Under the pieces are notes generated by a model, which was not told the origin of the DNA, made no database searches, and saw only the letters and a program-made list of their open reading frames with translations. From Cupriavidus oxalaticus (GTDB lineage: Bacteria > Pseudomonadota > Gammaproteobacteria > Burkholderiales > Burkholderiaceae): a DNA stretch of 64,000 nt. The first letter of the stretch is position 1. Each line of letters opens with the position of its first letter. Shown here one piece after another: positions 1 through 64,000 of this stretch. Where the stretch lies: positions 806,001 to 870,000 of the forward strand of contig NZ_CP038635.1 in assembly GCF_004768545.1 (NCBI RefSeq). Reading direction: 5' to 3'. The position numbers and the translations under genes were made by a program.

Positions 1-837
1 CGCACGCTGTACGCGCCGTTCAACCGGCACCATGAGCGCACGTTCTACATGGATGTGCGTTCCGCCGAGTTCACCAAGTACGCCGCCAATTCGATGCTGG
101 CCACGCGGATCTCGTTCATGAACGAACTGGCGAACCTGGCCGACGAGGTCGGCGCCGATATCGAACTTGTGCGCATGGGTATCGGCTCGGATCCCCGCAT
201 CGGCTACAGTTTCCTGTATGCCGGCGCGGGCTACGGCGGTTCGTGCTTTCCCAAGGACGTGCAGGCGCTGATGCGCACCGCGGCCGACCATGGCAAGTCC
301 ATGCGCGTGCTCGAGGCGGTGGAAGCGGTCAACGGTGCGCAGAAGCGCGTGCTGGGCGAGAAGATCGTGCGCCGCTTCGGCGACGACCTTGCCGGCCGCA
401 CCTTTGCCATGTGGGGGCTGGCCTTCAAGCCCAATACCGACGATATGCGCGAGGCGCCGTCGCGGGTCCTGGCGCGGGAGCTGGTGTCGCGCGGCGCTGC
501 GCTGCGCGTGCACGACCCGGTGTCGATGGTTGAAGCACGCCGCGCACTGGAGTCCGACCTGTCCGACCTGCCGGACGCGATGGCGCGCGTCAGCTTCCAC
601 GACAACCAGATGGATGCGCTGGACGGTGCCGACGCGCTGGCCATCGTGACCGAATGGAAGGTATTCCGCAGCCCGGATTTCGGCCAGATCAAGCGGCGGC
701 TGAAGACGCCGGTGATCTTCGACGGGCGCAACCTGTACGAGCCCCAGGCGATGGCCGAGAGCGGCGTCGAGTACCACGCCATCGGCCGCGCGGCCCGGCC
801 CGGACAACAGGCGGCGCACGATTCCGCGAACAAATAG
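1..837 (+). CDS. ugd: UDP-glucose 6-dehydrogenase, C-terminal part (partial at window start)
   Basis: Oxidises UDP-glucose to UDP-glucuronate with two NAD+, feeding surface polysaccharide or LPS modification in the cytoplasm. The reading frame is open from base 1, so the 5' end with the NAD-binding Rossmann domain lies outside the window; 278 residues are visible. The fragment covers the central helical domain ([20 protein letters not shown]) and the catalytic cysteine in [10 protein letters not shown], at about visible residue 82. The C-terminal UDP-binding domain follows, with the [17 protein letters not shown] segment typical of the family. It lies 78 bases upstream of the heptose kinase gene on the same strand and is probably co-transcribed with it. 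Family identity is clear; only the N-terminus is missing. Confidence 0.95.
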
Positions 838-915
838 AGCGTGCACGGGTCAACGACTGATCAACGACATGCTGACGAGGCGGCGCTGGCTGCCTCGCAA
901 TCGCCAAGGATCTTC

Positions 916-1860
916 ATGAACAAGACCATCCCGCAGGAACAGATCCGGCAGTCCCATATCCTGGTGGTCGGCGACATGATGCTGGACCGCTACTGGTTCG
1001 GCGACGTCGAACGCATCTCGCCGGAAGCCCCGGTGCCGGTGGTGCAGGTCAAGCGCAGCGACGAGCGCCTGGGCGGCGCCGCCAACGTGGCGCGCAACGC
1101 CGCTGCGCTGGGCGCGCGCGTGGGCATGCTGGGCGTCGTCGGCGACGACGAGCCGGCGCGCACGCTCGAGGCGCTGCTCGCCGAGAGCCACGTCGAGCCC
1201 TACCTGCACCGCGACTCCAAGCTAAATACCACTATCAAGCTGCGCGTAGTCGCCCACCAGCAGCAACTGCTGCGCGTGGACTTCGAAAACGCCCCGGCGC
1301 ACGAAGTGCTGGCCGCGGTACAGGACCGGTTCCAGGGCCTGATCAACGACTACCAGGTGCTGGTGCTGTCCGACTACGGCAAGGGCGGCCTGACGCACGT
1401 TTCCCGCATGATCGACGCCGGCCGCGCAGCCGGCCGCAAGGTGCTGATCGACCCCAAGGGCGACGACTACTCGCGCTACCGCGGCGCCACGCTGATCACC
1501 CCCAACCGCTCCGAGATGCGTGCCGTGGTCGGCGCCTGGAAGACCGAGGCCGACCTCACCATCCGCGCGCAGAACCTGCGCCGCGAACTGCAACTGGAGG
1601 CGCTGCTGCTGACGCGCTCGGAGGAGGGCATGACGCTCTACACGGAAGCCGAAGTGCTGCACGTCTCGGCCCAGGCGCGCGAGGTCTATGATGTATCGGG
1701 TGCCGGCGATACCGTGATCGCCACGCTGGCGACCATGCTGGGCGCGGGCGTGACGCTCAAGGAAGCCGTGCAGCATGCCAACCGCGCCGGCGGCATCGTG
1801 GTCGGCAAGCTCGGCACCGCCGTCGTTACCTACCCTGAATTGTTCGGCACCGCCCCGTGA
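916..1860 (+). CDS. hldA: D-glycero-beta-D-manno-heptose-7-phosphate kinase (HldA / RfaE domain I)
   Basis: Phosphorylates D-glycero-D-manno-heptose 7-phosphate at O-1, the kinase step in making ADP-heptose for the LPS inner core. The 314-residue protein is a PfkB/ribokinase-type kinase: LGGAANVARNAAALGA near the N-terminus binds substrate, and VSGAGDTVIATLATML near the C-terminus carries the catalytic Asp and anion hole. The adenylyltransferase half of E. coli HldE is absent, matching the separate HldA/HldC arrangement; hldC is not in this window. I chose the ATG at 916 (MNKTIPQEQ) with an AGGA just upstream, because the 25 codons before it look non-conserved. It is followed after 27 bases by hldD. 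Confidence 0.93.
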   Translation: MNKTIPQEQIRQSHILVVGDMMLDRYWFGDVERISPEAPVPVVQVKRSDERLGGAANVARNAAALGARVGMLGVVGDDEPARTLEALLAESHVEPYLHRDSKLNTTIKLRVVAHQQQLLRVDFENAPAHEVLAAVQDRFQGLINDYQVLVLSDYGKGGLTHVSRMIDAGRAAGRKVLIDPKGDDYSRYRGATLITPNRSEMRAVVGAWKTEADLTIRAQNLRRELQLEALLLTRSEEGMTLYTEAEVLHVSAQAREVYDVSGAGDTVIATLATMLGAGVTLKEAVQHANRAGGIVVGKLGTAVVTYPELFGTAP

Positions 1861-1887
1861 CGCGCGGCGCCCATTACTGAAGCAACC

Positions 1888-2883
1888 ATGACCATCATCG
1901 TGACCGGCGCCGCCGGCTTTATCGGCAGCAACCTCGTCAAGGGCCTGAACGAACGGGGCGAGACCAATGTCATCGCCGTCGACAACCTGACCCGCGCCGA
2001 CAAGTTCCACAACCTCGTCGACTGCGAGATCTCCGACTACCTGGACAAGGAGGACTTCCTCGAGCGCTTTGCAAAGGGACAGTTCGGCAAGGTCCGCGCG
2101 GTGTTCCACGAAGGCGCCTGCTCCGACACCATGGAGAGCGACGGGCGCTACATGATGGAGAACAACTACCGCTACACGGTGTCGCTGATGGAGAGTTGCC
2201 TGGAGCAGGGCGCGCAGTTCCTCTATGCTTCGTCGGCCGCGACCTACGGCGCCTCGCAGGTGTTCCGCGAGGACCGCGAGTTCGAGCGTCCGCTGAACGT
2301 GTACGGCTACTCCAAGTTCCTGTTCGACCAGATTGTGCGGCGCAGGCTGCCGTCTGCACTGTCGCAGATCGTCGGCTTCCGCTATTTCAACGTGTATGGC
2401 CCGCGCGAGAACCACAAGGGCCGCATGGCGTCGGTGGCTTTCCACAATTTCAACCAGTTCCGCGCCGACGGTACCGTGAAGCTGTTCGGCGACTACGGCG
2501 GGTATGGTCCCGGCATGCAGAGCCGCGACTTCATCTCGGTCGAGGACGTGGTCAAGGTCAACCTGTACTTCCTTGACCATCCCGAGAAGTCCGGCATCTT
2601 CAACCTGGGCACCGGCCGGGCGCAGCCGTTCAACGACATCGCCGTCACCGTGGTCAATACGCTGCGCGAGGCGGAAGGCAAGCCGAGCCTGTCGCTGGAA
2701 GAGCTGGTACAGGAAGGCCTGGTCGAGTACGTCAAGTTCCCCGACGCGCTGCGCGGCAAGTACCAGTGCTTTACGCAGTCCGATGTGTCGAAGCTGCGCG
2801 GCGCCGGCTACGGTGAGGCCTTTCTGACGGTCGAGGAAGGCGTGGCGCGCTACTGCCGCTGGCTGATCGGGCGCAACGGCTGA
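1888..2883 (+). CDS. hldD: ADP-L-glycero-D-manno-heptose 6-epimerase
   Basis: Epimerises ADP-D-glycero-D-manno-heptose to the L-glycero form, the last step of heptose precursor synthesis for the LPS core. At 331 residues it is of normal length. The NAD(P)-binding motif [13 protein letters not shown] sits at the N-terminus, followed by the SDR catalytic elements YASSAATYG and YGYSKF (Tyr and Lys of YxxxK). The family block [20 protein letters not shown] is clear. It completes the block ugd-hldA-hldD, and the heptosyltransferase waaC that uses its product lies about 32 kb downstream. Confidence 0.96.
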
Positions 2884-2915
2884 CGACCGCATCCAGCATT
2901 TCCTCGATCCCGATG

Positions 2916-2944
2916 ACCGGCCGACACGTTTTCGTGCGGCCGGT
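2916..2944 (+). terminator. GC-rich hairpin after hldD
   Basis: accggccg-a-cacg pairs with cgtg-cggccggt around a tttt loop (12 paired bases with one bulged A), 33 bases after the hldD stop. No T-run follows, so it may be a weak or Rho-assisted terminator or an mRNA-stabilising hairpin. Confidence 0.4.
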
Positions 2945-3054
2945 GTCAACTTGTGTTGCCGTATGCGCCGTCGTGGCGCGCTGAACCTATCCTGAGCTGG
3001 CCTCGCCGCGATGGCGGGGTGGTACTTCACACCATCCACAGCAAAGGAGCTTTC

Positions 3055-3435
3055 ATGTTCAAGCATTGGGTCTGGCAACTCGTCCGTCGTTTTTCCCTGC
3101 TGGCTGCGATGTGCCTGTGCGCGGGCGGCGCGGCGCATGCCGCCATCGACGTCAATACGGCCGACGAGGCCGCGCTGACGTCGGTCAAGGGCGTCGGCCC
3201 CGCCACCGCACGCAATATCGTCAACGAGCGCAACAAGCGCGGTCCGTACAAGGATGCCGCCGATCTTGCCGAGCGTGTCAGCGGCGTAGGGCCGAAGTCC
3301 GTGGCCAGGTTGCAGGAAGGGGGGCTGGTATTCGGCGCCGCCGCCGCTGCTGCACCGGCACCCTCGGCTCCCGCTGCCAAGCCCGCCAAGGCGGCTGCCG
3401 CGCCGCCAGCCGGTGCCGCCAAGGCAGCGCGCTGA
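3055..3435 (+). CDS. ComEA-family helix-hairpin-helix DNA-binding protein, exported
   Basis: Likely a periplasmic DNA-binding protein of the ComEA type, which in competent bacteria binds incoming DNA. The 127-residue product has a signal peptide (residues 1-29, ending near AHA). Then comes IDVNTADEAALTSV and two helix-hairpin-helix turns: KGVGPATA (about 45-52) and SGVGPKSV (about 76-83). Residues 94-127 are an Ala/Pro/Lys-rich tail. The ATG at 3055 follows a good AAGGAG ribosome site; an upstream in-frame start would spoil the signal peptide. It stands alone between hldD and a permease. No other competence gene is near, so a role in DNA uptake is inferred from the family only. Confidence 0.85.
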   Translation: MFKHWVWQLVRRFSLLAAMCLCAGGAAHAAIDVNTADEAALTSVKGVGPATARNIVNERNKRGPYKDAADLAERVSGVGPKSVARLQEGGLVFGAAAAAAPAPSAPAAKPAKAAAAPPAGAAKAAR

Positions 3436-3687
3436 AGCTTCAACCGGAGCCTGTCTCCCTGTGCCGGCTCCGGATGCGTCCGGGCTCGTCGTTGCTGGTA
3501 CGTCTCGTGCTACACCTGTGCGGCTTCGCAGCCATCCGGCTGCGGAGTATCATGCGGACGCCGCGCCGGCAGGATCTGCCGCGCGCGCGCGCCGGCCGGC
3601 AATATGCAGCCGGTTGGCGGCGATCACCAACCACAATCGCGGCGGCCGCTGACGCAGCGGCCCGCCCGGACACAGGGAGCACAACAT
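3436..3687. other. Intergenic region with a GC hairpin
   Basis: This 252-base gap between the comEA-like gene and the permease holds a hairpin (ccggagcc at 3444-3451 pairing with ggctccgg at 3466-3473) shortly after the comEA stop, without a T-run. The rest is GC-rich, and I see no convincing gene or promoter in it. Confidence 0.4.
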
Positions 3688-4989
3688 ATGGCGAATGGCG
3701 AGGACGCGGGTTTCCTGCCGAAATGGCGGCTCAAGACCGAAGGGGTAATCGGGCCCGACGAACGGCTGCCGGCCGGCCAGACGCTGCTGGCCGGCATCCA
3801 GCACGTGGTGGCGATGTTCGGCTCGACCGCCATCGCGCCGATCCTGATGGGCTTCAATCCCAATATCGCCATCCTGTTTTCCGGTATCGGCACGCTGATC
3901 TTTTTCCTGTGCGTGCGTGGCCGGGTGCCCAGCTATCTCGGCTCCAGCTTTGCCTTTATCGCCGTGGTGATCGCCGCCACCGGCTATGCCGGCAGCGGCC
4001 CCAACCCCAATATCCCGGTGGCACTGGGCGGCATCATTGCAGCGGGCGCGCTCTACACAGTGATCGGCCTGGTGGTGCAGGCAGTGGGCTACGCCTGGGT
4101 GGAAAAGCTGATGCCGCCGGTGGTCACCGGCGCGATCGTCGCGGCCATCGGGCTGAACCTGGCCCCGGTTGCGGTCAAGGCGGTCAGCGGCTCGTCGCTC
4201 GATACCTGGGTGGGCCTGCTGACGGTGCTTGCCGTGGGCCTGGTTGCGGTGCGCGCGCCGGGCATGCTTGGCCGCCTGCCGGTACTGATCGGCGGACTGG
4301 CGGGGTACCTTGCCTACTACGTGGGCACCAGCGTGATGGGCCTCGGCAAGCCGATCGACTTCTCCGGCGTTGCCGCGGCGAGCTGGTTCGGCCTGCCTGC
4401 GTTCAGCGCGCCGGTGTTCGAGGTCAGCGCCATGCTGCTGATCGCGCCGGTGGCGATCGTGCTGGTGGCTGAGAACCTTGGCCACATCAAGGCGATTGGC
4501 GTGATGACGGGCCGCAACCTCGATCCGTATATCGGCCGCGCGTTTATCGGCGACGGCATCGCGACCATGCTGTCGGCCAGCGGCGGCGGCACTGGCGTGA
4601 CCACCTATGCCGAGAACATGGGCGTGATGGCGGTCACCAAGATCTACTCCACGCTGATCTTCGTGGTGGCGGCGGCGGTGGCCATCCTGCTGGGCTTTTC
4701 GCCCAAGTTCGGTGCGCTGATCCTGACCATCCCGGGGCCGGTGATCGGCGGGCTGACCATCGTGGTGTTCGGCCTGATCGCCGCGACCGCGGGCCGGATC
4801 TGGGTGCAGAACAAGGTGGACTTCTCCAGCTCGCGCAACCTGATCACGGTCGGCGCCACCTTGACGGTGGCCGCCGGCGACCTGACGCTGAAGCTGGGCG
4901 GCATGACGCTGGGTGGCATCGGTACCGCAACCTTTGGCTGCATCCTGCTGTACCACCTGCTGGGCGAAGGCAACCACGAGGCCGACTGA
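3688..4989 (+). CDS. Uracil/xanthine permease, NCS2 family (UraA-like)
   Basis: An inner-membrane proton symporter of the nucleobase-cation-symporter-2 family, most like uracil permeases. The 433-residue product begins after a soluble stretch (LPKWRLKTEGVIGPDERLPAGQTLLAGIQHV) typical of UraA/PyrP relatives and has roughly 12-14 hydrophobic segments. The conserved AENLGHIKAIG carries the Glu-x-x-x-His pair used in substrate and proton coupling, and GDGIATMLSASGGGTGVTTYAENMGVMA carries the second conserved Glu. The ATG at 3688 follows a GGGAG ribosome site. Uracil phosphoribosyltransferase (upp) lies about 42 kb away rather than beside it. Exact substrate (uracil or xanthine) is inferred. Confidence 0.88.
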   Translation: MANGEDAGFLPKWRLKTEGVIGPDERLPAGQTLLAGIQHVVAMFGSTAIAPILMGFNPNIAILFSGIGTLIFFLCVRGRVPSYLGSSFAFIAVVIAATGYAGSGPNPNIPVALGGIIAAGALYTVIGLVVQAVGYAWVEKLMPPVVTGAIVAAIGLNLAPVAVKAVSGSSLDTWVGLLTVLAVGLVAVRAPGMLGRLPVLIGGLAGYLAYYVGTSVMGLGKPIDFSGVAAASWFGLPAFSAPVFEVSAMLLIAPVAIVLVAENLGHIKAIGVMTGRNLDPYIGRAFIGDGIATMLSASGGGTGVTTYAENMGVMAVTKIYSTLIFVVAAAVAILLGFSPKFGALILTIPGPVIGGLTIVVFGLIAATAGRIWVQNKVDFSSSRNLITVGATLTVAAGDLTLKLGGMTLGGIGTATFGCILLYHLLGEGNHEAD

Positions 4990-5111
4990 GTAGCGCAGGG
5001 AAGGGGAGCGAGGCGGGGCGCGTTTGCGCAAATCCCGCCTGTCGGCGAGGGAAAGGTGACTGGATTACAATGGCCGGCGAACCTGACCTACCATCGCCCA
5101 CCCCCTCCCCC

Positions 5112-6014
5112 ATGGCTTACAAGACAATTGAAGACACCATCGGCAATACGCCGCTGGTCAGACTGCAGCGCATTCCCGGTGCCGCCAACGACGCGCGCGG
5201 CAATGTGATTCTCGGCAAGCTGGAAGGCAACAACCCCGCCGGGTCGGTCAAGGACCGCCCGGCGGTATCGATGATTGCCCGCGCCGAGGCGCGGGGCCGC
5301 ATCAAGCCGGGCGATACGCTGATCGAGGCCACTTCGGGCAATACCGGCATTGCGCTGGCCATGGCGGCCGCCATCCGCGGCTACAAGATGGTGCTGATCA
5401 TGCCCGAGGACCTGAGCCTGGAGCGGCGGCAGAGCATGGCGGCCTACGGTGCGGAGATTGTCCTGACGCCGGTGAAGGGCGGCATGGAATACGCCCGCGA
5501 CCTGGCGGACGCGATGGAGCGCGAAGGCAAGGGCGTGATCCTCGACCAGTTCGCCAACCCCGACAACCCGCAAGCCCACTACGAAGGCACCGGCCCCGAG
5601 ATCTGGCGCGATACCGACGGGCGTGTCACCCATTTTGTTTCGGCGATGGGCACGACCGGCACCATCACCGGCGTGTCGCGCTATTTGAAGGAGCAGAACC
5701 CGGCGATCCAGGTCATTGGCGCCCAGCCGGCCGAAGGCTCGCGCATCCCGGGCATCCGCAAGTGGCCGGAAGCCTACCTGCCCAAGATCTATGATCCCGC
5801 GCATATCGACCGCACCGAGCCGGTGAGCCAGGCCGATGCCGAGCACATGGCACGCCGCATGGCGGCTGAGGAGGGTATCTTCTGCGGCATCTCGGCGGCC
5901 GGCGCATTGTGCGTGGCGTTGCGGATCGCCGAGGAAGTGGAGAACGCCACCATCGTCTTCGTGGTGTGCGATCGCGGCGACCGCTACCTGTCGACCGGCG
6001 TGTTTCCGGCCTGA
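5112..6014 (+). CDS. cysM: Cysteine synthase B (O-acetylserine sulfhydrylase B)
   Basis: A PLP enzyme that makes cysteine (or S-sulfocysteine with thiosulfate) from O-acetylserine. The 300-residue protein begins YKTIEDTIGNTPLVRLQRI. The PLP lysine lies in NPAGSVKDRPA, the substrate loop is ATSGNTGIALA, and the phosphate-binding GTTGTITG motif follows. The sequence KLEGNNPAGSVKDR and the short length are typical of CysM rather than CysK. The ATG at 5112 aligns with family N-termini; an in-frame upstream ATG at 5070 would add 14 Pro/Ser-rich residues. A perfect 11-bp tandem repeat and a terminator follow the stop codon. Confidence 0.94.
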   Translation: MAYKTIEDTIGNTPLVRLQRIPGAANDARGNVILGKLEGNNPAGSVKDRPAVSMIARAEARGRIKPGDTLIEATSGNTGIALAMAAAIRGYKMVLIMPEDLSLERRQSMAAYGAEIVLTPVKGGMEYARDLADAMEREGKGVILDQFANPDNPQAHYEGTGPEIWRDTDGRVTHFVSAMGTTGTITGVSRYLKEQNPAIQVIGAQPAEGSRIPGIRKWPEAYLPKIYDPAHIDRTEPVSQADAEHMARRMAAEEGIFCGISAAGALCVALRIAEEVENATIVFVVCDRGDRYLSTGVFPA

Positions 6015-6033
6015 TGTTCCCGCCTGCTCCCGG

Positions 6034-6077
6034 CCTGATCCGGGCCTGATCCGGGCCTGATCCGGGCCTGATCCGGG
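6034..6077 (+). repeat. Tandem repeat, four copies of 11 bp (cctgatccggg)
   Basis: Four exact head-to-tail copies of cctgatccggg start at 6034, 6045, 6056 and 6067, between the cysM stop and its terminator. The unit resembles the end of cysM itself (ccggcctgatg), so it may have arisen by slippage from the gene's 3' end. Confidence 0.9.
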
Positions 6078-6098
6078 CGGCGGCCGCAGACAAGAAAG

Positions 6099-6121
6099 CC
6101 TCGCGCAAGCGAGGTTTTTTT
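6099..6121 (+). terminator. Rho-independent terminator of cysM
   Basis: The stem cctcgc/gcgagg closes a gcaa tetraloop and is followed by seven T. It lies 22 bases after the tandem repeat and just before the convergent mltB stop. Confidence 0.88.
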
Positions 6122-6143
6122 GCGTCTGGGTGTCAGGCGTGGC

Positions 6144-7250
6144 TCAGCCCATTGCCGCCTTGACCGCTTCGCCCAGCTGGTACACCGCCAGTGCGTAGAA
6201 GAAGCTGCGGTTGTAGCGCGTCAGCACATAGAAGTTGCGCAGGCCCAGCAGGTACTCGGTCGGCTGGTCCGGCGTGGGCAGGTCCACCACCAGCACGCCG
6301 GTCTCGCCTTCGCGCGCCGTGTCGATGGGCTCGTCCACGCGCAGGCCGGCGCGGGTCAGCTGGTTGAGCGTGCGCGTCGGCCACGGTTCGCCATCCGCGG
6401 CCGCGGTGGCGACGCCAAGGCTACCGCTGTCGCCGGCAATGCGCCATACCACCGGCCGGCCCGGTTCCCAGCCATGCAGCTGCAGGAAACGCGCCACGCT
6501 GCCGATCGCATCGGTCGGGCTGTTGCGCAGGTCGATGCGGCCATTGTTGTCGTAGTCGATGGCGTATTCGCGCAGGCTGGTCGGCATGAACTGCGGGATG
6601 CCGATCGCGCCGGCGTATGAGCCCAGCACCGAGTACACATCGGTGCGCGTATCGCGGCACCACAGCAGGTAGTCGGCCAGCTGGTTGCGGAACAGCGTGG
6701 AGCGCGCGGCGCGGTTCGGCGTGTCGGGATAGTCGAAGGCCAGCGTCGACAGCGAATCGAGTACGCGGAACGTGCCCATGTCGCGCCCATAAATGGTCTC
6801 CACGCCGATGATGCCGACGATCACCGATGCCGGCACGCCGAATTCGGCCTCGGCGCGGCGCAGCGTGTCGCGGTTGTCCTGCCAGAAACGCACGCCGGCA
6901 TTGATGCGGATCGGCTCGATAAAGCGCGAGCGGTAGGCGCGCCAGCTTTTGCGCCCGGTGGTGGCGGGCGGCATGATCAGCCGCACCACGGTCGAGGAAT
7001 AGACCGCCTGGCCGAACCAGTCCTGCAGCGCGCCGCGGTCGAAGCTGTGGCGCGCCACCATTTCATCGATAAAGGCGCGGGTTTGCGGGTTGTCGCGGTA
7101 GCGGCCGGGTTCGATTTCTTCTTCACGCACGCTGACGCGGCGCTTGCCGGCGGCGAGAAGGCTGGGGGAGAGGCCGCAGAGTCCGAGTGCGGCAGCGGAA
7201 AGCGCGGCGCCCAGCAGGGGGCGTCGCAGTGAGCGCTGGGGGTCGGTCAT
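6144..7250 (-). CDS. mltB: Membrane-bound lytic murein transglycosylase B
   Basis: Cleaves the glycan strands of peptidoglycan between MurNAc and GlcNAc, leaving 1,6-anhydro ends, in the periplasm. The 368-residue protein starts with basic residues and a hydrophobic export segment (about 11-34). The catalytic Glu is in GIIGVETIYGRDMG (about E151). The downstream blocks AIGIPQFMPTSLREYAIDYDNNGRIDL and NFYVLTRYNRSFFYALAVYQL are characteristic of the SLT/MltB family. LGLCG near the end of the signal is not a good lipobox, so lipidation is uncertain. The ATG at 7250 follows AAAGGACACC. Convergent with cysM. Confidence 0.92.
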   Translation of the reverse strand: MTDPQRSLRRPLLGAALSAAALGLCGLSPSLLAAGKRRVSVREEEIEPGRYRDNPQTRAFIDEMVARHSFDRGALQDWFGQAVYSSTVVRLIMPPATTGRKSWRAYRSRFIEPIRINAGVRFWQDNRDTLRRAEAEFGVPASVIVGIIGVETIYGRDMGTFRVLDSLSTLAFDYPDTPNRAARSTLFRNQLADYLLWCRDTRTDVYSVLGSYAGAIGIPQFMPTSLREYAIDYDNNGRIDLRNSPTDAIGSVARFLQLHGWEPGRPVVWRIAGDSGSLGVATAAADGEPWPTRTLNQLTRAGLRVDEPIDTAREGETGVLVVDLPTPDQPTEYLLGLRNFYVLTRYNRSFFYALAVYQLGEAVKAAMG

Positions 7251-7428
7251 GGTGTCCTTTGCAAGTCGCACCGAGTATAGCGGATGCCACTGCAGCAACC
7301 CGGCGCCAGCTTGCGCGACCCGGCGCGCGAACCGGCTAACCCGGGCTCGCCAGCGAGGACGCGCATTGGGTGGCAAGGCCCGCCCTGTGCTAACGTAGCG
7401 AATGGAGACAACCGAGCGACGATAAGAG

Positions 7429-8352
7429 ATGCCGACAGGCTATTACACGCACCCCGAGTTCCAGCGGCACGAGATGGGTCATTTTCATCCCGAGTGTCCG
7501 GAACGCCTGCAGGCGATCGAGGATCACCTGATTTCGCACGGCCTGGACGGGCTGCTGGAGCGCCGCGAGCCCACGCCGGCCACGCGCGAGCAGATCGAGC
7601 GCGTGCACCGGCCCGACTATGTCGATTCGCTGGAAAGCACCAGCCCGGCCAGCGGCTACTACCCGATCGACCCGGATACATCGATGAACGCCCACACCCT
7701 GAGCGCGGCCAAGCTGGCCGCCGGCGCCGCGGTGGCAGCGACCGATGCGGTGATCTCGGGCGAGTTCGAGAACGCTTTCTGCTGCGTGCGCCCGCCTGGC
7801 CACCATGCCGAGCCGGACCGCGCCATGGGCTTTTGCTTCTTCAACAACGTGGCCATTGCCGCACGCCACGCGCTGCAGGCGCATGGGCTGGAGCGCGTCG
7901 CCATCATCGATTTCGATGTCCACCACGGCAACGGCACCGAGGCGGCTTTCCGCGGCGACGAGCATGTGCTCATGTGCAGTTTCTTCCAGCACCCGTTCTA
8001 CCCGTACAGCGGCACCGAGCACCTGGCGGCTAATATGGCAAACATCCCGCTGCCGGCCTACACCAACGGCATGGCCGTGCGCGAGGTGGTCGAGACCATC
8101 TGGCTGCCGCGCCTGCACGAGTTCCGCCCGCAGATGCTGTTTATCTCGGCCGGCTTCGACGCGCACCGCGAGGATGACCTCGGGCAGATGGGCCTGGTGG
8201 AGCAGGACTATGCGTGGATCACCGGCCAGCTTGTCGACGTGGCGCGCACGCACGCGCAGGGGCGTATCGTCAGCTGCCTGGAAGGCGGCTATAACCTGAG
8301 CGCGCTCGGCCGCAGCGTACTGGCCCACCTGAAAGTCCTGCTGGAACGATAG
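7429..8352 (+). CDS. Histone-deacetylase-family zinc hydrolase (acetoin utilisation/HDAH type)
   Basis: A cytoplasmic zinc-dependent amidohydrolase of the arginase/deacetylase fold. Bacterial members deacetylate acetyl-lysine or acetylpolyamines; the true substrate here is unknown. The 307-residue protein shows the substrate-channel block RPPGHHAEPDRAMGFCFFNN (active-site His pair about 125-126) and the zinc ligands Asp163 and His165 in DFDVHHGNGTE, with Asp244 in ISAGFDAHREDD. An EGGYNL motif sits near the C-terminus, as in class II HDACs. An atypical crotonase-fold gene follows after 12 bases, suggesting one transcript and perhaps a shared role in acyl-group metabolism; that link is inference. 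Confidence 0.9.
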   Translation: MPTGYYTHPEFQRHEMGHFHPECPERLQAIEDHLISHGLDGLLERREPTPATREQIERVHRPDYVDSLESTSPASGYYPIDPDTSMNAHTLSAAKLAAGAAVAATDAVISGEFENAFCCVRPPGHHAEPDRAMGFCFFNNVAIAARHALQAHGLERVAIIDFDVHHGNGTEAAFRGDEHVLMCSFFQHPFYPYSGTEHLAANMANIPLPAYTNGMAVREVVETIWLPRLHEFRPQMLFISAGFDAHREDDLGQMGLVEQDYAWITGQLVDVARTHAQGRIVSCLEGGYNLSALGRSVLAHLKVLLER

Positions 8353-8364
8353 GAGGCATCCGCC

Positions 8365-9168
8365 ATGGCCGAGAACGATGCGCGCGTGGACGCGCCGCTG
8401 CTGACCGAAACGCGCGATGCCGCCGGCGTGGTGCGGGTGACCATGAACCGGCCCCAGGCCTTCAACGCCTTGTCCGAAGGCCTGCTGGACGCGCTGGCCG
8501 AGACCTTCCGCCGGCTAGCCGCCGACGACGCCGTGCGCGTGGTGGTGCTGGCCGGTGCGGGCAAGGCCTTCTGCGCCGGCCATGACCTGCGCGAGATGCG
8601 CGCGACGCCGTCGCACGACTACTACCGGCGCCTGTTCGACCGCTGCACGCGCGTGATGATGGCGATCCAGAAGATGCCGCAGCCAGTGATTGCGCGGGTA
8701 CAAGGTATCGCCACCGCGGCCGGCTGCCAGCTGGTGGCGATGTGCGACCTCGCGGTCGCCGCCGACGACGCGCGTTTTGCGGTGTCCGGCGTCAACCTCG
8801 GCCTGTTCTGCTCGACGCCGGGCGTGGCGCTGTCTCGCAACCTGCACCGCAAGCAGGCCATGGAAATGCTGCTGACCGGCGATATGATCGATGCCGCCAC
8901 CGCGCGCGAGCGCGGGCTGGTCAACCGCGTGGTGCCGGCCGCCGCACTGGACGACGAGGTGGCGCGGCTGGCCGCCAGTATCTGCGCCAAGCCGGCAGCG
9001 GCCGTCGCCGCCGGCAAGGGGCTGTTCTACCGCCAGCTTGAAATGGGTATCGAGGCCGCCTACCAGCTCGCCGGCCAGACCATGGCCTGCAACATGATGG
9101 ATGACTCGGCGCTGGAAGGCGTGCAGGCCTTTCTCGACAAGCGCACGCCGTCGTGGCGTGGCGGATAG
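8365..9168 (+). CDS. Enoyl-CoA hydratase/isomerase-family protein (ECHDC3-like, non-canonical active site)
   Basis: A crotonase-fold acyl-CoA protein of 267 residues. The oxyanion-hole segments are present: AFCAGHDLREM (about 68-78) and GIATAAGCQLVAMCDLAVA (about 114-132). The two glutamates that hydrate enoyl-CoA in classical crotonase are not: position 122 is Gln (GCQLVA instead of GCELA) and the second site reads FAVSGVNLGLFCSTPG (about 138-153). That pattern matches ECHDC3-like members, whose reaction is not settled, so a name such as enoyl-CoA hydratase would overstate it. A strong AGGAGG precedes the start. It probably shares a transcript with the deacetylase-like gene 12 bases upstream. 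Confidence 0.85.
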   Translation: MAENDARVDAPLLTETRDAAGVVRVTMNRPQAFNALSEGLLDALAETFRRLAADDAVRVVVLAGAGKAFCAGHDLREMRATPSHDYYRRLFDRCTRVMMAIQKMPQPVIARVQGIATAAGCQLVAMCDLAVAADDARFAVSGVNLGLFCSTPGVALSRNLHRKQAMEMLLTGDMIDAATARERGLVNRVVPAAALDDEVARLAASICAKPAAAVAAGKGLFYRQLEMGIEAAYQLAGQTMACNMMDDSALEGVQAFLDKRTPSWRGG

Positions 9169-9183
9169 TCGACTTATTGTGGT

Positions 9184-9208
9184 TCTTTATGCTGGGTGTG
9201 CATAAAGA
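9184..9208. promoter_or_regulatory. Inverted repeat upstream of metN, possible operator
   Basis: A perfect 9-bp inverted repeat (tctttatgc at 9184-9192, gcataaaga at 9200-9208) with a 7-base spacer. It lies in an unusually AT-rich gap that also holds ataaa-N6-tttat (9214-9229) and another gcataaaat (9245-9253). The half-sites look like a LysR-type or CysB-like binding region for a sulfur or methionine gene. The regulator is inferred. Confidence 0.45.
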
Positions 9209-9275
9209 CATCGATAAAAATTCGTTTATGGTATGAAGCGAATCGCATAAAATACCGGCTTCACAAAAATAAGTG

Positions 9276-9320
9276 CGGCAACAGCGCTCGAGACAAACTC
9301 GCCTGTTGCCGTTTTCTTTT
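9276..9320 (+). terminator. metN: Terminator-like hairpin in the metN leader, possible attenuator
   Basis: cggcaacag (9276-9284) pairs with ctgttgccg (9303-9311), with an inner cgag/ctcg stem. It is followed by ttttctttt, ending 12 bases before the metN ATG. It could be the terminator of the upstream crotonase gene. Since the AT-rich promoter-like stretch lies before it, it could equally act as an attenuator of metNIQ. Confidence 0.6.
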
Positions 9321-9332
9321 GGTCACCTTTAC

Positions 9333-10367
9333 ATGATCGAACTGCAAGGACTGTCGCAGCGCTTCCCGGGCGCGTCTGGCGACGTGCATGCATTGCGGGA
9401 CGTCAGCCTGTCGATTGCAGCGGGCGAAGTCTTCGGCATCATCGGCCGCAGCGGCGCCGGCAAGAGCACGCTGGTTCGCGCCATCAACCTGCTGAACCGG
9501 CCCAGCAGCGGCCGCGTCGTCGTCGACGGCCAGGACCTGACCGCGCTGGACAACGGCGCGCTGCGCCTGGCCCGGCGCGAGATCGGCATGATCTTCCAGC
9601 ATTTCAACCTGCTGTCGTCGCGCACCGTCTATGACAATGTGGCGCTGCCGCTGGAACTGGCGGGCAAGCCCAAGGCGGAAATCGCCGCAACCGTGCTGCC
9701 GCTGCTGGAGCTGGTCGGCCTGTCGGCGCTGAAGGACCGCCACCCGGCGCAGATCAGCGGCGGGCAGAAGCAGCGCGTGGGTATCGCGCGCGCGCTGGCG
9801 AGCAAGCCCAAGGTGCTGCTGTCGGACGAAGCCACTTCGGCGCTGGATCCGGAAACCACGCGTTCCATCCTGGAACTGCTCAGGCAGATCAATCGCGAAC
9901 TGGGCCTGACCATCGTGATGATCACGCACCAGATGGAGGTCATCAAGCAGGTGTGCGACCGCGTCGCCGTGCTCGAGGCCGGCCAGGTGGTCGAGCAGGG
10001 CCGCGTGATCGACGTGTTCCTGCGTCCGCAGCACGACGTCACGCGCGCCATGATCGGCGATGTCATTTCGCAGGAGCTGCCGGCGAGCGTGCTCAAGCGC
10101 GTCGAAAGCCGGCTCGGCAATGGCCGCGACCACGTCTACCGCCTCGCCTTCACCGGCGAGGGCGTCGACCAGCCGGTACTGGCGCAGGCGATCCGCCGCT
10201 ACGGGCTGGATTTCAACATCCTGCACGGCCACATCGACGAGATCCAGGGCCAGGCCTTCGGCTCGCTGGCGATCATGGCCACTGGCGAGCTGGCCGACGT
10301 GAAGGCAGCAATGGAATACCTGCAGGCGCAAGGCGTCGTGGTGGAGGAGTTCGAGCATGTGGTCTGA
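9333..10367 (+). CDS. metN: Methionine ABC transporter ATP-binding protein
   Basis: The ATPase of the MetNIQ methionine importer, on the inner face of the membrane. The 344-residue protein has Walker [13 protein letters not shown], signature [16 protein letters not shown] and Walker [13 protein letters not shown]. After about residue 260 comes a C-terminal NIL domain ([20 protein letters not shown]), which in MetN binds methionine and inhibits transport. The ATG at 9333 ([11 protein letters not shown]) matches the family; the longer upstream start lies inside the leader hairpin region. The 3' end overlaps metI by 11 bases, indicating translational coupling. Confidence 0.95.
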
Positions 10368-11010
10368 AATGTTTGACCTGTTCCTGACCTCGTTCAACGA
10401 GACCCTGCTGATGGTGGCGATCTCCGGCGTGGTCGGCTCGCTGCTGGGCGTGCCGCTGGGCGTGCTGCTGCACCTGACCAATCGCGGTGGCGTGCTGTCG
10501 CACCCGCTGTTCAACCGCACCATCGGCGTGGTGGTCAACGCGGTGCGTTCGATCCCGTTCATCATCCTGCTGGTGGTGGTGATCCCGTTCACGCGCTTTA
10601 TCGTGGGTTCGTCGATCGGTACCACTGCAGCGATCGTCCCGCTGACCATCGCGGCGATTCCCTTTATTGCCCGCCTGGTCGAAAGCGCGCTGCGCGAGGT
10701 CGACAAGGGCCTGGTCGAGGCCGCCCAGTCGATGGGTGCGACGACCGGCCAGATCGTGTGGAAGGTGCTGCTGCCGGAGGCCATGCCTGGCATCGTCGCC
10801 GGCCTGACCATCACCTTCGTCAGCCTGGTCGGCTACTCGGCCATGGCCGGTGCGATCGGCGGCGGCGGCCTGGGCGACCTGGGCATCCGCTATGGCTACC
10901 AGCGCTACATCACCGAGGTGATGGCGGCGGTGGTGGTGATCCTGATCATCTTCGTGCAGGCCGTGCAGAGCTTCGGCGACTGGCTGGTCCGGCGCATCAG
11001 CCACCGCTGA
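10357..11010 (+). CDS. metI: Methionine ABC transporter permease
   Basis: The membrane channel of MetNIQ. The 217-residue protein has about five to six hydrophobic segments. The EAA-type coupling loop, reading [27 protein letters not shown], docks onto MetN. The start overlaps the end of metN by 11 bases and metQ follows after 33 bases. Length and the motifs [19 protein letters not shown] and [23 protein letters not shown] are typical of MetI. Confidence 0.95.
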
Positions 11011-11043
11011 ACCAAACTACTTCTAGAAATAGGAACGTACATC

Positions 11044-11841
11044 ATGCAACGTCGCAACCTGCTGCAATGGATTCTCGGCGCCGCGCTCGGCGCCTCGCTG
11101 GCCACCGGCGCGATCGCCCAGGAGAAACCGATCAAGATCGGCGTCACCGGCGGCCCGCACGCGCAGATCATGGAACAGGTGAAGAAGGTCGCCGCCAAGG
11201 ACGGCCTGAACATCCAGGTAGTCGAGTTCAGCGACTACATCCAGCCCAACGCCGCGCTGGCCGCCGGCGACCTGGATGCCAACAGCTACCAGCACCTGCC
11301 TTACCTGGAAGCCCAGATCAAGGACCGCGGCTACAAGTTCACGCACATCGCCTACACCGTGACCTTCCCGATGGGCGTGTACTCCAAGAAGATCAAGTCG
11401 CTCGACCAGCTCAAGCAGGGCGCGCGCGTGGGCGTGCCCAACGATCCGACCAACGGCGGCCGCGGCCTGCTGCTGCTGCAGAGCAAGGGCGTGATCAAGC
11501 TCAAGCCTAACGCCGGCCTGAAGGCGACCCCGCTGGACATCGCCGAGAATCCGAAGAAGATCCGCATCGTCGAGCTGGACGCCGCGCAGCTGCCGCGCTC
11601 GCTGGATGATCTGGATGCCGCCGCGATCAACGGCAACTACGCGGAATCGGCCGGCCTGTCGCCGACCAAGGATGCGATCGCCATGGAAGGTCCGAAGGGT
11701 CCGTACGCCAACCTGATCGCGATCCGCGAGGCCGACAAGGGCAAGCCGTGGGTGGCCAAGCTGGTGAAGGCGTACCACTCGCCCGAAATCAAGCAATACG
11801 TGAATTCGACCTTCAAGGAATCCGTGATCACCGCCTGGTAA
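11044..11841 (+). CDS. metQ: Methionine-binding periplasmic protein
   Basis: Captures methionine in the periplasm and delivers it to MetNI. The 265-residue protein of the NlpA/MetQ family has a signal peptide (residues 1-25, cleavage near AIAQE). [21 protein letters not shown] follows, then the binding-site block [14 protein letters not shown] and the [14 protein letters not shown] loop. There is no lipobox cysteine, so it appears soluble rather than a lipoprotein. It is the last gene of the metNIQ operon. Two hairpins lie in the gap behind it. Confidence 0.95.
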
Positions 11842-11873
11842 TCCTTGGCAATCGCGGTTATGTACCGGTCACT

Positions 11874-11914
11874 TTGAGGCTTCCGTCCAATCAGACGATG
11901 CGCGTAAGCCTCAA
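11874..11914 (+). terminator. Hairpin downstream of metQ, candidate terminator
   Basis: ttgaggctt (11874-11882) pairs with aagcctcaa (11906-11914) around a 23-base loop and is followed by a short T stretch. It lies 33 bases after the metQ stop. Confidence 0.4.
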
Positions 11915-11945
11915 TTTCCGGCACAATCTCCTGACGGCTGGTGGC

Positions 11946-11971
11946 TGCCGGGCTATGCCCGGCATCATTTT
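11946..11971 (+). terminator. Second hairpin between metQ and etfB
   Basis: tgccgggc (11946-11953) pairs perfectly with gcccggca (11957-11964) around a tat loop, followed by tcatttt. It is a compact 8-bp stem and is probably the main terminator of metNIQ. Confidence 0.5.
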
Positions 11972-11983
11972 GCCGATAAAATA

Positions 11984-12031
11984 GTACGATCGTTCGAAAA
12001 ACAGGAGAGCCGCCAACCCGGTGGTTATAAT
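11984..12031 (+). promoter_or_regulatory. etfBA promoter region with an acgatcgt palindrome
   Basis: A perfect -10-like TATAAT lies at 12026-12031, 49 bases before the etfB start. An 8-bp palindrome acgatcgt (11986-11993), followed by tcg, lies about 33 bases upstream of it. The palindrome could be an operator for a fatty-acid or branched-chain catabolism regulator, but no good -35 is visible and the regulator is inferred. Confidence 0.4.
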
Positions 12032-12079
12032 GACGAGCGAACAAAATTTCTGACTATCAGCTATCAGTGGAGTGAGCGC

Positions 12080-12829
12080 ATGAAAGTACTCGTCGCAGTC
12101 AAGCGGGTGGTGGATTACAACGTCAAGGTCCGCGTCAAGGCGGACGGCACGGGCGTCGATCTGGCCAACGTCAAGATGAGCATGAACCCGTTCGACGAAA
12201 TCGCCGTGGAAGAGGCCGTGCGCCTGAAGGAAGCCGGCGTCGTCACCGAAGTCGTCGCCGTGTCGTGCGGTGTCACGCAGTGCCAGGAAACCCTGCGCAC
12301 CGCGATGGCCATCGGTGCCGACCGCGGCATCCTGGTGGAGTCGAACGAAGACCTGCAACCGCTGGCCGTGGCCAAGCTGCTGAAGGCGCTGATCGACAAG
12401 GAACAGCCGCAGCTGGTGATCCTGGGCAAGCAGGCGATCGACGATGACTCCAACCAGACCGGCCAGATGGTGGCCGCGCTGGCCGGCCTGCCGCAAGCCA
12501 CGTTCGCCTCGAAGGTGGTGGTTGCCGACGGCAAGGCGTCGGTGACCCGTGAAGTCGACGGCGGCCTGGAAACGCTATCGCTGAAGCTGCCGGCCGTGGT
12601 GACGACCGACCTGCGCCTGAACGAGCCGCGCTACGTCACGCTGCCGAACATCATGAAGGCGAAGAAGAAGCCGCTGGATACCGTCAAGCCGGAAGACCTC
12701 GGCGTCGACGTGAAGCCGCGCCTGTCGACCCTGAAGGTGGTCGAGCCTGCCAAGCGCAGCGCTGGTGTGATGGTGCCGGACGTCGCGACGCTGGTGCAGA
12801 AGCTGAAGAACGAAGCCAAGGTTATCTGA
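12080..12829 (+). CDS. etfB: Electron transfer flavoprotein beta subunit
   Basis: Small subunit of the soluble FAD/AMP flavoprotein that takes electrons from acyl-CoA and other dehydrogenases and passes them to ETF:quinone oxidoreductase. The 249-residue protein begins [20 protein letters not shown]. It carries the AMP-binding and family signature [22 protein letters not shown] good GGAGTGAG ribosome site precedes the ATG. etfA starts 18 bases after its stop, giving the standard etfBA pair. Confidence 0.96.
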
Positions 12830-12847
12830 GCGCCGGGGAGATAGAAC

Positions 12848-13783
12848 ATGACTGCACTCGTCATTGCTGAACACGACAATCAATCGATCAAGGGCGCCAC
12901 GCTGAACACCGTGACCGCCGCAGCCCAATGCGGCGGCGACGTGCACGTGCTGGTGGCCGGTTCCAACGCCAAGGCCGCGGCTGACGCCGCCGCCAAGATC
13001 GCCGGCGTGACCAAGGTCCTGCTGGCCGACGCCGCCTACTTCGGCGACGGCCTGGCCGAAAACGTGGCCGAGCAGGCGCTGGCCATCGCCAACGACTACT
13101 CGCACATCCTGGCTCCGGCCACCCCGTACGGCAAGAACATCCTGCCGCGCGTGGCCGCCAAGCTGGACGTGGCCCAGATCTCGGAAATCTCCAAGGTCGA
13201 CGCCCCGGACACCTTCGAGCGTCCGATCTACGCCGGCAACGCCATCGCCACGGTCAAGTCGGAAGACAAGATCAAGGTGATCACCGTGCGCGGCACCGCG
13301 TTTGACGCCGCCGCTGCCGAAGGTGGCTCGGCCGCCGTCGAGACCCTGCCGGCTGTGGCCGACGCGGGCGTTTCGCAGTTCGTTTCGCGCGAAGTGGCCA
13401 AGAGCGACCGTCCGGAACTGACCGCCGCCAAGATCATCGTCTCGGGTGGCCGTGGCGTGGGTTCGGGCGAGAACTACACCAAGGTGCTGACGCCGCTGGC
13501 CGACAAGCTGGGCGCCGCGCTGGGTGCCTCGCGCGCCGCCGTTGACGCCGGCTTCGTGCCGAACGACTACCAGGTCGGCCAGACCGGCAAGATCGTCGCG
13601 CCGCAGCTGTACATCGCCGTCGGTATCTCCGGCGCGATCCAGCACCTGGCCGGCATGAAGGACTCCAAGGTGATCGTCGCGATCAACAAGGATGCCGAGG
13701 CCCCGATCTTCTCCGTGGCCGACTACGGCCTGGTGGGCGATCTGAATACCGTGGTGCCGGAACTGGTGGCCGCGCTGGGCTGA
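12848..13783 (+). CDS. etfA: Electron transfer flavoprotein alpha subunit
   Basis: Large subunit of ETF, carrying the FAD site. The 311-residue protein begins [11 protein letters not shown]. Its C-terminal FAD domain shows [58 protein letters not shown] and ending [11 protein letters not shown], all characteristic. It lies directly behind etfB and before a strong terminator, so the operon is two genes. Confidence 0.97.
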
Positions 13784-13840
13784 TGCCGTCAGCTTGCCGG
13801 CCGTGAGGTGGATGATACGGCCGGCCATGTTCGCAAAAGG

Positions 13841-13875
13841 AGCCGTTCCCGGGATCTCCCGCGAACGGCTTTTTT
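13841..13875 (+). terminator. Rho-independent terminator of etfBA
   Basis: agccgttc (13841-13848) pairs with gaacggct (13863-13870), followed by five T. It lies 57 bases behind the etfA stop. Confidence 0.85.
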
Positions 13876-13913
13876 GCGTCTATTGATAGCTACGGGGGTA
13901 GGCGATATCAGCA

Positions 13914-13944
13914 AGCAAAAAGGGCGGCCTGTAGGGCCGCCCTT
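13914..13944 (-). terminator. Rho-independent terminator of dadA
   Basis: aagggcggcc (13920-13929) pairs with ggccgccctt (13935-13944) around a 5-base loop. Read on the minus strand it is followed by a T-run, placing it just downstream of dadA. With the etfA terminator it separates the two convergent units. Confidence 0.85.
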
Positions 13945-13967
13945 GTATTGCCTGTGCGTCGCCGTTG

Positions 13968-15272
13968 TCAGGCATGCGCCGGCCGCGGTGCCAGGTGATG
14001 GCGCGTGGGCTTGAGATAGCGTCCCACCGACAGGTCATCGGCACGGATCGCCGGCGAAGTCCCGGAGACCAGGTCCGACAGCAGCTTGCCGGAGCCGCAG
14101 GCCATGGTCCAGCCGAGCGTGCCGTGTCCGGTGTTCAGCCACAGGCCGCGTACCTGCGTCGGGCCGACGATCGGCGTGCCGTCCGGCGTCATCGGGCGCA
14201 GGCCGGTCCAGAAGGTGGCCTGGCTGACATCGCCGGCACCGGGGAACAGGTCGGTGACCACGTGTTCGAGCGTGCGGCGCTTGGCCGGGTCGAGGCTGCG
14301 GTCATAGCCGACGATCTGCGCCATGCCGCCGACGCGGATGCGGTCGTCGAAGCGGGTGATGGCGACCTTGTAGGTTTCATCCAGCACCGTCGACACCGGG
14401 CTGCGCGAGGCGTCGCTGAGCGGCACCGTGATCGAGAAGCCCTTGAGCGGGTACACCGGCAGGTTGGACATGCCCGACAGGAACGGCTTCACCAGCTGCG
14501 TCGACCAGCTGCCCAGCGCCACGACCACCAGGTCGGCGGAGATCGGCTCGCCGTTGACGATGGCGCCGGTGACGGCATCGCCCCGCGTCAGCAGGCTGTC
14601 GATCGAACGGTTGTACAGGAACCTGACGCCCAGCAGCTCGGCCATCTGCGAAAGCCGCGTCGTGAACAACTGGCAGTCGCCGGTTTCATCGTTGGGAAGG
14701 CGCAGGCCGCCGCTCAGCTTGTGGCTGACAGCGGCCAGCGCCGGTTCGCTCGCGGCGAGTTCTTCGCGCGAAAGCAACTGGTAGGGCACGCCGGCTTCTT
14801 CCAGCACGGCGATGTCCTTGGCCGCGCCTTGCAGCTGCTCGTCGGTGCGGAACACCTGCAGCGTGCCTTGCTGGCGGCCTTCATAAGCGATGCCGGTTTC
14901 CGCGCGCAATGCGCGGATGCAGTCGCGGCTGTATTCGGCCAGCCGCACCATGCGCTCCTTGTTCACGGCATAGCGCTCGGCACTGCAGTTCAGCAGCATC
15001 TGCCACATCCATTGCAGCTGGAACAGCGTGCCGTCCGGACGGATGGACAGCGGAGCGTGGTCCTGGAACATCCACTTGATCGCCTTCAGCGGCACGCCGG
15101 GCGCCGCCCACGGCGACGCGTAGCCCGGGGAGATCTGCCCCGCGTTGGCAAAGCTTGTGCCCAGCGCGGGTCCGGCTTCGCGATCGACGACGGTCACTTC
15201 ATGACCGGCCTTGGCCAGATACCACGCACTGGTGACGCCGATGACGCCACTGCCAAGTACGAGAACACGCAT
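13968..15272 (-). CDS. dadA: D-amino acid dehydrogenase, small subunit
   Basis: A membrane-associated FAD enzyme that oxidatively deaminates D-amino acids, classically D-alanine, passing electrons to the respiratory chain. The 434-residue protein has the N-terminal dinucleotide motif [20 protein letters not shown] and a DAO-fold C-terminus with [16 protein letters not shown] and [18 protein letters not shown] chose the ATG at 15272 (MRVLV) with GGGAG nearby. A divergent Lrp/AsnC regulator lies 108 bases upstream, the usual partner of dadA. No alanine racemase (dadX) is adjacent. Confidence 0.93.
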
Positions 15273-15380
15273 TTCGGGGGCTCCCAACTACGATCTCAGG
15301 TTGAAGAAGGATTTGTCTCTATACTATTGAATACAATCCAGTCATAGTTACCGAATTTCTCAGTAAAACAGGAAAAACTA

Positions 15381-15884
15381 ATGAGAACCAGCCGCCAGCC
15401 CGTACGCACGCTCGACCGGCTCGACCGCAGGATCCTGACGCTGCTGCAGGCAGACGGCAGGATCTCGATGAAAGACCTGGCGGAGGCGGTCGGCCTGACC
15501 ATCACGCCGTGCATCGAGCGGGTCAAGCGCCTGGAGCGCGATGGTGTCATCATGGGCTACTACGCGCGGCTGAATCCGACCCTGCTGGGCAGTGCACTGC
15601 TAGTGTTCGTGGAGATCTCGCTCGGCAATAAATCGGGCAATATGTTCGAGCAGTTCCGGCGCGAGGTGCTGCGCATCCCGGAAGTGCTGGAGTGTCACCT
15701 CGTGTCGGGCGATTTCGACTACCTGATCAAAGCGCGCATCCGCGAGATCGGCGAATACCGGCGGCTGCTGGGCGACATCCTGTTGCAACTGCCCGGTGCC
15801 GCGCAGTCGAAAAGCTATGTCGTCATGGAAGAAATCAAGGAAACGCTTGCAATCTCGGTCGAGGACAAGAGCCAGCCGACCTGA
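15381..15884 (+). CDS. Lrp/AsnC-family transcriptional regulator, likely controller of dadA
   Basis: A leucine-responsive-type regulator, 167 residues. The N-terminal winged helix-turn-helix runs LDRLDRRILTLLQADGRISMKDLAEAVGLTITPCIERVKRLERDG. A C-terminal RAM effector domain contains VLECHLVSGDFDYLIKARI. It is divergent from dadA across a 108-base AT-rich gap, and such a layout normally means it senses an amino acid and activates dadA. The target is inferred from position only. Confidence 0.9.
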   Translation: MRTSRQPVRTLDRLDRRILTLLQADGRISMKDLAEAVGLTITPCIERVKRLERDGVIMGYYARLNPTLLGSALLVFVEISLGNKSGNMFEQFRREVLRIPEVLECHLVSGDFDYLIKARIREIGEYRRLLGDILLQLPGAAQSKSYVVMEEIKETLAISVEDKSQPT

Positions 15885-15917
15885 CCACCCACGCCAGGCC
15901 AACGAAGCCGGGCAATC

Positions 15918-17135
15918 ATGAAGCGCCCCGCCAATCCCTTCAAAGACACGTCCACCGCCGCCGCCGATACGCAGGCGGGCCCGCGGGCGCCCGTCGCGCG
16001 CAAGGGACGCGGCGCGGTCAGCAACCTGCAGGGACGTTTCGAGCGAGACCAGCGCGAGACCTTCGACGACGGCTGGGGTAGTCCGGCAATGGAAGAGCCG
16101 GCGACTGCCGTCGGGCAGGCGCATCCGGAGGCTGCCTCCAACACCACTCCGTCACCGCAAGCGCCATTGCCGCCGCTGCGTACGCAGGTACGCATCGAAC
16201 GCGCGCGCACGATCCTGACCCGCAACGCGTCGCCGGATATCCCGTTCGACGTGTCGCTGAACCCGTACCGCGGCTGCGAGCACGGCTGCATCTACTGCTT
16301 TGCGCGGCCCACGCACGCCTACCTTGACCTGTCGCCGGGGCTCGACTTCGAGACCCGGCTGTTCGCCAAGTCCAACGCTGCCGAGAAGCTGCGCGAGGCG
16401 CTGGCGCGGCCCTCGTACCGCTGCGAGACCATCGCGCTGGGCGTCAACACCGACGCTTACCAGCCGATCGAGCGCGAGCAGCGCATTACCCGCGGCATCC
16501 TCGAGGTGCTGAGCGAACACGACCATCCGGTCGCACTGATCACCAAGTCTTCACTGATCGAGCGTGATATCGACCTGCTGGCGCCGATGGCCGCCAAGCG
16601 GCTCGCGGTGGCGGCGGTCACCATCACCACGCTGGATGCGGACATCGCGCGCACGCTCGAGCCACGCGCGGCGACGCCGTCACGCCGACTGCGTACCATC
16701 CGCACGCTGACCGACGCCGGCATTCCGGTAGGCGTAAGCATTGCCCCGGTAATCCCGTTCATCACCGAGCCTGACCTTGAGCGTGTGCTGGAAGCGGCGC
16801 GAGAGGCGGGCGCCGTCTATGCGAACTACATCGTGCTGCGGCTGCCCTGGGAGGTGCGGCCGCTGTTCGAGGAATGGCTGCTGGCGCATTTCCCCGATCG
16901 CGCCGAGCGGGTCATGAACCGCGTTCGCGACATGCGCGAAGGCAAAGCCTACGATGCCAGCTTTGCCACGCGCATGCGGGGCACGGGCGTGTGGGCGGAC
17001 TTGCTACGTCAGCGCTTCTACAAGGCCGCCGACCGGCTCGGCTTCCGCTATAACCGGTTCGAACTGGATACTTCGCGATTCCGGCCGCCCGCGGGACCAC
17101 GCGGCAAGGACGATCCGCAAGGCTCCTTGTTCTGA
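15918..17135 (+). CDS. PA0069-family radical SAM protein
   Basis: A radical S-adenosylmethionine protein of unknown reaction, 405 residues, related in layout to the spore photoproduct lyase-like group. The 4Fe-4S cluster cysteines are in YRGCEHGCIYCFARPTH (about C120, C124, C127). ALGVNTDAYQPIEREQRITRG and IVLRLPWEVRPLFEEWL follow. The first 85 or so residues are low in structure and Pro/Ala-rich. The 3' end overlaps by 88 bases a probable small gene on the opposite strand. The family is recognised, but the substrate is not. Confidence 0.85.
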   Translation: MKRPANPFKDTSTAAADTQAGPRAPVARKGRGAVSNLQGRFERDQRETFDDGWGSPAMEEPATAVGQAHPEAASNTTPSPQAPLPPLRTQVRIERARTILTRNASPDIPFDVSLNPYRGCEHGCIYCFARPTHAYLDLSPGLDFETRLFAKSNAAEKLREALARPSYRCETIALGVNTDAYQPIEREQRITRGILEVLSEHDHPVALITKSSLIERDIDLLAPMAAKRLAVAAVTITTLDADIARTLEPRAATPSRRLRTIRTLTDAGIPVGVSIAPVIPFITEPDLERVLEAAREAGAVYANYIVLRLPWEVRPLFEEWLLAHFPDRAERVMNRVRDMREGKAYDASFATRMRGTGVWADLLRQRFYKAADRLGFRYNRFELDTSRFRPPAGPRGKDDPQGSLF

Positions 17136-17275
17136 GCTGCTTCAGTGGCCTGCTGGTCGCCGATCATGCGGCTGGCCAGGTCCAGCGCGGCCTTCGCGCT
17201 CGATGGCGGCAGTCCGGAGGACAGCGCCAGCCTGACGGCGATGGCTGCCAGGCGTCCTTCGTCATACGTTGGCAT
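17048..17275 (-). CDS. Small hypothetical protein, antisense-overlapping the radical SAM gene end
   Basis: A 75-residue product beginning MPTYDEGRLAAIAVRLALSS and continuing as an amphipathic helical stretch (KAALDLASRMIGDQQATEA). Its Ser/Arg/Gly-rich tail is encoded opposite the 3' end of the radical SAM gene. Support for a real gene is a clear AAGGAG 11 bases before the ATG and protein-like composition in the first 45 residues. The tail may simply be the shadow of the opposite gene. I do not recognise a family. Confidence 0.45.
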   Translation of the reverse strand: MPTYDEGRLAAIAVRLALSSGLPPSSAKAALDLASRMIGDQQATEAAQNKEPCGSSLPRGPAGGRNREVSSSNRL

Positions 17276-17549
17276 GTCGATTGGTGCTCCTTTGCGCCGC
17301 CAGAGCCACGCTCTGCCGCGCATGTCGCCGCCAGGATCGGACGGTCTTTCCAGTATGGGCGATTTGCGCGAAAGGGGAATTGCCGATTGCGGCCGCATTG
17401 ACCACGCGCAAATGCAGGCAGCTTTTGGCGCCCGCCGCGGTGCTCAAGCGAATGCCGGCAGGGTGGGCATCGCGGATCACCTGCCATCATCCGCCCGCAG
17501 GTTGCCGCGTACGTGGTCGATCAGGTCGCAGTGAATGCCGCCGGCGCGG

Positions 17550-18044
17550 CTATTGCGACAGCTCGCGCGCCGCCTCGACCTGCGATTCGAAGAAGGTCTG
17601 GAAGCTGATGGCCAGCCCCGCCATCAGCAGGCCGGTGCCGATCAGCAGCGACAGGATCACCAGGATCACGACCGGCCACCCGGAGCGCGTGGGCTTGCCA
17701 TGGGGATTGAAGCGCGCGTCCCACTTGTCGTCCGGGCGCAGGCCATAGACGATGGCGCCAAGGAAGGCGCTGATGACCGAGACTCCGCCGGCAACGGCGA
17801 ACGTCCAGTTGAGCGCGGGCGTCCCGGCATCGGTCGCCATCGAGGCAATGCCGACGACGCCGGCCAGCAGCCCCAGCAGGTGAACCCAGCCGTACACGTC
17901 GCGCAGCCCGCCCAGGTAGAAGCGGTGCGCCCCGAGGCTGCCGAACAGGAACGCCAGCGCGACCGTCAGCAGCTTGGACTTGCCGCGTGCCGGGGTGGTG
18001 GTGGCGCGAGTGGTTGCGGGACTGGCTGGCGTGGCGGCAGGCAT
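17550..18044 (-). CDS. TM2-domain membrane protein
   Basis: A membrane protein of 164 residues with the TM2 motif KSKLLTVALAFLFGSLGAHRFYLGG near the N-terminus (about 21-45). Several further hydrophobic segments follow: a pair around LLGLLAGVVGIASM and GGVSVISAFLGAIVYGL, and a C-terminal one around VVILVILSLLIGTGLLMAGLAI. TM2 proteins occur widely and have no agreed function in bacteria. I chose the ATG at 18044; a GTG at 18086 would add 14 residues. Neither has a strong ribosome site. Confidence 0.75.
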   Translation of the reverse strand: MPAATPASPATTRATTTPARGKSKLLTVALAFLFGSLGAHRFYLGGLRDVYGWVHLLGLLAGVVGIASMATDAGTPALNWTFAVAGGVSVISAFLGAIVYGLRPDDKWDARFNPHGKPTRSGWPVVILVILSLLIGTGLLMAGLAISFQTFFESQVEAARELSQ

Positions 18045-18167
18045 GGCGTAGGGGCGTGCGTGGCGGTTCGGGAAAAACGGCGGCACACGCGTGCCAGCCG
18101 GCAGTCATTGTACGCCGGCGGTCACGGCCAGGGAGTGGAAGTGCATCAGCAGACGCGCAGGGCGACG

Positions 18168-18326
18168 CTAATGCCAGCCGCCCGTAAGCAGGCTCTTGAT
18201 AAAGGTGGCGGCGTGTTCGCTGATATGCGTTTCGCCGTAAAGGACCAGGGTAAGGATACCCATGAACAGGACGGACAGCGATAACTGGCCGGCGTGTTCG
18301 ACCAGGTCGCTTAGAAGGGGTGACAT
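18168..18326 (-). CDS. Small single-span membrane protein (52 residues)
   Basis: A 52-residue product beginning MSPLLSDLVEHAGQLSLSVL, with one hydrophobic segment (about 15-31) and a short C-terminal part rich in His. Its start has GAGG seven bases upstream. The in-frame extension 5' of it has no ribosome site and reads as non-coding. I do not recognise a family. Confidence 0.55.
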   Translation of the reverse strand: MSPLLSDLVEHAGQLSLSVLFMGILTLVLYGETHISEHAATFIKSLLTGGWH

Positions 18327-18611
18327 GACAAACCTCACGGAATTATTGTCGTTCTGGAGGCTGCGCCCGAGCTGTCGTGATCGGGTCCGACAGGAGGTGT
18401 CGGGCAGAGGCAGGTCAGTTCGATTGCCGTCTGCACTGGACGGCACGCTGTGAGCCCCGGGCAGCGCCGGGCGGCAGCCTGTGTGTGGCACCCGGAAAGT
18501 GGGGCACACACTCAGATAAAGACAATGGGGGCGCGGGGCGAGTTCCGCAGCGAGTTCCTCGGCGCGCTTCCCAGGGCGCCGGCGCCACGCGAGCGCCAGC
18601 CGCATGGGGAT
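18327..18611. other. Intergenic region, no gene seen
   Basis: This 285-base gap between two leftward small genes holds GC-rich sequence with a hairpin-like stretch (gtgtgtg near 18480 facing cacacac near 18508). I see no convincing open frame with a ribosome site in it. Confidence 0.4.
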
Positions 18612-19016
18612 TCAGCGTCCGCCGTTGTCGCGGCCGTGTGCCTGCCAGCCGGGACCGACGCTGGTGGGGCGCGAGTCGTTGCGGGCGTCGGAAGGGTTGC
18701 TGCGCTGATCCTGGGCGCGCACACGGTTGTCGTCGCGAGCGCCCTGCATCGCGGCGGCGCGGCGGCCACTCAGGCGGTCGTCTGCGCGGGCGCGAGCTTC
18801 CATGCGGTCGATCTGCGCCTGTACGTGGTCGCGGCTTTCGGCGCGCACGCTGGCGACCTGCCAGCCATCGCCAGCCTGCAGCCGCACCGGCCGGGCATCA
18901 GCACGGCTTTGTTGCCAGAACGCGACCTGGGCATGACTGGCGGCTACCGCGCCGACCAGGCCCGAGGCCACCAGGATACCAGCCACCAGGTCGCGCAGGA
19001 GAGAGCGGGTGATCAT
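18612..19016 (-). CDS. Hypothetical exported or membrane-anchored protein
   Basis: A 134-residue product with a hydrophobic N-terminus (MITRSLLRDLVAGILVASGL, to about residue 29, possible cleavage after SHA). It is followed by a polar Arg/Asp/Gln-rich region (about 35-134) with many acid-base pairs, suggesting a disordered or coiled periplasmic part. GGGA precedes the ATG. I know of no family. It sits in a run of small uncharacterised genes between a radical SAM gene and the sugar dehydrogenase. Confidence 0.55.
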   Translation of the reverse strand: MITRSLLRDLVAGILVASGLVGAVAASHAQVAFWQQSRADARPVRLQAGDGWQVASVRAESRDHVQAQIDRMEARARADDRLSGRRAAAMQGARDDNRVRAQDQRSNPSDARNDSRPTSVGPGWQAHGRDNGGR

Positions 19017-19198
19017 GCGGATTCCCAGGTTCCTGTCGCGCTAAGTTGCTGTTGGAAGATGGGTTCATGGTACGCATCGGCCATCAGGTCGCGCTATGCC
19101 AAGCGAGTTACCGGTGTAACGGATTGTTTCGGACACATGGCCTTGCCATTCCTGGTGTTTTGGCGGCTCTTTGCGGGCTGCGCTTGTGCCGTCTCCAG

Positions 19199-20317
19199 CT
19201 ACGGTGCGTAGCGGATCCGGTAGATCGCGCCAGCCAGGTCGTCGCTGACCAGCAGCGAGCCGTCAGGGGCGACGAGCACGTCGACCGGGCGGCCCCACGG
19301 CCTGCCGCGCAGCCAGCCCTGGGCAAACACCTCCTGCCGGACGGCCTTGCCGGACTCGTCCAGCACCACGCGCACCACGCGGTAGCCGGATGGCTGGCTA
19401 CGGTCCCAGCTGCCATGCTCGGCAATGAAGACATTGTTACGGTATGCCGCCGGAAACTGGCTGCCGGTATAGAAGCGCATGCCGAGCGCGGCCACGTGCG
19501 CGCCCAGCCGCGCCACCGGCGGGACAAATTCCGAGCAGGGGCGCTTGCTGCCGTATTCCGGGTCGGCGACGTTGCCGGCGTGGCAATACGGATAGCCGAA
19601 ATGCTGGTTGTTCGCCGTCGCGCGGTTCAGCTCGTCGTCGGGAACATCGTCGCCCATGCGGTCGCGGCCGTTGTCGGTGAACCACAGCTCGCGCGTGGCC
19701 GGGTGCCAGTCGAAGCCGACGGTATTGCGCACCCCGCGGGCCGCCACCTGCAGGTCGCTACCATCGGGCTTCATCTTCATGATGTTGGCGTAGCGGTTCT
19801 CGTCGGGCGCGCAGATATTGCAGGGCGCGCCGACCGGGACGTACAGGTAGCCGTCCGGCCCGAAGGCGATGAATTTCCAGCCGTGGTGATCGTCTGACGG
19901 AAAGCGGTCGCTTACCACCACCGGTGCCGGCGGGTTGTCCAGCCGCGCTTCGATATTGTCGATGCGCACGATCCTGGACACCGACGAGGCGTACAGGCTG
20001 CCATCGCGCAGCGCCACCCCGGCCGGCATGCGCAGCCCGCTGGCAACAGTGCGCACGCGCGGTCGGCCGCCGAGCGCGTCGGTGACCGCGTAGACCTTGC
20101 CCTCGCGCAACGAACCCACGAAGAGCGTGCCCGACGGCGACAGCGCCATGGCGCGCGCGCCCGGCACCTCCTGCGTTAACACGTCGATGCGGAAGCCGGC
20201 CGGCAGCTTGATCTGCTCGAGCGGCAGCGCCGCCGCCGCGCTGCCTGCCAGCAGAACCACGGCGAGCAGGGCGGACTGCCTTGCAGTACGAAGCAAGAAG
20301 TGCAGATGCGGACGCAT
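19199..20317 (-). CDS. PQQ-dependent sugar/sorbosone dehydrogenase family protein, periplasmic
   Basis: An exported six-bladed beta-propeller of the glucose/sorbosone dehydrogenase group, which oxidises aldoses or aldehydes with PQQ. The 372-residue precursor has a signal peptide to about residue 30. Propeller signatures include [65 protein letters not shown] and [20 protein letters not shown]. The ATG at 20317 follows GGGAGG. No PQQ synthesis gene is present in the window, so cofactor use is inferred from the family. Confidence 0.85.
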
Positions 20318-20385
20318 GGCAGGCCTCCCGTCGCGGTTTTTGCCACGATGCCTGCACGGCACCGGCACGTCAATCACCTAAGTGT

Positions 20386-20414
20386 TTGTTTGGCCTCGGA
20401 AACTGGGCTATACT
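20386..20414 (+). promoter_or_regulatory. rpsP: Sigma-70 promoter of the rpsP operon
   Basis: TTGTTT (20386-20391), a 17-base spacer, then TATACT (20409-20414), 56 bases before the rpsP ATG. It is one of the best vegetative promoter matches in the window, fitting a ribosomal protein operon. Confidence 0.7.
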
Positions 20415-20470
20415 CTTGCGTTTCGTGTTCGTTTGAACACCCGGACACCCGTTTTCTGAGGAATCATCCC

Positions 20471-20722
20471 ATGGTCGTTATCCGTCTGGCTCGCGGCGGC
20501 AGCAAGAAGCGCCCGTTCTTCAACATCGTCGCTACCGATTCGCGCAACCGTCGCGATGGCCGTTTCATCGAGCGCGTTGGCTTCTACAACCCGCTGGCTT
20601 CGGAAGGCGAAGAAGGCCTGCGCCTGGCGCAAGACCGCCTGGCCTACTGGCAAGGCGTTGGCGCCCAGCTGTCGCCGACCGTTGCCCGCCTGGTCAAGCA
20701 AGGCACCAAGGCTGCTGCCTGA
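20471..20722 (+). CDS. rpsP: 30S ribosomal protein S16
   Basis: Small-subunit ribosomal protein needed for 30S assembly. The 83-residue product [20 protein letters not shown], followed by [21 protein letters not shown], is unmistakable. GAGGAATC precedes the ATG. It is the first gene of the conserved rpsP-rimM-trmD-rplS operon, with a promoter just upstream and an attenuator-like hairpin before rimM. Confidence 0.98.
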
Positions 20723-20756
20723 TTGCCGCCGGTCCATCGGACTGAGCGAACTATAG

Positions 20757-20779
20757 CGTGCCCGCAAGGGCACGTTCTT
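20757..20779 (+). terminator. Attenuator-like hairpin between rpsP and rimM
   Basis: cgtgccc pairs with gggcacg around a gcaa tetraloop and is followed by ttctt. The weak T-run suggests partial termination, which would give more S16 than RimM and TrmD, as is known for this operon in E. coli. Confidence 0.55.
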
Positions 20780-20789
20780 CGTTGCGCAC

Positions 20790-21437
20790 GTGACTGAACG
20801 CAAGCAGCGGCCGCTGAACCGGCCGCAGGGCCCGCAGGGTGAGGCCCCCAAGATGCCCACGGCGCTGCTGTATGCCGACGCCCTGCCGGAAGACCTGGTG
20901 GAAGTCGGCTATGTCGGCGCGGCCTACGGCATCCGTGGCTGGATCAAGGTCCAGCCGCATGCCAATGACGCATCCGCCCTGTTGCATGCGCGTCGCTGGT
21001 GGTTGCTGGCGCCGCCGCAGGCGGGGCTGGTTGCCGCCGGGGCGCAGCAGGCCCAGCCGGTCTGCGTGAAGATCGCGCAGTCGCGCGAGCACAGCGGTAC
21101 GGTGGTGGCGAATGCCGCCGGCGTTGCCGACCGCAATCTTGCGGAAGCGCTCCGGGGCCGTCGCGTGTGGATCCGGCGTGCGGATTTTCCGGCGCCGGAA
21201 GAAGATGAGTTTTACTGGGTCGACCTGATCGGCTGCAGCGTCAGCAACGAGCAAGGCGAGTTGCTGGGCGAAGTATCCGGCCTGATCGATAACGGTGCCC
21301 ACCAGATCCTGCAGGTCGCGTACGCGCTGCCGGACGGCAAGGCCGGCGAACGGCTGATCCCGTTTGTCGATGCGTTCCTGCGCACGGTCGATACCGCCGG
21401 CAAGCGCATCGTGGTGGACTGGGGACTCGATTACTGA
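20790..21437 (+). CDS. rimM: Ribosome maturation factor RimM
   Basis: Binds S19 and helps mature the 3' domain of 16S rRNA. The 215-residue protein has the N-terminal RimM barrel ([20 protein letters not shown]) and the PRC-type C-terminal domain ([26 protein letters not shown] and [13 protein letters not shown]). The start is a GTG at 20790 (TERKQRP). It is about 40 residues longer than E. coli RimM, partly an N-terminal extension. Lies between rpsP and trmD. Confidence 0.94.
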
Positions 21438-21481
21438 GCCCGGCGCCAGGCCCGGCATTGTGCCCAGGAGGGGGAGAGCGG

Positions 21482-22264
21482 ATGCAGTTCGATGTGATCA
21501 CGCTGTTTCCCGAGATGTTCCGCGCGCTGACCGACTGGGGCATTACCAGCCGGGCAGCCAAGCAACAGCGGTATGCGTTGCGCAGCTGGAATCCACGCGA
21601 TTTCACGGTCGACAATTACCGCACCATCGACGATCGCCCCTATGGCGGCGGCCCCGGCATGGTGATGCTGGCCAAGCCGCTGGACGATGCGATCGATGCC
21701 GCAGTGGCGGCGCAGGCGCAGGCCGGCGTGCCGCAGCCGCACGTGGTGCTGATGTCGCCGCAAGGCAAGACGCTGTCGCACGCCAAGGTGATGGAACTGG
21801 CCGAACGGCCGGGCCTGGTCCTGCTGTGCGGCCGCTATGAGGCCATCGACCAGCGGCTGATCGACCGCCGCGTGGACGAGGAAATCAGCCTCGGCGACTT
21901 CGTGCTGTCAGGCGGCGAACTGCCTGCGATGGCGCTGATCGACGCGGTGGTGCGCCACCTGCCCGGCGTGCTGGGCGACGCGCAGTCCGCGGTGCAGGAC
22001 AGCTTCGTCAACGGCCTGCTGGATTGTCCGCACTACACGCGGCCGGAAGAATATGAAGGCGTGCGGGTGCCCGAGATATTGCTCGGGGGCCATCACGCCG
22101 AGATCGAGAAATGGCGGCGCCAGCAGGCGCTGGCCAATACCGCGAGAAAGCGCCCCGACCTGATCGAGGCGGCTCGCGAACAAGGTTTGCTGTCCCGCGC
22201 CGACGAGAAATTCTTGTCGGAATGGGCGGCGAAGGAAGGGCGGGAGGCAACTCCCGCCAGGTAA
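21482..22264 (+). CDS. trmD: tRNA (guanine37-N1)-methyltransferase
   Basis: Makes m1G37 next to the anticodon and prevents +1 frameshifting. The 260-residue SPOUT-fold protein starts [32 protein letters not shown] follows, and the trefoil-knot SAM site is in [33 protein letters not shown]. The ATG at 21482 follows a GGAG. The C-terminus is slightly extended past the family end. rplS follows after 75 bases. Confidence 0.97.
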
Positions 22265-22339
22265 AACCCCATCCTCTGCCGGGGCCCGGGACATGCCTGG
22301 GGCATACAACGCCGGCACGATGGTTACGGAGAAAAAACG

Positions 22340-22732
22340 ATGAACCTCATCGAGCAGATCGAGAAGGAAGAGATCGCGCGTCTGACCGCGAGCAAGACCA
22401 TCCCCGCATTCGCACCCGGCGACACCGTGATCGTCAGCGTGAACGTGGTGGAAGGTAACCGCAAGCGCGTGCAGGCCTACGAAGGCGTAGTGATCGCCAA
22501 GCGTAACCGCGGCCTGAACTCGTCCTTCATCGTGCGCAAGATCTCGTCGGGTGAAGGCGTGGAACGTACGTTCCAGCTGTACTCGCCGCTGATCGCTGCC
22601 ATCGAAGTGAAGCGTCGCGGCGACGTGCGTCGCGCGAAGCTGTACTACCTGCGCCAGCGTTCGGGCAAGTCCGCACGTATCAAGGAAAAGCTGGTGTCGA
22701 AGGCTGCCGCCGCTGCCAAGGCTGCGGAGTAA
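22340..22732 (+). CDS. rplS: 50S ribosomal protein L19
   Basis: Large-subunit protein at the 30S-50S interface. The 130-residue product contains [63 protein letters not shown], typical of bL19. A good GGAG precedes the ATG. It is the last gene of the rpsP operon and is closed by a terminator. The Lys/Ala-rich C-terminus is a little longer than in E. coli. Confidence 0.98.
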
Positions 22733-22776
22733 GCCGGACATGCCGGCCGGGGCGACCCGGCCAGCGTTTCCCCAGG

Positions 22777-22803
22777 AAGGGCACCCCATGGGTGCCCTTT
22801 TTG
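22777..22803 (+). terminator. Rho-independent terminator of the rpsP operon
   Basis: aagggcacc (22777-22785) pairs with ggtgccctt (22791-22799), followed by a T-run. It lies 44 bases after the rplS stop and before the NUDIX gene start. Confidence 0.85.
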
Positions 22804-22882
22804 CATGCTGCATTGGCGTTCGGGCAACATCCGATTTTGCTGCGGCGCCGAATCGCGCGCTTCTGTCATACTTGCGGTTGCT

Positions 22883-23563
22883 ATGCGTCCCGCCTTCGAT
22901 CCCGAATCCCTTCCCGTCGTCGACACCGACCTGCGCAATGCGCCATTGAGCGAGCCGCGCCTGCAGGTCGACTTCATCCGCCACCGCTTCGAGGTGCCGC
23001 CGGCCTGGGCGCCGGAGCTGACCGACGAATCGCGCGTCTACGACCGCAGCCGCGGCCTGCGCGATGCCGCCGTGCTGGTGCCGCTGGTGGAACGCCGCGA
23101 TGGCCTGACCGTGCTGCTGACCCAGCGCAATGCCAACCTGAGTGCGCATGCGGGGCAGATCAGCTTCCCGGGCGGCAGGCAGGAGCAGTGGGACAAGAAC
23201 CGTATCGACACGGCGCTGCGTGAGACGGAAGAAGAGGTGGGTCTGGCGCGCGACTACGTGGAAGTGCTGGGCGCACTGCCTGACTACATCACTGGCACGG
23301 GATTCCACGTCAGTCCGGTGGTCGGCCTGGTGCGCGATGGATTCACGCTGCGCCCGGATGCCTCGGAAGTGGCCGATGTCTTCGAAGTGCCGCTCGCCTT
23401 CCTGATGAACCCGTTACACCATGAGCGGCGCCTGTTCCGCTGGGTCGACGGCGAACGCCTGTTCTACGCCATGCCCTATCCGCGCGAGAGCGGCGGCCAC
23501 CGCTTTATCTGGGGCGCCACCGCGGGCATGCTGCGCAATCTCTACCACCTGCTGGCGGCCTGA
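22883..23563 (+). CDS. NUDIX hydrolase, CoA pyrophosphatase (NudL/YeaB type)
   Basis: Likely hydrolyses coenzyme A or acyl-CoA to 3',5'-ADP and (acyl)phosphopantetheine. The 226-residue protein has the CoA-specific signature LLTQRNANLSAHAGQISFPGG running into the Nudix box GGRQEQWDKNRIDTALRETE (catalytic glutamates in RETEEEVGL). I chose the ATG at 22883 (MRPAFDPES); the longer in-frame start would begin in the upstream terminator. Substrate is inferred from the signature. Confidence 0.88.
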   Translation: MRPAFDPESLPVVDTDLRNAPLSEPRLQVDFIRHRFEVPPAWAPELTDESRVYDRSRGLRDAAVLVPLVERRDGLTVLLTQRNANLSAHAGQISFPGGRQEQWDKNRIDTALRETEEEVGLARDYVEVLGALPDYITGTGFHVSPVVGLVRDGFTLRPDASEVADVFEVPLAFLMNPLHHERRLFRWVDGERLFYAMPYPRESGGHRFIWGATAGMLRNLYHLLAA

Positions 23564-23584
23564 GCGGCCGCCGCCGGCGTTCTG

Positions 23585-24430
23585 TCAGGCTGCGGCCTGT
23601 TTCGTGCCGATGCAGTGCGGGCAGCTCTTGCCGATCACGTAGTGCGGGCTCTGCTGTTCTTCCGGCGTGACCACGGCACGGCAGGCGAAGCACTGCTTGG
23701 GTCCGGCGGGCTCCAGGTTCGGGTTTAGCGCGGTGCGGTAGTCGAAGACGAAGCAGTCGCCGCGATAGTGGCTGCCGCCGACTTCCTCGAAATACTTCAG
23801 GATGCCACCCTCGAGCTGGTATACGCGCTCGACGCCGACTTCCTGCATGTGGATCGCCGCCTTCTCGCAGCGGATGCCGCCGGTGCAGAACGACACCACG
23901 GTCTTGCCTTCCAGCTCTGCCTTGTGCGCGGCGACAGCCTCGGGGAATTCGCTGAACTTGGCGATGTCGTACTCGACCGCATCGGCGAAGGTGCCGACCG
24001 CGACCTCGAAGTCATTGCGCGTATCGAGCATCACCACCGGGCGGCCTTCGTCGTCATGCCCCTGGTCCAGCCAGCGCTTCAGGTCCACCGGTCGCACCGA
24101 CGGCGCGCGGCCGTCTTCGGGGCGGATCAGCGGCATCTTCATGGTGATGATCTCCTTCTTGGCACGCACCAGCATGCGCTTGAAGGGCTGGTTCTCCGAC
24201 AGGCTTTCCTTGGGCGCGATATCGGCGAAGCGCGCGTCGGCATGCAGCCACACCATGAAGCCGTCGATGGCTTCGCGCGGGCCGGCCAGGAACATGTTGA
24301 TGCCCTCGGGCGCGAGCAGGATCGTGCCTTTCAGGCCGGCCGCTTCGCAGCGCTCGCGCATGGCCGGGCGCAGGGTCTCGATGTCGTCCAGCGAGACGAA
24401 CTTGTAAGCGGAAATATTTACGATCTGCAT
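23585..24430 (-). CDS. trhO: tRNA uridine(34) hydroxylase, rhodanese type (TrhO/YceA)
   Basis: Oxygen-dependent enzyme that hydroxylates uridine 34 of tRNAs on the way to 5-oxyacetyl/methoxyuridine. The 281-residue protein has an N-terminal acylphosphatase-like domain ([34 protein letters not shown]). The rhodanese domain has its active Cys in [20 protein letters not shown]-terminal Cys-rich segment ([19 protein letters not shown], then CPHC) may bind zinc. The start at 24430 (MQIVNIS) matches the family. Divergent from dnaE. Confidence 0.9.
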
Positions 24431-24646
24431 GAGGGACGGCGCCTGCACGGCCGCACCCGGGAGGGCGGGAAGGGCGTTGGCGGCTTGCGATAACTGCCTG
24501 ATAGGAAAGGCGAAATTATAACGCGAGCGGGCGCTTCTGCCGCTCATTCCCAAGCACCCCGATCAGCTTTGCGCAGCGGCCGGCACGCGTCGCCTGCACG
24601 CAATATTGGAGGCCGGCAGGCGGGTCGAGCCGGTACAATGTCGCCC

Positions 24647-27600
24647 ATGTCCGCACCCCGCTTCGTCCACCTCCGCCTGCATTCCGAATACTCCGTCGTG
24701 GACGGCATCGTCCGCCTCGACGACGCCGTCAAGGCCGCCGCCGCCGATGGCATGGGCGCGCTCGCCCTGACGGATCTTGCCAACGCCTTCGGGCTGATCC
24801 GCTATTACAAGGAAGCGCGCGGCAAGGGCGTGAAGCCGGTGGTCGGGGCCGATGTCTGGCTGACCAATGCCGAAGACCGCGACAAGCCCGCACGCCTGCT
24901 GCTGCTAGTGCAGGACCGGCGCGGCTATCTGAACCTGTGCATGCTGCTGTCGCGCGCGTGGCTGGGCAACCAGCACCGTGGCCGCGCCGAGATCGATCCG
25001 TCGTGGTTCCTGGAGCCGGGCGAAGACGACATGCCGCTCGCCACCGGCCTGATCGCGCTGTCCGGCGCAATGGGCGGCGATATCGGCATGGCGCTGGCCA
25101 ACGGCAATGCCGACGGCGCGCGCCGTGCCGCGCAGCACTGGGCATCGGTGTTCGCACAGCGCTTCTATATCGAACTGCAGCGCGCCGGCCATGCCGGCAC
25201 CGATGCCTACGTGCAGCAGGCCGTGCAACTGGCGGCCGAACTGCAGTTGCCGGTGGTCGCCACGCATCCGGTGCAGTTCATGACGCCGGACGACTACACC
25301 GCGCACGAGGCGCGCGTGTGTATCGCCGAGGGCGAGCTGCTGGCCAACCCGCGCCGCACGCGGCGCTTTACCACCGACCAGTACTTCAAGACCCAGGACG
25401 AGATGTGCGCGCTGTTCGCGGATATCCCCTCGGCGCTGGAGAACGCGGTCGAGATCGCGCGCCGCTGCAACCTGACGCTGGAACTGGGCAAGCCGCGCCT
25501 GCCGCTGTTCCCGACGCCGGACGGCATGTCGCTGGACGACTACCTCGTCTTCATGGCCAAGGACGGCCTCGAGAAGCGCATGGCGGTGCTGTTTCCGGAC
25601 GAAGCGGTACGCGAAGCGAAGCGCCCGGAATATTACGCACGGCTGGAGTTCGAGACCGGCACCATCATCAAGATGGGCTTTCCCGGCTACTTCCTGATCG
25701 TGGCGGACTTTATCAACTGGGCCAAGAACAACGGCGTGCCGGTCGGGCCCGGCCGGGGTTCCGGTGCCGGTTCGCTGGTCGCGTATGCGCTGGGCATTAC
25801 CGACCTCGATCCGCTCAAGTACGCGCTGCTGTTCGAGCGTTTCCTGAACCCGGAACGGGTATCGATGCCCGACTTCGATATCGACTTCTGCCAGCACGGC
25901 CGCGATCGCGTGATCACGTACGTGAAGGAGAAGTACGGCAAGGACGCGGTGTCGCAGATCGCCACCTTCGGCACCATGGCCGCCAAGGCCGCGGTGCGCG
26001 ACGTGGGCCGCGTGCTCGACCTGGGCTATGGCTTTGTCGACGGCATCGCCAAGCTGATCCCGTTCAAGCCGGGCAAGCTGGTCACCATCGAGGAAGCGAA
26101 GAAAGAAGAGCCGCTACTGACCGAGCGCGAGAACAACGAGGAAGAAGTGCGCCAGCTGCTGGAGCTGGCGCAGCGCGTCGAAGGCATGACGCGCAACGTC
26201 GGCATGCACGCCGGCGGCGTGCTGATCGCGCCCGGCAGGCTGACCGATTTCTGCCCGCTGTACACGCAGGGCGCGCAGAACGACGGCATGAGCGGCGTCG
26301 TCAGCCAGTACGACAAGGACGACGTCGAGGCCGCCGGCCTGGTCAAGTTCGACTTCCTGGGCCTGACCACGCTCACCATCCTGGACTGGGCCGAGCGCTA
26401 TATCCGCCGCCTCGACCCGAGCAAGGCCGACTGGAACTGCAGCCAGATCCCGCTCGACGACGGCCCCGCCTTCGACATCCTCAAGACCGCCAACACGGTC
26501 GCCGTGTTCCAGCTGGAAAGCCGCGGCATGCAGGGCATGCTGAAGGACGCCAAGCCTGACCGCTTCGAGGACATCATCGCGCTGGTGGCGCTCTACCGCC
26601 CGGGCCCGATGGACCTGATCCCCAGCTTCTGCGCGCGCAAGCACGGCCGCGAGAAGGTGGAGTATCCCGATCCGCGCGTCGAACCCGTCCTGAAAGAGAC
26701 CTACGGCATCATGGTCTACCAGGAGCAGGTGATGCAGATGGCGCAGATCATCGGCGGCTACTCGCTTGGCGGCGCCGACCTGCTGCGCCGCGCGATGGGC
26801 AAGAAGAAGCCCGAGGAGATGGCGCAGCATCGCGTCATGTTCCGCGAGGGGGCGGACAAGAACGGCCTCAACGCGCAGCAGGCCGACGACATTTTCGACC
26901 TGATGGAGAAGTTCGCGGGCTACGGCTTCAACAAGTCGCACGCGGCCGCGTATGCGCTGCTGGCGTACTACACCGCCTGGCTCAAGGCCCACCATCCGGC
27001 CGAATTCATGGCAGCCAACATGTCGCTGGCCATGGACGACACCGACAAGGTCAAGATCCTCTACGAGGACTGCAAGCTCAACAAGATCGCGGTGCTGCCG
27101 CCTGACGTCAACGCCAGCGAGTACCGCTTCGCGCCGACCGACCCCAAGACCATCCGCTATGGCCTGGGCGGCATCAAGGGCAGCGGGCAGGGCGCGATCG
27201 AAGACATCCTGCGCGCGCGCGAAGAGGGCGGGGCGTTCAAGGACCTGTTCGACTTCTGCGAGCGCGTCGACCGCCGCCAGGTCAACCGCCGCACCATGGA
27301 AGCGCTGATCCGCGCCGGCGCCTTCGACAGCCTGAACGACAACCGCGCCCAGCTGCTGGCCTCGGTGCCGATCGCCATGGAAGCCGCGGAGCAGAAGGCC
27401 GAGTCCGCCAACCAGGTGTCGCTGTTCGACCTGATGGGCGATGCCGGCGAAGCGCACCGCCCCGAACTGCTCGACGAACCGCGCTGGAGCCCCAAGCGCA
27501 CGCTGCAGGAAGAAAAGCAGGCGCTCGGCTACTACTTCTCCGGCCACCTGTTCGACGCCTATCGCGACGAGGTGCGCCGCTTCAACAAGGGCACGCTGGC

Positions 27601-28162
27601 CTCGCTGGAAAAGGAAGTGCAGGGCAACGGCGGCGGCTTCGGCCGCGACGTGCGCGGCAAGACCATCGCCGGCGTGATCTCCGGCATCCGCACCCAGATG
27701 ACCCAGCGCGGCAAGATGCTGATCGTGACGCTGGACGACGGCACCGGCCTGGTCGAGATGACGGTGTTCAACGAGGTCTTCGACGCCAACCGGCAGATGT
27801 TCCGCGAGGATGAACTGCTGATCGCCACCGGCAATGCGCGGCACGATACCTTTACCGGCGGCGTGCGCTTTACCGCGGAGTCGGTGATGGACCTGACCGC
27901 GGCACGGATCCGCTTTGCGACGGCCGTGCGGCTGGCGATGAACGGCAATTCTTCGACCGGGTTGCTGCGCGAACTGCTGATGCCGCACCTGGCACGCGCC
28001 ACGGGTGCCCAGGGTCTGCCGGTGCGGATCGGCTACCAGGCCCGGACCGCGTCGTGCGAAGCCGTGCTGGGGCCGGAGTGGCAGGTGGTGCCGTCCGACG
28101 AGGCGCTGGGCGCGCTGCGCCAGGCGCTGTCGGCGGAGAGCGTGAATACGGTCTACGAATAA
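24647..28162 (+). CDS. dnaE: DNA polymerase III alpha subunit
   Basis: The replicative polymerase subunit, 1171 residues. The N-terminal PHP domain begins FVHLRLHSEYSVVDGIV. The palm shows GPGRGSGAGSLVAYALGITD and the catalytic aspartates in PDFDIDFCQHGRDRVI. The fingers include LLRRAMGKKKPEEMAQHR. The helix-hairpin-helix and OB-fold domain (KTIAGVISGIRTQMTQRGKM) and a C-terminal tail follow. Length fits DnaE (E. coli 1160) rather than the error-prone DnaE2. A start at 24638 is also possible. The gene stands alone, with trhO divergent and LPS genes convergent behind it. Confidence 0.97.
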   Translation: MSAPRFVHLRLHSEYSVVDGIVRLDDAVKAAAADGMGALALTDLANAFGLIRYYKEARGKGVKPVVGADVWLTNAEDRDKPARLLLLVQDRRGYLNLCMLLSRAWLGNQHRGRAEIDPSWFLEPGEDDMPLATGLIALSGAMGGDIGMALANGNADGARRAAQHWASVFAQRFYIELQRAGHAGTDAYVQQAVQLAAELQLPVVATHPVQFMTPDDYTAHEARVCIAEGELLANPRRTRRFTTDQYFKTQDEMCALFADIPSALENAVEIARRCNLTLELGKPRLPLFPTPDGMSLDDYLVFMAKDGLEKRMAVLFPDEAVREAKRPEYYARLEFETGTIIKMGFPGYFLIVADFINWAKNNGVPVGPGRGSGAGSLVAYALGITDLDPLKYALLFERFLNPERVSMPDFDIDFCQHGRDRVITYVKEKYGKDAVSQIATFGTMAAKAAVRDVGRVLDLGYGFVDGIAKLIPFKPGKLVTIEEAKKEEPLLTERENNEEEVRQLLELAQRVEGMTRNVGMHAGGVLIAPGRLTDFCPLYTQGAQNDGMSGVVSQYDKDDVEAAGLVKFDFLGLTTLTILDWAERYIRRLDPSKADWNCSQIPLDDGPAFDILKTANTVAVFQLESRGMQGMLKDAKPDRFEDIIALVALYRPGPMDLIPSFCARKHGREKVEYPDPRVEPVLKETYGIMVYQEQVMQMAQIIGGYSLGGADLLRRAMGKKKPEEMAQHRVMFREGADKNGLNAQQADDIFDLMEKFAGYGFNKSHAAAYALLAYYTAWLKAHHPAEFMAANMSLAMDDTDKVKILYEDCKLNKIAVLPPDVNASEYRFAPTDPKTIRYGLGGIKGSGQGAIEDILRAREEGGAFKDLFDFCERVDRRQVNRRTMEALIRAGAFDSLNDNRAQLLASVPIAMEAAEQKAESANQVSLFDLMGDAGEAHRPELLDEPRWSPKRTLQEEKQALGYYFSGHLFDAYRDEVRRFNKGTLASLEKEVQGNGGGFGRDVRGKTIAGVISGIRTQMTQRGKMLIVTLDDGTGLVEMTVFNEVFDANRQMFREDELLIATGNARHDTFTGGVRFTAESVMDLTAARIRFATAVRLAMNGNSSTGLLRELLMPHLARATGAQGLPVRIGYQARTASCEAVLGPEWQVVPSDEALGALRQALSAESVNTVYE

Positions 28163-28181
28163 CGTCGCAGCGGCGGCGTGC

Positions 28182-29252
28182 TCAGGCGCGCCGCGCGGCC
28201 ATTGCCTGCGCCGCCAGCGCCAGCAGGCTATCGACGTGGGTGCCGATGCGCGGATCGTAGTCCAGCATGGTCATCGGCTGCGCCAGCCTCGCCTGGCCGG
28301 ACTGCGCGGCCTGCACGGCGGCGCGGATGGCCTGGTCGAGCGTATCGGCGCGTTCGCGAGCGAACGCATGGACGGCCTGCGGCCGGATCACTTCCAGGCA
28401 GGCGATATTGTCGGCAAACACCAGCGGCGTGCCGCACAGCACGGATTCCACCCCGACCAGCCCGAACGGTTCATAGCCCGATGCCAGGATGGTGAAGTCC
28501 GCGGCGCGGTAGAGCGCGTCGATGCGGCTGCTGTAGCCGAGTTCGCGCACGCGCGGGATGGTGCGTCCCACCGGCCGGCCGGCCACCGCAAGCGTGATCG
28601 GCAGGCTGGATTTCGAGAAGTAATCGGCCAGCAGGTCGAACCCCTTGCGGGCATGTCCCGACGACGGAAACAGGAACACGACCTCATCGTCGCCAAAACC
28701 GAACTCGCGGCGCAGCGACGCGCGCGTGGCGTCGTCGACCGGCGCAAAGCGCTGCGTGTCGACCGGCGGGTAGAGCAAGTGCACCCGGTTTTCCGGGATC
28801 CCGTACAACTCGACCACTTCGCGCCGCATCAGCGCCGAGTGCGCCACCACGCAATGCGCGCCGGTGTACTGCGCGCTTTCGAGGTCGATCTGCCAGCGAT
28901 CGGAGCGGCGCGGCGGCGTGCCGCGCGCGGCCAGGTAGCCGCGATGGGTGCCGCCGCAGATGGCGATGTCGGACCCCCGCACGCGGTTGCAGCCGATCAG
29001 CACCGCATCGGCAGGCAGGCGCGCCTGCAGGCGCCAGGAGAAATAGCGGTCGCGCAACTTGCCCGGCAGCCACGACACCACGATCCGCTGCGGCTCGATG
29101 CCGGATGCTTCCGCCACGCCGGCATCGAAGCGGCGCGCGTAGACCGACACCTCGGTGCCCGCGCGGCCGGCCATGGCCTGGCTGATGTCGAGCGCATAGC
29201 GCTCCAGGCCGCCGCCGGCGCCGAAGCGGTTGCAGGAAATGCCAATTTTCAT
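28182..29252 (-). CDS. Glycosyltransferase family 4 (WaaG-like LPS core glycosyltransferase)
   Basis: Cytoplasmic GT-B glycosyltransferase of 356 residues. The N-terminal domain starts MKIGISCNRFGAGGGLERYA and the GT4 C-terminal domain shows LFPSSGHARKGFDLLADYF and the nucleotide-sugar block ILASGYEPFGLVGVESVLCG with its EX7E pattern. It is closest in layout to WaaG, the inner/outer core hexosyltransferase. It lies in a block with a GT2, an O-antigen ligase, a GT25, msbA and waaC, which supports an LPS core role. Sugar and acceptor are unknown. The start at 29252 skips a four-codon longer alternative. Confidence 0.85.
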   Translation of the reverse strand: MKIGISCNRFGAGGGLERYALDISQAMAGRAGTEVSVYARRFDAGVAEASGIEPQRIVVSWLPGKLRDRYFSWRLQARLPADAVLIGCNRVRGSDIAICGGTHRGYLAARGTPPRRSDRWQIDLESAQYTGAHCVVAHSALMRREVVELYGIPENRVHLLYPPVDTQRFAPVDDATRASLRREFGFGDDEVVFLFPSSGHARKGFDLLADYFSKSSLPITLAVAGRPVGRTIPRVRELGYSSRIDALYRAADFTILASGYEPFGLVGVESVLCGTPLVFADNIACLEVIRPQAVHAFARERADTLDQAIRAAVQAAQSGQARLAQPMTMLDYDPRIGTHVDSLLALAAQAMAARRA

Positions 29253-29279
29253 CGGTGGATGCAAGGAGAGTATGGGGCG

Positions 29280-30050
29280 TCAGGCGTCACCGCGCACCCG
29301 TGCGCTGTCCGCGGCGTGCAGCTGCGCCAGCTTCGCGTACTTGTAGTAGCTGGCCTGCGCATTCATCAGCGCGACGCCAAAGCCCGCGCCGCCGTCAAGG
29401 AAGCCACGCTTGAACAGGTAGGTGCGGATGAACGCCCACAGTCCGTGGCCGGCGGCCGACGCCACCGAGCTGCGCTTGCCGCGCGCGTAGGCTTGCTGCG
29501 CGCCGGCGCTGGAGTAACTGTCGATCTTGCGCAGCACGTCCGATAACGATCGGTAGCTGTAGTGGATCAGCGGCTCGCGCAGGCGGGTCACAGGATCGTC
29601 CACCTTCAGGTGTTCATGGACCAGGTCTTCGGTGAAGCGGCCGCGGCCGTTGCGGAACACGCGCGTGACATAGTCGGGATACCAGCCGGCATGGCGCACG
29701 AAGGTGCCGCAGAACGCGGACAGGCGCGGCAGTGCCAGGGCCTGGGCACCAGGCCGGGCGATTTGCTGCAGGATTTCATCGCGCAGCGCAGGCGTGACAC
29801 GCTCGTCGGCATCCAGGCTGAGAATCCAGTCGCCCCTGGCGGCACTGACCGCGCGGTTCTTTTGCGGGCCGAAGCCCGGCCAGTCCTCGGTCTGGATCAC
29901 AGTGGCGCCGGCAGCACGCGCAATGGCCACGGTGTCATCCGAGCTGGCCCAATCCACTATAATCGCCTCTTCGCACCAGGACACGCTGTCGAGGCAAGCC
30001 CCGATATTGTGAGCTTCATTCCTGGTAATGATGACGGCCGAGACTTTCAT
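29280..30050 (-). CDS. Glycosyltransferase family 2 (WaaE/KdtX-like)
   Basis: Cytoplasmic GT-A transferase of 256 residues, like the LPS core beta-1,4-glucosyltransferase WaaE. It starts MKVSAVIITRNEAHNIGACL. The GT2 loop here reads VDWASSDDT, where WaaE relatives usually have VDSGSTD. The metal-binding DADE follows in LSLDADERVTP, then AFCGTFVRHAGWYPDYVTRVFRNGRGRFTEDLVHEHL. It ends 27 bases before the adjacent GT4 gene on the same strand, so the two are probably co-transcribed. Donor and acceptor are inferred from the family. Confidence 0.85.
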   Translation of the reverse strand: MKVSAVIITRNEAHNIGACLDSVSWCEEAIIVDWASSDDTVAIARAAGATVIQTEDWPGFGPQKNRAVSAARGDWILSLDADERVTPALRDEILQQIARPGAQALALPRLSAFCGTFVRHAGWYPDYVTRVFRNGRGRFTEDLVHEHLKVDDPVTRLREPLIHYSYRSLSDVLRKIDSYSSAGAQQAYARGKRSSVASAAGHGLWAFIRTYLFKRGFLDGGAGFGVALMNAQASYYKYAKLAQLHAADSARVRGDA

Positions 30051-30228
30051 GGAATATGGGCGGCACGCCTGTCGGGCAGACCGACAAGCCGCCGGCGCCG
30101 CCAACAGCCGAGTGCTGATGGAAGATCGCGTATTCTACCGCACCGGCTCAGTGGTCCCGGCGCCGCCTGGTGGTTGCCGCCAGCCCGCGGGAAATGCCCC
30201 GGCGCCGTTTTCTCCAATTGCGAGTTTG

Positions 30229-31557
30229 ATGATAAGAGCACATTTGTCCCGATTCACAGGGATGGAAAAAGTTTTCTCCCTGGTGGCATGTGCCGCACTG
30301 ATCTCCTTTCCCATCCTGCTGCTCACCTATCCTTCGGCGGCCAATGCTGGTTTCAGCTTCCTGCTGCTGTGGTGCGTAGTCGCGCTGTCCGTGCAGCCCC
30401 GCGCCAGCCTGTGCGCCTGGGGGACGATGCTGCGCGAGCATTGGGCGGTGGCGGCGGCGATGGCGGCCTTGCCGGCGGCCTTCCTGCTGCGCCAGGTTGT
30501 CAGCGGCGATGGCATGGACCTGCCGTATCTCTACCTGCGCTTCGCCTTGTTCGGGCTGCTGGCCTGGGGCCTCGCACTGCTCGACCGGCGTGCGCTGCAG
30601 GCCGTGCAGTGGGGACTGGTGGTGGGTGCGATCGTTTCTGCGGTCTGGATATACGCCGCAACCGCTGGCGGCCGGCCGGACCATGTCGGCGTCAACAACA
30701 TCATTCCCTTTTCCAACCTGTCTCTGCTGATGGGAATGCTGGCGCTGATTTCGATTGGATGGGACCGGCGCGGCCGGTGGCTTTCGATGGCGCCCAAACT
30801 GCTGGCCGGCGCGGCCGGTGTCTATACGTCGTATGCCAGTGCGACACGTGGCGGCTGGCTCGCCATCCCGGTGCTGCTGCTGATCGCGATCACCGTCATG
30901 CGCAAATGGACGATCCGCGCCCGTGCCGCTTTGCTCGCGGTCCTGGTGGGAGGCATGGCGGTGGCCGGATACTGCAGCGATATCGTCAGGAAGCGTGTGG
31001 GCGAAGCGGTCGCCAATCTCAATGCCGCGGTCTCGTCACCGGGCATCGATGCGGCGGTAGTAACGCAGCGAGGGCTGGATACGTCGGAGGGCTGGCGCCT
31101 GCAACTGTGGAAGGCCTCGCTGCGCATGCTGGAAACGCATCCGATGACAGGCGTGGGGCCAGACGGGTTTGCGGCCAACCTCAAGGCCATGGCAGCAAGC
31201 GGATTTATCACGCCCGCAACCACCCAGTTCGCGCACTCGCACAATGACGTGCTGTACATCGCGGCAACGCAGGGGATTCCCGGGGTGCTTGCGGTACTTG
31301 CGCTATACCTGGTGCCGGCAGGCTTTTTCCTGCGCCATCTGCGCAGCCGTGACATGGTCACGCGCACCGCTGCCACCATGGGGCTGGCCATCAGCATCGG
31401 CTTCCTGCTGTTCGGACTGACCGAAGCGATGTTCTTCATCGCCATGACCAATGCCTTCTACACGCTGATGATCGCGACGTGCTTCGCCATCGTGGTCGCA
31501 CAGCGCAAGGCGCCGGAGCTGCCGGCGCGGCCGGACGCACAGGCGGTGGCGGCATGA
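30229..31557 (+). CDS. O-antigen ligase family protein (WaaL-like)
   Basis: Inner-membrane protein that would transfer polymerised O-antigen from undecaprenyl diphosphate to lipid A-core at the periplasmic face. The 442-residue product has about ten to twelve hydrophobic segments and a large periplasmic loop. The Wzy_C/WaaL loop ends in TTQFAHSHNDVLYIAATQGI with the conserved His. The start is uncertain: ATG at 30229 or at 30262 (MEKVFSL). The track-long frame starting further upstream runs over the divergent GT2 start and is rejected. Overlaps the next gene by ATGA. Confidence 0.85.
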   Translation: MIRAHLSRFTGMEKVFSLVACAALISFPILLLTYPSAANAGFSFLLLWCVVALSVQPRASLCAWGTMLREHWAVAAAMAALPAAFLLRQVVSGDGMDLPYLYLRFALFGLLAWGLALLDRRALQAVQWGLVVGAIVSAVWIYAATAGGRPDHVGVNNIIPFSNLSLLMGMLALISIGWDRRGRWLSMAPKLLAGAAGVYTSYASATRGGWLAIPVLLLIAITVMRKWTIRARAALLAVLVGGMAVAGYCSDIVRKRVGEAVANLNAAVSSPGIDAAVVTQRGLDTSEGWRLQLWKASLRMLETHPMTGVGPDGFAANLKAMAASGFITPATTQFAHSHNDVLYIAATQGIPGVLAVLALYLVPAGFFLRHLRSRDMVTRTAATMGLAISIGFLLFGLTEAMFFIAMTNAFYTLMIATCFAIVVAQRKAPELPARPDAQAVAA

Positions 31558-32327
31558 TCGGCGCCTACGTCATCAACCTGGCGAGCGCGGGCTCGCGCCG
31601 GCAACGCATCTCCGCGCAGCTCGAACGCCTCGGCGTCCCGTTCCAGGTCTTCGCTGCCGTGGACGGGCGCGCGCTTCCCGAACACGACGTGGCGAGACGT
31701 TATGATGCGGCCGCCGCCGCGGTGCGGTACCGGCCCATGAGCCGCGGCGAAGTCGGGTGCGCGCTGAGCCACCTCGGCGTCTGTCGCCAGATGCTGGAAG
31801 ACGACGCGGCGTTTGCGCTGGTGCTGGAGGACGACGCCTTGCTTGGCGATGACCTGCCGGCGGTGCTCGCTGACCTGGAGGCCCGTCTGGACCCGGACCG
31901 CGCGGAAGTGGTGCTGCTGTCCCACGTCGACAAGTACACCCGCTGGGGCACGCGACCCCTTGGCCACGGGCGCAAGCTGGTGCGGCGCTACGGCGAATGG
32001 TGGCGGGCGCATGGCTACGTGGTGACGCGGGCCGCGGCCGAGCGCATGCTGGCGGGGCTCCAGCCGGTCTGGTGTGCTGCCGACTACTGGTCCGCCTTCG
32101 AGAAACAGGGCCTGGTCACGGTCCGTGCCGTGGTCCCGTATTGCATCGGGCTGACCGAACTGGCGCAGGATTCCGCGCTGGAAGGCCATCGTGCCGATCT
32201 CGATGCCAGCGACAAGGCGCGGCGCAGCATCGGCTATTATCTGCGCCGCTACGTCTACCAGCGATTCCTGTTCCAGGTCTTCGTCCGGCCCTTCCTGCGC
32301 GTAGCGCGGCAGAAGCGGGCGGGATAG
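31554..32327 (+). CDS. Glycosyltransferase family 25 (LPS biosynthesis)
   Basis: A GT25 transferase of 257 residues, the group that adds galactose or glucose to lipooligosaccharide. It starts [20 protein letters not shown], continues [18 protein letters not shown], and has the paired acidic motif [13 protein letters not shown] and the [20 protein letters not shown] signature. Its ATG overlaps the stop of the O-antigen ligase gene (ATGA), implying translational coupling and a shared role in decorating LPS. Specific sugar unknown. Confidence 0.88.
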
Positions 32328-32388
32328 AGGAGCCGCCGGGCCAGGTGCCATCAAGCCCTGCCGCCGCACCCATACAGAAAGACATTCA

Positions 32389-34164
32389 GTGACCACATCC
32401 AAACCGCCCATCTCGCCCGGCTCCACCGTGCCCTCCAGCATGTCCAGCCGGCTCTGGTCTTACCTGCGCCCCGAGTTGCGCGTTTTTGTCGGCGCCATCA
32501 TAGCCATGGCGGTGGTTGCGGCCAGCGAAGGGGTGATCCCCAAGGTCGTCAACGACCTGCTCGACAAGGGTTTCGGTGGCGACTACGCCGGCACGCTGTG
32601 GCATGTGCCTGCCATCCTGACCGGCGTGGCGCTGATCCGGGGTGTTGCGCAGTTCGCTTCCGGCTATCTGCTGAACCTGATCTCGAACCGCGTGCTGCTG
32701 AAGATGCGCATGCAGATGTTCGAGCGCCTGCTGCATGCGCCGGCGGGGTTCTTCCACCGCAACACGGCGGCATCGCTGATCAATGCGGTGATTTTCGAGG
32801 TCAACCAGGTGCTGCAGATCCTGACCAGCGTGTTCATCACGCTGGTGCGCGATTCGCTGACGGTCGTGGCGCTGCTGATCTACCTCTTCTACACCAACTG
32901 GCGCCTGACGCTGATCGTGGCGGTGATCCTGCCGGTGATCGGCTACCTGATGTCCAAGATCAACCGCCGGCTGCGCAAGCTCAACCGCGACCACCAGACC
33001 TACACCAACAACGCCGCCTACGTGGTGGAAGAGGCGGTTGGGGGCTACAAGGTCGTCAAGCTGCACGGCGGCGAGCAGTACGAGCTGTCGCGCTTCCGCA
33101 TGGTCGCGGAGCGGCTGAAGAATTACTCGATGCGCATGGCGGTGGCTGGCGGCCTGAACCAGCCGGTCACGGCGTTCCTGGCCGCGCTGGCATTGTCGGT
33201 GGTCATTACCATCGCAATGGTGCAGGCGCAGGCCAACCAGACCACGGTCGGCGGCTTCACCGGTTTTGTGATGGCAATGCTGCTGCTGATTTCGCCGCTG
33301 AAGCACCTGACCGACATCAACCAGCCGCTGACGCGCGGTATTACCGCCGCCGAGATGATCTTCCGGCTGATCGACGAGCCGATCGAGCCGCAGGACGGTG
33401 GCAAGGCCATCGGCCGCGCGCGCGGCGAACTGGACTTCGAGGGCGTCGGCTTCCGCTATGGCGAGGCACAGCGGCCTGCGCTGCAGCAGATCGACCTGCG
33501 CGTGAGCCCGGGCGAGGTGGTGGCGCTGGTGGGGCCGTCGGGCAGCGGCAAGACCACGCTGGTCAACCTGGTGCCGCGCTTCTTCGACCCGACCGAAGGG
33601 CGAATCCTGCTGGACGGCGCGCCGCTGGGCGAGCTGGCCTTGAAGGACCTGCGCAACCAGATCGCCTTTGTCAGCCAGGACGTGGTGCTGTTCAACGATA
33701 CGGTCGCCGCCAACGTGGCGTATGGCGCGCATGGCGAGACCGAGATCGACATGGCGCGCGTGGAGCGTGCGCTGGCGGCGGCGTACCTGACCGAGACCGT
33801 CAAGGGCCTGCCTGAGGGGCTGGATACCAATATCGGCGACAACGGCATGAAGCTATCCGGTGGCCAGCGCCAGCGCCTGGCAATCGCCCGTGCGCTGTAC
33901 AAGGACGCGCCGATCCTGATCCTGGACGAGGCCACCTCCGCGCTGGATTCGGAATCGGAGCGCCAGGTGCAGGCGGCGCTGGAAGAGCTGATGAAGGGCC
34001 GGACCACGCTGGTGATCGCGCACCGGCTGTCGACCATCGAGAATGCCGATCGTATCGCCGTGCTCGACCATGGGCGCGTCGCGGAGCAGGGCACCCACGC
34101 CGAACTGCTGGCGGCCAACGGCCTCTACGCCGGCCTGCACCGGATCCAGTTCGCGACCCAGTAA
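32389..34164 (+). CDS. msbA: Lipid A export ABC transporter, permease/ATP-binding protein MsbA
   Basis: Homodimeric flippase that moves lipid A-core across the inner membrane. The 591-residue half-transporter has an N-terminal six-helix domain (including [20 protein letters not shown] and [19 protein letters not shown]). The ATPase follows, with Walker [14 protein letters not shown]-loop [11 protein letters not shown], signature [15 protein letters not shown] and Walker [13 protein letters not shown]. Start is GTG at 32389. It ends the rightward block of LPS genes and is followed by a bidirectional terminator shared with convergent waaC. Confidence 0.95.
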
Positions 34165-34205
34165 AGGTCGGCGGCGCGGCAGGGCGCTCCTGCCGCGGCC
34201 ATGAC

Positions 34206-34249
34206 GAAAAAAGGGCCGGCACGTCGGATATCGTGCCGGCCTCTTTTTT
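34206..34249. terminator. Bidirectional terminator between msbA and waaC
   Basis: ggccggcacg (34214-34223) pairs with cgtgccggcc (34232-34241) around an 8-base loop, with tcttttttg on the right and aaaaaa on the left. It can therefore stop transcription from both convergent genes. Confidence 0.88.
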
Positions 34250-34269
34250 GGGTTTGCGGTTGAAGCCGC

Positions 34270-35256
34270 TCAGTTGGGCGAAGCCACCGGCGGCTGCTGT
34301 GCCATCACTTCGTCGATGGCGGCGAGCACCTGCTCGCGCGTCGGCACCACGCCATGCCCGCCCATCGAGACCGCGCGGCCCGGCGTGTTGACGCCATACA
34401 GTTCGCGCGAGGTCGTCGTGAAAAGCAGCACGGTCGGGCGGCGCATCGCATCGGCGATATGCACGAAGCCCGTGTCCATGCCCACCACCAGCGACGACTT
34501 GCCCACCACCTGCGCCAGCCCGGTGATGCTCAGGCGCGGCATCACTTCCGCACCGGGCACGCTTGCCGCGATCGTCTCGGCTTCCTTGCGTTCGGCATCG
34601 TTGCCCCAAGGCACCAGTACGCGCAGGCCGCGCGCGGAGATCGCGCTGCCCACGGCAATCCAGTCAGCGATCGGCCACTTCTTCTCTTCGCTGGATGTGG
34701 CGTGGAACAGCATCGCATACGGGCCCTTCGCCGCGGGGGCGGGCGTGTCCCCGGACATTTCGAGGCCGTAGTGCATTTCCTTGGTGAGTTCATAGCCGAA
34801 CGCGCGGCTGACCGCGCGGCGCATGCGCTGCCTGGCGCAATCCTCTTCGAGCACGGGCTGGAACACATGGTTATAGCCGAAGCGCGCACCGCTTTCGCCC
34901 AGTTCCGCCACCGGATAGCCCCAGCGGTGCCGTGTGCGCGCCAGCCGAGTCACGATCGCGCTCTTGTACACGCCATGGACGTCCAGCACCGCATCGTACT
35001 TCTCGCGCCGCAATTCGCGCAGTGCGCGGAAGATCTCCCGCAGCCCGGCCCAGCTGCGTGCCTTCTTGAAGCTGCGCAGCGGCGCGGCGATGACACGCTC
35101 GATATTTGGGTTCCAGCGCGGCACGTCGGCGCAGTAGGAGTCCGCGATCCAGTCAATCTTCACGCCGGGGAATGCGCGCTGCAGGTCGGCGACCAGCGGC
35201 AGCGTGAATACCATGTCGCCCAGCGAGGTCAGCTTGACGATGAGAATACGTTTCAT
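34270..35256 (-). CDS. waaC: Lipopolysaccharide heptosyltransferase I
   Basis: Adds the first L-glycero-D-manno-heptose from ADP-heptose to Kdo2-lipid A. The 328-residue GT9 protein starts MKRILIVKLTSLGDMVFTLP. VDIRWIADSY-like block (here IDWIADSYCADVPRWNPNIE), DVHGVYKSAIVTRLARTRHRWGYP and, near the C-terminus, SSLVVGMDTGFVHIADAMRRPTV follow, with the last two forming the donor site. It uses the product of hldA/hldD at the start of the window. The start at 35256 removes six residues from the longest frame. Convergent with msbA. Confidence 0.93.
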   Translation of the reverse strand: MKRILIVKLTSLGDMVFTLPLVADLQRAFPGVKIDWIADSYCADVPRWNPNIERVIAAPLRSFKKARSWAGLREIFRALRELRREKYDAVLDVHGVYKSAIVTRLARTRHRWGYPVAELGESGARFGYNHVFQPVLEEDCARQRMRRAVSRAFGYELTKEMHYGLEMSGDTPAPAAKGPYAMLFHATSSEEKKWPIADWIAVGSAISARGLRVLVPWGNDAERKEAETIAASVPGAEVMPRLSITGLAQVVGKSSLVVGMDTGFVHIADAMRRPTVLLFTTTSRELYGVNTPGRAVSMGGHGVVPTREQVLAAIDEVMAQQPPVASPN

Positions 35257-35467
35257 CGGGAAGGGTTGGCGCATGCGGCCAGGGGCGCTCGCCTTGTTCA
35301 GGAAGGGACGTAGTATGCCTTATCCCGCAGGCATCTGGTTTTGCGATGCATGAGCAACATGGTGCACGGCCTTGTCCCGGCGATCCGGTAGACTTTGAAG
35401 CAGTACCCGGCAATAACCATCAGGGCCGACAAGGTCGACGAGAACATATCGCCAACAGGAGACAACC

Positions 35468-36058
35468 ATGCCCGCCACAGCCTTCCCCATCAGCCGCTAC
35501 CCTGTCCCCGCGCTCAAGGACCTCCCCGACGACATCCGCACCCGCATCCTGGAAGTCCAGGACAAGGCCGGCTTTGTCCCTAATGTCTTCCTGGCGCTGG
35601 CGCATCGCCCCGACGAATTCCGTGCCTTCTTCGCCTACCACGACGCGTTGATGCTCAAGGAGGGCGGCCTGACCAAGGGCGAGCGCGAGATGATCGTGGT
35701 GGCGACTTCCGGCGCCAACCAGTGCCTGTATTGCGTGGTGGCGCATGGCGCGATCCTGCGCATCTACGAGAAGAAGCCGCTGGTAGCGGACCAGGTTGCG
35801 GTGAACTACCTGAAGGCCGATATTCCCCCGCGCCAGCGGGCCATGCTCGACTTTGCGATGAAGGTGTGTGAGGCGTCGCATGACGTCGGCGACGCGGATT
35901 TTGCCGCGCTGCGCGAGCATGGGTTCTCCGACGAAGACGCGTGGGATATCGCCGCGATCACCGCGTTCTTCGGGCTGTCGAACCGGATGGCCAACACCAT
36001 CAGCATGCGCCCGAACGACGAGTTCTACCTGATGGGCCGCGTGCCCAAGGCGAAGTAG
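35468..36058 (+). CDS. AhpD-like peroxidase-related protein (carboxymuconolactone decarboxylase fold)
   Basis: A 196-residue all-helical protein of the CMD/AhpD family, which uses a CxxC pair to reduce peroxides or act in redox relay. The active pair is in GANQCLYCVVAHG, with the family His after it. DEFRAFFAYHDALMLKEGGLTKGEREMIVVATS precedes and AITAFFGLSNRMANTI follows. AGGAGAC precedes the ATG. It is a single gene between waaC (divergent) and a leftward lipoprotein. True substrate unknown. Confidence 0.88.
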   Translation: MPATAFPISRYPVPALKDLPDDIRTRILEVQDKAGFVPNVFLALAHRPDEFRAFFAYHDALMLKEGGLTKGEREMIVVATSGANQCLYCVVAHGAILRIYEKKPLVADQVAVNYLKADIPPRQRAMLDFAMKVCEASHDVGDADFAALREHGFSDEDAWDIAAITAFFGLSNRMANTISMRPNDEFYLMGRVPKAK

Positions 36059-36088
36059 AGCCAGCGAGAGCCGGCGCGCCGGGGAGGC

Positions 36089-36601
36089 TCAGCGCACCTC
36101 GGCGCAATTTCCGCTCTTGGGGTCGAACAGCACTGGCCAGGCCTGCTCGTAGATGCCCGGCGTGCAGTATTTCTCGCAGCGGTTATGCGCCAGCGTCACG
36201 CGGCGCGGGTCCTGCCACACCAGCAGCTTGCACTGGCTGCCGTCGATGGCCTGCAGTTCGATGTGCGGCGTCGTGCGTACCTGGCGGAACTGGATCAGGT
36301 TGAACTCGCAGCTGCCGCGCCGCGATACCCACAGTTTCCATTTCAACGCTTCCACCTTGTTGGCGGTGACGTCCATCAGCGCGTCCTCGCGGAAGCCGTC
36401 TTCCTCGGTGCGCTTGCATGCGCCGGCGATGGTAATGGTTTTGGGGGCGATCGGGGCCGCGCGTGCCTTCGGTGGCGGCGCTTCGGCAACCGGTGCGGCG
36501 GGGGGCGGTGGGGGCGGCCGGCGCTGCGCGATCGGCAGCGGCACGCAGGCGGAGCACACCAGGACGGCCAGCAGGCAGGCCCCATGTTTCGTGGCGTTCA
36601 T
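36089..36601 (-). CDS. Hypothetical lipoprotein with conserved cysteines
   Basis: A 170-residue exported protein. The N-terminus MNATKHGACLLAVLVCSACV gives a signal peptide with a lipobox-like end at Cys19. A Pro/Ala-rich linker (about 27-54) and a compact C-terminal domain follow. The domain (CKRTEEDGFREDALMDVTAN and SCEFNLIQFRQVRTTPHIEL) has six further cysteines that may form disulfides in the periplasm. I do not recognise its family. A GGAGTCC ribosome site precedes the ATG. The gene stands between two unrelated units. Confidence 0.7.
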   Translation of the reverse strand: MNATKHGACLLAVLVCSACVPLPIAQRRPPPPPPAAPVAEAPPPKARAAPIAPKTITIAGACKRTEEDGFREDALMDVTANKVEALKWKLWVSRRGSCEFNLIQFRQVRTTPHIELQAIDGSQCKLLVWQDPRRVTLAHNRCEKYCTPGIYEQAWPVLFDPKSGNCAEVR

Positions 36602-36700
36602 GCTGGACTCCTTCTCGCAACCCTCGACCTTCGCTTAGTTATAGCGGATCGAAGACGAATTAGGAGTAGGACCATCCCGCAGCATGGCGTCAGGCAATGA

Positions 36701-38167
36701 CTACATCAGGATGATGTCGTACTGCTCCTGGTGGAAGGTCGATTCGACCTGCAGGGAGATCGGCTTGCCGATGAAATCGCCGAGCATCGCCAGGTGCTGG
36801 CTTTCTTCTTCCAGGAACAGGTCGATGACTTCCTGCGAGGCCAGGATGCGGAATTCGCGCGGATTGAACTGGCGCGACTCGCGCATGATCTCGCGCAGGA
36901 TGTCGTAGCACGCCGTGCGCGGCGTCTTGACCTGGCCCTTGCCGTGGCACACCGGGCATTGCTCGCACAGCACGTGCGCCAGCGATTCGCGCGTGCGCTT
37001 GCGCGTCATCTCTACGAGCCCGAGCTGCGAGAAGTTGTTGACGGTAATGCGGGTTCGGTCGCGCGACAGCGCGCGCTTGAGTTCGGACAGCACCGCTTCG
37101 CGGTGTTCGGCATTCTCCATATCGATGAAATCGATGATGATGATGCCGCCGAGGTTGCGCAGCCGCAGTTGCCGCGCGATGGTGTGGGCCGCCTCCAGGT
37201 TGGTCTTGAAGATCGTGTCGTCGAAATTGCGCGCGCCGACATAACCGCCGGTGTTGACGTCGATCGTCGTCATCGCCTCGGTCTGGTCGATCATCAGGTA
37301 GCCGCCCGACTTCAGGTCGACCCGGCGCGACAGCGCCTTCTCGATCTCGGCATCGATATTGAACAGGTCGAAGATTGGCCGCTCGCCGGTGTAGTGCGAC
37401 AGCCGCGACAGCACCGCCGGCGTGTACTCCTTGGCGAACTCCACCAGCATCTGGTAGTTCTCGCGCGAATCGATCTGGATCACGCCGGTGGCGTCGTTGA
37501 TGAAGTCGCGCAGCACGCGCTGGGCCAGGTTCAGGTCCTGGTAGAGCAGCGCCGGCGCTGGCAGCGTGGTGGCGTTCTGGCGGATCGTGCCCCAGATCTT
37601 GCGCAGGTAGGCGATGTCGTTGCCGAGTTCCTCGTCGGTCGCTTCTTCGGCGATGGTGCGCACGATAAAGCCGCCACGCTCGTCGGCCGGCACCAGGCCC
37701 TGCACGCGGCTGCGCAGCGCTTCACGGTCCACTTCGCCCTCGATGCGCTGCGAGATGCCGATATGCGGATCCTGCGGCAGGTACACCAGCGTGCGCCCGG
37801 CGATGCTCACCTGCGTGGACAGGCGCGCGCCCTTGGTGCCGATCGGGTCCTTGATCACCTGCACCATCAGCGCCTGGCCTTCGAACAGGGTCTTCTCGAT
37901 CGCCAGTTGCGGGGTGCCGCCGTTGCGGTCGTTGTCGCGCGGGTGCCAGATATCGGCCACGTGCAGGAACGCGGCGCGCTCCAGGCCGATGTCGATGAAG
38001 GCCGACTGCATGCCGGGCAGCACGCGCACCACCTTGCCCAGGTAAATATTACCCACCAGCCCGCGCGTGAGCGTGCGTTCGACGTGCAGTTCCTGGACGG
38101 CAGCCTGCTGCACGATGGCAACGCGCGTCTCCTGGGGCGTGATGTTGACGAGGATGTCTTCAGTCAT
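36701..38167 (-). CDS. rng: Ribonuclease G
   Basis: Single-strand endoribonuclease that matures the 5' end of 16S rRNA and takes part in mRNA decay. The 488-residue protein has an S1 domain (about 35-125, GLVGNIYLGKVVRVLPGMQSAFIDIGLERAAF). The catalytic aspartates are about D303 (TTIDVNTGGYVG) and D346 (IIIIDFIDME). The zinc-link cysteines are in CPVCHGKG (C404, C407). It lacks the C-terminal scaffold of RNase E, matching RNase G. It is the last gene of the leftward series after maf, as in many proteobacteria. Confidence 0.95.
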   Translation of the reverse strand: MTEDILVNITPQETRVAIVQQAAVQELHVERTLTRGLVGNIYLGKVVRVLPGMQSAFIDIGLERAAFLHVADIWHPRDNDRNGGTPQLAIEKTLFEGQALMVQVIKDPIGTKGARLSTQVSIAGRTLVYLPQDPHIGISQRIEGEVDREALRSRVQGLVPADERGGFIVRTIAEEATDEELGNDIAYLRKIWGTIRQNATTLPAPALLYQDLNLAQRVLRDFINDATGVIQIDSRENYQMLVEFAKEYTPAVLSRLSHYTGERPIFDLFNIDAEIEKALSRRVDLKSGGYLMIDQTEAMTTIDVNTGGYVGARNFDDTIFKTNLEAAHTIARQLRLRNLGGIIIIDFIDMENAEHREAVLSELKRALSRDRTRITVNNFSQLGLVEMTRKRTRESLAHVLCEQCPVCHGKGQVKTPRTACYDILREIMRESRQFNPREFRILASQEVIDLFLEEESQHLAMLGDFIGKPISLQVESTFHQEQYDIILM

Positions 38168-38256
38168 AGCGGTGAAACGCGGTCGCCGGTGGCCCGGCGG
38201 TATTGGGGTTGCCCGGCGCGGCCGGGTCTTGTCCTGGGCGGCGGCGTGGCCGCGGC

Positions 38257-38859
38257 TCAGAACTGCAGGCGGGCCTGGCGAAGTAACGCCGCCGTCTCAA
38301 ACAAGGGCAAGCCCATGATACCTGAATAGCTGCCCGCGATCCGCTCGACGAACTCGGCCGCGCGGCCCTGGATCCCGTACGCGCCGGCCTTGCCGAGCGG
38401 CTCGCCGCTGGCGACGTAGCGCGCGATCTCGTCGGGCCGCATCGGGCGGAAGGTCACTTCGGAGACCGACAGCGCGTGGTGCATGCCCAGGGTGGAAACC
38501 ACCGTGACCGCAGTGAGCACGCGGTGCGTGCTACCGGCCAGCGCGGCCAGCATGGCGTGCGCATCGGCGGCGTCCCCGGGTTTGCCGAGGATGCGGCCGC
38601 CCAGGCAGACGGTGGTGTCGGAGGTCAGCACCGGCGCGTCGGGCAGGGCCCGGCGCTCGCGGCGGCGCAGCGCGGCTTCGGCCTTCAGCGCGCAGACGCG
38701 CTGCACGTAGTCGTCGGGCGTTTCGCCGGGCAGGACGGCTTCCAGCGCTTCGGCGTCCTCGTCGTCATCGGCAAGGAGCAACTCGTAGCGCGCGCCCAGC
38801 TGGGTCAGCAGTTCGCGGCGGCGCGGGCTTTGGGAGGCGAGGTAGAGGTAGTCGTGCAT
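38257..38859 (-). CDS. Maf-like nucleoside triphosphate pyrophosphatase (dTTP/UTP, YhdE type)
   Basis: Hydrolyses non-canonical or excess dTTP/UTP to the monophosphate and has been linked to septum control. The 200-residue protein opens [19 protein letters not shown], and the catalytic Asp is in [17 protein letters not shown]. The [14 protein letters not shown] end is typical. The SPRRRELL spacing and the SDTTV loop favour the YhdE (dTTP/UTP) subgroup over YceF. Lies 91 bases after rlmH and 89 before rng in the leftward series. Confidence 0.92.
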
Positions 38860-38950
38860 CGCGGCAGGCGGGGCAGGCGGGAGTATGGACCTGCCGGCGG
38901 CGGGCCGGCAGTGGCGTGAATTGTAACGCCCGCGGCGGCGCGGTTCCGTG

Positions 38951-39430
38951 TCAGGCGCGGTGGTAGGGGTGGTTCTGCGTGACCGACCAGGCCCGGTACA
39001 ACTGCTCGGCCAGCAGCACCCTCACCATGCCGTGCGGCAGCGTCAGGCTGGACAGGCGGATCAGCGTACTGGCGCGCGCCTTCAGCGCCGGGTCGAGCCC
39101 GTCGGCGCCGCCGATCAGGAAGGCGACATCGCCGCCCTCGCGCTGCCAGTCGGTCAGCTGCGCAGCCAGTTGCACGGTGGTGAAGTCGCGGCCGCGTTCG
39201 TCCAGCGCGACGATGCGGCACTGCCTGGACAGCGAGCCCAGCACGGCGTCGATGCGCGCGGCTTCGCGCTGCATCACGGTGGTGGCGTTGTTGCTGGACG
39301 AGCGGGCCTCCGGCTTGACCTCGCGCAGCTCGATGCGCAGCTCGGGCGGCATGCGCTTGGCATACTCGTTGAAGCCGGTTTCGATCCAGGCGGGCATCTT
39401 GTGGCCGACGGCCACGATTACCAGTTGCAT
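38951..39430 (-). CDS. rlmH: 23S rRNA (pseudouridine1915-N3)-methyltransferase
   Basis: Methylates pseudouridine 1915 in helix 69 of 23S rRNA on the 70S ribosome. The 159-residue SPOUT protein starts [41 protein letters not shown] and the knot with the SAM site, [19 protein letters not shown], follow, then [33 protein letters not shown], the signature C-terminus. It follows rsfS by 71 bases, the normal genomic partner. Confidence 0.97.
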
Positions 39431-39501
39431 GAGGGCGGATTGGCGGCAGTGCGGAGGCCAGTGCAGGCGGCGCGGCCGTCAGGCGGCCGCGCGCCGCGGC
39501 A

Positions 39502-40275
39502 TCAGGCCGAGCGGGTGGTGCGCTTGCGCGCGGCCGGCTTGGCCGCCGCGGTCTTGGTGGCGGTCTTGCCTGCCGTCTTGCCAGCGGTCTTGGTCGCCGT
39601 CCGGGGTGCAGTCTTGCGTGCCGTGGTGCCAGCGGCGGTCTTGCGCGGCGCGGCGGCGCGGGTGCCGGCGGTCTTGGTGGCTGCCGTCTTGGTGGCTGCC
39701 GTCTTGGTCCCAGTCTTGGCGGCAGTCTTGCGCGCCGGCTTGCGCACCGTGGCAATGGCGTCCGGGTCGGTGTCCTCGTGGCCCATCGGCGGCGACGGCT
39801 CCTTCATGCCTTCGGGCAGGCGGGCCAGCGCCGGGCGCAGGCTGCTGGCACGGCGCGTGCCGCGCGCGGCCGGGACTTCGTCCTCGTCCTCGTCCATCGG
39901 CTCGCTGGCCTTGGCCAGGCTGCGGGCACCGGTGGCCAGCTTCATGCGCACCGGCTTGTCGCCCCAGATTTCTTCCAGGTTGTAGTACAGGCGCAGCTGC
40001 GGCTGCAGGATGTGGACCACGGCGTCGCCGCAGTCGACCAGCACCCATTCGCCCGTCTCCAGGCCTTCGACCGCCACGATATGGCCGCCGGCTTCCTTCA
40101 CCGTATCCCGCACCGACGCTGCCAGCGCCTTGGTCTGGCGGTTGGACGTCCCGCTGGCAATCACCACCCGGTCGAACAGTTCGGTCAGGTGGCTGGTGTC
40201 GTACACCTTGATGTCCTGCGCTTTGACATCCTCGAGGCCGTCGACGATGGCGCGTTGCAGTTTACGAATATCCAT
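39502..40275 (-). CDS. rsfS: Ribosomal silencing factor RsfS with a long basic C-terminal tail
   Basis: Binds L14 on the 50S subunit and blocks subunit joining under starvation. The RsfS domain is residues 1-112 (DIRKLQRAIVDGLEDVKAQD, VIASGTSNRQTKALAASV, LQPQLRLYYNLEEIWGD). Family members are usually 105-130 residues, but this one has 257. After an acidic patch (about 127-133) and a linker comes a Lys/Ala/Thr-rich tail (about 178-257) built of degenerate KTA-type repeats, like histone H1 or AlgP tails. The tail is in frame, with the only plausible stop at the end. It lies between nadD (62 bases) and rlmH (71 bases). Confidence 0.92.
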   Translation of the reverse strand: MDIRKLQRAIVDGLEDVKAQDIKVYDTSHLTELFDRVVIASGTSNRQTKALAASVRDTVKEAGGHIVAVEGLETGEWVLVDCGDAVVHILQPQLRLYYNLEEIWGDKPVRMKLATGARSLAKASEPMDEDEDEVPAARGTRRASSLRPALARLPEGMKEPSPPMGHEDTDPDAIATVRKPARKTAAKTGTKTAATKTAATKTAGTRAAAPRKTAAGTTARKTAPRTATKTAGKTAGKTATKTAAAKPAARKRTTRSA

Positions 40276-40337
40276 GGTGTCTTCTTGTTCAGCTGAGATC
40301 GGTTGGGTGGTGGGCGCCGGTTGCGGGCAACCGGGGG

Positions 40338-41063
40338 TCAGGCCCTGGCCGGGGCGTCGCGGTACAGCCCGTGGCTGGCGATGTAGTGTGCCACGCCCGG
40401 CGGCAGTTGGTCATCTGCGGGTTGGCCGGCCGCCAGGCGCTGGCGCAGGCGGGTGGAAGACAGGTCGACGGCGAGCGTCTGGTCGATCCACATCCGGCCG
40501 GAGGGCGTGCATTGTATCAGGGTCGTGTCGGCCTGGCGCTGCGACAGCGCTTCCAGCACCGGGCCTTCCAGCGCGGCCAGCTCGAAGCGCGGGCGGGTGG
40601 CGGTGCACAGGTGGACATGCGCGAACAGTTCCTGCCAGCCGTGCCAGGTGTGCAGGCGCAGCAACTGGTCGGCGCCCATCAGCCAGCACAGCGAGGCCTG
40701 CGGGCCGTAGTCGTCGCGCAGCTGGCGCACGGTGTCGATGGTGTAGCTGGGGCCGGCGCGGTCGACTTCCATGCGGCTGACGCGGACTTTGGCGCCGGTG
40801 TCGCCCAGGGCGGCGGCGGCCAGTTCAGTCATGGCCAGGCGGTCCGCAGCAGGCGTCACATCAGTGCCCTTCTGCCACGACTGGCCGGTGGGGATCCACA
40901 CCAGTTCGTCCAGGCCCAGGTGGTCGATGCACAGCCGCGCCAGCGCCAGGTGGCCGACATGGGGCGGGTCGAAGGTGCCGCCGAGGATACCCAGTCGGTA
41001 GGGGCGGGCGGGAAGGTCGCCCGCATCGGCGGCGGGCATATGGTTTTGCGCGGGATTGGCCAT
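40338..41063 (-). CDS. nadD: Nicotinate-nucleotide adenylyltransferase
   Basis: Converts nicotinate mononucleotide and ATP to deamido-NAD. The 241-residue nucleotidyltransferase has GILGGTFDPPHVGHLALARL (HxGH), LVWIPTGQSWQKG, LLMGADQLLRLHTWHGWQE-like block and VDLSSTRLRQRLAAG (SSTxxR). The N-terminus is uncertain: the ATG at 41063 or a second one at 41039. It begins 10 bases after the hemF stop and is followed by rsfS, the usual order. It draws on the same nicotinate pool that the catabolic nic cluster at 47-62 kb would consume. Confidence 0.93.
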   Translation of the reverse strand: MANPAQNHMPAADAGDLPARPYRLGILGGTFDPPHVGHLALARLCIDHLGLDELVWIPTGQSWQKGTDVTPAADRLAMTELAAAALGDTGAKVRVSRMEVDRAGPSYTIDTVRQLRDDYGPQASLCWLMGADQLLRLHTWHGWQELFAHVHLCTATRPRFELAALEGPVLEALSQRQADTTLIQCTPSGRMWIDQTLAVDLSSTRLRQRLAAGQPADDQLPPGVAHYIASHGLYRDAPARA

Positions 41064-41073
41064 AGGTCTGCCG

Positions 41074-41985
41074 TCAGGCCCAGTCGCGTGCCGGCAGGAA
41101 GTCGGTGTACAGCGCCGCTTCAGGGCTGCCCGCTTCCGGTTGCCAGTCATAGCGCCAGGTCACCAGCGGCGGCATCGACATCAGAATGGATTCGGCACGT
41201 CCGCCCGACTGCAGGCCGAACAGCGTGCCGCGGTCGAACACCAGGTTGAATTCGACATAACGCCCGCGCCGGTAGGCCTGGAAGCCGCGCTCGCGTTCGC
41301 CGTAGGGCGTGTCCTTGCGGGCCTGCAGGATGGGCAGGTAGGCGTCGAGGAAGGCGTCGCCGACCGATTGCATCATGGCGAAGCTGCGCTCGAAGCCCAG
41401 CGCCGAGAAGTCGTCGAAGAAGATCCCGCCCACACCGCGCGCCTCGTTGCGGTGCTTCAGGAAGAAATACTCGTCGCACCACTGCTTGAAGCGCGGATAC
41501 AGCTCGTCGCCATATGGCGCAAGCGCCTGCTTGCAGGTGCCGTGGAAATGCGCGCAGTCGCCGGCATTGCCGTAGTAGGGCGTCAGGTCCATGCCGCCGC
41601 CGAACCACCAGACCGGCTCGGCGCCGGGCTTGACCGCCAGGAAGCAGCGCACGTTCATGTGGACCGTGGGCACGTAGGGGTTGCGCGGGTGGAACACCAG
41701 CGATACGCCCATCGCCTCGAAGCTGCGCCCGGAGAGTTCAGGCCGGTTGGCGCTGGCCGACGGCGGCAGGGTATCGCCGCTGACGTGCGAGAAGCCCACG
41801 CCGGCGCGCTCCATCACCGCGCCGCCTTCCAGGATGCGGGTGCGGCCACTGCCGCGCAGGCGTTCGGTGGGCGGCTTCTCCCAGGCGTCGGTCAGGAACG
41901 GCTGGCCGTCGATGGCGCCGATGGCGTCGGTGATGCGGTCTTGCAGGCCGAGCAGATAGGCACGGACTGCCTGGGAATCGATCAT
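41074..41985 (-). CDS. hemF: Oxygen-dependent coproporphyrinogen III oxidase
   Basis: Oxidative decarboxylation of coproporphyrinogen III to protoporphyrinogen IX in aerobic heme synthesis. The 303-residue protein shows the family blocks [77 protein letters not shown] and [20 protein letters not shown]. The start at 41985 ([11 protein letters not shown]) fits the family. It is followed after 10 bases by nadD. Confidence 0.96.
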
Positions 41986-42147
41986 GGTGGGCGGAAAACG
42001 AATGGACCGGATGGACCGGGCTGATGGCATTCCGGCAGCCCTGGGGCTGCCGGCTGCGTCACAGCGTTGTCACGATTGTACCGGCTGGGGCGGCCAGGTG
42101 GTCGCCAGAGCCCGCTGAGGCCGCGCCGGCGGCCAGCCGGTGGCCAA

Positions 42148-43416
42148 TCAGCGCTTGATGGCGCGATAACCGATATCGGTCCGGTACTGCATGCCGTCGA
42201 ACCGGATCTGCTCGACCGCGGCATAGGCGGCGCGCTGCGCGGCCTTGACGGTGTCGGCCAGCCCGACCACGCACAGCACGCGCCCGCCCGAGGTCAGCAG
42301 GGTGCCGTCCTTGAGCGTGGTGCCGGCGTGGAAGGTCACGCTGTCGTCGGTTTCGGCCGGGATGCCGGTGATGACATCGCCTTTGCGCGGACTGTCCGGG
42401 TAGTTGTAGGCGGCCATCACCACGCCCAGCGCGGTGCGGCGGTCCCAGTCCAGCTCGATCGCGTCGAGCTTGCCGTCGACGGCGTGCTCCATCACGTCGA
42501 CCAGGTCGGTCTTCAGGCGCGCCAGGATCGGCTGGGTTTCCGGGTCGCCCATGCGGCAGTTGAATTCCAGTGTCTTCAGGTTGCCGTCCTTGTCGATCAT
42601 CAGGCCGGCGTACAGGAAGCCGGTGTAGGGGATGCCGTCCTTCTCCATGCCGCGCACGGTCGGCAGGATGATCTCGCGCAGCGCGCGCGCGTGCAGCGCG
42701 GGCGTGACCACCGGGGCGGGGGAGTAGGCGCCCATGCCGCCGGTGTTGGGGCCGGCGTCGGCGTCCAGCAGGCGCTTGTGATCCTGGCTGGTGGCCAGCG
42801 CCAGAACGTTCTTGCCGTCGACCAGCACGATGAAGCTGGCTTCCTCGCCCTCCAGGAATTCCTCGATCACCACGCGCGCGCCGGCGTCGCCCAGCTTGTT
42901 GTCGGCCAGCATCATATCGACCGCGGTGTGGGCCTCTTCCAGCGACATCGCCACCACCACGCCCTTGCCCGCGGCCAGGCCATCGGCCTTGATCACGATC
43001 GGTGCGCCCTGCGCGTCGATATAGGCATGCGCCTGTGCGGCGTCGGAGAAGGTCTGGTAGGCGGCGGTCGGGATGCCATGGCGCTGCATGAACGCCTTGG
43101 CGAAGTCCTTGGACGATTCCAGCTGCGCGGCCGCCTTGCTCGGCCCGAAGATGCGCAGGCCCTTGGCACGGAAGATATCGACGATGCCGGCCGCCAGCGG
43201 TGCCTCCGGCCCGACCACGGTAAAGGCCACGCCTTCGCGCTCGGCAAAGGCGGCGATGACCTCCGGATCCGTCAGCGGAACGTTCTGCAGGCGCTTGTCG
43301 AGCGCGGTCCCGCCGTTGCCCGGCGCCACGTACACCACCTGTACCCTGGGGGATTGGGCCAATTTCCAGGCCAGCGCGTGTTCACGTCCACCCGAGCCGA
43401 CAACCAATACTTTCAT
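42148..43416 (-). CDS. purD: Phosphoribosylamine-glycine ligase (GAR synthetase)
   Basis: Second step of purine synthesis, joining phosphoribosylamine and glycine with ATP. The 422-residue ATP-grasp protein starts [20 protein letters not shown]. The family motifs [75 protein letters not shown] and [12 protein letters not shown] follow. It lies between yebC and hemF; a terminator behind yebC suggests a separate promoter. Confidence 0.97.
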
Positions 43417-43445
43417 GATCCACTGCCAGAAAAGAAACAGATACT

Positions 43446-43482
43446 AAAAGGCGGCGGCCTGGTCTGAGTCCGGGCCGCCGCC
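43446..43482 (-). terminator. Terminator behind yebC
   Basis: ggcggcggcc (43450-43459) pairs with ggccgccgcc (43473-43482). Read on the minus strand it is followed by tttt. It lies between the yebC stop and the purD start, so purD is probably transcribed separately. Confidence 0.65.
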
Positions 43483-43504
43483 ATGGGGGGCTTGTTGCTT
43501 CAGC

Positions 43505-44230
43505 TTAGTCTTCGATCACCGCGTTGGTGAAGACTTCCTGCACGTCGTCGAGGTTTTCCAGGGCGTCGAGCAGCTTCTGCATTTTGGCCGCGTCGTCGCC
43601 GGCGAAGCTGATTTCGTTCTGCGGCTTCATTACCACGTCGGCGACTTCGGCCTTGAAGCCGGCGGCTTCAAGCGCGGCCTTGACCGCCGGGAAATCGTTG
43701 GGCGGGCAGGTCACTTCGATCGAACCGTCGTCATTGGTGACGACGTCGTCGGCGCCGGCTTCCAGCGCGGCGTCCATCAGCTTGTCTTCCGGCGTGCCGG
43801 GCGCGAACAGGAACTGGCCGCAGTGCGTGAACATGAATGCCACCGAGCCTTCGGTGCCCATGTTGCCGCCATGCTTGGAGAACGCGTGGCGCACTTCGGC
43901 CACGGTACGGGTGCGATTGTCGGTCAGGCAGTCGACGATGATGGCCGCGCCGGCCAGGCCGTAGCCTTCGTAGCGGATCTCTTCGTAGTTGGCGCCTTCC
44001 AGGCCGCCCACGCCGCGCTGGATCGCGCGCTGGATGTTGTCCTTGGGCATGTTCGCGTCCATGGCCTTGTCGATCGACAGGCGCAGGCGCGGGTTGGTGT
44101 CGGCATCGCCGCCGCCGAGCTTGGCGGCAACGGTGATTTCCTTGATCAGGCGGGTCCAGATCTTGCCGCGCTTGGCGTCAGCTGCGGCTTTCTTGTGTTT
44201 GATATTGGCCCATTTCGAGTGACCGGCCAT
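43505..44230 (-). CDS. YebC/PmpR-family regulatory protein
   Basis: A 241-residue protein of the YebC/TACO1 family, described as a DNA-binding regulator and, more recently for relatives, as a translation factor for polyproline stretches. It starts [50 protein letters not shown] and [24 protein letters not shown] follow. The ATG at 44230 is fixed by the invariant MAGHSKW. A HerA-like ATPase gene is divergent. Confidence 0.95.
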
Positions 44231-44406
44231 GATGCTCTCCGAGGCGGAAAAGGTGTTATGCGGTGATGGAATGCGGGATGCCAGGCGCGGGCGCCAGGTG
44301 ACGGATATGCCTGGCGGCTGGCTATAATCAGCCCAGGATTTTATCACGCGGGCCTGCCCGCGCCGCTGCCGCGGCGAGTCCCGCGGCACTTGCTACCAGG
44401 AAGACC

Positions 44407-45933
44407 ATGGCCGACCCCATCCTTATCGGCAAGAACGCCGAACACGAGCTGGTGCTGCTGCCGCAGATGGGCAACCGCCACGGCCTGATCACCGGCGCCA
44501 CCGGCACCGGCAAAACCGTCACGCTGCAGACGCTGGCGCAGGGCTTTTCGCGCCTGGGCGTGCCGGTGTTCATGGCCGACGTCAAAGGTGACCTGACCGG
44601 CATTTCGCAATCCGGCCAGTTGTCCGACAAGCTCAAGCAGCGCCTGGCCGACCTGGGGCTGCCGGAGCCGGCCTGGGGCGGATGCCCGACAACGTTGTGG
44701 GACGTGTTCGGCCAGAAGGGCCACCCGGTGCGCGCCACGGTCTCGCACATGGGCCCGCTGCTGCTGTCGCGGATGCTTGAGCTCAACGACACCCAGCAGG
44801 GCGTGCTCAACCTGGTGTTCCGCATCGCCGATGCCAACGGCCTGCTGCTGCTCGACGCCAAGGACCTGCGCGCAATGCTGCAGTACGTGGGCGACAACGC
44901 CTCGCAGTTCACGACCGAGTACGGCAATATCTCCGCCGCCTCGATCGGGGCGATCCAGCGCGGGCTGCTGGCGCTGGAGTCGCAGGGCGGCGATGTCTTC
45001 TTTGGCGAGCCGATGCTGAACCTGGAAGACTTCATCCAGACCGAGAAGGGCCAGGGCGTGGTCAGTATCCTGGCGGCGGACAAGCTGATGAACTCGCCGC
45101 GGCTGTATGCGACCTTCCTGCTGTGGATGCTGTCCGAGCTGTTCGAGAAGCTGCCCGAGGCCGGCGACCTCGACAAGCCCAAGCTGGTGTTCTTCTTCGA
45201 CGAGGCCCACCTGCTGTTCAACGACGCGCCCAAGGCGCTGCTCGACAAGATCGAGCAGGTGGTGCGGCTGATCCGCTCCAAGGGCGTGGGCGTGTATTTC
45301 GTCACGCAGAATCCGGTCGACATCCCCGACACGGTGCTCGGCCAGCTGGGCAACCGCGTGCAGCACGCGCTGCGCGCGTTCACGCCGCGCGACCAGAAGG
45401 CGGTCAAGGTGGCGGCCACCACCATGCGCGCCAACCCGAAGCTGGACCTGGAAACCGCGATCGGCGAACTGGGCGTGGGCGAGGCGCTGGTGTCGTTCCT
45501 GGATGCCAAGGGCACGCCGTGCGTGACCGAGCGCGCATGGGTGCTGCCGCCGGGTAGCCGCATCGGCCCGGCGACCGACGAGGAGCGCAGGCAACTGATC
45601 GCGAATTCGCTGGTCGCGGGGACCTATGAAGCGGCCGTGGATCGCGAATCGGCTTACGAAAAGCTGCGTGGCGGCGTGCCGACGGTGGCCAATGGCAAGG
45701 GCAAGCCGTCGGACGCCAAACCTGAAGCCAAGCCGGAAGCGGAACAGGACAGCGGCTGGCTTGGCACTGCCGGCGATATCTTCGGCACGCTGACCAAGGG
45801 CACCGGCAAGAGCGGGCGCGGCGATTCGATCCTGGAGTCGATGGCAAAGTCGGCCGCGCGCACGGTGGGTTCGCAGGTGGGCCGCGAGCTGATTCGTGGC
45901 GTGCTGGGCAGCTTGCTAGGGAAGAGGAAGTAG
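44407..45933 (+). CDS. HerA-like ATPase (DUF853, YjgR type)
   Basis: A RecA-fold P-loop ATPase of the HerA/FtsK clan, 508 residues, of unknown role. Walker A is GATGTGKTV (about 30-38), Walker B is [13 protein letters not shown] (about 258-270), and an arginine-finger-like region lies in [15 protein letters not shown]. The C-terminal 80 residues are Lys/Ala-rich and end in a Gly-rich helix ([20 protein letters not shown]). E. coli YjgR is the nearest described relative. No NurA-type nuclease is adjacent. It stands alone and a REP-like palindrome follows. Confidence 0.88.
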
Positions 45934-45954
45934 TTGAACCCTTGAAAAGCCGCT

Positions 45955-45995
45955 GGTTTGCTCATCTCTCCCGCTCGCGGGGTAGGGGAGCAAAC
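45955..45995. repeat. REP-like intergenic palindrome, copy 1 (imperfect)
   Basis: gtttgctcatctctcccgc faces gcggggtaggggagcaaac around a tc loop, behind the HerA-like gene. Its arms are near-identical to the perfect palindrome at 60616-60655, with a few mismatches, so the two appear to be members of one dispersed repeat family. Confidence 0.7.
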
Positions 45996-46014
45996 GATCA
46001 GCTCGCAGGACGCG

Positions 46015-46176
46015 CTATTGCCGCTGTCCGGCCTGCGCCTTCGCGGCCGCCGCATCCTCGCGCATCTTGCGCGCGAACATCCGGGCGAAGAACCAGCCCA
46101 TGCCGATGATGAAAACGATCACGCCCAGGCTCATCAGGCCGGTGCTGGTGCTGAAGAGAATCTTGATGGCTTCCAT
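46015..46176 (-). CDS. DUF3149-like small membrane protein (53 residues)
   Basis: A 53-residue product beginning MEAIKILFSTSTGLMSLGVI, with one hydrophobic helix (about 13-30) and a basic then Ala-rich tail (ARKMREDAAAAKAQAGQRQ). This fits the DUF3149 pattern of short proteins with an MEAIKxLFST start. GGGAG lies six bases before the ATG. It is too short for a 60-residue ORF cutoff. Function unknown. Confidence 0.75.
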   Translation of the reverse strand: MEAIKILFSTSTGLMSLGVIVFIIGMGWFFARMFARKMREDAAAAKAQAGQRQ

Positions 46177-46218
46177 GGTTGGCTCCCTCGGGTTGGCGGC
46201 ATGTGCCGGCGGAAGAAC

Positions 46219-46250
46219 CGCCAGCGGGTGTCGCCAGCGGGTGTCGCCAG
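46219..46250. repeat. Short tandem repeat, 13 bp x 2.5
   Basis: cgccagcgggtgt occurs twice in tandem at 46219-46244, followed by cgccag, upstream of the DUF3149-like gene. No function is apparent. Confidence 0.8.
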
Positions 46251-46312
46251 TTTAGGGAGCCAGGCGGCGCGGGCTATTGAGGCTGGTCAAGCCCGCGCCG
46301 CGCCGGCACGCG

Positions 46313-46963
46313 TCAGTTCTTGGTGCCGAACAGCCGGTCGCCCGCGTCGCCGAGGCCCGGCACGATGTACGCATCCGCATCCAGGTGGCTGTCCAGCGAG
46401 GCCACGAACAGCTTCACGCCCGGATGCGCCTTCTGGAACACCTCCACGCCTTCCGGCGCCGCCACCAGCGCGACGAAGGTGATGGCCTCGTCCTTGACGC
46501 CGCGGCGCTTGAGCACTTCCACCGCATGCACGGCCGAGTAGCCGGTCGCCACCATCGGATCGCACAGGATAAAGCTGCGGTCTTCCAGGTCTGGCAGCCG
46601 CACCAGGTATTCGACCGGGCGGTGCTGCTCGTCGCGGTACACGCCGATATGGCCGATGCGCGCCGACGGGATCAGCTCGACCAGTCCATCGCTCATGCCC
46701 ACGCCGGCGCGCAGCACCGGCACGATGGTCAGCTTCTTGCCGGCGATCACCGGGGCATCCAGCTCCACCAGCGGCGTGTCGATGCGGCGCGTGGTCAGCG
46801 GCAGGTTGCGCGTGATCTCATAGCCCATCAGCAGCGTGATCTCGCGCAGCAGCTCGCGGAAGGTGCGCGTGGACGTTTCCTTGTCGCGCATGTGCGAGAG
46901 CTTGTGCTGGATCAGCGGGTGGTCGAGGATAAACAGGTTGGGAAAGCGCGGATCTTGTTTCAT
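46313..46963 (-). CDS. upp: Uracil phosphoribosyltransferase
   Basis: Salvages uracil to UMP with PRPP. The 216-residue protein shows [58 protein letters not shown] and the PRPP loop [22 protein letters not shown] follow, with the C-terminal [12 protein letters not shown]. The ATG at 46963 fits; the 47 upstream in-frame codons read as non-coding. The uracil permease that would feed it is near 4 kb. Confidence 0.96.
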
Positions 46964-47125
46964 GGCTGGCGGCGAGGGCTCGGCGGGGATAGGGGCAAGC
47001 GGCGGGAGCGGGCGGCCGGATCGGGTGGACCCGGCCGCCGCGCCGTTGTAGCCGGATTGTAATGGAAGCGGGCGGCAGCGCGGCTGCGGCCCGGTCCCTG
47101 GCAAGCTGCCTTTACCCGGCGCGCG

Positions 47126-48526
47126 TCAGTCCAGCGCGCGGTCCTTAGACTCGATATCCACCATGAAGATGGCAAACGCCGCCACCGCCAGGAACGACGA
47201 AAGCAACCCAAGCGCGAGCGTGAACTGGGTGGCCATGATCGGCGCAATGATCGAAGGGGCGAACAGGCCACCGAATCGTGCCATCGCACCGGCGGTGCCC
47301 ATGCCGCTGGCCCGCAGGTCCGTCGGGTACACCTCCGGCGTGAAGGCGTAGAGCGCGCCCCAGGTGCCCAGCAGCGCGAAGCTCATCAACAGGGTGGAGC
47401 CGACGATCAGCGCGGTGGACGTGCCCAGGCTGTACAGCATGCAGCCCGCGGCGCTGAGCAGCAGGAAGCCGATCAGGGTCGGCTTGCGACCCCAGCGCTC
47501 CACGCCGTGCGCGGCGAGCGCGAAGCCGGGGAGCTGGACCAGCGCGAGCAGGATCAGGAAGACCTGGCCACGCATGAAGCCAAAGCCCTGGCCGGCCAGC
47601 TTTACCGGCAGATAGACAAAGACACCGTAATAGGCGATCGAGATCAGCATCCACGCAGCAAGCAGGCAGATGCTGCGGCGCCGGCATCCGGCCGCGAACA
47701 GCGCGAACACCGATTTGCGCTCCATCTTCTGCGGCTCCAGCGGGGCGATCTCGACCGAAACCCGATTGGCCTTGGCAACGCGCTGCAGCACAGCGCGGGC
47801 CTCTTCCGAGCGCCCCGATTTATTCAGGTAGAGCGGCGACTCTGGCACAAAGAACCGAACCACTACGCCGACCAGCGCAGGGAGGCCGGTGACAAAGAAG
47901 ATCATGCGCCAGGCATCGTTGCCTTGCGAGACGGCGACCAGCGCCAGGACGGCGAGCAGGATCGTGCCGACGGCCCAGAACGACTCCAGCAGCACCAGCC
48001 AGCGGCCGCGCCGGTCAGAGGGCAGGAACTCGGCCATCATGGTGTAGTCGACGGGCAACGTGCCGCCCACGCCGATGCCGGTCAGGAAGCGCAGCAGCAG
48101 GAGCCACTGGAAATCCGGGGCGAAGGCGGAGGCGACGCCACAGATGGCGTCAAGGATCACCGCCATCATCAGCACCGGCCGGCGGCCGATCCGGTCCGCC
48201 AGCCGGCCGAACGCGAAGGCGCCGATCAGCATGCCGACGAAGAACATCGTCCCGGTCTGCAAGGCGCTCGGCACGGGGATGCCGAATGTCGCGGCAATGG
48301 AAGGCGCGGTGAATCCGATCGACAGGACCTGCATCGCGTCGGCCAGCCACACCAGGCCGAAAATGCCGAACAGCCGATACTGGAACCGGCCGACACCGGC
48401 TGCGCGGATGCCTTGCTCGATCGTGATGGTCTGGGACGACGATGCCCGCGCGCTTGACTGCGGGGGCACGCTGATCGTCGCTTCGGGGATGGTCGTTGCT
48501 GCCATTGAGGAAATTGATGACGACAT
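47126..48526 (-). CDS. MFS transporter, AAHS-type, NicT-like (nicotinate or 6-hydroxynicotinate uptake)
   Basis: A major facilitator of 466 residues with 12 hydrophobic segments. It has the AAHS signature GRLADRIGRRPVLMM between helices 2 and 3, GIGVGGTLPVDYTMMAEFLPS, and WGRKPTLIGFLLLS between helices 8 and 9. The cytoplasmic N-terminus is long and Ser-rich (about 1-45). It lies beside the nic genes and is transcribed leftward behind a 22-bp palindrome, so it is probably the transporter for nicotinate or 6-hydroxynicotinate (NicT in Pseudomonas putida). The substrate is inferred from context. ATG at 48526 has AGGT upstream. Confidence 0.8.
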   Translation of the reverse strand: MSSSISSMAATTIPEATISVPPQSSARASSSQTITIEQGIRAAGVGRFQYRLFGIFGLVWLADAMQVLSIGFTAPSIAATFGIPVPSALQTGTMFFVGMLIGAFAFGRLADRIGRRPVLMMAVILDAICGVASAFAPDFQWLLLLRFLTGIGVGGTLPVDYTMMAEFLPSDRRGRWLVLLESFWAVGTILLAVLALVAVSQGNDAWRMIFFVTGLPALVGVVVRFFVPESPLYLNKSGRSEEARAVLQRVAKANRVSVEIAPLEPQKMERKSVFALFAAGCRRRSICLLAAWMLISIAYYGVFVYLPVKLAGQGFGFMRGQVFLILLALVQLPGFALAAHGVERWGRKPTLIGFLLLSAAGCMLYSLGTSTALIVGSTLLMSFALLGTWGALYAFTPEVYPTDLRASGMGTAGAMARFGGLFAPSIIAPIMATQFTLALGLLSSFLAVAAFAIFMVDIESKDRALD

Positions 48527-48608
48527 TTTGTCTACCTGTCTTTATAGGCTGATTCTTGAATTCGGAAGCCAAGCACCGCGATGCGGCGAAACCTGTGGCT
48601 ACCCCAAG

Positions 48609-48671
48609 CTAGCGAGGCCAGACCTGGCCAGGTAGTCCTCTCGCAACACCTTCCTGGTACTGATACGACAT
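48609..48671 (-). CDS. 20-residue short ORF in the nicT leader
   Basis: Starts MSYQYQEGVARG and stops after 20 codons (ending VWPR). AAGGAG lies five bases before the ATG, the best ribosome site in this leader, and nicT starts 82 bases after its stop. It may be a leader peptide or the remnant of a deleted gene. I know no family. Confidence 0.35.
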   Translation of the reverse strand: MSYQYQEGVARGLPGQVWPR

Positions 48672-48883
48672 AGTCACTCCTTGTTGTCTACCCTTGGTTG
48701 TCCGGGCCCGGGTTCCCGGTCGGCACGGCGAGGGACTACGCAAGCCCCGGGCCAGCGCTTCCGGTGATGTAAAGGGCCAATCTTGTGGTCTTGTTGTCTC
48801 GTCTGCCGCTTGTGTGCGCGGTTCTTGCGCCGTCCTTGTGCCGGGAGGCACCGCGGCGCGGCTTTTGGTATCGATGCCGGCAC

Positions 48884-48905
48884 TCATGTAGTGCGCACTA
48901 CATGA
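48884..48905. promoter_or_regulatory. 22-bp perfect palindrome, operator candidate for nicT
   Basis: Half-site tcatgtagtgc at 48884-48894 is mirrored exactly to 48905. The same ctacatga octamer is repeated directly at 48920-48927, 22 bases on. It sits just past the -10 of the predicted leftward promoter, over the expected start point. Confidence 0.65.
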
Positions 48906-48911
48906 TCGTTC

Positions 48912-48940
48912 AGCGTAAGCTACATGAAACTGGCGGGCAA
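48912..48940 (-). promoter_or_regulatory. Predicted promoter of the nicT transcript
   Basis: On the minus strand TTGCCC (48940-48935), a 17-base spacer, then TACGCT (48917-48912). The -10 is weak. The palindrome begins seven bases downstream, so a bound repressor would cover the start. Confidence 0.45.
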
Positions 48941-49115
48941 GGCCGAACTGCGGTTTCTCTCCTTGGGGTTTTCCCGCGCCTGGCGCGCAGTGCGCCGATC
49001 TGTCGGCGCAGGCCTCCCTGCCCGGTGGCAAAGCGCCCTGCCAGGCACGGCACGGATACTGTCAGGATGGATGCGAAGGCGCGGCGGGCCGGCCGCGAAG
49101 GCCCTCCGCTGGTCT

Positions 49116-52043
49116 TCAGTGGGCAGGCGCCGCGCGCAGCCGCGCGACGGTGTTCTCCAGGTCCTGCCAGGCGGGTTGGTCGGGGGCAAAGCGCGCGCGC
49201 AGGTACTGCGCCAGCTGCGCGATCTGCCGGTCGTCGAAGGTGTCGGCATAGGCCGGCATCGCGCCCAGCTCGCTGTTGGGCGGCGCGGGCATGCCTTGCA
49301 GCAGCACCTGGATCACGTTGTCGGGCAGCTTGCTGTGCAAGTTGGTGTTGAGTGCGAGCGACGGCTTTACGCCAAACTGCGCGATGCCCTGGTCTGATTG
49401 ATGGCACACCGCGCAGGCGCTCTGGTATAGGCGTTCACCGGGGCCGCCGAGGGTGCGTGCAGCCTGTGCGCTGCGTTGTTCGAGTCTGGCAGCCTGCGCG
49501 TCGAGCACGGAAGGCGCTGGCGGCGGCGTGCCGAATGACGCGACGTAATGCGCGATCGCGCGCACATCCGATTCGGGCAACTGCGCGAGTTCTTCCACCA
49601 CCGGCGCCATCGGTCCTGCGGCGGCGCCGTGATGCGGTGCATAGCCGCCGCGCAAGTAGGTAAACAGCGCCGCCTCGGTCCACGGCACCGGTGCGTGGGA
49701 GAGCGATGTCAGCGGCGGTGCCTCCCAGCCTTCGGCACTGCCGCCAGTCAGGTACTTGCGCCCGCCTTGTTCCCCGCCGAGCGCGTTGCGCGGCGAATGG
49801 CAGGCGCTGCAATGGCCCAGCCCCTCGGCGAGATACGCGCCGCGGTTCCACTGCGCGGAGCGCGCGGGGTCGGGCTTGAAGGGTGCGTCGCGATGGAACA
49901 GCAGGTTCCAGCCCGCCAGCAGCGGACGCAGGTTGAACGGGAACGTGAGCCGGGTCTGCGGCACCTCTGACTTCACCGGCTCGGCCGACATCAGGTACGC
50001 ATACAGCGCCTGCATGTCGGCATCGCTGACCTTGGCGAACGCGGTGTAGGGGAAGGCCGGATACAGGCGCCGTCCGTCCCGGTGGATGCCCTCGCGCATC
50101 GCGCGCTCGAAGGCGGCGAACGACCAGTTGCCGATGCCGGTCTGCACATCGGGCGTGATGTTGGTGCTATAGACCGTGCCAAACGGCGTTTCCAGCGGCA
50201 GGCCGCCCGCATTCTTCACGCCGCCGGGGACGGTATGGCATACCGCGCAGTCACCTGCCGCGGCCACCAGGCGGCCGCGTTCCAGCGTGGCCGCGGAATA
50301 GAAGCCGGGCCCGGGCGGTGCGACCGGCGCGATCGGCGCGCGCCACGGCATCAGCGTTGCGCACAGGCCGGCCGCGGTCGCGGCAGCGGCGGCGATCCAG
50401 CCGCGCTTGCTGCGCTTGCCGGCGCGCTTGTCCTCACTCTCGGCCAGCGCCAGGCGGATGCGTTCGGCGCTGAAGGGCGGCGTGCGCAAGCGCACGCCGG
50501 TGGCGTCGAAGATGGCGTTGGCCACGGCGGCAGCCGCGGGCAGCGTATCGGCCGGGCCTGCGGCCAGTTGGTCACGCTCGGTGAGCGTGCCAGCCAGGTG
50601 GACCTCCGGCAATACTGCGCTGGTTGCGACGGCGGGGAGCGATTGGTTGGCAGAAGCCTCCGTGGCAGGCCAGGTATCGAATGCCGGGCTGACAGCGGTC
50701 AATTGCAGGGTAGCGTCGGCAACAGCCTGCTCCAGCGAGCGCGCAGCAGGTGTGGCTTGCGCGGGCGCCAGCGATTCGCTGTCATGCCCCACCGTCACGC
50801 GCGTGACGGCCAGCTCGCCGGTGGTGCCATCGACTTCGACTTCCGCCACCCATGCCGACCAGCTCTGGCCGGCGTCGTGGTCGACGGTGTGCGCATAGGC
50901 AAAACCGCGCCCGCGCCGCACATTGCCTGCCGATGTGGCGGCATGCGGAACGGATGGCGTCCAGCCGGAGCGCTCGCTGACCTGCCTGACGAGGGCCGAG
51001 CCGCGTGAGTCGTCGAGGTGCGAAAGCCGCAGCGCGACCGGGTCGGTGCCGGATGCGGCGGCGATTTCATCGAGATGGGATTCTCGCGCAAAGACATGGG
51101 CGCGCGCCGCCGCAAGCGGTGCGGCATCGAAAGCGGCTACAGCGCCGGCGCTGCCGACATCGACATCGGGAATGCGGTAGGGCGGCATGACTGCGCTGCC
51201 GCTGTCGCCGGTGTCCGTCACGGGCGACGCCGTATGCGTGAGCCAAAGTGCCAGCGGCACCGGCGGCGGAGCCGTGCCGGCCAGTGTTGCGGCGTAGGCG
51301 TCGATGGCATTGCCGCTGCGCGCGCTGTCGATGCATACGGCGAGCTGCGCACCGGACAGGCCGATATCGCCGGCGCACAGCCGGCGCATCACGGGTTTGC
51401 CGGCGGCATGGGCCAGCAGTGCGGCGTCGGCGGCCGCGTGGTGGGCGAGCAGGGCCGGATCGCCGGCGTCGGCGGCCGCCTGCCACCCGGCCAGCGCGAC
51501 CTGTTGCGGCGCAATGCCCAGCAGCGCGGCCAGTTCTTCGCGCAGTGCGCCGTGGCGCAGGCTTGGCAGCCACACATACAGCATGCCGTCGCGCCAGTCC
51601 GCGATCGCGGTGCAGAACGCTTCGGTCCCGGTGCCGGCCAGCGGCCACTGGTAGTGCTGCGCGTGGCGCGTGGCGGCGCTGGCGAGCGCGCGGGTGGCGT
51701 CACCGCGCCGCGCAACGGCGTGGCGCGGTACGGGAGCTTCATCCGCGCGAGGCGGCGCCGACCAGCGTGCCTGCAGGGCCCTGGCGGCGTCGGCCGCCAA
51801 GGCATCGCTTTCCGCGGCCACGCCCGCAAACTGGTTGCGCACCACGGCCGCGCGCACGCCGGGCAACGCCAGCGCGGCATCGCGCTCCGCGCCGAGCAGG
51901 CGTGGTACCAACGGCTTGCCGTCGATCCAGCGCAGCCCTGGCGGCGTCAGCACATGGGCGACGAGGCACATGGAAGCCGGCGGTGGCTCATGTTTCGCCA
52001 GGGCGCCGGTTTGCACGGCCTGTCGCACGAGTTCCTGCTTCAC
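49116..52043 (-). CDS. nicB1: Nicotinate dehydrogenase cytochrome subunit with a degenerate molybdopterin domain
   Basis: Electron-accepting subunit of the nicotinate hydroxylase, 975 residues. Residues about 20-540 look like the molybdopterin domain of IorB/NicB enzymes. The catalytic GAGE motif is replaced (AAGPADTLPAAAAVANAI, about 494), and the block between GHDSE and the C-terminal part is shortened, so this domain is probably inactive. A hydrophobic segment (about 548-568) is followed by three c-type heme sites: CAVCH (599-603), CSACH (745-749) and CAVCH (877-881), placing this part in the periplasm. The GTG start overlaps the nicA stop (GTGA). The GenBank-style name nicB1 is my label by analogy with split NicB in Bordetella. 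Confidence 0.85.
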   Translation of the reverse strand: MKQELVRQAVQTGALAKHEPPPASMCLVAHVLTPPGLRWIDGKPLVPRLLGAERDAALALPGVRAAVVRNQFAGVAAESDALAADAARALQARWSAPPRADEAPVPRHAVARRGDATRALASAATRHAQHYQWPLAGTGTEAFCTAIADWRDGMLYVWLPSLRHGALREELAALLGIAPQQVALAGWQAAADAGDPALLAHHAAADAALLAHAAGKPVMRRLCAGDIGLSGAQLAVCIDSARSGNAIDAYAATLAGTAPPPVPLALWLTHTASPVTDTGDSGSAVMPPYRIPDVDVGSAGAVAAFDAAPLAAARAHVFARESHLDEIAAASGTDPVALRLSHLDDSRGSALVRQVSERSGWTPSVPHAATSAGNVRRGRGFAYAHTVDHDAGQSWSAWVAEVEVDGTTGELAVTRVTVGHDSESLAPAQATPAARSLEQAVADATLQLTAVSPAFDTWPATEASANQSLPAVATSAVLPEVHLAGTLTERDQLAAGPADTLPAAAAVANAIFDATGVRLRTPPFSAERIRLALAESEDKRAGKRSKRGWIAAAAATAAGLCATLMPWRAPIAPVAPPGPGFYSAATLERGRLVAAAGDCAVCHTVPGGVKNAGGLPLETPFGTVYSTNITPDVQTGIGNWSFAAFERAMREGIHRDGRRLYPAFPYTAFAKVSDADMQALYAYLMSAEPVKSEVPQTRLTFPFNLRPLLAGWNLLFHRDAPFKPDPARSAQWNRGAYLAEGLGHCSACHSPRNALGGEQGGRKYLTGGSAEGWEAPPLTSLSHAPVPWTEAALFTYLRGGYAPHHGAAAGPMAPVVEELAQLPESDVRAIAHYVASFGTPPPAPSVLDAQAARLEQRSAQAARTLGGPGERLYQSACAVCHQSDQGIAQFGVKPSLALNTNLHSKLPDNVIQVLLQGMPAPPNSELGAMPAYADTFDDRQIAQLAQYLRARFAPDQPAWQDLENTVARLRAAPAH

Positions 52044-52537
52044 GATGCCGCTCCCACGCCAGCCTGCCGCATCAGCACCGCGGCGCGCTGCACTGCGCGC
52101 ACGATTTCCACATGCGTGCCGCAGCGGCACAGGTTGAAGCGCAGCGCCTCGCGGATCTGCGCTTCGTCAGGATCGGGATTCTGCGCGAGCAGCGCCTTCG
52201 CGGTCATGATCATGCCGTTCAGGCAATAGCCGCATTGTGCGGCCTGCTCGTCGATAAAGGCCTGCTGCACCGGGTCGGGATGCTCCGCCGTGCCCAGGCC
52301 TTCCAGCGTGGTGACCGCGTGGCCCACCGCGGCCCTGACCGGCAGCACGCATGAGCGCGCGGCCAGGCCGTCGACCAGCACCGTGCACGCGCCGCACTGG
52401 CCCAGCCCGCAACCGTACTTGGGGCCATTGCAGGCCAGGTCGTTGCGCAGGATATAGAGCAGCGGCGTGTCGGGCGCCACGCTGAGCGTGTGCTCCGCGT
52501 GGTTGACTTGTAGCGTCAGGGGGCGAGGCGTGTTCAT
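52040..52537 (-). CDS. nicA: Nicotinate dehydrogenase 2Fe-2S subunit
   Basis: Small iron-sulfur subunit of nicotinate hydroxylase (nicotinate to 6-hydroxynicotinate). The 165-residue protein has an N-terminal plant-type ferredoxin domain with KYGCGLGQCGACTV (C43, C48, C51, and C63). The C-terminal helical domain has AAQCGYCLNGMIM (C102, C105) and NLCRCG (C137, C139). These eight cysteines bind two 2Fe-2S clusters, as in IorA/NicA. ATG at 52537 is chosen over a GTG eight codons upstream. It is coupled to the next gene by a GTGA overlap and lies downstream of nicC. Confidence 0.93.
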   Translation of the reverse strand: MNTPRPLTLQVNHAEHTLSVAPDTPLLYILRNDLACNGPKYGCGLGQCGACTVLVDGLAARSCVLPVRAAVGHAVTTLEGLGTAEHPDPVQQAFIDEQAAQCGYCLNGMIMTAKALLAQNPDPDEAQIREALRFNLCRCGTHVEIVRAVQRAAVLMRQAGVGAAS

Positions 52538-52568
52538 CGGGGGCGGCAAGTTGCAGATCACGCGGCAG

Positions 52569-52606
52569 GCACGCCGCGCCCCTTCGTGCGAGGGGCTGCG
52601 GCGTGC
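52569..52606 (-). other. Intercistronic hairpin between nicC and nicA
   Basis: gcacgccgcgcccc faces ggggc-t-gcggcgtgc with one bulge, giving a 14-15 bp GC stem. There is no T-run on the minus strand, so it is more likely a processing or stability element than a terminator. Confidence 0.45.
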
Positions 52607-52633
52607 AGGTTCAGGTCAGGCCTAAGGTCGGTG

Positions 52634-53887
<1,254 letters not shown>

Positions 53888-54030
53888 TCAAGGGCAAGGA
53901 AGAAAATGAGGGTCCTATGGAAAACCCTTATGATCTTATGAGTGTCTGCGCACGATGCTTTAATACGGTGAATTTGTGCGCTAAACAAGGGATTGGTTAA
54001 TTAAGTATGCACTGAACGAGTGAATCGCGC

Positions 54031-54059
54031 TTGGCGCAGATTCTATTTGCCTATATAAA
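54031..54059 (+). promoter_or_regulatory. Promoter of nicE-nicD-nicX-nicF
   Basis: TTGGCG (54031-54036), 17-base spacer, TATAAA (54054-54059), 88 bases before the nicE start. Confidence 0.6.
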
Positions 54060-54070
54060 GTGTGTACACT
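54059..54070 (+). promoter_or_regulatory. AGTGTGTACACT operator candidate, nicE side
   Basis: Plus-strand copy of the 12-mer, overlapping the last base of the -10 and covering the expected start point of the nicE transcript. A repressor bound here would block initiation. Confidence 0.6.
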
Positions 54071-54146
54071 ACAATCGATTCGCAGCATGCAAGGCCATCC
54101 GGGCAGGGCAGGCGGGTAGACAGACAAACAGATAACGGAGTCGACA

Positions 54147-54899
54147 GTGCAGAAAGTTTTCCGAATCGGCCAGATCGTGCCGAGCTCCAACACCACGATG
54201 GAAACCGAGATCCCGGCGATGCTGGCCGCGCGCCAGCAGGTGCGTCCGGAGCGCTTCACCTTCCACGGCAGCCGCATGCGGATGAAGAAGGTGGTCAAGG
54301 AGGAACTGGCGGCCATGGATGCCGAATCCGACCGCTGCGCGGTGGAGCTGAGCGACGCCCGCGTCGACGTGCTCGGCTATGCCTGCCTGGTGGCGATCAT
54401 GGCGATGGGCCACGGCTACCACCGCGTCTCCGAGCAGCGGCTGCAGGCGCACACCGCCGAGAACGGCGGCGACGCGCCGGTGATCACCAGCGCCGGCGCG
54501 CTGGTCGATGCGCTCAAGGTGATGGGCGCCAGGCGCATCGCCGTGGTGGCGCCGTACATGAAGCCGCTGACCGAGCTGGTGGTCGACTACATCCGCAATG
54601 AGGGCTACGAGGTGGTCGACTACCGCGCGCTGGAGATCCCCGACAACCTCGACGTCGGCCGCCACGATCCGTCGCGGCTGCCGGAGATCGTCGCGCAGAT
54701 GGATTTCGCCGATGCCGACGTGATCGTGCTGTCCGCCTGCGTACAGATGCCGTCGCTGCCGGCGGTGGCCAAGGTCGAGGCAATGACGGGCAAGCCGGTG
54801 GTCACCGCCGCCATCGCCACCACCTATGCAATGCTCAAGCGCCTGGGCCTCGAGCCGGTGGTGCCGGGCGCGGGCGCGCTGCTGTCCGGCGCCTACTGA
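54147..54899 (+). CDS. nicE: Maleate isomerase (Asp/Glu racemase fold)
   Basis: Isomerises maleate to fumarate, the last step of nicotinate breakdown, using two cysteines. The 250-residue protein contains RIGQIVPSSNTTMETEIPAML, DVLGYACLVAIMAMGHGYHR (C80) and VLSACVQMPSLPAVAKVEA (C198). This agrees closely with remembered P. putida NicE. Start is a GTG at 54147 behind CGGAG. First gene of the rightward unit, eleven bases before nicD. Confidence 0.95.
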   Translation: MQKVFRIGQIVPSSNTTMETEIPAMLAARQQVRPERFTFHGSRMRMKKVVKEELAAMDAESDRCAVELSDARVDVLGYACLVAIMAMGHGYHRVSEQRLQAHTAENGGDAPVITSAGALVDALKVMGARRIAVVAPYMKPLTELVVDYIRNEGYEVVDYRALEIPDNLDVGRHDPSRLPEIVAQMDFADADVIVLSACVQMPSLPAVAKVEAMTGKPVVTAAIATTYAMLKRLGLEPVVPGAGALLSGAY

Positions 54900-54910
54900 A
54901 GGAGCCGGCC

Positions 54911-55741
54911 ATGGCGACCAGTACTTTCCTTTACGGCGGCAACGTCCATGCCAACGGCATCCGGCAGCACTACCTGCGCTATGGCGGCCAGGACGGCGCG
55001 CGCGCGCAGCGCGATGCCTTGATCATCGTGCCCGGCATCACCAGCCCGGCGGTCACGTGGGGCTTCGTCGGCGAGCAGTTCGGGCGGCAGTTCGATACCT
55101 ATGTGCTCGACGTGCGCGGCCGCGGGCTGTCGCAGGCCGGCGCGGAGCTGGACTATAGCCTCGATGCGCAGGCCGCCGACGTGATCGCGTTTGCCGAAGC
55201 GCTCGGGCTGCAGCGCTACGCCATCGTCGGCCATTCCATGGGCGCGCGCATCGGCATCCGCGCCGCGCATAGCAAGCCCGCTGGCCTGACGCGGCTGGTG
55301 CTGGTCGATCCGCCGGTGTCGGGCCCGGGGCGCCGCGCCTATCCGGCGCAATTGCCGTGGTACATCGATTCGATCCGGCTGGCACAGCAGGGCATCGACG
55401 CGGAAGGCATGCGCCGCTTCTGCCCCACATGGACTGAAGACCAGCTGCGCCTGCGCGCGCAATGGCTGCATACCTGCGACGAGCGCGCGATCCTGGCCAG
55501 CTTCAACGGCTTCCATGAAGACGATATCCACGCCGACCTGCCGCAGGTCGATGTGCCGGTCCTGCTGATGACCGCGGGCCGCGGCGACGTGATCCGCGAG
55601 GAAGACGTGCAGGAAATGCGCAGGCTGCTGCCCGCGCTGCTGGTCGCGCATGTCGCCAATGCCGGCCACATGATCCCGTGGGACGATGAGCCCGGCTTCT
55701 ATCGTGCCTTCGGCGACTTCCTCGGCGCGGCGCTGAACTGA
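54911..55741 (+). CDS. nicD: N-formylmaleamate deformylase
   Basis: Alpha/beta hydrolase that releases formate from N-formylmaleamate to give maleamate. The 276-residue protein has the nucleophile elbow IVGHSMGARIG (S109), with Asp133 in RLVLVDPP and His253 in NAGHMIPWDDE. This triad has the same spacing as the reported S101-D125-H245 of P. putida NicD, shifted by eight. The start follows AAGGAG; the next gene, nicX, begins 13 bases after the stop. Confidence 0.93.
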   Translation: MATSTFLYGGNVHANGIRQHYLRYGGQDGARAQRDALIIVPGITSPAVTWGFVGEQFGRQFDTYVLDVRGRGLSQAGAELDYSLDAQAADVIAFAEALGLQRYAIVGHSMGARIGIRAAHSKPAGLTRLVLVDPPVSGPGRRAYPAQLPWYIDSIRLAQQGIDAEGMRRFCPTWTEDQLRLRAQWLHTCDERAILASFNGFHEDDIHADLPQVDVPVLLMTAGRGDVIREEDVQEMRRLLPALLVAHVANAGHMIPWDDEPGFYRAFGDFLGAALN

Positions 55742-55754
55742 TCAAGGAGGGAAC

Positions 55755-56834
55755 ATGCCCGTAAGCGATTACGACCTGACCGCAGCGTGGAAGCAGGTGC
55801 TGACGCTGTCGAAGCTGCAGCCGGGGCAGACCGTCACCGTGCTGACCGGCGCGGCCACGCATCCGCAGACGCTGCGTACGGCGATGGTGGCGGCGCAGTC
55901 GATGGGCGCCATCGTCAACCGGCTCGACCTGCCGCCGGTTAACGGCGAGAAGGCGCTCAGCCGCGACGCACTAGCCTATCTCGGCACCACGCCGCTGACC
56001 GGCAATCCGGCGGCGATTGCCGCATTGAAAGCAAGCGATTTGGTGCTGGACCTGATGACGCTGCTGTTCTCGCCCGAGCAGCACGAGATACTGTCCGGCG
56101 GCACCAAGATCCTGCTGGCGGTGGAGCCGCCCGAAGTGCTGGCCCGGTTGGTGCCGACCGAGGCCGACCGCGCCCGCGTCAAGGCTGCCACTGAACGGCT
56201 GGGCCGCGCGGGAGAGATGCATATCGTGTCCGAGGCGGGCATGGATCTGCGCTGCAGGCTGGGTGAATTCCCGGCAATCAGCGAGTACGGCTTTGTCGAC
56301 GAGCCCGGCCGCTGGGACCACTGGCCGAGCGGCTTCGTGCTGACCTGGCCGGACGAGGGCGGCACCAACGGCACCATCGTGCTGGACCGCGGCGACATCC
56401 TGCTGCCGATGAAGTCCTATCTGCAGGCGCCGATCCGCATCACGGTGGAGGCCGGCTACGTGCGCCGCATCGAAGGCGGTGTCGATGCCGAGCTGCTGGC
56501 CGACTACATGGCCTCGTTCAACGACCCGGAAGCGTATGCGATGTCGCATATCGGCTGGGGCCTGCAGCCGCGCGCCAGCTGGTCGGCGCTGGCGATGTAC
56601 GACCGCGAGGCCACCATCGGCATGGACGCGCGTGCGTATGAAGGCAATTTCCTGTGCTCGTTCGGCCCCAACAACGAGGCAGGCGGCAGCCGCACCACTG
56701 CCTGCCATATCGATATCCCGGTGCGCCACTGCACGGTCAGCCTCGACGGCGAGCCGGTGGTGGTGCGCGGCAAGGTGATGGACGGGCACCATGCTCCCGC
56801 CGCATCGCTCTACAAGGATTCGCGCCATGGATGA
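55755..56834 (+). CDS. nicX: 2,5-dihydroxypyridine 5,6-dioxygenase
   Basis: Ferrous-iron ring-cleaving enzyme that makes N-formylmaleamate from 2,5-dihydroxypyridine. The 359-residue protein has the metal ligands His265 (SHIGWGLQP), His318 and Asp320 (ACHIDIP), the same numbering as reported for P. putida NicX. FVLTWPDEGGTNGTIVLDRGD and FLCSFGPNNEAGGSRTTACH are family blocks. AAGGAGG precedes the ATG. Its 3' end overlaps nicF by eight bases. Confidence 0.95.
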   Translation: MPVSDYDLTAAWKQVLTLSKLQPGQTVTVLTGAATHPQTLRTAMVAAQSMGAIVNRLDLPPVNGEKALSRDALAYLGTTPLTGNPAAIAALKASDLVLDLMTLLFSPEQHEILSGGTKILLAVEPPEVLARLVPTEADRARVKAATERLGRAGEMHIVSEAGMDLRCRLGEFPAISEYGFVDEPGRWDHWPSGFVLTWPDEGGTNGTIVLDRGDILLPMKSYLQAPIRITVEAGYVRRIEGGVDAELLADYMASFNDPEAYAMSHIGWGLQPRASWSALAMYDREATIGMDARAYEGNFLCSFGPNNEAGGSRTTACHIDIPVRHCTVSLDGEPVVVRGKVMDGHHAPAASLYKDSRHG

Positions 56835-57468
56835 CGCAGTGCAGACCTACCAGCGCCAAGGGTTCGGCGCGTCGATGGAATTGAAAGCGCCGTACGGGCT
56901 GCTGATCATCGACTTCGTCAACGGCTTTGCCGACCCGGCCGTGTTCGGTGGCGGCAATATCCCCGAGGCAATCCGCAACACGCAGCCGCTGCTGCGCGCC
57001 GCGCGCGAGCAGGGCTGGCCGGTGGCGCACAGCCGCATCGTGTTCGCCGACGACGACAGTGACCACAACATCTTCACGCTGAAGGTGCCCGGCATGCTGA
57101 CGCTGAAGGAAGATGGCCACAACAGCCAGCTCGTGCCCGAGCTCGTGCCCGCGCCGGGCGAGCTGGTGGTGCGCAAGACGGTGCCGTCGGCGTTCTTCGG
57201 CACCTCGCTGGCGGCGTGGCTGACGCAGCGCGGCGTGCAGACGCTGCTGGTGGCCGGCTGCGTCACCAGCGGCTGCGTGCGCGCCAGCGTGGTCGATGCG
57301 ATGTCGCTGGGCTTCCGCCCGCTGGTGGTGTCCGATTGCGTGGGCGACCGCGCCATCGGGCCGCACGATGCCAACCTGTTCGACATGGCGCAGAAGTACG
57401 CGACCGTGCTGGCGCGCGACGAGGCGCTGGCGCGGATTGCGGGTGAGGGCGTCCGCGCCGCCGCCTGA
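56827..57468 (+). CDS. nicF: Maleamate amidohydrolase (isochorismatase family)
   Basis: Hydrolyses maleamate to maleate and ammonia. The 213-residue cysteine hydrolase shows the triad Asp29 (LLIIDFVNGF), Lys117 (VVRKTVPSAFFGT) and Cys150 (AGCVTSGCVRASVVDAM). The ATG at 56827 overlaps the end of nicX, so translation is coupled. It ends the rightward nicE-nicD-nicX-nicF unit and converges on nicS. Confidence 0.94.
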   Translation: MDDAVQTYQRQGFGASMELKAPYGLLIIDFVNGFADPAVFGGGNIPEAIRNTQPLLRAAREQGWPVAHSRIVFADDDSDHNIFTLKVPGMLTLKEDGHNSQLVPELVPAPGELVVRKTVPSAFFGTSLAAWLTQRGVQTLLVAGCVTSGCVRASVVDAMSLGFRPLVVSDCVGDRAIGPHDANLFDMAQKYATVLARDEALARIAGEGVRAAA

Positions 57469-57487
57469 GGCGACCCGGCGCCGCGTC

Positions 57488-58255
57488 TCAGCCTGCAGCC
57501 GCGCGCCTGTTGCGTGCGGCCTTGCGCGCCGGCGTAGCCGGCGGCACGCTGGCTTCCGGCACGGCGCCGGGCAGCGTCACCGTGCGCAGCACTGTCTGCT
57601 GGATCACATCGCGCCAGTGCGCCAAGGCGGGCGGGCTCATCATGGCCTCGCCCAGGAAGGCGCTGAGCGTATGATGGTTGGAGTTGTAGAAGTAGCCGAG
57701 CGAGGCGATCACCATGTAGACATCGCGCGCGCCGGTCTCGGGACGGAATAGCCCGGCGGACTTGCCGCGTGTGAGGATCCCGTCGAGCACCGACAGCGCG
57801 TAGCTGGAGATTTCCTTGAGGCGGACCGACTTCTTCGCGTGCTTGCCCTGGCTCATGTTCTCGCTGGACAGGATCGCGACGAATTCGGGGTGGTCGAGGT
57901 AGTACTGCCAGATGAAGTCGACCAGCTGCGACAGCGCGCGCACCGGGTCGGCGGCGTCGAGTTCCTGCTCGAGCTGCTGCTCGGCTTCGTTGAGCTGCAG
58001 GTAGATGGTCTCCAGCACTTCGACGAACAGCTTTTCCTTGCTGCCGAAGTAGTAGTAGATCATCCGGTCATAGGTCTTGGCCAGCGACGAAATGCGTTCG
58101 ATGCGGCCGCCGTCATAGCCGCGCTGGGCGAAGACCTTGATCGCCGCTTTCAGGATGCGGTCGCGGCTGTCCTGCGCCTGCCTGGCCCGCGTGCCTGGGG
58201 CAGCCCGCTTGGGAGCCTGCTTGGCGGCAGGTTTCGCCGCGGTGGTGTTCGTCAT
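57488..58255 (-). CDS. TetR-family regulator, NicS-like
   Basis: Putative repressor of the nicotinate hydroxylase genes, 255 residues. The N-terminal helix-turn-helix is RILKAAIKVFAQRGYDGGRIERISSLAKTYDRMIYYYFGSKEKLFVEVLE. The effector domain follows (VRALSQLVDFIWQYYLDHPEF, VYMVIASLGYFYNSNHH). Both ends carry Ala/Lys/Arg-rich extensions. It is divergent from the molybdopterin subunit gene with a 15-bp palindrome between them. Assignment as NicS rests on family and place. Confidence 0.75.
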   Translation of the reverse strand: MTNTTAAKPAAKQAPKRAAPGTRARQAQDSRDRILKAAIKVFAQRGYDGGRIERISSLAKTYDRMIYYYFGSKEKLFVEVLETIYLQLNEAEQQLEQELDAADPVRALSQLVDFIWQYYLDHPEFVAILSSENMSQGKHAKKSVRLKEISSYALSVLDGILTRGKSAGLFRPETGARDVYMVIASLGYFYNSNHHTLSAFLGEAMMSPPALAHWRDVIQQTVLRTVTLPGAVPEASVPPATPARKAARNRRAAAG

Positions 58256-58293
58256 GATGATTGGGTGGCTCTGACTCCGTTGGCTGGCAGTAT

Positions 58294-58308
58294 AACGGGG
58301 GCCCCGTT
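58294..58308. promoter_or_regulatory. 15-bp palindrome between nicS and nicB2
   Basis: aacgggg-g-ccccgtt, a perfect odd palindrome, lies 19 bases before the nicB2 start and overlaps the likely leader of both divergent genes. A TetR-type operator is the natural guess, and it differs from the nicC/nicE 12-mer. Confidence 0.5.
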
Positions 58309-58326
58309 GAAGGAGATGGGAAGACG

Positions 58327-60606
58327 ATGACCGCAACAACGCTGCAACCCGCGGCACAGGCCGATCCCGCCACGCCGCGCGCACTGCGGCTGGCGTTGCT
58401 GCAGGCCGTCGGCGTGCTGCTGGTCACGCGCGCGCCGCAGGCGGCGGCGCGTCCCGCGCCCGGCCAGCCCGGCGCGGCGTCGGACTACGTGCCGGCGCTG
58501 CCCGATATCTTCATCGCCGTGCGCGACAGTGGCGAGGTGCTGGCCTTCAACGGCCATGTCGACCTTGGCACCGGCATCCGCACGGCGCTGGCGCAGATCG
58601 TGGCGGAAGAACTCGACGTGCCGCTGCCGCAGGTGCGCATGGTGCTGGGCCATACCGAGGCCACGCCCAACCAGGGCCCGACCATCGCCAGCGCATCGAT
58701 CCAGATTTCCGCCATCCCGCTGCGCCGCGCCGCGGCGCAGGCGCGCGCGTGGCTGCTGGCGCGCGCCGCGCAACAGCTCGGCGTGGCGCCCGACCAGCTC
58801 GAAGCGCAGGATGGCGAGTTCCGCGTGCGCGGGTCCGGCGCCGCCATCGGCTATGGCGCGCTGGTGCAAGGCGAGCACGTGGCGCTGCCGTTGGCCGATG
58901 ACGTGCCGATCAAGCCGGTGGAGTCCTACCGCATCGTCGGCCGCCCGGCCGGACGCGTCGATATCCCCGACAAGGCACGCGGCGTGCTGACTTTCGTCCA
59001 TGACGTGCGCGTGCCCGGCATGCTGCATGGGCGCGTGGTGCGGCCACCTTACGCCGGGCGCGACAGCGGCGGCTTCGTCGGCAACAGCCTGCTCGCGGTC
59101 GACCGCGAATCGGTGCGCGATGTGCCGGGACTGGTCGACGTGGTGGTGCAGGGCGACTTCGTCGGCGTGGTGGCCGAGCGTGAAGAGTACGCGGTGCTTG
59201 CCGCGCGCAAGCTGCGGGTGCAGTGGAAACCCGTGCCGCCGATGCCGTCGCTCGCCGACCCTGAACCCGCGCTGCGCGCCAACCCCGCAACGCGGCGCGA
59301 ACTGCTGAATGACGGCGAGATGCCTGCGGCCGGTACCGGCAAGACGCTGGATCGCCATTACGTCTGGCCATACCAGATGCACGGTTCGATCGGCCCCTCA
59401 TGCGCGGTTGCGGACTGGCATGAGGATGGCCTGACGGTATGGTCGGGCACGCAGAATCCGCATGTTCTGCGCATCGACCTGGCACGCCTGTGCGGGCTGG
59501 GCGAGGACCGCATCGAGATCGTGCGCATGGAAGCCTCGGGCTGCTACGGCCGCAATTGCGCGGACGATGTCTGCGCCGATGCCGCGCTGCTGTCGCGCGC
59601 CGTCGGCCATCCGGTGCGCGTGCAGCTGTCGCGCGAGCAGGAGCACCTGTGGGAACCCAAGGGCGCGGCCCAGCTGATGGATGTCAGCGCAACGCTGGGC
59701 GCCGACGGCGAACTGCTCGGCTATGACTTCACCAGCCGCTATCCGTCCAACGATGCGCCGACGCTGGCGCTGGTGCTCGCCGGCATCGTGCCCAACGCGC
59801 CGCGCACGCTGGAAATGGGCGACCGCACCGCGGTGCCGCCGTATGACTACCGCGCGCGCCGCATCGGCTGCGACGACACGCCCGCCATCGTGCGCGCGTC
59901 ATGGTTGCGTGGCGTATCGGCGCTGCCGAATTCGTTCGCGCATGAATGCGTGATCGATGAACTGGCTGCCGAAGCCGGCGCCGATCCGATCGATTTCCGG
60001 CTGCGTCATTTGCCGGACACGCGCGCAGCCGAACTGCTGCGCGCGGTGGCCGACGCGGCGGGCTGGCAGCGGGGCGCGCACGGTTCGCGTGGCAAGGCTG
60101 GCAACGACGGCATGCTGCGCGGGCGCGGCGTTGCCTATGCGCGCTATATCCACAGCCGCTTCCCAGGCTTCGGCGCGGCATGGGCGGCATGGGTGGTCGA
60201 CGTGGCGGTGGAGGCGGCAACGGGCCGCATCGCCGTGGAGAAACTGGTGGTCGGGCAGGACACCGGCATGATGGTCAACCCGGACGGCGTGCGCCACCAG
60301 ATCCACGGCAACGTGGTGCAGGCCTTGAGCCGGGTGTTGAAGGAGCAGGTGCGCTTCGACGCCGACGGTGTCGCCAGCCGCGAGTGGGGCAGCTATCCGT
60401 TGCTGACCTTTCCGGAGATCCCGCCGATCGAGGTGGTGCTGATGCCGCGGCAGGAAGAGCCGCCGATGGGGGCAGGGGAGTCGGCATCGCTGCCGGGGGC
60501 GCCGGCAATTGCCAATGCGTTGTTCGATGCGATCGGCGTGCGTCTGCGGCGGCCGCCGTTCGTGCCGGAGACAGTGTTGGCGGCGCTAAGGAGCGAGCGC
60601 CCTTAA
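58327..60606 (+). CDS. nicB2: Nicotinate dehydrogenase molybdopterin subunit (catalytic)
   Basis: Molybdenum-cytosine-dinucleotide type hydroxylase subunit of the IorB/NicB kind, 759 residues. Motifs: FNGHVDLGTGIRTALAQI, TPNQGPTIASASIQIS, YVWPYQMHGSIGPSCAVADW, GRNCADDVCADAALLSRAV and the catalytic Glu in PMGAGESASLPGAPAIANAL (about E718). It lacks the cytochrome domains that P. putida NicB carries in the same chain; those are in nicB1. The ATG at 58327 follows GGAGATGGG. It is divergent from the TetR gene. nicB2 is my label; it is paralogous to the dead domain of nicB1. Confidence 0.85.
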   Translation: MTATTLQPAAQADPATPRALRLALLQAVGVLLVTRAPQAAARPAPGQPGAASDYVPALPDIFIAVRDSGEVLAFNGHVDLGTGIRTALAQIVAEELDVPLPQVRMVLGHTEATPNQGPTIASASIQISAIPLRRAAAQARAWLLARAAQQLGVAPDQLEAQDGEFRVRGSGAAIGYGALVQGEHVALPLADDVPIKPVESYRIVGRPAGRVDIPDKARGVLTFVHDVRVPGMLHGRVVRPPYAGRDSGGFVGNSLLAVDRESVRDVPGLVDVVVQGDFVGVVAEREEYAVLAARKLRVQWKPVPPMPSLADPEPALRANPATRRELLNDGEMPAAGTGKTLDRHYVWPYQMHGSIGPSCAVADWHEDGLTVWSGTQNPHVLRIDLARLCGLGEDRIEIVRMEASGCYGRNCADDVCADAALLSRAVGHPVRVQLSREQEHLWEPKGAAQLMDVSATLGADGELLGYDFTSRYPSNDAPTLALVLAGIVPNAPRTLEMGDRTAVPPYDYRARRIGCDDTPAIVRASWLRGVSALPNSFAHECVIDELAAEAGADPIDFRLRHLPDTRAAELLRAVADAAGWQRGAHGSRGKAGNDGMLRGRGVAYARYIHSRFPGFGAAWAAWVVDVAVEAATGRIAVEKLVVGQDTGMMVNPDGVRHQIHGNVVQALSRVLKEQVRFDADGVASREWGSYPLLTFPEIPPIEVVLMPRQEEPPMGAGESASLPGAPAIANALFDAIGVRLRRPPFVPETVLAALRSERP

Positions 60607-60615
60607 CCAACTGGT

Positions 60616-60655
60616 GGTTTGCTCCCTCTCCCGCAAGCGGGAGAGGGAGCAAACC
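60616..60655. repeat. REP-like intergenic palindrome, copy 2 (perfect 19-bp stem)
   Basis: ggtttgctccctctcccgc (60616-60634) is mirrored exactly by 60637-60655 with an aa loop, just after the nicB2 stop. Near-identical to the copy at 45955. It may also act as a terminator for nicB2, though no T-run follows. Confidence 0.8.
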
Positions 60656-60677
60656 GGCGGCATGGTGGAGGTCTCAC

Positions 60678-61166
60678 TTACACGCCGCCATTCCCCTCAT
60701 CGATCTCGCTCATCTTCCGCAGCAGGTAAGTCACCGCCACTCGCTCCGCCGGATTCAGGCTGCCAAACGTCTGCTCCGAGATCTGCTTCGCAAACGGCAC
60801 CGTCTCGTCGATCAACGCCAGCCCCCCGGGGGTCACCGTCACCACCACCTTGCGCCGGTCGTTCGGGTCATGCGACACCGCAATCAGCTTGCGTGCCTTC
60901 AGCCGCTCGATGATGCCGCGCACCGTCGCCTGGTCGATCGCCGTGGCGCGCACCACTTCATTCAGCGAGCACGGCTGCCGGTCCCTGACCGCGCACAGCA
61001 CCACGAACTGCGCCGCGGTGAGCTGCGAATCCGGGATGGTCTGCTGGAAGATCGCCACGTGGCGCTGGTACGCGCGGCGCAGCAGGTGGCCCACCTGCTC
61101 GGTGAAATCGTAGTCGGGGGCGGCCTGGTCTGCTGACGATGCGGAGGATGCGGAGGGGTTGGGCAC
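60678..61166 (-). CDS. MarR-family regulator, NicR/BpsR-like
   Basis: A winged-helix regulator of 162 residues. The MarR core runs LTAAQFVVLCAVRDRQPCSLNEVVRATAIDQATVRGIIERLKARKLIAVSHDPNDRRKVVVTVTPGG. In P. putida and Bordetella, MarR proteins in nic clusters repress with 6-hydroxynicotinate as the effector; the same role here is inferred from family and place. The start is a GTG at 61166. The Bug-type binding protein gene lies 67 bases upstream on the same strand. Confidence 0.8.
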   Translation of the reverse strand: MPNPSASSASSADQAAPDYDFTEQVGHLLRRAYQRHVAIFQQTIPDSQLTAAQFVVLCAVRDRQPCSLNEVVRATAIDQATVRGIIERLKARKLIAVSHDPNDRRKVVVTVTPGGLALIDETVPFAKQISEQTFGSLNPAERVAVTYLLRKMSEIDEGNGGV

Positions 61167-61233
61167 GTCGATGGTGATGCGTTGGATGAGCGTGCCCCGA
61201 GTATATCCGCTGCCTGCTGGTCCGCTACTGCTA

Positions 61234-62238
61234 CTACTCCACAGTGATCCCGGCAGTCTTCGCCACCGTGCCGAAGCGCTCGTATTCCGACTGCGTCAGC
61301 GCCTGCAGTTCGGCCGCGCTCGATCCCTTGGGATTGAAGCCCGCCTGCACCAGCTTCTCGCGCACATCGGGACGGGCCAGCGCCTCGACGAAGGCGCTGT
61401 TCAGCGCCTGCACCACCGGCGCCGGCAGGTTGGCCGGACCAAAGACCCCGAACCATGGCTCGACCGCATAGCCCTGCAAGCCCGCCTCGGCCAGCGTCGG
61501 CACGTCGGGCAGCGAAGGCGAGCGCTGCTTGCCGGCCACCGCCAGCGCACGCAGCTTGCCCGCCTGGATATGCGGCAGCGATGCCGGCAGGTTGTCGAAC
61601 ATCACGCTGATATGGCCGCCCAGCATGTCGTTGATGGCCGGGCTGCTGCCCTTGTAAGGCGCATGCGTCAGGCTGGTCTGCGTCATCTGCGCGAACATCG
61701 CGCCGGCCAGGTGCATCGAGGTGCCGGTGCCCGCCGTCGCATAGGTCAGCCCCGGGTTGGCCTTGGCGTAGGCCACCAGTTCCTTGACGGTCTTCACCGG
61801 CAGCGCCGGGCTGACCTCCAGCACGATGGTCGACGTGCCGAGCAGGCTGATCGCGGTGAAGTCCTTGCGCGGGTCGAACGGCACCTGCTTGTAGATATGC
61901 GGGTTGAGCGCGTTGGTGGAGATCGCGCCGAAGCCGATGGTGTAGCCGTCCGGCGCGGCCTTGGCCACCGCGTCCATGCCTACGTTGCCGCCGGCGCCGG
62001 GGCGGTTTTCGATCACCACCGGCTGGCCGAGCTTCTCGCCCACGCGCTGGCCGACCGTGCGCGCCACCAGGTCGGTGGTGCCGCCGGCGGCGTAGGGCAC
62101 GACAAAGCGGATCGGACGGGACGGATAGCCGTCGCCGGGCGCGGCGGCGGCGCTGAAGCTGGCGGCGAGCGCCGCGGCCCCGGTCAGGGCAGCGAGCAGC
62201 AGCGCGCGGCGGCCGGCGTGTGCGGGGTGGATTGGCAT
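61234..62238 (-). CDS. Tripartite tricarboxylate transporter substrate-binding protein (Bug family)
   Basis: Periplasmic receptor of 334 residues with a signal peptide (1-32, AAA cleavage). The Bug blocks are YPSRPIRFVVPYAAGGTTDLVARTVGQRV, QPVVIENRPGAGGNVGMDAVA and DVPTLAEAGLQGYAVEPWFGVFGP. AGGAGA precedes the ATG at 62238. No TctA/TctB membrane genes are near, as is common for Bug genes in Burkholderiales. Its place beside the MarR gene suggests capture of nicotinate or a pathway product, but the ligand is unknown. Confidence 0.88.
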   Translation of the reverse strand: MPIHPAHAGRRALLLAALTGAAALAASFSAAAAPGDGYPSRPIRFVVPYAAGGTTDLVARTVGQRVGEKLGQPVVIENRPGAGGNVGMDAVAKAAPDGYTIGFGAISTNALNPHIYKQVPFDPRKDFTAISLLGTSTIVLEVSPALPVKTVKELVAYAKANPGLTYATAGTGTSMHLAGAMFAQMTQTSLTHAPYKGSSPAINDMLGGHISVMFDNLPASLPHIQAGKLRALAVAGKQRSPSLPDVPTLAEAGLQGYAVEPWFGVFGPANLPAPVVQALNSAFVEALARPDVREKLVQAGFNPKGSSAAELQALTQSEYERFGTVAKTAGITVE

Positions 62239-62443
62239 GGCGAGAAGTCTCCTGGGGTTGTTATTGTGGCGCCGGCCGTGACGCAGGCGGCGCGCGGCCA
62301 TTGTAGGGGATAGGCCGCAGGCAGGGCAGGGCCGGGGGCACCGCCGATGCGGTTGCGTCTTTTCGAATACAATCGTCGGGTCGCTTCGCGGGGCCGCGCG
62401 GGGCCGGTGCGCCGGCCCTGCGGCCCGCTTTCCACGTATTCCC

Positions 62444-63370
62444 GTGTCCGTCTCCCAGAAGTCCCTCGCCGCGCCTGCCGCGCTGCCGTCGCCGCAGCGC
62501 GCGGGTCTTGCCATCGCCGCCGTCGGCGCGGTGCTGTTCTCCGCCAAGGCGATCGTCGCCAAGCTGATGTACCGCTACAACGTCGATGCCGTGATGGTGC
62601 TGACGCTGCGCATGCTGTTCGCCGTGCCGCTGTTCATGGCGATCGGCTGGTGGCAGTCGCGCCGCCTGGCGCCGCTGTCGTGGGCGGACCGCGGGCGCGT
62701 GGTGTTCCTCGGCTTCATCGGCTATTACCTGTCGAGCTTCCTGGATTTCATCGGCCTGCAGTACATCACCGCCGGGCTGGAGCGGCTGATCCTGTTCCTG
62801 ACGCCGTCGTTCGTGCTGCTGGCCACCGCGCTGGTGTTCCGGCGGCCGATCAGTTCGCGCCAGTGGCTGTCGCTGCTGCTGGCGTATGCCGGCATCGTAC
62901 TGGTCTTTGCCCATGACCTCGACGTCAGCGGCGGCCAGGTGTGGCTGGGCGGCGCGCTGGTCCTGGGCAGTGCCATGACGTACGCTGTCTACCTGATCCT
63001 GAGCGGCGAGCTGGTGCGGCGCATCGGCTCGCTGCGGCTGGTGGCCTATGCGATGTGCGTGTCCACCGCCTGCTGCGTGATCCAGTATGTGGCGCTGGGC
63101 CGGCCCGTGGCCGAGCTGGCGCAGCCGGCGCCGGTGATGTGGCTGTCACTCGTCAATGCGGTGTTCTGCACGGTGCTGCCCGTGTCGATGACCATGGTCG
63201 CGGTGGCGCGCATCGGTGCGCCGCTGGCCTCGCAGGCCGGCATGATCGGCCCGGTATCGACGCTGTTGCTCGGCTACTGGCTGCTGGGCGAGCCGATCAG
63301 CGGCGTGCAGCTGGCCGGCGGCGCGCTGGTGATGGGCGGCATGTACCTGCTCTCGGCAAAGAGAAATTGA
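62444..63370 (+). CDS. EamA/DMT-family transporter
   Basis: A ten-helix exporter-type membrane protein of 308 residues with two EamA repeats (about 20-150 and 160-300), including FLDFIGLQYITAGLERLILFLTPSF and AGMIGPVSTLLLGYWLLGEPISGVQLAGGALVMGGMYLL. The GTG at 62444 is the longest start; later in-frame ATG starts exist. Substrate unknown. An SDR gene follows after 54 bases. Confidence 0.85.
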   Translation: MSVSQKSLAAPAALPSPQRAGLAIAAVGAVLFSAKAIVAKLMYRYNVDAVMVLTLRMLFAVPLFMAIGWWQSRRLAPLSWADRGRVVFLGFIGYYLSSFLDFIGLQYITAGLERLILFLTPSFVLLATALVFRRPISSRQWLSLLLAYAGIVLVFAHDLDVSGGQVWLGGALVLGSAMTYAVYLILSGELVRRIGSLRLVAYAMCVSTACCVIQYVALGRPVAELAQPAPVMWLSLVNAVFCTVLPVSMTMVAVARIGAPLASQAGMIGPVSTLLLGYWLLGEPISGVQLAGGALVMGGMYLLSAKRN

Positions 63371-63424
63371 TGCATCGGCCGGGCGCTCCCGGCCGTACCA
63401 ACACAACAGACAAAGGAGAAACAC

Positions 63425-64000
63425 ATGGACATGGGATTGCGTGGCAAGCATGCGCTGGTGTGCGGCGCCAGCAAGGGCCTTGGCCTGGCCTGCGCCGACG
63501 CCCTCGCGGCGGAAGGCGTTGACGTGGTGATCGTGGCGCGCGGCGCCGAGGCGCTGGAGAAGGCCGCCGCCGACCTGCGCGCCCGCCATGGCCGCCGCGT
63601 GATCGCGGTGGCGACCGACATCACCACGCCCGAAGGCCGCAAGGCGGCGCTGGACGCCGCCGCCAGGCTGGGCGACCTCGACATCCTGGTCAACAACGCC
63701 GGCGGCCCGCCGCCGGGCAACTTTCGCGACTGGGAGCGCAGCGACTGGCTCGCCGCGCTCGACGCCAACATGCTGACCCCGATCGAGCTGATCAAGGCCA
63801 CCGTCGACGGCATGATCGCGCGCAAGTGGGGCCGCATCATCAATATCACCAGCGGCGCGGTCAAGGCGCCGATCGACGTGCTGGGGCTGTCCAACGGCGC
63901 GCGCTCGGGCCTGACCGGCTTTGTCGCGGGCGTGGCGCGCGAAGTGGCGCAGCATGGCGTGACCATCAACAACCTGCTGCCCGGGCCGTTCAATACCGAT
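63425..64000 (+). CDS. SDR-family oxidoreductase with non-canonical active site (partial at window end)
   Basis: A short-chain dehydrogenase-fold protein, 192 residues visible, cut at the window end. The Rossmann motif CGASKGLGLACADAL and the NNAG structural motif (LVNNAGGPPPG) are present, as is the active Ser (INITSGAVKAP, S143). Where SDRs have YxxxK, this reads LSNGARSG (Ser156 and Arg160). The ribosome site AAAGGAG precedes the ATG. Relatives with this SNGAR pattern are usually annotated as 3-oxoacyl-ACP reductases, which I would not assume. Confidence 0.85.
   Translation, partial: MDMGLRGKHALVCGASKGLGLACADALAAEGVDVVIVARGAEALEKAAADLRARHGRRVIAVATDITTPEGRKAALDAAARLGDLDILVNNAGGPPPGNFRDWERSDWLAALDANMLTPIELIKATVDGMIARKWGRIINITSGAVKAPIDVLGLSNGARSGLTGFVAGVAREVAQHGVTINNLLPGPFNTD

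Follow-up and report, generated by a model that had tools for sequence, protein, structure and literature searches.

The stretch of Cupriavidus oxalaticus DNA analyzed here (the window, 64,000 nucleotides) holds a nicotinate cluster in which two genes encode proteins of the molybdenum-hydroxylase type. One of these proteins joins a molybdenum-type domain, apparently deprived of its cofactor site, to a three-haem cytochrome, and the question raised by the locus is what such a dead domain could be kept for when an intact molybdenum subunit is encoded in the same cluster.

The nic cluster and its two molybdenum-type proteins

The fusion, referred to here as NicB-cyt, is encoded on the minus strand at 49116..52043 and comprises 975 aa: (i) a dead molybdenum-type domain (50424..51983; residues ~21-540), (ii) a Lys/Arg-rich stretch with a predicted membrane anchor helix (50343..50432; residues 538-567) and (iii) three haem c domains, whose haem-binding CxxCH motifs lie at 50235..50249 (residues 599-603), 49797..49811 (residues 745-749) and 49401..49415 (residues 877-881), all on the same strand. 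An earlier reading of this DNA from its letters only (the sequence-only reading) had described a haem-bearing cytochrome protein of this length, and had noted a proline in place of the glutamate of GAGE; both observations were correct, the residue being Pro497 in LAAGP (50553..50555, minus strand). Pfam matches above the cut-off were obtained for the cytochrome part alone (PF00034, PF13442). This part has the three CxxCH motifs of ADH/ALDH trihaem cytochrome c subunits and matches solved members of that group in sequence. In the predicted structure of the whole protein (mean pLDDT 83.8, pTM 0.65), residues 547-974 align with residues 5-436 of 8gy3_A, and the dead domain is predicted to retain the fold of a molybdenum subunit over approximately 450 residues.

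The second protein, NicB2 (NicB-Mo), is encoded on the plus strand at 58327..60606 and comprises 759 aa (PF20256, E 1e-39; PF02738, E 3.9e-26). As the sequence-only reading had stated, it contains GAGES (Glu718, 60478..60480, plus strand) and is free of CxxCH motifs. Its MoCoBD_1 and MoCoBD_2 domains scored 92.1 and 137.2 bits, above the Pfam cut-off of 27, compared with 23.4 and 14.4 bits, below that cut-off, in the dead domain of NicB-cyt. The order of domains in NicB2, with a first PF20256 part (positions 51-183) near the N-terminus, then PF02738 and then a second PF20256 stretch, is a permutation of that in the xanthine dehydrogenase type. The predicted structure (pLDDT 89.3, pTM 0.90) has 8gy3_C as its best fold match and PaoABC as the second-best. 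BLASTP aligned the two proteins at 30% identity (E 1e-48) between residues 78-562 of the 1004-aa frame of the fusion and 277-776 of the 781-aa frame of NicB2; the segment missing from NicB-cyt is the one that corresponds to PF20256 positions 51-183 in NicB2.

The fusion gene is preceded by nicA, encoding the [2Fe-2S] subunit (52040..52561, minus strand; PF01799, E 1.5e-29; PF00111, E 6.4e-6; longest frame, the true start perhaps lying further in). The other genes of the pathway, named here by their position in the cluster, encode a nicC-type FAD monooxygenase (52634..53821, minus strand; PF01494), a nicE-type maleate isomerase (54147..54899, plus strand; Amdase family, PF17645), a nicD-type deformylase (54911..55741, plus strand; alpha/beta hydrolase, PF00561), a nicX-type 2,5-dihydroxypyridine dioxygenase (55755..56834, plus strand) and a nicF-type maleamate amidohydrolase (56791..57468, plus strand; PF00857), whose longest frame shares 44 nt with nicX. 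The nicX product gave no Pfam or NCBIfam match at the thresholds used; its gene is conserved beside other nic genes in relatives. A TetR-family regulator (57488..58384, minus strand, longest frame; PF17938, PF00440) lies between nicF and the NicB2 gene, and the cluster is flanked by a nicT-like MFS transporter (47126..48526, minus strand; PF07690, E 5.5e-49) and a MarR regulator named BpsR/NicR-like by analogy (60678..61166, minus strand; PF01047). Assigned from the gene cluster alone, NicA, NicB2 and NicB-cyt together are the probable nicotinate hydroxylase, an enzyme that would turn nicotinate into 6-hydroxynicotinate with a cytochrome-linked acceptor.

An artefact or frameshift as the source of the fusion was rejected, the layout being identical in all 42 locus fusions read. 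The start codon of NicB-cyt is a GTG (52043-52041) which overlaps the nicA stop as GTGA; in each of the 42, a start codon was found between 21 nt ahead of the nicA end and 9 nt past it, with a GTGA/ATGA-like 4-nt overlap in 32 of them. Assuming that these are the true starts, the missing N-terminal segment would therefore have to overlap nicA. Three of the 40 genus fusions (G016, G025 and G047) had one stop flagged within the match; their open frames are of 1100, 1005 and 1002 aa.

Loss of the cofactor site and inheritance with NicB2

Guided by solved structures of the family, we took six motifs (N1, N2 and M1 to M4) to be cofactor-holding and the Glu of GAGE to be the catalytic base. In a thinned comparison (48 dead, 18 full-length NicB and 25 NicB2 rows), the mean match of dead rows to the NicB2 consensus was 0.00 for N1, 0.03 for N2 and 0.15, 0.08, 0.18 and 0.12 for M1, M2, M3 and M4, respectively; the same motifs matched at 0.71-0.95 in full-length NicB and 0.88-0.98 in NicB2. 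For comparison, when the shared part is cut into blocks of 40 columns, dead rows match NicB2 at 0.15-0.59 per block. N1 and N2 fall within the segment that is absent from the dead fusions. The Glu column contained no E in any of 78 dead-type proteins of 930-1060 aa with three CxxCH (A 29, P 24, G 18, D 4, T 1, Q 1, S 1), and E in 23 of 23 full-length NicB proteins. Such uniformity speaks against chance or an error of sequencing. Among 46 dead locus rows, an E was aligned in two from Paraburkholderia (L147, L150), both without its glycines and with the domain further shortened, and one row (G592) had a gap. To judge from these alignments, the whole cofactor site of the dead domain is gone, with six motifs of six affected, and not just the glutamate of GAGE.

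The proposal of a dead domain beside a separate active subunit was thus upheld, in a stronger form than first put, since the cofactor motifs are gone from the fusion and kept in NicB2. The "shortened C-terminal part" that the sequence-only reading attributed to the fusion was mistaken: what is lost is the N-terminal ~200 residues containing the cofactor segment, and no part of the dead domain is better preserved than its last segment, whose conservation in dead rows equals that in NicB2. Of the active locus rows, 45 of 48 had the E, and the gaps in the other three belong to frames ending at contig or fetch ends; among the best 120 of several thousand NicB2-like proteins, GxGE(S/A/G) was present in all and CxxCH in none. 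We also considered the complementation in trans of one active site by two half-domains, and rejected it because NicB2 holds every motif examined.

The dead part has shrunk further in Caballeronia, Paraburkholderia and Pandoraea, where 406-539 residues separate the first start from the first haem; elsewhere this distance is mostly about 580-650 residues. In the shortest forms (406-449 residues) no more than about the C-terminal half is left, and therefore at most that half can be generally needed.

A nicX-anchored census of 80 named loci with flanks of up to 10 kb (the best 80 of at least 580 confirmed relatives) revealed the dead fusion in 30 loci, NicB2 in 31 and both in 30. NicB2 occurs alone in L139, a contig of 7.1 kb, and nicA alone in L089, a contig of 4.8 kb. 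The remaining 48 contained neither gene and no nicA above 150 bits; there, the downstream steps presumably receive their substrate from another source. Both genes occur in Cupriavidus, Bordetella, Achromobacter, Delftia, Paracidovorax, Herbaspirillum, Caballeronia, Paraburkholderia, Pandoraea, Alcaligenes and Paenalcaligenes. When 100 genomes drawn as relatives (the source genome included) were scored from the matches listed, which do not extend to the weakest, 40 had the dead fusion with NicB2, 58 had neither and two were ambiguous drafts: G052 (86% complete) with NicB2 and, among the matches listed, fragments of the haem part only, and G048 (78% complete), where the matches listed comprise a fragment of the haem part, located at a contig end, but not NicB2. 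The 40 include G036, whose fusion is cut across two contigs; that it might be a split dead/haem gene pair was rejected, as both pieces end at contig ends. Four genomes of another order of the same class (G454, G592, G694 and G699) also had both genes. The dead domain is co-inherited with NicB2.

An intact fused form exists elsewhere. GxGES and at least three CxxCH were found in all of the best 120 of several thousand full-length NicB proteins (1180-1202 aa), and, as the sequence-only reading had it, P. putida has both functions in one chain: two proteins named Pseudomonas putida (P0289, P0298) comprise 1187 aa with GSGES and three CxxCH. These belong to the same family as the Cupriavidus protein and share its plan of molybdenum domain, KR-rich stretch with hydrophobic helix, and three haems. 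However, they form one chain with an intact site, containing both the N-terminal segment and the Glu which NicB-cyt lacks, whereas in Cupriavidus the chain is dead and the intact NicB2 is separate. By protein name, full-length fusions occur in Pantoea, Serratia and Pseudomonas; one (L068) is identical to a protein named Erwinia sp., and others were found outside the class but within the phylum (L083 of G508, G662, G668 and G693). The homologue list also contains proteins named for Xanthobacter and Rubrivivax.

In a tree of 106 rows (51 dead, 31 active, 18 full-length, six outgroup), each class fell on one side of a branch, with supports of 98, 99, 91 and 100, respectively; the rows were taken from 123, one being dropped for fewer than 300 filled columns and the rest by thinning at 92% identity. 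A second tree (84 rows, thinned at 80%) added rows from the other-order genomes and one P. putida-named protein, and was built without the dead rows L152, L130, L132, L154 and P0075; supports were 98 (dead), 99 (active) and 54 (full-length). Both trees were quick searches without bootstrap. In these sequence trees the dead forms make up one well-supported group and the active forms another. The dead and active rows added in the second tree each fell inside the group of their own kind, and the trees therefore do not speak against each form having arisen once; in that case the dead/active split is either older than its present distribution or was passed on as a unit. Joins within the dead group are unsure, as it contains several long branches. 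The idea of a duplication followed by a division of labour is compatible with these trees, in that dead, active and full-length forms together split from the six IorB-type outgroup rows (support 100); duplication of a fused NicB is not separable from fission or other orders of events, because the branching order is unsettled (p-AU 0.497 for dead with active; support 81 for active with full-length).

What the dead domain may be kept for

Rates of change were compared by the Nei-Gojobori method for 26 loci, each against the window (L086/L174 and L087/L173 being the same places twice). The dead domain had a dN/dS of 0.17-0.50, compared with 0.05-0.24 in the haem part and 0.07-0.39 in the NicB2 core, where the value of 0.39 comes from a truncated locus (L081, 174 codons) and the next is 0.26. 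Over 41 loci (817 pairs), distances (-ln identity) in the dead domain and NicB2 correlated with r 0.94, a value to be expected of any two genes sharing a cluster; the distances in the dead domain were the larger, by a median factor of 2.87 (range 2.19 to 9.97). The dead domain changes approximately three times faster than NicB2, yet it is under purifying selection.

We consider it slightly better than an even chance (a probability of about 0.55) that NicB-cyt is an anchored trihaem cytochrome whose N-terminal pseudoenzyme domain, probably cytosolic, docks the NicA-NicB2 hydroxylase. The N-terminal half would have kept the molybdenum-hydroxylase scaffold and lost the cofactor site, NicB2 with NicA would carry out the hydroxylation, and the dead domain would most likely attach this pair, at the cytosolic face, to the anchored cytochrome by binding either NicA or NicB2; the docking contact would do what covalent fusion does in P. 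putida NicB. The sequence-only reading had named a dimer partner and a docking site as possible roles; docking is favoured because the pair is co-inherited and the dead domain is predicted to keep its fold, which suggests that it is now an attachment piece and not a catalyst. Its functional contact, if any, most likely lies in the C-terminal half, since the shortest forms keep about that half. Against docking stand the fast change of the dead domain and its shrinkage in Caballeronia, Paraburkholderia and Pandoraea.

The same fast change, and the N-terminal erosion seen in three genera, would suit an eroding remnant without a specific partner, retained as a lead-in to the anchor helix and for its coupled start. 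We regard this as unlikely: dN/dS in the dead domain is well below 1, every locus frame that matches the haem part strongly has the molybdenum-type part (except L076, at a contig end), and a fold kept in the model, with a last segment as conserved as in NicB2, is not what erosion would lead one to expect. More doubtful still is a role as dimer partner, in which the dead domain would replace a second molybdenum subunit in a lopsided NicB2/NicB-cyt pair, an arrangement compatible with docking. The predicted fold would allow it, and most solved enzymes of the family dimerise; however, PaoABC, which ranks second among the fold matches of NicB2, does not do so via its Moco domain (both statements from the available part of PMC3958847).

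Membrane side, export signals and electron path

A hydrophobic helix with a KR-rich front precedes the first haem in 38 of 42 dead fusions and in both full-length ones analyzed by script (another segment was taken in L071, L082, L111 and L149); the 20 residues ahead of it contain 3-9 Lys/Arg and the 15 that follow contain 0-2. In NicB-cyt, this helix is matched to the N-terminus of 8gy3_A, and its counterpart in free-standing Cupriavidus cytochromes is the hydrophobic stretch at their N-terminus. The operons encoding these cytochromes (L202-L207, L210 and L211) resemble the fusion locus in that the cytochrome is 48-53% identical to the haem part and a nicA-like gene adjoins, but their genes are separate and no dead domain was seen in them. 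Their molybdenum subunit opens with a twin-arginine signal-like stretch in 7 of 7 operons read, L202, L205-L207, L210 and L211 among them (seven of ten loci were read, leaving out L203, L204 and L209).

Within the first 40 residues, RRx(hydrophobic) was present in five of six IorB-type outgroup proteins (P0120 being without it), 13 of 119 NicB2-like proteins, 2 of 23 full NicB and none of 78 dead fusions. The mean best 15-mer hydropathy was 1.16 for NicB2 and 1.01 for both full NicB and dead fusions, compared with 1.72 for five IorB-type proteins. The own-genome loci L001-L008, for which the frames picked started far upstream or lay on the other strand, yielded no usable N-termini. These data suggest that the Tat signal of periplasmic relatives has largely been lost in the NicB family. 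Haem c is attached in the periplasm only. The dead domain may be placed on the cytosolic side, since positive charges precede the helix and there is no export signal, and the simplest reading has the molybdenum part inside and the haems outside; a single helix should not suffice to carry electrons across the gap that this would leave. The electron path to the periplasmic haems, unexplained with a cytosolic dead domain, is a further point against docking, and raises the question of how electrons pass from a molybdenum enzyme without an export signal.

The electron path would be solved if NicB2, NicA and the dead domain were all exported and met outside, as in the membrane-bound aldehyde dehydrogenase of Gluconobacter oxydans (8gy3). 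The twin-arginine-like starts of the free-standing operons favour such an arrangement, itself compatible with docking, and the 13 NicB2-like proteins with RRx(hydrophobic) speak against a cytosolic molybdenum part for some members. For the family we nevertheless hold it improbable, given the absence of this motif from the dead fusions, its rarity in full NicB and the weaker hydrophobic stretch. The Gluconobacter enzyme also differs in consisting of separate chains, with no dead domain in those matched, and its large subunit aligns a twin arginine where NicB2 has none. That NicB2 is not the hydroxylase subunit and another molybdenum protein partners NicA is very improbable: the genome does contain further genes of this kind (19 match rows for PF20256, with several to a gene), but NicB2 lies within the nic cluster, and all 30 loci with nicA and the dead fusion have it too.

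Returning to docking, we tentatively extend it to a broader picture, to which we give rather less than even odds. The NicB family would be a membrane-straddling hydroxylase that arose after loss of the Tat signal, with NicA and catalysis in the cytosol and the haems in the periplasm; in the split lineage (Burkholderiales and some other-order genomes) the dead domain would be a dedicated cytosolic dock for NicA-NicB2, and electrons would cross by some route.

For Bordetella and Burkholderia gladioli, a tripartite NicA/NicB1/NicB2 enzyme has been published before (PMC10269826), nicB1/nicB2 are listed for Delftia (PMC4572682), and nicA and nicB are named in PMC6837509, as far as the available portions of these papers go. 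The Bordetella, Achromobacter and Delftia loci of our census contain the same two genes, dead fusion and NicB2; in contrast, the accessible text of PMC10269826 and PMC4572682 makes no mention of a dead domain. No description of this domain or of its coupling to NicB2 was found in the open-licence literature, as far as its accessible text extends, and none of the matches listed there named a pseudoenzyme of this family. A protein often named plain "c-type cytochrome" would thereby become a conserved pseudoenzyme subunit with testable predictions, and a possible reason would be at hand for a tripartite enzyme in Bordetella, Achromobacter, Delftia and Cupriavidus versus a two-part one in Pseudomonas. 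Names call for caution: "nicotinate dehydrogenase subunit B" in databases covers both dead and active proteins, and in Delftia the naming is reversed, the gene beside nicA being nicB2 and the "aldehyde dehydrogenase" nicB1 (PMC4572682, available part).

Erosion of the broken molybdenum-type domain

The inactive domain of the cytochrome fusion is more strongly eroded in six loci of Caballeronia, Paraburkholderia and Pandoraea (L130, L132, L147, L150, L153 and L159), where the distance from the first start to the first haem is 406-449 residues. In the dead fusion of genome G592 (L198-L199), the alignment shows a gap where the GAGE-bearing stretch would be.

Neighbouring regulator and related clusters

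A TetR-family regulator is encoded between nicF and NicB2 (window 57488-58384). Among the nic loci compared, 11 from Cupriavidus showed an equivalent gene and none from other genera did; a weak match (33%) in L066 adjoins another cluster.

The window genome carries a second maleamate cluster (G000:C1, about 2007180-2014314; L065 7180-14314), with genes related to nicE (91% identity), nicX (80%), nicD (76%) and nicF (74%), together with a nicA-like gene (39%) and a different molybdenum-subunit frame of 809 aa. No cytochrome fusion was found in the 19 kb read around this cluster.

In other Cupriavidus genomes (L202-L207, L210 and L211), a trihaem cytochrome, a nicA-like protein and a molybdenum subunit form a three-gene operon, which is adjoined in seven of the eight loci by a weakly nicC-like frame (24-28%). 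Where the starts were read, the molybdenum subunit of these operons begins with a twin-arginine signal-like sequence.

N-termini of NicB2 and full-length NicB

Inspection of the N-termini of NicB2 and full-length NicB revealed a stretch like GVLLVTRAPQAA..PAPGQPGAAS, which recurs among the NicB2 proteins. It occupies the position of the Tat signal of relatives and looks like a one-time signal peptide since incorporated into the mature protein.
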